DNA of 18,625 nt from assembly GCA_005772945.1 (NCBI GenBank), contig SXIE01000422.1, forward strand, positions 1 through 18,625, given 5' to 3'. The notes under the pieces are model-generated. The model worked only from the letters and a program-made list of their open reading frames with translations. It did no database searches and was not told the DNA's origin. Positions 1 to 18,625 of the stretch are shown one piece after another. Both the position numbers and the translations under genes were made by a program. Source of the stretch: Pseudomonadota bacterium (GTDB lineage Bacteria; Myxococcota; UBA9042; PHBI01). Every line of letters starts with the position of its first letter. Positions within the stretch are counted from its first letter, which is position 1.

Positions 1-1
1 C

Positions 2-658
2 GCGGCGCGCGAGGTGACGGCCCGCGGGGACGCGCCGGTTCCGGTCCTGCCGCGTGCGGCGGTCATCCCGGTGACGCCGGCCGAGTGGCGTGCGCGCTAC
101 GACGACGCGACCGATCGGCTAGGGGCGGGCGACGCGCGTGGGTGCCTCGCCCTCCTCGCGGGGATCCCGCCGGTGCCGCCCGACGTCCACGTCGACATCG
201 AGGCGCTCCGCGCGACGTGCATGATGGCGAGCGGGGACTGCGCGGGCGGGCGGACGGAGCTCGCGCGCGTCGGGCGTACGCACGGCTGGGCGGCCGACAA
301 GATCGCGCGCGAGGTGGACCTGACCGACACGCGATCGTGCCCGATCGACGCGCCTCCGGCGACGCGCTGGCCGGCGCGCGCGCTGCATCGACTGCAGCTG
401 GCCACGTCCGCGAAGCGCTCGTGCGCGCCGGTTTTGGCGACGATCGCGCGGCTCCAAGTCGCGATGCCCGAGACGTCCGAATACGCGTGGTTGCGCGTGA
501 ACTGCGCGGTGAATGGCGGCGACTGCGTTGGGGCCCGGGCGCTCTTCGTCGCGCGGATGTCCGCCGCGCAGCCCGAGGGATCGGACGAACGCACGAAGGC
601 GGAGGCCTACGCCAACGGCCAGTTCGTCAAGGTCTATCCGAGCTGCGCAGGGCGATAG
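2..658 (+). CDS. C-terminal part of a Cys-rich TPR-like protein (partial)
   Basis: The reading frame is open to the left edge of the window, so the N-terminus is missing; an in-frame GTG at 14 is probably internal. Numbered from that GTG, the 214 residues contain three short related helical motifs: a Gly-Asp-x-x-Gly-Cys motif near residues 39-44, and two better copies around residues 66-86 and 161-181. The better copies share the pattern Leu-Arg-x-x-Cys ... Gly-Asp-Cys-x-Gly-x-Arg. The evenly spaced cysteines (44, 69, 76, 109, 137, 164, 171, 211) suggest disulfide-braced TPR-like repeats in a periplasmic or exported domain. Such Cys-paired C-terminal regions occur in large secreted proteins and in tails of Ser/Thr kinases of myxobacteria, but the missing N-terminus prevents a choice. 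I do not recognise a named family. Coding is supported by protein-like composition compared with the Arg/Pro-rich other frames. Confidence 0.6.
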   Translation, partial: AAREVTARGDAPVPVLPRAAVIPVTPAEWRARYDDATDRLGAGDARGCLALLAGIPPVPPDVHVDIEALRATCMMASGDCAGGRTELARVGRTHGWAADKIAREVDLTDTRSCPIDAPPATRWPARALHRLQLATSAKRSCAPVLATIARLQVAMPETSEYAWLRVNCAVNGGDCVGARALFVARMSAAQPEGSDERTKAEAYANGQFVKVYPSCAGR

Positions 659-680
659 CTGGGGTCGCGACCTCGCTCTC

Positions 681-728
681 GCCCTCGAACTCGCCCTCGA
701 ACTGGCCCTCGAACTCCCCCTCGAACTT
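681..728 (+). repeat. 12-bp tandem repeat, four copies
   Basis: Four head-to-tail copies of a 12-bp unit close to gccctcgaactc (681-692, 693-704, 705-716, 717-728; the last two bear one or two changes) fill the gap between the stop at 658 and the lipoprotein start at 769. The unit length is a multiple of three, but no gene is called here. It may be a slippage-generated spacer. Confidence 0.8.
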
Positions 729-768
729 TTTCGCGCGACCCCGCCGGACGCCCCTCGTCTGGGTAGGC

Positions 769-1392
769 ATGCACCGCTCCCTCGCCCTCTGCACGCCGCT
801 CGCCGCCGCGCTCACCCTCACCCTCGCCCTCGCGCCCGGCTGCTTTCTCCTCCCTCCCTCCCACGGCCTTCGCGGCGGCGAGACCCTCTACCTGACCGAG
901 GACTCGCTCGTCCTCGAGGTCATGGGCCCCGGCCTCCACAAGGAGGACCCGCGCAAGTGGAGCCAGGCCACGGCGCGCCCCGTTCTGCCCGCCGGCGCGG
1001 TCGTCCGCGTCGCCGGCGACTACGAAGCGCAACGCGCGGCCAACGCGCCGGACGCGTCGCTGGCCGATCGCAACCCGTGGATCTACGTCGAGGTCGTAAC
1101 CTCGCCGGTTCCCGCGCAGGTCGCGTGGAAGGGCTGGATCCATCTCGCCACGACGGCCACCACCCCCGCCACCCCGGCTCCCGTCGCGACCCTGCGCACC
1201 GCGGGCGCGACGCGCCTCTGCGCCCACGTCGACGCCAACGACCTGCAGTGCCCCGTGCACCTCCCGGCCAACGCCCCGGTGCGCGTCCTCGGCTGCAGCG
1301 CGACGCGCGCCGAGGTCGAGCTGTGGACCGTCGAAGGCGCCTACTTCCACGGGTTTCTGAACCTTCGTCAGCTGCCCGCAGACCCTTGCTGA
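769..1392 (+). CDS. small lipoprotein with SH3-like region
   Basis: A 207-residue protein. The ATG at 769 was chosen because it starts a classic export signal: a hydrophobic Leu/Ala stretch (residues 5-22) followed by Ala-Pro-Gly-Cys, with Cys25 as the likely lipidated residue. The same frame upstream of this ATG reads as Arg-rich non-protein. The mature part has a beta-rich segment ending in Gly-Trp-Ile-His that resembles bacterial SH3 folds, then a Thr/Ala/Pro linker, then a second Cys-containing segment with four cysteines (ending in Pro-Cys at the C-terminus) that may pair. There is only a weak purine stretch before the ATG. The next lipoprotein gene starts about 40 bp downstream on the same strand, so the two may share a transcript. 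Specific function unknown; the SH3-like assignment is a pattern impression. Confidence 0.72.
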   Translation: MHRSLALCTPLAAALTLTLALAPGCFLLPPSHGLRGGETLYLTEDSLVLEVMGPGLHKEDPRKWSQATARPVLPAGAVVRVAGDYEAQRAANAPDASLADRNPWIYVEVVTSPVPAQVAWKGWIHLATTATTPATPAPVATLRTAGATRLCAHVDANDLQCPVHLPANAPVRVLGCSATRAEVELWTVEGAYFHGFLNLRQLPADPC

Positions 1393-1423
1393 GCCCCGTT
1401 CCCCGTTCCCTGTTTCAACGTCC

Positions 1424-1429
1424 AAAGGA
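1424..1429 (+). promoter_or_regulatory. Shine-Dalgarno favouring a GTG start at 1438
   Basis: AAAGGA lies directly against the ATG at 1429 (no usable spacing) but 8 nt before an in-frame GTG at 1438. The GTG also gives a cleaner signal peptide, so it may be the true start of the following lipoprotein. Confidence 0.45.
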
Positions 1430-2277
1430 TGAATGCCGTGTCCCCCACCTCTCGATCGATCCTCGTGCCCTCCTTGCTCGCCGCCCTCGCCACCACCTCG
1501 GGCTGCGGCCTCGCCGGATACGCCAAGCTGCGCGAGGTCGGCGAGCAGAACGCCGCCCAGGCCAAGGCCAACGCAGAGGCCGGCCTCGCGCGCGCACGCA
1601 CGACAATGTACGCGAATGCCCCGCGCGTCTGGATGTGCCCGACCGCGGCGCAAGCGCTCGCCGGCACCCCGTGCGCCGACGGCCAGCAGGTCCTCGCCAA
1701 CCACGATCTCACCGTCGTCGGACAGGCCCCCAAGGACGGCGTCTGGCCCGTGTCGTACTGGGACGCCAAAGGCGAGCACGCCCTTTTCGTCGCCGCCACC
1801 AACGTCGGCGAGCTGCCTGATCTCGCCGCGCTCGACACGTTCGAAGGCGACGTCGCCAAGCGCATCCCGGACGCGAAGCGCATCCCCATTCGCAGCGTCA
1901 GCTTCGACAACCTCATCACCCAGGCCGGCGCCTTCAAAGGTCGTTACCTCGTCCTGCGGCAGCCCGCGAACACGATGACGAACAAGAGCTTCGCGAGCGG
2001 CACCTTCAGCTTCACGATCCCCATCCCGGTGACGACCGGGTCCCGCTGGACGGCCCTCGCGCAATTCGAGCTGCGCAATACCGCCGTCACCGGCGAGTTC
2101 CAGAAGGGCCAGCGCAGCTACCGCTGCGGCCCGCAGTACTGCGACGACTTCGTGATGGTCGCCGAGCTCACGGGCAAGACGGTCGACCGCGTCGACGAGC
2201 TCGGCGGCGTGCGCCGGCTGCCGGTCTTCGCCGTGCGCGAGATGGGCGACCGCTACGGGACGTATCGCGCGCAGTAA
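1429..2277 (+). CDS. lipoprotein with coiled stalk and SH3/OB-like domains
   Basis: A 282-residue protein (279 if the GTG at 1438 is used). The signal sequence has a hydrophobic core around residues 11-22 and a Thr-Ser-Gly-Cys lipobox (Cys26), so the product should be anchored in a membrane on the periplasmic or surface side. Residues 30-60 are a charged Ala/Lys/Glu/Arg helix, probably a short coiled stalk. A domain with two Cys (Met-Cys-Pro ... Thr-Pro-Cys) and alternating hydrophobics resembles an SH3-like fold. A later section (Gly-Arg-Tyr-Leu-Val-Leu-Arg onward) looks like a small beta-barrel. A final Cys pair (Tyr-Arg-Cys-Gly-Pro-Gln-Tyr-Cys) may form a disulfide. It follows another SH3-like lipoprotein about 40 bp upstream and is followed by a hairpin at 2282-2309. 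Function unknown. Confidence 0.8.
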   Translation: MNAVSPTSRSILVPSLLAALATTSGCGLAGYAKLREVGEQNAAQAKANAEAGLARARTTMYANAPRVWMCPTAAQALAGTPCADGQQVLANHDLTVVGQAPKDGVWPVSYWDAKGEHALFVAATNVGELPDLAALDTFEGDVAKRIPDAKRIPIRSVSFDNLITQAGAFKGRYLVLRQPANTMTNKSFASGTFSFTIPIPVTTGSRWTALAQFELRNTAVTGEFQKGQRSYRCGPQYCDDFVMVAELTGKTVDRVDELGGVRRLPVFAVREMGDRYGTYRAQ

Positions 2278-2281
2278 CTCG

Positions 2282-2309
2282 CGCCGGGTCTCTTCTTGCG
2301 ACCCCGGCG
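2282..2309 (+). terminator. hairpin terminator after the lipoprotein pair
   Basis: The arms CGCCGGGTC (2282-2290) and GACCCCGGCG (2300-2309) pair with one bulged base around a 9-nt loop, 4 bp after the stop codon at 2277, and are followed by a short TTT. It looks like an intrinsic terminator with a weak U-tract. Confidence 0.55.
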
Positions 2310-2467
2310 GTTTGGAACGACGCGTCGCGAACGCCATCCTGGACCCGCTCGCCCGGCCCTGAGTTGCAGTCCTCACCGGCTTGCCTCTCCGCCGCTTCGC
2401 AGGCACCTTGGCGAAACGCAGGACGCGCGACGAGGACGCCCTCCGACTTCGCGGCGCGATCCGATTG

Positions 2468-2474
2468 AAGGAGG
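2468..2474 (+). promoter_or_regulatory. strong Shine-Dalgarno fixing the start at 2481
   Basis: AAGGAGG lies 6 nt before the ATG at 2481 and in front of a perfect lipoprotein signal peptide. It shows that translation begins in this frame, although the rest of the protein is encoded in another frame. Confidence 0.85.
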
Positions 2475-2480
2475 CTCGCC

Positions 2481-4284
2481 ATGCACCTCGCTCACACACA
2501 CCTGGTCGCCGCGCTCGTCGCCGCAGCAACTCTTCAGGGAGCGGCGTGCGGCGGCGACGACACGACCGACACGACCGGCACGACCGACACGACCGACACG
2601 ACCGGCACCACCGAGGCCACGCCCGACGCCCACCCACACCGCGATCGGTGCGGCGGGCGGCACCGCGAGCTCGTCCGATGGCAAGCTCGTCCTCGTGCTG
2701 CCGCCCGGCGCGCTCGCGGCCGACGCGCTGATCGGAATCGACCCGCTGGCCCCAGGCGCGCTCGGCCCGGACCTCGTCGCGCTCGGCGCGCTCGACGTCT
2801 ACGAACTCACGCCCGACGGCCTCACGTTCGCACAGCCGGTCGCCGCGACCCTCGCGCTCGCGCCGCTCGGCGTCACCCCCGGCACCCTCGAGGCCGCCTT
2901 CTCGGCGTTTGCCGTCCAGTCCGCGACCGGCGTGATCGAGCCGCTCGAGGAGCCGACGCTGACGCTGGATGCCTCGACCGGATCGGCGTCGCTCGGCGGC
3001 ACGCTGCGTCATTTTTCGAAGATCACGCGCCTGCGCCAGCCCATGGCTCAGCCCGGCAATCCCGGCATGGACCTCGTCGCGCTCTCGATCACCTATCCCT
3101 CCGAGCTCGACGTCGGCGCGTCGGGCCCGATCCAGATCTCCGCGCGGCCGCCCGGGAGCGTCCTGCGTTTCGATCCCGCGGCCCTCATGTTGTTCAGGCT
3201 GGGGAGCGAGTCGGCCAACGTCGACGTCGTCGGCGTCGAGCCGGGCCAGCTGCTCCCGACCAGCCACGTCGCCAATGAGGCGCTTGCCCTCGCGACCAAC
3301 GTGCGCTGCAAGGCACGCGGCGACACCGAGCAGGTCCGCTTCGTGGTCGCGATCGAGGCTCAGGAGAGCGTCCTGCAGCTCAACGACGGCACGCTGCCCC
3401 AGCCCGTGATCATCACCAAGCGGCTCCGGGCCGACGTCACGCTGCCGATCAAATGCGTCGGCAAGCAGGAGCCGCCGGTCGCCGTCGCCGACGAATATTC
3501 CGGCAAGGTCGGCGAAGCGCTCGTGGTCGACGCGCCCGGCGTGCTCGCAAACGACACCGATGCCGACGGCGACGCGATGGTCGCCGAGCAGCTCGACGGC
3601 CCGAGCGACGGCGCGATGCTGTTCTTCGACACGGGCGCCTTCACGTTCGAGCCGAACGGCTTCGTGGGCACCACGACCTTCACGTACCGCGCCTGCGACG
3701 CCGTCGGGTGCGGCGCGCCCGCGACCGTGACGTTGCACGTCGAACCGACCACGCCGACCCGCTTCGTGGGCCTCATGCGCCACTTCAAGATCGCCTACGG
3801 CGACTGCGACAACGCGGGACAAGGCGGCGAGGCGCTGTTCATGCCGAACGGCTCGTTCGGGGCCGTCGAGATCGACCCGAAGTACCTGTGCGTCAACACC
3901 GCCGGGACACAGTTCAGGGCGTACTCGGCGTTCTACACGGCGGGTCCGGACGGGATCGTGATCGACGATTGCTTCGGGGCGCAGGGCGCGCGGTCCGAGC
4001 TCATCGAGATGCAGTGGAATCCCGCCGCGGGCCGCTACGAGGGTACCGCCAAGGCGCCGAACGACCCCCTCAGCGAGCGACAGGCGTGCGGCGACGCGAT
4101 CGAGCCGTTCGACTTCGCGGGGATCTGCCTCGTGCCGGCCTGCACCCAGGTCAGCTATCCAACCGAGGACGCCAGCATCACCGCTCGCCTCAGCTGCGCC
4201 TATTGCGCCCAGGCCGTCAGTCCGGAGTGCAGCAAGCCACGACCCTGGTCATGGGAGGCCGGCCTCGTGCCCACCTGCTATTGA
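2481..4284 (+). pseudogene. ZU5 and cadherin/Ig-like lipoprotein, frameshifted near 2620-2640
   Basis: Translation from ATG 2481 (strong SD) gives a lipoprotein signal peptide with a Gly-Ala-Ala-Cys lipobox (Cys23) and an Asp-Thr-Thr linker. This frame then degenerates into Arg-rich sequence. The body resumes one base later in the next frame at about 2640 and stays open to the stop at 4284. It starts with a ZU5-like domain (Gly-Gly-Thr ... Asp-Gly-Lys-Leu ... Pro-Pro-Gly-Ala-Leu). Around 3480-3760 a cadherin/Ig-like repeat follows, with the diagnostic Val-Leu-Ala-Asn-Asp-Thr-Asp-Ala-Asp-Gly-Asp. The C-terminal domain is Cys-rich. Removing one C from the C-rich stretch at 2621-2640 rejoins both parts (about 600 residues). 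It could be a recent pseudogene, a phase-variable switch or a sequencing error. The body frame has no credible start of its own. It probably served in cell-surface adhesion or structure. Confidence 0.72.
2559..2612 (+). repeat. 9-bp tandem repeat encoding Asp/Gly-Thr-Thr linker
   Basis: Six 9-bp units (GACACGACC or GGCACGACC, the last slightly altered) encode the linker right after the lipidated Cys. The unit preserves frame, but the tract ends about 10 bp before the frameshift, so the area is prone to slippage. Confidence 0.85.
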
Positions 4285-4316
4285 CGTCGCCACGGCTCGC
4301 CACGACCATTGACGTC
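4280..4316 (+). repeat. direct repeat ATTGACGTC, 28 bp apart
   Basis: ATTGACGTC occurs at 4280-4288 and 4308-4316. The second copy extends to the perfect palindrome TGACGTCA (4310-4317) and overlaps the probable -35 box. The pair could be operator half-sites for a regulator of the GH31 gene. Confidence 0.5.
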
Positions 4317-4337
4317 AGGCCAGTCGCCCCGTCTACT
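4309..4337 (+). promoter_or_regulatory. promoter giving a probably leaderless GH31 mRNA
   Basis: TTGACG (4309-4314, five of six matches to the sigma-70 -35 box), a 17-bp spacer, and TCTACT (4332-4337, four of six matches to the -10 box). The ATG at 4344 lies 6 nt after the -10 box, where transcription would be expected to start. No Shine-Dalgarno is present, which agrees with a leaderless transcript. Confidence 0.5.
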
Positions 4338-4343
4338 CCGGGC

Positions 4344-7070
4344 ATGTCACGCCCACGCCCCGCCTCACGACCCGTCCGCCTCGCGTCCACCTCTCAGCGC
4401 GGGGCGCTCACCCTCGCGCTCGTCCTCGCGACCCACTGCGCGTTCGCGGCGGCGGCCTGCGGCGATGACGGCGGATCCCGCGATGCCTCCGATCGGCCCA
4501 CCGCGGTCGACAGCGCCGACACCGCCACTCCGTCCGACGCGCCCCCGTCCGACGCCCCGGCCGAGTCCGACGGTAGCCCCGCGGAGGCCGAGACCACCCC
4601 GCCCGCCGACCCCATCGTCCTCACGAGCACCGAGGCCACGGTCACCATCCGCACCGCGACCTTCGGCGTGACCATCGCGAACGCCGCCGGCCAGGTCGTC
4701 CTCCAGACCGTCGGCCCCGATCCCCAGATCCCGGGCGACACGAACGGCGCCTACGGGCCTCTCGGGGCAACGCACCGCGAGCTCGAGATCACGCCCCCCA
4801 TCATCGAGGGTTTCGATCACATCGAAGGCATCGACGGCCCCTGGCGCCACGGCAGCTACGTCGTCGCCGCCGCGACACCCACCCCGAACCACGCCTCGCT
4901 CGACCTCGCTAGCGCCCCCGGCGGCCCCGCCTTCATGCACGTCGACATCACGCTCACGGGTGCGGACGTCCACGTCGCCGCGCGGGTCGTCCCCGAGGGC
5001 GCCGACGGCGCCGGCCTCAACAAGGTCGGCCACGCCTTCGTGCTCGCCCCCGACGAGCACTTCTTCGGGCTCGGCGAGCGCTTCCTGACCGTCGATCACC
5101 GCGGCCGCTTCTACGATTGTTGGACCGAAGAAGGCGGCGTCCCGCTCGGCGAGAGCGCCTTACCCGCCGACGACAATCCCTTCCCGAACGGCCCGAACAT
5201 GACCCACCTGCCGATCCCGTTCTTCCTCTCGACCAAGGGCTACGGCCTCTGGATCGACACCACGTTCCGCACCGGCTTCGCCCTCGGCAGCGACGCGGAC
5301 AACGTCTTCCGCATCGAGGCCGACCAGCCCGCGCTCGACTACCACGTCATGGTTCACGCCGCGCCGCGCGACACCATCGCGCACTTCACGAGCCTCACCG
5401 GACGCGCCAAGCTGCCCGCCCCCTGGGTCTTCGGGCCGCGGCGGCGTACGAGCCGGACCCACAGCATCGAGGGCGTCCTCGAGACCGATCTCCTCCGACA
5501 GCGGAAGGTCCCAACGACCATGGTCGACGACACGCGGCACTTCCTGCCGGTCGGCTCGCACCTCGGCTACGAGGACGTCCTATCCCAGTGGGCCAAGGAC
5601 ATGCACGCCCAAGGATACAAGGTGATCGGCTACTTCAACGCCTACGTCTCGGTCAACTTGGAGCGCACGGCGCACTGGGTCGACGAGGCCCGTGCGAAGG
5701 GCTACTTCGTCAAGCTCGCCGACGGCAGCGACTTCGAGACGGCCATGATCTCCTCCGGGCCGCAGATCGTCGCCACCATCGACATGAGCAACCCGGAGGC
5801 CGTCGTCTGGTACCAGTCGATTCTCCAACAGGCGCTCGACCTCGGCTACGACGGCTGGATGCTCGACTTCGGCGAGTACCTCCCGCCGGACGCGCTGCTC
5901 TTCGACGGGCGCACCGGCCTCGAGGCGCACAACGACTTCCCCATCCTCTATCAGAAGGCGACCTGGGACTACATGACCCGCGTGCGCGGCAACGACTTCA
6001 TGTACTTCGCGCGCGCCGGCTACACGGGCACCCAAGCCCTGACGCCCATCGTCTGGTCGGGCGATCCGTCCACCAGCTTCGACGACGCCAAGGGCCTCGC
6101 GGCCCAAGTCCGCGGCGGGCTCAACGCCGGGATCTCCGGGATCCCGTTCTGGGGCAGCGACATCAGCGGCTACACGTGCCTCAGCGACCCGCCCGCCGAC
6201 AAGGAAGTCTACCTGCGCTGGGTCGCGTTCGGCGCGTTCTGCCCCGACATGCACGACGAAAACGCCTGCGCGCAGGCCCCGGCCGGCGCCCCGCCCAAGT
6301 GGACCGTCTGGAGCGACGCCGAGACGACGACCGTCTACGGTGACTACGCGCGCCTCCACACCCGCCTCATCCCCTACCTCTACGCGGCCGCCAAAGAAGC
6401 CACCGAGACGGGCATGCCCGTCATGCGCCACCCGGTCCTGCTGCACCCCGAGTCGCCCGCCGCCATCGCCACCGAGTTCGATTACTACTTCGGTCCGGCG
6501 CTCTACGTGGCGCCGGTCGTCCGGCGCGGCGCCACCTCGCGCACGCTCTGGCTACCGCCCGGGCGCTGGGTCGACTTCTGGACGAATGCCCCGCTCGTGG
6601 GCGACCAAAGCCTGACGCGCGACGCGCCGCTCGCCATCATCCCCGTCTACCTGAAGTCGGGCGGGATCGTGGCGATGCTCGATCCAGCGGTCGAGACCCT
6701 CGCGCCCGACACGCGCGACGACGTCACGAGCATGTTCGACGTGGCCGGGATCTTCGACCTGCGCGCGGCGATCGATCGCACGACCGGGACCGGCGCCGCG
6801 ACGCTCGTCGACGGCACCCACTTCGCGATGTCGTTGGCCCCGGGCGCCGTGAGCCTTCCCGTCGATGTGCCGGTCGCAGCCGACGACGCCGAGCTCGCGC
6901 GCTGCGCGCGTTGCGGCCGCATCGACGACGCCCCCGACGGCGCCAAGCGCGTGCGCCTCTCGCTCGCCGCGACCCCGAGCGCCGAGGTCCACCTCGGCGG
7001 GCTCACCCTCACGCACACGGCCAGCGCCGCGACGCGCGTGCGTTGGGACGTCATCGTCGTGGATCCATAG
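4344..7070 (+). CDS. GH31 family glycoside hydrolase, lipoprotein
   Basis: A 908-residue exported retaining alpha-glycosidase. The ATG at 4344 starts a signal peptide ending in Ala-Ala-Ala-Cys (Cys39), followed by an Asp/Ser/Ala/Pro linker to about residue 90. An N-terminal beta-sandwich (about 90-340, including Phe-Phe-Gly-Leu-Gly-Glu-Arg) precedes the TIM barrel (about 350-700). The nucleophile is Asp508 in Trp-Met-Leu-Asp-Phe-Gly-Glu-Tyr, and the acid/base is probably Asp574 in Trp-Ser-Gly-Asp. Other family blocks are Ala-Arg-Ala-Gly-Tyr-Thr-Gly and Gly-Ser-Asp-Ile-Ser-Gly-Tyr. The C-terminal beta domain holds the Pro-Gly-Arg-Trp-Val-Asp-Phe-Trp motif. The Asp-Phe-Gly-Glu-Tyr-Leu-Pro signature recalls sulfoquinovosidase YihQ, but the Trp/Arg sulfonate-binding segment of YihQ is not recognisable. 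The substrate is therefore open (alpha-glucoside, xyloside or other). It is probably transcribed alone. Confidence 0.93.
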   Translation: MSRPRPASRPVRLASTSQRGALTLALVLATHCAFAAAACGDDGGSRDASDRPTAVDSADTATPSDAPPSDAPAESDGSPAEAETTPPADPIVLTSTEATVTIRTATFGVTIANAAGQVVLQTVGPDPQIPGDTNGAYGPLGATHRELEITPPIIEGFDHIEGIDGPWRHGSYVVAAATPTPNHASLDLASAPGGPAFMHVDITLTGADVHVAARVVPEGADGAGLNKVGHAFVLAPDEHFFGLGERFLTVDHRGRFYDCWTEEGGVPLGESALPADDNPFPNGPNMTHLPIPFFLSTKGYGLWIDTTFRTGFALGSDADNVFRIEADQPALDYHVMVHAAPRDTIAHFTSLTGRAKLPAPWVFGPRRRTSRTHSIEGVLETDLLRQRKVPTTMVDDTRHFLPVGSHLGYEDVLSQWAKDMHAQGYKVIGYFNAYVSVNLERTAHWVDEARAKGYFVKLADGSDFETAMISSGPQIVATIDMSNPEAVVWYQSILQQALDLGYDGWMLDFGEYLPPDALLFDGRTGLEAHNDFPILYQKATWDYMTRVRGNDFMYFARAGYTGTQALTPIVWSGDPSTSFDDAKGLAAQVRGGLNAGISGIPFWGSDISGYTCLSDPPADKEVYLRWVAFGAFCPDMHDENACAQAPAGAPPKWTVWSDAETTTVYGDYARLHTRLIPYLYAAAKEATETGMPVMRHPVLLHPESPAAIATEFDYYFGPALYVAPVVRRGATSRTLWLPPGRWVDFWTNAPLVGDQSLTRDAPLAIIPVYLKSGGIVAMLDPAVETLAPDTRDDVTSMFDVAGIFDLRAAIDRTTGTGAATLVDGTHFAMSLAPGAVSLPVDVPVAADDAELARCARCGRIDDAPDGAKRVRLSLAATPSAEVHLGGLTLTHTASAATRVRWDVIVVDP

Positions 7071-7100
7071 CGGGGGCCGTGATCCGCAGGCCGCAGCGCC

Positions 7101-7598
7101 TCAACCGGCCCAGGTGATCTCCCAACGGCGCGTCGTGCCATCGACCGTGATGTCGATGGTGTCCCCGACCTGCTGCCCGCGCACGGCGCGCCCGATCGGC
7201 GAGGTCGGCGTCACGACCGAGAAGAAGCCGTCGCCGTCGGGCCCGGTGATCTCGATCCCGGCGCCCGTCGGCGCCAGGAAGAACGTGCGCCCGTCGCCGC
7301 TGTCCTCGTCCTCGATCTCGACGATGGCGCCGAGGTCGATGATGCCGCTCGGCGGCAGCGGTCCGGGCCGGAAGACCTCGAGCTCCGCGAGCATCATGCG
7401 CGCCTGCTCGGCTCGGCGCCGCTGCCCGCTGGCGAGCGCCGAATACTCGATCATCATGCGCGTGTCCTCGCGGCGCGTCTGGGCGTCCTCGCCGTCGCGG
7501 GCGGCCTCGACGGCCACGGCCATCTCGCGCTCGGCGACCCCGAGGTTCTCTCTCACGCGTGCAATCAGCTGGGCCACGATGGCCGACTTATCCATCAT
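7101..7598 (-). CDS. GreA/GreB-like transcription factor
   Basis: A 165-residue cytoplasmic protein, close in size to GreA (about 158). Residues 1-75 form a predicted antiparallel coiled coil with an acidic tip (Asp35-Gly-Glu-Asp38). In GreA this region enters the RNA polymerase secondary channel and positions Mg for transcript cleavage. Residues 85-160 match the FKBP-like C-terminal domain, with the hallmark Thr-Pro-x-Ser-Pro-Ile-Gly-Arg-Ala (from Thr130) and Gly-x-x-Val-Gly-Asp. The hairpin lacks the usual GreA Asp-Leu-Lys-Glu-Asn tip sequence, so it is a Gre paralog rather than the housekeeping factor. Two ATGs are adjacent at 7598 and 7595. There is no Shine-Dalgarno, and a -10-like box lies 6 nt upstream. 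It is divergent from the SGNH lipoprotein and convergent with the GH31 gene. Confidence 0.85.
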   Translation of the reverse strand: MMDKSAIVAQLIARVRENLGVAEREMAVAVEAARDGEDAQTRREDTRMMIEYSALASGQRRRAEQARMMLAELEVFRPGPLPPSGIIDLGAIVEIEDEDSGDGRTFFLAPTGAGIEITGPDGDGFFSVVTPTSPIGRAVRGQQVGDTIDITVDGTTRRWEITWAG

Positions 7599-7604
7599 CG
7601 CCGT

Positions 7605-7634
7605 AGGCTAGATTCGGACCGCACACCGTGGCAA
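7605..7634 (-). promoter_or_regulatory. candidate promoter of the Gre-like gene
   Basis: On the minus strand, TTGCCA (7634-7629), an 18-bp spacer and TAGCCT (7610-7605) lie 6 nt before the ATG at 7598. The predicted start of transcription falls on the start codon. Confidence 0.4.
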
Positions 7635-7663
7635 GCGTGCTTTAGCGCCGCGTAGCTTTTCTC

Positions 7664-7710
7664 GTCCACGCGCTTCGTGTAGAGCCTGCCACACGCGTTC
7701 GCGCGTGGAC
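7664..7710 (+). promoter_or_regulatory. competing inverted repeats in the divergent intergenic region
   Basis: CGCGTG (7702-7707) can pair with CACGCG (7692-7697) around a TTCG tetraloop. Alternatively, as CGCGTGGAC (7702-7710), it can pair with GTCCACGCG (7664-7672). The two structures are mutually exclusive. They lie 28-74 bp before the ATG at 7738 and may act as an operator or a leader structure. Confidence 0.4.
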
Positions 7711-7737
7711 CACCCCTCCGTCGATCGGGAAAGAGGC

Positions 7738-9258
7738 ATGCGACGCCCTGCCGTCCTCGCGTTTGCGCACGCGCTGGCTTTTATCCAGGTCGCCCCGATC
7801 GCCGCCTGCGGCGACGCATCCCGGAAGACCGTCACGCTGTGGGTTGAGCACGCCCACGCCCGGGCGGTCGGCGCCGGCGCCGCCCCCAACGGCGGCGATG
7901 GCGCCGATACCGCCGATACCGCCGATGGCCCCAATGCCGCCGATACCGCCGGAACCGCCACCACCCTCACCGACATCACGACGACCGCCGACACGCACGA
8001 CCGAGACACCGATTCCCCCTCCGACACCGGACCTGCCCCGGACGACGTGACCGCCGCGCTCCATCCGGCAACCTATCCGCGCGACCGCATCCATTCTCCC
8101 ATCACGCCCTTCATCGTACGCCGCCTCCAGGCCATTCGCGGCCTCGACCCCGACTTGGCGGACGACGTCTTCATGAAGGTCGGCGCCTCCACGACGGCGA
8201 GCGCATCGTTCCTCAAGTGCTTCGCCACGTCGGCGGTCGACCTCGGCGCCTACACCCACCTCCAGCCGACCCTCGACACCTTCTTGGCGGGCGATGCCGA
8301 CGGCACCGACCCGTTCTCACGCAAAACGCTCGCGGCCGAGTCAGGCGTGAGCGCGAGCTGGGCGATCGCCGGCGACCCCTCGCCGCTCGAAGCCGAGTAC
8401 CTCGCCATCGGCCCGACCATCGCGTTCGTCCACTACGGCACGAACGACATGGGCATGGGCTCGACCTACGAGTCGGCGCTTTGGGGTTTCGCCGAGAACC
8501 TATGGACGCTCACGGACGACCTCTTGTCGTGGGGCGTCGTGCCCGTGCTCGGGACCATCGCCCGCCGACTCGACAGCGCCGCGGCGGACGCATGGGTTCC
8601 GACCTACAACCACATCGTCGCCGGCTTGGCCGAGGGTCGACAGATCCCGCTCTTCGACGCCTACCTCGCGTACGAGCCCCTGCCCAACCACGGCATCGCC
8701 GGCGACGGCATCCACGGCACGACCTATAGTGGTGGCGCGTGCAAGTTCACGCACCAAGGCCTGGCCTACGCGCTCAACGTCCGGAACCTCGAAACGCTCG
8801 TGGCCCTCGAGCGACTCGGGGCCGCGATGCGCGACGGCGAGGCCCTCGATCCGCCCGGCGATCCCGTCACGGGCGTCGGCATCGTCGACGATCCGATCGT
8901 CATCGCCGCGCTGCCCTTCAGCGACCTGCGCTCGACCGACCAGGCGACCTCGGACGCCTTCGATCGCTACGACGGCTGTGACGCGAGCGCGGACGAGTCC
9001 GGTCCCGAATTCGTGTACACCCTCACGCTCGCGGCACCGACGCGCATTCGCGCGATCGTGGCCGATCGTGACGGCGTCGACATCGACCTCCATCTGCTCG
9101 ACGACAGCGGCACGGCCGACGGTTGCTTGGCGCGCGCTCACCGCCTCATCGACGCCGACCTCGAGCCCGGCACTTACTACTTCGTCCTCGATACGTTCGT
9201 CTCACAGGGCGTGCCGCAAGCCGGCGAGTACCTCTTCGCCGTGTTCGCCAACCCCTGA
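7738..9258 (+). CDS. SGNH/GDSL-like hydrolase lipoprotein with PPC-like C-terminal domain
   Basis: A 506-residue lipoprotein. ATG 7738 (purine-rich AAAGAGG just upstream) starts a signal peptide with Ile-Ala-Ala-Cys (Cys24); an in-frame GTG at 7705 only adds a charged extension. An Asp/Thr/Ala linker runs to about residue 105. The hydrolase domain shows the SGNH blocks: Val-Gly-Ala-Ser with Ser151 as the likely nucleophile, Gly-Thr-Asn-Asp with Asn236, and Asp323-Gly-Ile-His326. The first block reads Gly-Ala-Ser in place of the usual Gly-Asp-Ser. Residues from about 410 resemble a bacterial pre-peptidase C-terminal (PPC) beta domain (Phe-Val-Tyr-Thr-Leu-Thr ... Val-Asp-Ile-Asp-Leu ... Gly-Thr-Tyr-Tyr-Phe-Val-Leu-Asp). 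The likely role is an esterase or acyl/acetyl hydrolase at the cell surface; the substrate is unknown. It converges on the M23 gene 25 bp away. Confidence 0.85.
   Translation: MRRPAVLAFAHALAFIQVAPIAACGDASRKTVTLWVEHAHARAVGAGAAPNGGDGADTADTADGPNAADTAGTATTLTDITTTADTHDRDTDSPSDTGPAPDDVTAALHPATYPRDRIHSPITPFIVRRLQAIRGLDPDLADDVFMKVGASTTASASFLKCFATSAVDLGAYTHLQPTLDTFLAGDADGTDPFSRKTLAAESGVSASWAIAGDPSPLEAEYLAIGPTIAFVHYGTNDMGMGSTYESALWGFAENLWTLTDDLLSWGVVPVLGTIARRLDSAAADAWVPTYNHIVAGLAEGRQIPLFDAYLAYEPLPNHGIAGDGIHGTTYSGGACKFTHQGLAYALNVRNLETLVALERLGAAMRDGEALDPPGDPVTGVGIVDDPIVIAALPFSDLRSTDQATSDAFDRYDGCDASADESGPEFVYTLTLAAPTRIRAIVADRDGVDIDLHLLDDSGTADGCLARAHRLIDADLEPGTYYFVLDTFVSQGVPQAGEYLFAVFANP
7903..7956 (+). 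repeat. degenerate 9-bp repeat encoding Ala-Asp-Thr linker
   Basis: Repeats of gccgatacc, some altered, encode the flexible Ala-Asp-Thr stretch after the lipidated Cys of the SGNH hydrolase. The codons are in phase with the repeat, which suggests expansion by slippage. Confidence 0.7.
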
Positions 9259-9276
9259 CGGCACCCTCGCGCGGTC

Positions 9277-9294
9277 CCCGACCCTACGGTCGGG
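9277..9294. terminator. hairpin between convergent genes
   Basis: CCCGACC (9277-9283) and GGTCGGG (9288-9294) form a perfect 7-bp stem with loop CTAC. The loop contains the TAG stop codon of the minus-strand M23 gene, and the hairpin starts 18 bp after the plus-strand stop at 9258. It could serve both directions, but no T-tract follows. Confidence 0.5.
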
Positions 9295-10609
9295 TGTCGG
9301 AATCCGGCGACGCCGGCGAATTCGGCGAAGTCGGTACCCCGGGCGCCTCCGGAGCCTTCACCGCGCGGCACGGCCGCGACACCTCGAGCCGCCAGCGCGC
9401 CTCGCGCAGCCACTTCTTCATCTCGGCGACCGTCCCGGCCGGCCACGCCTCGACCCAGACCGCGAGCGCCAGGTCGGCCTTGGGTTTCAGGTCGAGCGCC
9501 GCGACGCCGCCCTTGGTCCCGCTCTTCCTCGACGTGAAGGACGCCTTCCTTGCGGCGGCGCGCGTGCCCTTGGTGCCCGAGAACCAGACGGCCCCGCGCG
9601 CGTCGGCGATCTGGAGCCGTGGCGTCCAGTTGCCCTTGTCGAGCCGCGTCAGCCTGAACGTCCACGCGCCATCGAGGCGCGCCTCGCCCGCGGGCAGCGC
9701 GATCGCCGTCCGCAGGCCATTCGCGAAGTCGCCCTTGACAGTCCAGGCGCCGCACGTCGCGGGTCGCGACGGCAGACGCTCATCCGCGTCGCTGACCGTG
9801 CTCGTCGCGTCGTTCTTGGCCACGGCCTCGGCGTCGGCCCTGCGCTGCTTGGCCTCCTCGCGCAGGCGCCGCATGAGCTTGACGGCGGCCGCCGTGTACT
9901 CCGCGCGCACCGGGTTGGCGACGCGGTTGCCCCACTTGCACGTGACGTGGGTCGACCCGACCCCGAACAGCGCGCCGAGCTCGACCGCCTTGCCGTCGCG
10001 ATCCTCGAGCTCCATGTGAATGTGCGGCCCCGAGTCTTGCACGCCCGTGCCGCCGAGCAGCGCCACCTCGTCCCCGGGCGCGACGACGTCGCCGATCGCC
10101 AGGCGCGGGTGCACCGCTGCCAGGTGCATGTAGGTGTAGGTGTACCCCTTGAAAGGGCCGTCCAGGATGGCGAGCGTGATGTACCCGCCCGAGCGCCAGC
10201 GGCCATACCCGGCCGTGAAAAAGTGGACGCGCCCGTACTCGGGGATCTCGCGCGAGGCCGGCAGATCCGCGCTGCCACGGCGCGCGGTCGCGATCATGAG
10301 CGGCGCGCCGCAGCGCTCCGGGTCGCTCGCGGGCGTCGCGAACGCGAGGACGCGCGAACGGGCCATGGCGCGGACCGGGGTCCCGAGCCCGTGGTCCTTG
10401 CCGACCCCCCCGATGTCGAGCGCGCGGTGTCCGCCCCGCGCGCCGGCGCAGTCGGTCCAACCGCGAAAGAGATCATCGAGCGGGTAGGGCAGAACGAGCC
10501 CGTTCTCGAGGCGGAAGACGCCGTAGAGCTCGGCCGGGCCGAGCTTGTCGAGCGGGCTCGCCGTCACCAGCGACCACGCAGCGGACACCGATATCAGGAT
10601 GGAAAGCAC
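9284..10609 (-). CDS. M23/LytM-type metallopeptidase
   Basis: A 441-residue protein starting at GTG 10609, chosen for GAGGA at 10617-10621 (7-nt spacing) and for the signal-like hydrophobic N-terminus. The open frame continues upstream to 10798, but that part lies in intergenic repeat sequence. The zinc site of lysostaphin/LytM peptidases is complete: His61-x-x-x-Asp65 (His-Arg-Ala-Leu-Asp) and His196-Ile-His198, with another conserved His162 between them. The domain spans about 55-230, including Tyr-Thr-Tyr-Met-His-Leu and Gly-Asp-x-Val-Ala-Pro-Gly-Asp, both typical of M23. It should cut peptidoglycan cross-bridges or short peptides outside the cytoplasm. A charged helix (about 235-270) leads to a C-terminal domain of unknown fold, followed by a Pro/Ser-rich end. 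Large insertions between the two zinc motifs, longer than in minimal LytM, may shape substrate choice. Confidence 0.88.
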   Translation of the reverse strand: MLSILISVSAAWSLVTASPLDKLGPAELYGVFRLENGLVLPYPLDDLFRGWTDCAGARGGHRALDIGGVGKDHGLGTPVRAMARSRVLAFATPASDPERCGAPLMIATARRGSADLPASREIPEYGRVHFFTAGYGRWRSGGYITLAILDGPFKGYTYTYMHLAAVHPRLAIGDVVAPGDEVALLGGTGVQDSGPHIHMELEDRDGKAVELGALFGVGSTHVTCKWGNRVANPVRAEYTAAAVKLMRRLREEAKQRRADAEAVAKNDATSTVSDADERLPSRPATCGAWTVKGDFANGLRTAIALPAGEARLDGAWTFRLTRLDKGNWTPRLQIADARGAVWFSGTKGTRAAARKASFTSRKSGTKGGVAALDLKPKADLALAVWVEAWPAGTVAEMKKWLREARWRLEVSRPCRAVKAPEAPGVPTSPNSPASPDSDTRP

Positions 10610-10761
10610 GCGCGATTCCTCGGGATTCTCCGGTGCCAGGCGATGCGCGCATGGCCCGCGTGAGGGCGGAAGATACGCGAGTTGGGCCCGAACACGCGAG
10701 CAGTCGCTTCCGATTCCGTTCGGCGCACGAATCGCCACCACCGCCTCGCGCCTTGCCGCGA

Positions 10762-10805
10762 GGACTTCTTGCGCAAGAACGTCCACCTTCTTGCGCAAGA
10801 AGTCC
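10762..10805. repeat. 44-bp doubly palindromic element, copy 1
   Basis: Two 18-bp arms, GGACTTCTTGCGCAAGAA (10762-10779) and its exact reverse complement (10788-10805), flank an 8-bp spacer. Each arm itself contains the perfect 14-bp palindrome TTCTTGCGCAAGAA. It lies between the divergent M23 and propeller-lipoprotein genes, 47 bp before the GTG at 10852. A second copy with identical arms is at 13522-13565. It may be a dispersed REP/MITE-like element or a regulator binding site. Confidence 0.85.
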
Positions 10806-10817
10806 CCGCAACCGCGC

Positions 10818-10845
10818 TCGACATAGGCGCCCGATCTGCTAGGTT
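10818..10845 (+). promoter_or_regulatory. candidate promoter of the propeller lipoprotein
   Basis: TCGACA (10818-10823), a 16-bp spacer and TAGGTT (10840-10845, preceded by TGC) lie 6 nt before the GTG at 10852. No Shine-Dalgarno is visible, so a leaderless transcript is likely if the promoter is real. Confidence 0.4.
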
Positions 10846-10851
10846 CAGTCG

Positions 10852-12033
10852 GTGACTGGATTCGCCCCGTGCCTCTTCGCGATCGGATGCGTCGTCGTTG
10901 GCTGCCAGCCGGGCGGGGGCCTGCCCGCCACCGCGGACGAGGGGCCTGGGGTCGTCGAGGTCATCGCGGCCGAGTCGGCCGAGTCCCTTGAGACCGAGGC
11001 ACCGAGCGCCGACACGGGCGTGCCCGTGGGCGTCGAGCCCGAAGCCTCGGAGGTCGCCGCCGAGCCCGAAGCCTCGGAGGTCGCCGCCGAGACTGAAGCC
11101 TCCGAGGTCGCCGCCGAGACCGAAACCTCCGAGGTCGCTGCCGAGACCGAAACTTCCGAGGTCGCTGCCGAGACCGAGACCACGCTTGCGGAGGCGGAAG
11201 TCGGCCTCGACACCGCGCCTCCATCGGGCACCGCGTACGGCGCGCCGATCCCTCTGGGCGCCCTCAGCGGCGCCCCGGAGACCTCGGGCATCGTGGCCAG
11301 CCGCGACCACCCCGGGATCTTCTGGATACACAACGACTCGGGGAACCCGGCCGAGATCCTCGCGATCGACACGACCCCGCGCGTCGTCGCGACGATCGCG
11401 CTACCCGATGCGCAGAACCAGGACTGGGAGGCCATCGCGCTCATGCCGCGCGCGGGCGTCGACGCGCTCTATGTCGGCGACATCGGCGACAACGTCGCCC
11501 GCATCACCGAGGGTGTTGCCAGCGGTCGCCTCGGCACGATCCGCCTCTATCGGTTCGACGAGCCCGATCCCGCCTCGCAAGAGCCAGTGGCCGCGGTCGA
11601 GGCGCCCGAGACCATCGACTTGACCTATCCGGACGGGCCTCACGACTGCGAGAGCCTCTTCCTCGACCCGGCAACCGGCGACGCCTACGTCTTCTCGAAG
11701 GTCCGCGCGGGAGACGCGACGCTGTACGTCGCGCGCGCGCCGCTCGTCGGGCCAGGCCCGATCGCGCTGACGGCCGTTGCCACACTCGACATGGGTTGGA
11801 TCACCGCGGCCGATCTCGCCGCCGATGGCACGCGGCTCGCGGTCCGGAGCTACGGCGAGATCCGCGTCTTCCAGATCGCGGGCTCGATCGCCGACGCGCT
11901 GGCGACCACGCCCTGGAGGCCCTCGGCCGAGGGTTCCGCAGCCGAGGCGATCGCGTTTGGCGCGGGGAGCTACGACCTCTACACCATCGCCGAGGGCGAG
12001 GGCGCCACGCTGTTCCAGATCCCCTGGGAGTAG
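10852..12033 (+). CDS. lipoprotein with 9-residue repeat stalk and beta-propeller-like domain
   Basis: A 393-residue protein starting at GTG 10852. The signal peptide ends in Val-Val-Gly-Cys (Cys18; Cys13 is an alternative). Residues 64-108 are five near-perfect copies of a 9-residue Glu-Ala-Ser-Glu-Val-Ala-Ala-Glu-Thr repeat, a very acidic stalk. The globular part (about 125-393) has repeating beta-strand blocks with Ile-His-Asn-Asp-Ser-Gly, Asp-Trp-Glu-Ala-Ile-Ala and Val-Gly-Asp-Ile-Gly-Asp-Asn. I associate these with beta-propeller proteins of the SdiA-regulated/esterase-like kind; the Asp-rich loops may bind calcium. It is likely a surface-exposed binding or hydrolytic protein, with the substrate unknown. 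It stands alone: divergent from the M23 gene across the palindromic element and convergent with the calpain-like gene. Confidence 0.8.
   Translation: MTGFAPCLFAIGCVVVGCQPGGGLPATADEGPGVVEVIAAESAESLETEAPSADTGVPVGVEPEASEVAAEPEASEVAAETEASEVAAETETSEVAAETETSEVAAETETTLAEAEVGLDTAPPSGTAYGAPIPLGALSGAPETSGIVASRDHPGIFWIHNDSGNPAEILAIDTTPRVVATIALPDAQNQDWEAIALMPRAGVDALYVGDIGDNVARITEGVASGRLGTIRLYRFDEPDPASQEPVAAVEAPETIDLTYPDGPHDCESLFLDPATGDAYVFSKVRAGDATLYVARAPLVGPGPIALTAVATLDMGWITAADLAADGTRLAVRSYGEIRVFQIAGSIADALATTPWRPSAEGSAAEAIAFGAGSYDLYTIAEGEGATLFQIPWE
11041..11175 (+). repeat. 27-bp tandem repeat, five copies (protein stalk)
   Basis: Five consecutive 27-bp units encode the acidic 9-residue repeat of the lipoprotein. 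Copies differ mostly at one or a few bases, with a gradient of changes along the array (GCC to ACC/ACT, GCC to GCT), as expected after recent duplication. Confidence 0.9.
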
Positions 12034-12135
12034 CGGCGCGGGACCTGAATCGCCTCATCGCCTGCCTTGCAGCTCATGACACGTCGGCGGCCGGCGCTCG
12101 CGATCGGAGTCCGCCGCCGCCAGCGCCGAGCCGCG

Positions 12136-13017
12136 TCAGGAAGCGGCGCCCGGTAGATAGCCGACATGCACGGTGTCGAATTGCTTGACGAACGCCTTGA
12201 ACGGCGTTGGCGGATCCGGAGCGCGATGGTGTGGGTTCTTCTTGACCACGGTGCCGGACTTCCAGTCCTTGCCGGTCAGGCTCAAGACAGAGAACGCGTG
12301 ACGCTGACCTTCGCCGTAGGGGCAATCGGCAACGACAGGTCGGCCCTGCTTGAGCCACGTCGTGATGTTGGCCCATGTCTCCGCGGCCTTCGCGTCATCG
12401 CCAGAAATGCTGGCTTGCTCCGCCTTACGACCGGTGAGCGCCCGGAAAACGGAGTCCGCGCCACCGCCCTCGATGCCCGCATAGTCCTTGCCGGCCCAAG
12501 CGGCATACGCCTTTTCGATCAGCATCGGCCAGATCTCGACTTCGCGCTCGTTCGAGTCGGCCCCTGGCTGCGCATAGTTCGCTGTCGGCTGCGGGAGCTG
12601 CCGGGCCGCTTTCGGGGTCGGCGGGTCCTCGGCCTTCTGGCGCCACGCGACCGCGAATTGGAAATCGGGGGTGACGCTGACCCACTCGACCTTTCCATCC
12701 GTCCCGAAAAAGCGCACCGAGTAACGCTCGCTCTTGCCGTGCGGGGTGATCATCGCCATGACTTGATCCGGCTTCTTGGCAGCCAAGGACGTCAGCGCCG
12801 CCATCAGATAACAGTCGCCGATTCTCCCTTGTTGGACGTCCTGGACCGAGACCCCCTTGATGAAGGGTCGACCAGCCGTTGGCCGTCGGGCCTCGACCTC
12901 GTACGTCGCGTCGGGTATTGCGGCGGGCTCCTGCGAGGACGGCTTTTTCGGTGCGGGCGTGGCTTGCCCCTTCATCTGGACGAGGGCCTCGGGGCCTGCA
13001 AAGGCGCCATGGATCAC
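12136..13017 (-). CDS. calpain-like (C2) cysteine protease
   Basis: A 293-residue protein with a full calpain-type active site: Gln63-Gly-x-x-Gly-Asp-Cys69 (Cys nucleophile after the oxyanion Gln), His240 in Arg-His-Ala-Phe-Ser-Val, and Asn261 in Lys-Asn-Pro. Between them, Ile-Trp-Pro-Met-Leu-Ile-Glu-Lys-Ala-Tyr (from residue 162) and Gly-Gly-Gly-Ala-Asp-Ser ... Leu-Thr-Gly match the conserved calpain core. No signal peptide and no calcium-binding C2-like domain are seen. The GTG start at 13017 overlaps the upstream stop (GTGA) and has no Shine-Dalgarno, so it depends on translational coupling or frameshifting from the small ORF before it. Its own N-terminus (Ala-Leu-Val-Gln-Met-Lys-Gly) resembles leader sequences of secreted effectors. 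It could be an exported toxin or a regulatory protease. Confidence 0.87.
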   Translation of the reverse strand: MIHGAFAGPEALVQMKGQATPAPKKPSSQEPAAIPDATYEVEARRPTAGRPFIKGVSVQDVQQGRIGDCYLMAALTSLAAKKPDQVMAMITPHGKSERYSVRFFGTDGKVEWVSVTPDFQFAVAWRQKAEDPPTPKAARQLPQPTANYAQPGADSNEREVEIWPMLIEKAYAAWAGKDYAGIEGGGADSVFRALTGRKAEQASISGDDAKAAETWANITTWLKQGRPVVADCPYGEGQRHAFSVLSLTGKDWKSGTVVKKNPHHRAPDPPTPFKAFVKQFDTVHVGYLPGAAS

Positions 13018-13217
13018 GTCGAGGTGCGCGAGGCTAGGGCCCGCTGGGCGGCGGCTTTCTGCTGCACGGGGGTGAGCGCCCTCATCTGGGTCGCGTAGTC
13101 CTTGCCGCGCAGCGCCGCCTTGCGCTGGACGCGACTCGGTGACGACGTCGGCGACCGCGCCGGCTGGCTCGTGGGGCTCGTCTGGGACTCGGCTCCGGGG
13201 ATCGTCTCGAGGGCCAT
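13014..13217 (-). CDS. 67-residue leader ORF coupled to the calpain-like protease
   Basis: The ATG at 13217 is preceded by GGAG (13227-13224) with a 6-nt gap. A longer frame from 13313 lacks such a site. The product is a Ser/Thr/Pro-rich segment followed by Val-Gln-Arg-Lys-Ala-Ala-Leu-Arg-Gly-Lys-Asp-Tyr-Ala ... Leu-Thr-Pro-Val-Gln. It resembles the N-terminal disordered leaders found on proteins associated with extracellular contractile injection systems, where Val-Gln-Arg-Lys and Leu-x-Pro-Val-Gln motifs recur. Its TGA stop overlaps the GTG of the protease. Either it is a separate coupled peptide or the two frames were once one gene split by a frameshift. The protease frame begins with a similar Val-Gln-Met-Lys-Gly motif, which favours the second view. 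The link to injection systems is inference. Confidence 0.62.
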   Translation of the reverse strand: MALETIPGAESQTSPTSQPARSPTSSPSRVQRKAALRGKDYATQMRALTPVQQKAAAQRALASRTST

Positions 13218-13570
13218 GCGTGACTCCGTCCGCACGTGGAGGTCGGCGCGCGCCGACGGTTGCGCGACGAAGCCTCCAAGCGTCCTAGGACCCGACGTCG
13301 ACCACCCTAGCACCGTTCGAATCGGGCTCCGCGTAAGCGCCTCGGCCCGCGCTGGAATTGAGCACTTCTTCTCTCTGCGCCGACGACGATCATCGAACCG
13401 CCAGGTGCCGGGAGAGCTTGTTCAGGGGTTTGCCCGGTAGGGGCACCGGTTCGCGCGGTATGCGGACGACCGCAGATCTGGACGCTCGGCGGAGCCGGCC
13501 CCGCCATCGCGGCCGACACGAGGACTTCTTGCGCAAGAAGTCCCACCTTCTTGCGCAAGAAGTCCCCGCG
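13218..13570. other. intergenic region with no convincing gene
   Basis: These 353 bp separate two minus-strand genes. They contain the leader region of the calpain unit, a TAGGGT box (13309-13304, minus strand) without a recognisable -35, the palindromes TCCTAGGA and GACGTC around 13283-13300, and the 44-bp double palindrome at 13522-13565. Frames that cross the region are Arg-rich or start inside the palindrome and are not believable proteins. Confidence 0.7.
13522..13565. repeat. 44-bp doubly palindromic element, copy 2
   Basis: The same 18-bp inverted arms as copy 1 (13522-13539 and 13548-13565) flank the spacer GTCCCACC. In this copy the first half also forms a perfect 22-bp palindrome (13522-13543). 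It begins 5 bp after the stop codon of the minus-strand gene at 13571, where the transcript could fold into one 18-bp stem or two smaller hairpins and help terminate transcription. No T-tract follows. Confidence 0.88.
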
Positions 13571-14362
13571 TCAACGCGCTCTGGGCAGCGCCTTCGCCAA
13601 GACCTTCGCCAGCGCGCCGAGCTTGGCCAAGGGGACGCGGATCTTCACGTCGGCGCCGCGCTTGGCGCCCATCGCCACAAGCGCGATCTCGGCGTCGGCC
13701 AGACCGGGCGCCGCGCGGAGCTCGGCTTCGAGCATCACCAGCAGCTCCTCTTCTTCCGCGGTCGTCGTGCGCCCGTTCTTGCGGTCGCCGCGCGCCCGTC
13801 GGATCGCCATGGCCGCTTCGCGGATCTCGCGCGTCGAGGCCTTGGCGACGCGCAGGGTCTCGCCCGAGGGCAGCTTCAGGCGCGCGTTCTGCAGATCGGC
13901 GGGCGTGTCGTCCTCGGGCGTCGCGTCGGCGAGATCGAGCAGCGCTGCGGCCCGCTCCTGACCGACCGCGATGAGCAGCGGCGCATCGACGCGCTCGGTC
14001 AGCGCGAGCAGCTGAGTCGCCTTGCTCAGCGACATGTCGAGATCGCGCTCGCACACCTCGGCGAAAGAGCCGCGCCCCAGCGCCTTGAACACGTCGTCCG
14101 TGCGCAGGATCCGGAGCGCGTCTGCAACCTCGAGGAAGTTCGAGGCCATGTCGCGTCGGCGCGCCTGGACCAGCGCGATCGCCCCAAGGCCCTCGGCGCG
14201 ATGGCGGCGGACGGCCGCGTCGTGGGCGGCCTTGGCGTTCTTGGCGAGGGCCGGCGGCAGCGCGCGCGCGGGCTTCCGGGCGCCTGCCGCAGGCGCTGCG
14301 CCAGTCTTGGCAGTCTGGGGAATTTTGGCAGTCTTGGCAGTCGGGGCGGTGCGAGCCTTCAT
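13571..14362 (-). CDS. uncharacterised protein with basic tail and HTH-like core
   Basis: A 263-residue cytoplasmic protein of unknown family. Residues 1-55 are rich in Lys, Ala, Pro and Thr, like a histone-H1 type nucleic-acid binding tail, and are partly encoded by short repeats. Residues about 75-145 are helical: Phe-Ala-Glu-Val-Cys-Glu ... Met-Ser-Leu-Ser-Lys-Ala-Thr-Gln-Leu-Leu has the spacing of a ParB/KorB-like helix-turn-helix, followed by an Ala/Leu-rich helix. Residues 195-215 are a Glu-rich helix. The C-terminus (Ala-Asp-Val-Lys-Ile-Arg-Val-Pro-Leu-Ala-Lys-Leu) looks like a small beta-alpha unit. DNA binding is an inference from charge and helix pattern. It is divergent from the metal efflux operon and could be its regulator, but it does not look like MerR, ArsR or a two-component protein. 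The palindromic element follows its stop codon. Confidence 0.72.
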   Translation of the reverse strand: MKARTAPTAKTAKIPQTAKTGAAPAAGARKPARALPPALAKNAKAAHDAAVRRHRAEGLGAIALVQARRRDMASNFLEVADALRILRTDDVFKALGRGSFAEVCERDLDMSLSKATQLLALTERVDAPLLIAVGQERAAALLDLADATPEDDTPADLQNARLKLPSGETLRVAKASTREIREAAMAIRRARGDRKNGRTTTAEEEELLVMLEAELRAAPGLADAEIALVAMGAKRGADVKIRVPLAKLGALAKVLAKALPRAR

Positions 14363-14455
14363 CCCGCCATTTTCGGCGGAGTGCGCCGTTTCGTCCAGAC
14401 CACGTCGACGCCGCCTACGCCGCCGGGCATGGGATCACCCAGACGCGCGCCATTC

Positions 14456-14484
14456 TTGCGCGCGAAACGCCATACTGATAACGT
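14456..14484 (+). promoter_or_regulatory. weak candidate promoter of the efflux operon
   Basis: TTGCGC (14456-14461), a 17-bp spacer and TAACGT (14479-14484) lie 8 nt before the ATG at 14493. Both boxes match only half of the sigma-70 consensus. No Shine-Dalgarno precedes the ATG. Confidence 0.25.
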
Positions 14485-14492
14485 CCGCGGCC

Positions 14493-14900
14493 ATGTTCGG
14501 GTCCCGCAGAGCATGCGCCGCGCCGCGTCGAGCCCACCGATGGCCCGTCCGGCCCGTCTGGCCCGTCTGGTTTGTCTGGCTCGTCGTGTTTGCCATCTTC
14601 CCGAGCGCAACGACCATCGCCGTCGACGCCGTCAGCCTCCTCGTTCAAGGGCAGACGCTGGACGAGGCGCATGCTGCGGGCGTCGCGAGCGATGTCGACG
14701 CCGCCGACTGCGCCGAGCACGGGTGCTCGGGACTCGCCCACAGCTGCAAGTGTTGCACATCGCCGTCGGTGATCGCGCCGGTCATGACGGCGGACCTCGG
14801 CGCACCGCAACCCACCGACGTGCGGCGTGCGGCGTCAGCCTCGGGGACTCGCAAAGCCGACGGCTTCCCCGCGGAGCTTTTCCGTCCGCCTCTCGCCTGA
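14493..14900 (+). CDS. small Cys/His-rich membrane protein heading the efflux operon
   Basis: A 135-residue protein beginning at ATG 14493. Residues 17-36 form one hydrophobic segment (alternating Trp/Pro/Val, then Phe/Ile), either a signal anchor or an uncleaved signal peptide. The remainder should be periplasmic. It carries a dense Cys/His cluster: Cys73, His76, Cys78, His83, Cys85, Cys87 and Cys88. This suggests binding of a soft metal such as Cu, Zn, Cd or Hg, or a disulfide-stabilised loop. It lies 100 bp upstream of the efflux channel gene on the same strand, so it probably belongs to the metal-resistance operon. Small variable proteins at the front of czc/cus operons (CzcI-like) have been described, but I see no sequence reason to give this one that name. 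Confidence 0.6.
   Translation: MFGSRRACAAPRRAHRWPVRPVWPVWFVWLVVFAIFPSATTIAVDAVSLLVQGQTLDEAHAAGVASDVDAADCAEHGCSGLAHSCKCCTSPSVIAPVMTADLGAPQPTDVRRAASASGTRKADGFPAELFRPPLA
14542..14586 (+). repeat. 9-bp tandem repeat encoding a membrane segment
   Basis: Five 9-bp units (ggcccgtcc, ggcccgtct twice, then diverging ggtttgtct and ggctcgtcg) encode the alternating Trp/Pro/Arg-Val part of the hydrophobic segment of the small membrane protein. Confidence 0.75.
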
Positions 14901-15000
14901 AGGTCTCCTGACGCACGCCCGGGACGACGCCCGCCGTCGACCGTGCGATGCGTCGTTTCGAGGTCTTCATCCGCTGGCGCTCGCACAAGGAATTGCTCCC

Positions 15001-16305
15001 ATGTTGGTTCGCTATCACCGCGGGCTCTGGCTCGCCGTTGCATCGCTGATGGCCTTGACTTCGCTACGCACGGCGGTCGCCGCCGAGCCGAACGTCGAAT
15101 CGCCCGCCGAGCTCACGCTCGAGGCGTTGCTCGCGCACGCCGAGGGGCACGCGCCGCTCATCGCGCTCGATGCGGCGAACGACGCGCGCATCCGGGCTGC
15201 ACGGGCCGCGGCTGGGAATGTTCTGCCCGAGAACCCCGAGCTCTGGGTGGGCGTCGGACCGCGCCTCGAAGGCGGGCGTGCCGGCGTCGACTTCGCGGTC
15301 GGCGTGAGCCAACGTTTCGAAATCGGCGGCGAGCGCGCCGCGCGGCTACGCCTCGCAGATGCCGTCAAGAAGGGCATTCAGGCCGAGAGTCGCGATCGCC
15401 GCTGGGACCTTCACACGACGATTCACGCGCTCTTCTACAAGGCACTCGTCGCCCGTGAGCGCGTGGTCCTCGCCGAGCGTGTCGTCGTCTTCCAGGAGGA
15501 GATTGCGACCATCGTCGGCAAGCAGCGAAAGGCCGGCCAGGTCTCGCAGCTCAATGAGCGCGTGGCGCAGGCCGAATCTGCCAATGCGCGCCAGCAATTG
15601 ACGGCGCTGGTTCAGACGGAGCTCGCGCTCCGGCAGGAGCTCGCGCTCGTGGTGGGTTGGGGCCCCGCGACGCCGCCGGTACCCAAGGGCACGCTGACGC
15701 CCGTGACCGGTCTGGCGCCGTTGGCCGAGTTGATCGCGCTCGCGGCGGAGCGGCGCCCCGATCTCGCGGTGCTCGATGCGACGGTCGCCAGGGCCCGCGC
15801 GGAGATCCAGTCGGCCGATCGCGACAAGACCCCGGAGCCGGTGATCGGGCTCGCGTGGACCCGCGAATCGGCGCCAGCAGGCGGCGATGCGTCCCATGTC
15901 ATCATCGCGACCGTCGGGCTGCCGCTGCCGTTCGTCTCCAACAACGAGCCTGCCCGCGCTCAGGCGCGCGCGTCCCTGGAAGTGGCGCTTGCCGAGCGAC
16001 AGCGCGCGAGTGCTGCGATTGCGGGCCAAGTCACGCGTGCCTACCAGGCCGCGACTGCGTCGACGCGCCGGCTCGAAGCCTTCGGCAACGAGGTCTTGCC
16101 GCGCTTCGAAGAGAACCTCGGCGCCTTGAAGCGCGCCTACGAGCTCGGCGAGATCGACATTCTCGGCCTGGCCTCGGGGCGCGAGCGCTTCCTCGACGCC
16201 AAGCGCGACGCCCTCGCCGCCCAGGAAGACTACTTCACCGCCCTCGCCGAGCTCGAGCACGCCGTCGGTGTCGATGTCATCGACTCGCACAAGGAGGAGA
16301 GGTGA
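15001..16305 (+). CDS. outer-membrane channel of heavy-metal RND efflux (CzcC/CusC-like, TolC family)
   Basis: A 434-residue protein of typical length for the family. ATG 15001 is preceded by AAGGA (14987-14991). Residues 1-27 are a Sec signal peptide ending in Ala-Val-Ala. The mature chain shows two outer-membrane efflux (OEP) repeats, about residues 35-220 and 240-425, each with long amphipathic helices and a short beta-barrel strand pair; Gly-Val-Ser-Gln-Arg-Phe-Glu-Ile-Gly-Gly-Glu-Arg is typical of CzcC. It forms the trimeric exit duct that connects with the adaptor and pump encoded next. The N-terminal lipid Cys found in some CusC proteins is absent. Its stop codon overlaps the next start by one base (TGATG), and the Shine-Dalgarno of that gene lies inside its 3' end, which indicates translational coupling. 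Confidence 0.93.
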   Translation: MLVRYHRGLWLAVASLMALTSLRTAVAAEPNVESPAELTLEALLAHAEGHAPLIALDAANDARIRAARAAAGNVLPENPELWVGVGPRLEGGRAGVDFAVGVSQRFEIGGERAARLRLADAVKKGIQAESRDRRWDLHTTIHALFYKALVARERVVLAERVVVFQEEIATIVGKQRKAGQVSQLNERVAQAESANARQQLTALVQTELALRQELALVVGWGPATPPVPKGTLTPVTGLAPLAELIALAAERRPDLAVLDATVARARAEIQSADRDKTPEPVIGLAWTRESAPAGGDASHVIIATVGLPLPFVSNNEPARAQARASLEVALAERQRASAAIAGQVTRAYQAATASTRRLEAFGNEVLPRFEENLGALKRAYELGEIDILGLASGRERFLDAKRDALAAQEDYFTALAELEHAVGVDVIDSHKEER

Positions 16306-17456
16306 TGAAGCGCTGCATGCCAGTCATTCGCGTCGTGCTACTTCCGATGGCGGCTCTGCTTGCCTGCGGCGGCACCGACGCCACACCTGGAGCGCCCGCA
16401 CCGGAGGCGCCGAGGGGGCGCGGCGAGGAGCACCCGGAGATTACGCTCAGCGCCGAAGCGATGGCAGTCTCGGACATCAAGGTCGGCAAGGCTGAACGCC
16501 GCGTCATCAGCGGGGGCGGCGCATTTCCCGCCGAGATTGCCTTCGATCCGGCGGGCACCGCGCACGTGGCGCCGATCGGCGGCGGTCGCTTCGCGCGAGT
16601 CGACGTCAAGCTCGGGGACAAGGTTGCGGTCGGGCAGGTGCTCGCCGCGCTGATCTCGACCGACGTGGCCGATCTCGAAGGGCAGCTCGCGCAGGTGCGT
16701 GCGCGCTTGTCAGGTGCCGAAGCCGAGCTTCGTCGCAACGCCGAGATGGTGAAGGAAGGCGTTGGCGCCGAGCGCGGTCTCGCCGATGCGCGCGCGGGCG
16801 TCGCAACCCTACGTGCCGAGGCCGCGGGGATTCAGAAGCGACTTGCGGACTTTGGGCCGCAGGTCGGCGGCGAGATCGCGCTGAAGGCGCCGATCGCCGG
16901 GACGATCGCGGCCATTCATGCGGTCATTGGCGAGTCGGCCAGCGCCGAGGCGGCGTTCACGATCACCGATCCGAGTCGCATCTTCGTCGAGGCCTTCGTG
17001 CCGGAGCTCGATATCGCCAAGATCGCCGTGGATGCACCGGTCATCGTGCGGACGCATGCGTTCCCCGATGTCGCGCTCGAGGGTCGCGTCAGCTCGATCG
17101 CACCGAGCCTCGACAAGACGACGCGTTCCCTATCGGTTCGCATCCACCTCACGGCCGCCGATCCGCGCCTCCGCGGACACATGTTCGCCATGGTGGAGCT
17201 GGCCGGCGATGGTGGCCGTGCCATCGTCGTCCCAGCCGATGGCGTCGCCGTCGTCGAGGGACAGGACGTGGTGTTCGTCCCCGGTCACGAGGAACGCACG
17301 TTTGTACCCAAACCGGTGCGCTTGGGGCGCCGCGCGAGCGGCTTCGTCGAGGTGCTTGCGGGACTCGAAGAGGGAGCGACGGTCGTGGTTCACGGCGGCT
17401 TCGTCCTGAAGAGCGCTCTGTCGAGCGGCTCGATCTCAGAAGGCCACGAACACTAA
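16305..17456 (+). CDS. periplasmic adaptor of heavy-metal RND efflux (CzcB-like, lipoprotein)
   Basis: A 383-residue membrane-fusion protein. ATG 16305 is chosen for AAGGAGG at 16291-16297; an in-frame GTG sits one codon earlier. The signal peptide has a Leu-Leu-Ala-Cys lipobox (Cys21), so the adaptor is lipid-anchored. After a Pro/Ala linker come a barrel-sandwich half (Gly-Gly-Arg-Phe-Ala-Arg-Val-Asp-Val-Lys-Leu-Gly-Asp-Lys-Val), a helical hairpin (about 130-180), the second lipoyl half (Lys-Ala-Pro-Ile-Ala-Gly-Thr-Ile), a beta-barrel domain and a membrane-proximal domain ending in Gly-His-Glu-His. It links pump and outer-membrane channel. The His-rich metal-binding N-terminal extension known in some CzcB proteins is missing; only the C-terminal Gly-His-Glu-His is present. 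Hence the metal is not defined. Confidence 0.93.
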   Translation: MKRCMPVIRVVLLPMAALLACGGTDATPGAPAPEAPRGRGEEHPEITLSAEAMAVSDIKVGKAERRVISGGGAFPAEIAFDPAGTAHVAPIGGGRFARVDVKLGDKVAVGQVLAALISTDVADLEGQLAQVRARLSGAEAELRRNAEMVKEGVGAERGLADARAGVATLRAEAAGIQKRLADFGPQVGGEIALKAPIAGTIAAIHAVIGESASAEAAFTITDPSRIFVEAFVPELDIAKIAVDAPVIVRTHAFPDVALEGRVSSIAPSLDKTTRSLSVRIHLTAADPRLRGHMFAMVELAGDGGRAIVVPADGVAVVEGQDVVFVPGHEERTFVPKPVRLGRRASGFVEVLAGLEEGATVVVHGGFVLKSALSSGSISEGHEH

Positions 17457-17466
17457 GGAGGTTGCC

Positions 17467-18625
17467 ATGATGTATCGCCTGGTCTTCTTGTGTCTGAAGT
17501 GGCGGTTGCTGGTGTTCGCATTCGTCGCGCTCGTCGCGGCCCTGGGGGTGAAGAGCGCGCTCGAACTCCCCATCGACGCCGTCCCGGATATCACCAACGT
17601 GCAGGTCCAGGTCCTGACCAACGCACCTGCCTTGGGGCCGCTCGATGTCGAGCGCCGCATCACCGCGCCGGTCGAGGCGTCGATGAGCGGCCTGCCGGGG
17701 GTCGAGGAAATCCGTAGCGTCTCGCGGTTCGGGCTGTCCTCGGTCACGGTCGTCTTCGAGGAGGGGACCGATCTCATGAAGACGCGACAGCTTGTCGGCG
17801 AGCGCCTTGTCGATGCGCGCGAATCCATCACGGACGGATCGCCCGAGATGGGGCCGATCAGCTCGGGACTCGGCGAGATCTTGCAGTTCGAGGTCAAGAG
17901 CGACCGCATGTGCCCGCTGGATGCGAGTGGAGTCGCGATCGACACCGAGGATTGCCATACCGAGATGGAGCTCCGGAGCGAGCTCGATTGGTTCGTCGGG
18001 AACGAGATCCGGAAGGTTACAGGGGTGGTCGAAGTGAACTCCTTCGGAGGTGAGCTGAAGACCTACGAGGTCGAGATTCTGCCCGAGCGCATGCGTGCGC
18101 TGGGCGTCTCGATGGAGCGCGTATTCACGGCACTCGAGGAGAATAATGGCGCGGCCGGCGGCGGCTACATCGTGCGCGCGGGTGAGCAGGTGCTCGTGCG
18201 CGGCCAAGGGCAAATCCAGACCCTCGACGAGGTTGGCGAAGTCCTGGTGTCGACGAGCGACGATGGGGTACCGCTGCGCATCCGCGACGTCGCCCGCGTG
18301 CACTTTGCGCCCATGCTCAGGCAGGGTGCGGTGACGCGCGACGGACGCGGCGAGGTGGTGACCGGGATCGTCATGATGTTGGTCGGGGCCAATGGCCGCG
18401 AGGTCGTCACGGCGGTCAAAGAGAAGCTCGCGTCGCTGGCGGATGCGCTTCCCAAGGGTATGACCCTCGACATCTTCTATGACCGCTCCGAGCTCGTGAA
18501 CCGCACGATCAAGACGGTCGCCATCAACCTCGGCGAAGGCGCGCTGTTCGTGATCGGCGTGCTGTTTCTGCTGCTCGGGTCGCTCCGCGGTGGGCTCATC
18601 GTCGCGCTGTCGATCCCGTTCGCGA
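17467..18625 (+). CDS. heavy-metal RND pump, CzcA/CusA-like (3' end outside window)
   Basis: The frame opens at ATG 17467 (AAGGAGG at 17455-17461, overlapping the previous stop) and runs 386 codons to the window edge, about a third of the usual 1,040 residues. Residues 8-28 are the first membrane helix, and Leu-Pro-Ile-Asp-Ala-Val-Pro-Asp-Ile-Thr-Asn-Val-Gln-Val is the diagnostic start of the metal-transporting (HME) RND branch. The periplasmic porter region includes Leu-Gly-Glu-Ile, Met-Glu-Leu-Arg, Val-Asn-Ser-Phe-Gly-Gly, then Phe-Tyr-Asp-Arg before the second membrane helix (about 356-372). Residues 145-166 form an insertion with Cys149, Cys163 and His164. The proton-relay residues of helix 4 lie beyond the window. 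It works with the two preceding proteins as a cation antiporter. Zn/Co/Cd versus Cu/Ag cannot be decided here. Confidence 0.95.
   Translation, partial: MMYRLVFLCLKWRLLVFAFVALVAALGVKSALELPIDAVPDITNVQVQVLTNAPALGPLDVERRITAPVEASMSGLPGVEEIRSVSRFGLSSVTVVFEEGTDLMKTRQLVGERLVDARESITDGSPEMGPISSGLGEILQFEVKSDRMCPLDASGVAIDTEDCHTEMELRSELDWFVGNEIRKVTGVVEVNSFGGELKTYEVEILPERMRALGVSMERVFTALEENNGAAGGGYIVRAGEQVLVRGQGQIQTLDEVGEVLVSTSDDGVPLRIRDVARVHFAPMLRQGAVTRDGRGEVVTGIVMMLVGANGREVVTAVKEKLASLADALPKGMTLDIFYDRSELVNRTIKTVAINLGEGALFVIGVLFLLLGSLRGGLIVALSIPFA

Follow-up and report, generated by a model that had tools for sequence, protein, structure and literature searches.

The 18,625-nt stretch of DNA analysed here, to which we refer as the window, carries a 44-nt element twice, at positions 10762-10805 and 13522-13565. 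The two copies are 2,760 bp apart, have the same orientation, and lie among the following genes and features:

10762..10805, no strand: copy 1, a tandem pair of palindromes with units at 10766-10779 and 10787-10802; the second site, adjoining the probable divergent starts of two genes
13522..13565, no strand: copy 2, a tandem pair made up of a perfect 22-bp palindrome (13522-13543) and a 16-bp palindrome (13547-13562); 5 nt past the stop codon (TGA) of P0001
13571..14362, minus strand: gene of P0001 (263 aa), a member of an unnamed family with a predicted ParB/Noc-like DNA-binding domain at about residues 51-188, in which no CTPase domain was found; the protein proposed to bind both copies
14453..14466, plus strand: degenerate single palindrome TTCTTGCGCGCGAA with two mismatches, lying upstream of the P0001 start codon by about 90 nt
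9284..10798, minus strand: M23-peptidase ORF flanking copy 1, which its longest reading overlaps
10852..12033, plus strand: lipoprotein-like gene flanking copy 1 opposite the M23 ORF, at a distance of 46 nt; candidate target
13014..13313, minus strand: the ORF that follows copy 2 on the same strand as P0001; at its end it overlaps with the beginning of a calpain-type protease ORF (12136-13017)

A preliminary description of this DNA had reported a double palindrome that occurs twice, with exact 18-bp arms and differing 8-nt spacers, and all of this is confirmed. The arms are exact reverse complements within each copy and identical between copies, the spacers (CGTCCACC in copy 1 and GTCCCACC in copy 2) differ at 3 of 8 positions, and the match between copies reaches 51 nt at 94%. 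Because each arm itself holds a palindrome, the exact inverted arms amount to a tandem direct repeat of that palindrome with a 22-bp period, centre to centre, which is the more informative description. The palindrome TTCTTGCGCAAGAA has four exact matches in the window and one further site with two mismatches; shuffled sequences are expected to contain 0.34 matches at up to three mismatches, and none of 200 shuffles reached five. When the window is ranked for tandem palindromes with a period of 20-24, the two copies take the first and second place (scores 24.0 and 22.5, the next being 18.1). The earlier suggestion that the arrangement is more than chance holds. Copy 2, which has the score of 24.0 and the centre of its first unit 16 nt after the P0001 stop, was matched by none of 100 shuffles. 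The left flanks of the two copies, and likewise the right flanks, show marginal extra similarity (3 of 300 shuffles in either case). The degenerate palindrome at 14453-14466, the only other near-match in the window, may be a weak site or a product of chance.

As to their contexts, copy 2 does lie just after a stop codon, as had been described, while the placement of copy 1 between divergent genes depends on where the M23 ORF begins. The coding signal of this ORF, as judged from codon composition, sets in about 180 nt inside the longest reading. Translation thus probably begins near 10620, and copy 1 would then lie in an intergenic region between divergent genes. The best named relative of the lipoprotein-like protein comes from a Sandaracinaceae MAG (64%), for which reason the DNA probably stems from a relative of this myxobacterial family. 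The lipoprotein-like gene of the window contains a 27-nt tandem repeat at 11026-11187, encoding a Glu/Ala-rich stretch. The ORF at 12136-13017 encodes a calpain-type cysteine protease (Pfam Peptidase_C2, E 4.1e-15), with the small overlapping ORF upstream of it. Further away, the ORF at 7101-7598 carries a GreA/GreB C-terminal domain (Pfam, E 2.9e-09).

Searches with the element itself returned little. The exact double palindrome had no matches in genome_contigs and viral_contigs, and the fixed-gap double pattern, allowing up to three mismatches, was found in none of 317 class genomes. Plasmid and phage blastn gave two and one records, respectively, in all of which the match was partial (E 0.04-0.5) and spanned less than 80% of the query. 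The single-unit pattern at up to three mismatches occurred at 5-9 places in each of four genomes, which is below the reversed-pattern control (13-48). No match to Rfam at gathering score was found in the whole window, and there was no useful synteny among the first homolog loci fetched. The preliminary description had named a lack of conservation in relatives as what would speak against its reading; such a lack is indeed found for the sequence, but not for the tandem architecture.

Tandem palindromes beside genes of the P0001 family

No convincing family was found for P0001 in Pfam or NCBIfam. Its predicted structure begins with 36 unstructured residues, followed by one long helix that leads into a helical bundle; a second prediction gave a similar picture. 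In a comparison spanning the fold families listed by VIA-align, two predicted structures of the family resemble ParB/Noc DNA-binding domains, at about residues 51-188 in P0001, and a ParB/Noc-type helix-turn-helix domain is thus predicted by computation. There was no ParB Pfam match in 10 family members at E values up to 1; since the defining CTPase domain was looked for and not found, we do not file the family as ParB. Searches of a viral structure library gave no match at E <= 0.001 (best 0.011), and PADLOC and PHROGs gave nothing named that fits. A PHROG of unknown function, phrog_6963, matches 7 of 15 family members (best E 5.1e-06), a hint of phage relatives. When 122 neighbours were grouped by similarity alone, no recurrent family that could include a ParA-type partner emerged (largest cluster 4/122).

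A first scan for hairpins in 110 loci plus the window (1.39 Mb) found a tandem palindrome of the same layout and different sequence beside two homologs of P0001 (L085, L088), and other tandem palindromes upstream of three more (L083, L084, L089); none was found at homologs L086 and L090. These observations led to the hypothesis that the palindromes are linked to the gene, which was then tested in a larger survey. A family profile matches 141 of the 317 class genomes, ten of which have 6-8 matches (at most 8 candidates scored in each), and 55 of 377 genomes in a phylum-wide sample that includes class members. For the survey we took 80 of the 81 best-ranked of many matches, each together with flanks of up to 3 kb, leaving out one at a contig edge (G147:C201). 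These homologs come from 31 genomes and include orthologs, and hence they are not independent; the array threshold (score 18.5) and the distance windows were set after the first array results were known.

With this threshold, 52 of the 80 homologs, or 53 of 81 when the window is included, have an array of candidate palindromic targets of about 16 bp at the start or stop of the gene, while 28 of the 81 loci have none. At least one array is found in 26 of the 31 genomes. The top-scoring tandem palindrome (period 20-24) of the whole locus sits at the ends of the family gene in 53 of the 81 loci, where 5.5 are expected. When flanks were shuffled (at most 1 of 100 as good), 26 of 81 loci had an array upstream, 26 downstream, and 51 on at least one side. 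Arrays were far rarer in the controls, where they were seen at 5 of 312 positions drawn at random from these loci (mostly coding DNA), at 0 of 20 loci of an unrelated lipoprotein gene (with approximate gene ends), and at the ends of 3 of 115 neighbouring ORFs, two of the three being in loci with the family's own or a second array nearby (L154, L189). We regard the linkage of gene and array as shown by computation. The word 'dispersed' used in the preliminary description holds with respect to relatives, and the idea of a regulatory site holds as well; the neighbouring P0001 gene had been missed.

The arrays are uniform in period and variable in position. The period is 22 in 43 of them, 21 in eight, 23 in one and 24 in one, and some arrays have 3-5 units. 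In 28 of the 53 cases the array follows the stop codon, and in 25 it precedes the start. The 24 downstream arrays that pass the shuffle test have their first 16-bp unit beginning 1-24 nt past the stop codon. Among the 28 arrays after a stop codon, the gene that comes next was called in 24 cases, being convergent in 13 and codirectional in 11. Beside L088, 14 nt separate the end of the array from the start codon, a position that would suit an autorepressor. Upstream of another family gene (L085, G001:C197) there are two arrays of slightly different palindromes, one located past the stop of the upstream gene, with five complete units plus part of a sixth, and one with three units adjoining the start. 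At L163 (G147:C295) and L166 (G149:C607) a near-identical array stands on both sides of the family gene, in the same orientation; these are just below 18.5 and outside the 53. At the shuffle threshold, only L163 counts as two-sided (1 of 81 loci; at most 1/100 on each side), L166 being weaker (5 and 30 of 100). Several family genes are near contig ends in draft genomes, which would fit with their being repeated.

The palindromes themselves differ from one family member to the next, the 53 arrays reducing to 45 distinct 9-nt half-site consensuses. Both members share the half-site in eight pairs, of which five are cross-genome pairs at 71-95% protein identity (orthologs by that measure), one is a cross-genome pair at 47%, and two are paralogs within one genome (89% in G195 and 68% in G146); over all 1378 pairs the median protein identity is 30%. 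The sites are thus private as a tendency, not as a rule. Distance between proteins correlates with distance between half-sites (Mantel r=0.499, 0/2000 permutations), and still does so in a thinned set of 37 proteins that are less than 55% identical (r=0.417, 0/2000). Once overall protein distance is removed, the alignment column that best tracks the site is that of residue 117 of P0001 (0/2000 permutations on the maximum over 202 columns), which is located in a predicted helix (112-124) of the predicted DNA-binding domain; a second column, residue 178, reaches 2/2000, and a third 71/2000. Because the permutation leaves some ancestry in, this covariation argues strongly, but not finally, for coevolution of protein and site.

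Dispersed copies and competing explanations

Searches for exact patterns of a given tandem palindrome found it at a few places per genome: two in G001, three in G309 (14.6 Mb), two in G155, four in G157, one in G158 and four in G159; there were none in 16 other genomes searched. One place is at or near a family gene in G001, G309, G157 and G159, and the remaining places are mostly intergenic by crude ORF calls, several of them directly at stop codons. Low-copy dispersal in other genomes is hence observed, and copy 1 is a low-copy second site of the kind seen in these relatives. One such site is present at the same position in two species (L237, L238), between the stops of convergent genes. In three dispersed copies in G159, the match to the master gene runs from its 3' end across the array, over 119 nt (96%), 66 nt (97%) and 66 nt (92%), with 76, 23 and 23 nt of the match on the gene side, and one copy in G157 (L236) keeps about 21 nt of the 3' end of the gene. 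At L240 (G159:C91), L239 and L241 the 3' end of a family gene is followed by the array, and the rest of the gene was not found there. The gene-side flank is similar to that of the master (at most 1/60 shuffles) in seven of nine dispersed copies of the G155-G159 group (L233, L236-L241); since the matches of L233, L237 and L238 are long gapped alignments, only four of the seven are clear. No gene-side similarity was seen at L234 and L235 (18 and 6 of 60 shuffles), and the far-side flank is similar in three of the nine (L235, L239, L241). In G309, the two copies lack such gene-side similarity (38 and 42 of 60 shuffles), and in G001 a similar flank (0/60) may be just a further partial unit.

These copies are what a mobile or REP-like element might leave, in which gene and array spread as a unit or by means of another enzyme, the other copies are truncated, and P0001 recognises the site. 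The stretches of the gene's 3' end in G159 and G157, the similar gene-side flanks, and the arrays on both sides of the gene in L163 and, more weakly, L166 speak for it, and species-specific private palindromes that coevolve with a protein parallel RAYT-REP systems (PMC2817692). However, the copies are few, L234, L235 and the G309 copies do not extend on the gene side, the far side is also similar in L235, L239 and L241, the site shared by L237 and L238 indicates that some copies are old, and in the window itself the extension of the flanks is marginal and two-sided. Nor is there a signature of a nuclease or transposase. The REP/RAYT version of this explanation, which the preliminary description had named as one possibility together with a check for a RAYT-type transposase, is not supported, as transposase signature, copy number and two-sided layout all disagree: the HUH pattern occurs in 1 of 53 partner proteins, no His column is conserved above 0.36 (one Tyr column is at 0.81), 1-4 places per genome were counted, and arrays are two-sided at 1 of 81 loci. 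In its general form, we consider a mobile element possible but unlikely. If one instead supposes an RNA hairpin that ends or protects transcripts, whether as a terminator or by stabilising 3' ends, in which case P0001 might be an autoregulator that binds RNA, the stability of the predicted folds is in its favour. On the minus strand these reach -46.7 and -54.9 kcal/mol (z -8.9 and -9.9), and on the plus strand they are weaker in energy (-37.7 and -42.3, z -9.6 and -9.0); the flanks outside the arms still pair (10748-10820 and 13505-13580), and the plus-strand mismatches of this outer stem are C-A, which would be G-U pairs in a minus-strand RNA, in both copies. The 28 arrays after a stop codon, and L237 and L238 between convergent stops, would fit as well. 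Yet the units are themselves palindromic and some arrays have 3-5 of them, neither of which a single hairpin needs, 25 of the 53 arrays precede the gene, a DNA-binding fold is predicted for the protein, the pairing of outer flanks across the family is only modestly above the pairing within units, and neither copy has a match in Rfam. The terminator version proposed earlier is weak also in that no GC-rich stem with a T-run, as in an intrinsic terminator, was called at either copy. On balance, we deem an RNA function improbable.

Comparably improbable is a parS-like centromere site, served by a solitary ParB-like protein for local DNA organisation and not for control of transcription. The predicted fold, the size of the palindrome and the array beside the gene on either side are in line with it, and in plasmid partition loci, too, the array is found beside the gene on either side. 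Against it are the CTPase domain that was not found, the lack of a recurrent ParA candidate among the grouped neighbours, and the several paralogs per genome with different sites. That the palindromes merely happen to lie beside P0001 we regard as highly improbable: the exact sequence was found nowhere else in the searched contigs and 317 class genomes, which would suit a coincidence, but the frequency of arrays in 53 of 81 loci against 5/312 and 3/115 in the controls is difficult to reconcile with it.

A proposed binding site and its relation to known systems

We consider it likely that the double palindrome is the binding site of P0001, a ParB/Noc-like, CTPase-less protein with coevolving tandem sites, which probably controls its own gene and a few other loci. 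Each copy would constitute two adjacent binding sites for P0001, with palindromes 22 bp, or about two helical turns, apart. Dimers would bind each palindrome, and pairs of dimers the array; owing to the period, both units would face much the same side of the helix. Family members would have diverged to different palindromes, each of which stays at the edge of its gene, either ahead of the start or past the stop codon. Through these sites the protein would probably control its own expression and the few other loci that bear a copy, and by way of copy 1 P0001 would control the M23-peptidase and lipoprotein genes. It should be noted that 28 of the 53 arrays follow a stop codon, which is at odds with a simple promoter operator. 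From the sequences and predicted structures we infer that P0001 binds both sites, does so as dimers, and thereby affects transcription.

More tentatively, these findings could point to a new type of unit, in which a ParB/Noc-like protein lacking the CTPase and the tandem palindrome that belongs to it multiply in myxobacterial genomes as largely orthogonal pairs, with specificity shifting after duplication and truncated gene-plus-array copies left behind, often at gene ends. If so, one genome would run many insulated protein-site circuits. In any case, tens of naturally matched candidate protein-DNA pairs stand side by side in the genome, such that the DNA preference could be guessed without an experiment, and one survey gave 53 candidate pairs with 45 half-sites, compared to the two sites (parS and NBS) studied in PMC7383237. 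Binders that are orthogonal and recognise short sites would be of use as tools, too. In annotation, such pairs would explain some of the species-specific intergenic palindromes in Polyangia, and would provide a likely function for a family for which no Pfam or NCBIfam model was found. Within the terms searched, no description of a family with linked tandem palindromes was found in titles and abstract openings of the open-access literature.

Autoregulators of the TetR kind have a paralog-specific palindromic operator that adjoins the regulator gene. The P0001 family is similar in having a paralog-specific palindromic site next to the gene, but differs in its fold and in the tandem of 21-22-bp spacing that follows the stop codon in 28 of 53 cases. 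RAYT transposases are defined by an HUH and tyrosine motif, and the REPs that go with them carry a GTAG or GGAG tetranucleotide at the foot of the hairpin. Like RAYT-REP systems (PMC2817692), the P0001 family combines a gene with private palindromes that coevolve with the protein, and has dispersed copies. Unlike them, it lacks the HUH transposase signature, it shows 1-4 places in each of six other genomes where REPs usually number more than 100 per genome (PMC2817692), and its palindromes are direct repeats that usually stand on a single side of the gene, in contrast to two inverted REPs.

The closest resemblance in predicted fold is to ParB and Noc, whose targets parS and NBS are 16-bp palindromes and have been used to study how specificity diversifies (PMC7383237). 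As in these proteins, the predicted domain of P0001 (about residues 51-188) goes along with palindromic sites of about 16 bp, and preference appears to be tied to few residues of the DNA-binding domain. In contrast to ParB and Noc, no CTPase domain or recurrent neighbour was found for the P0001 family, the sites are tandem and beside the gene, and they differ between several paralogs per genome. KorB of plasmid RK2 is a CTPase sliding clamp that works with KorA (PMC11790492), whereas the P0001 family shows no CTPase domain. What the two would have in common is the use of a ParB-related protein as a repressor.
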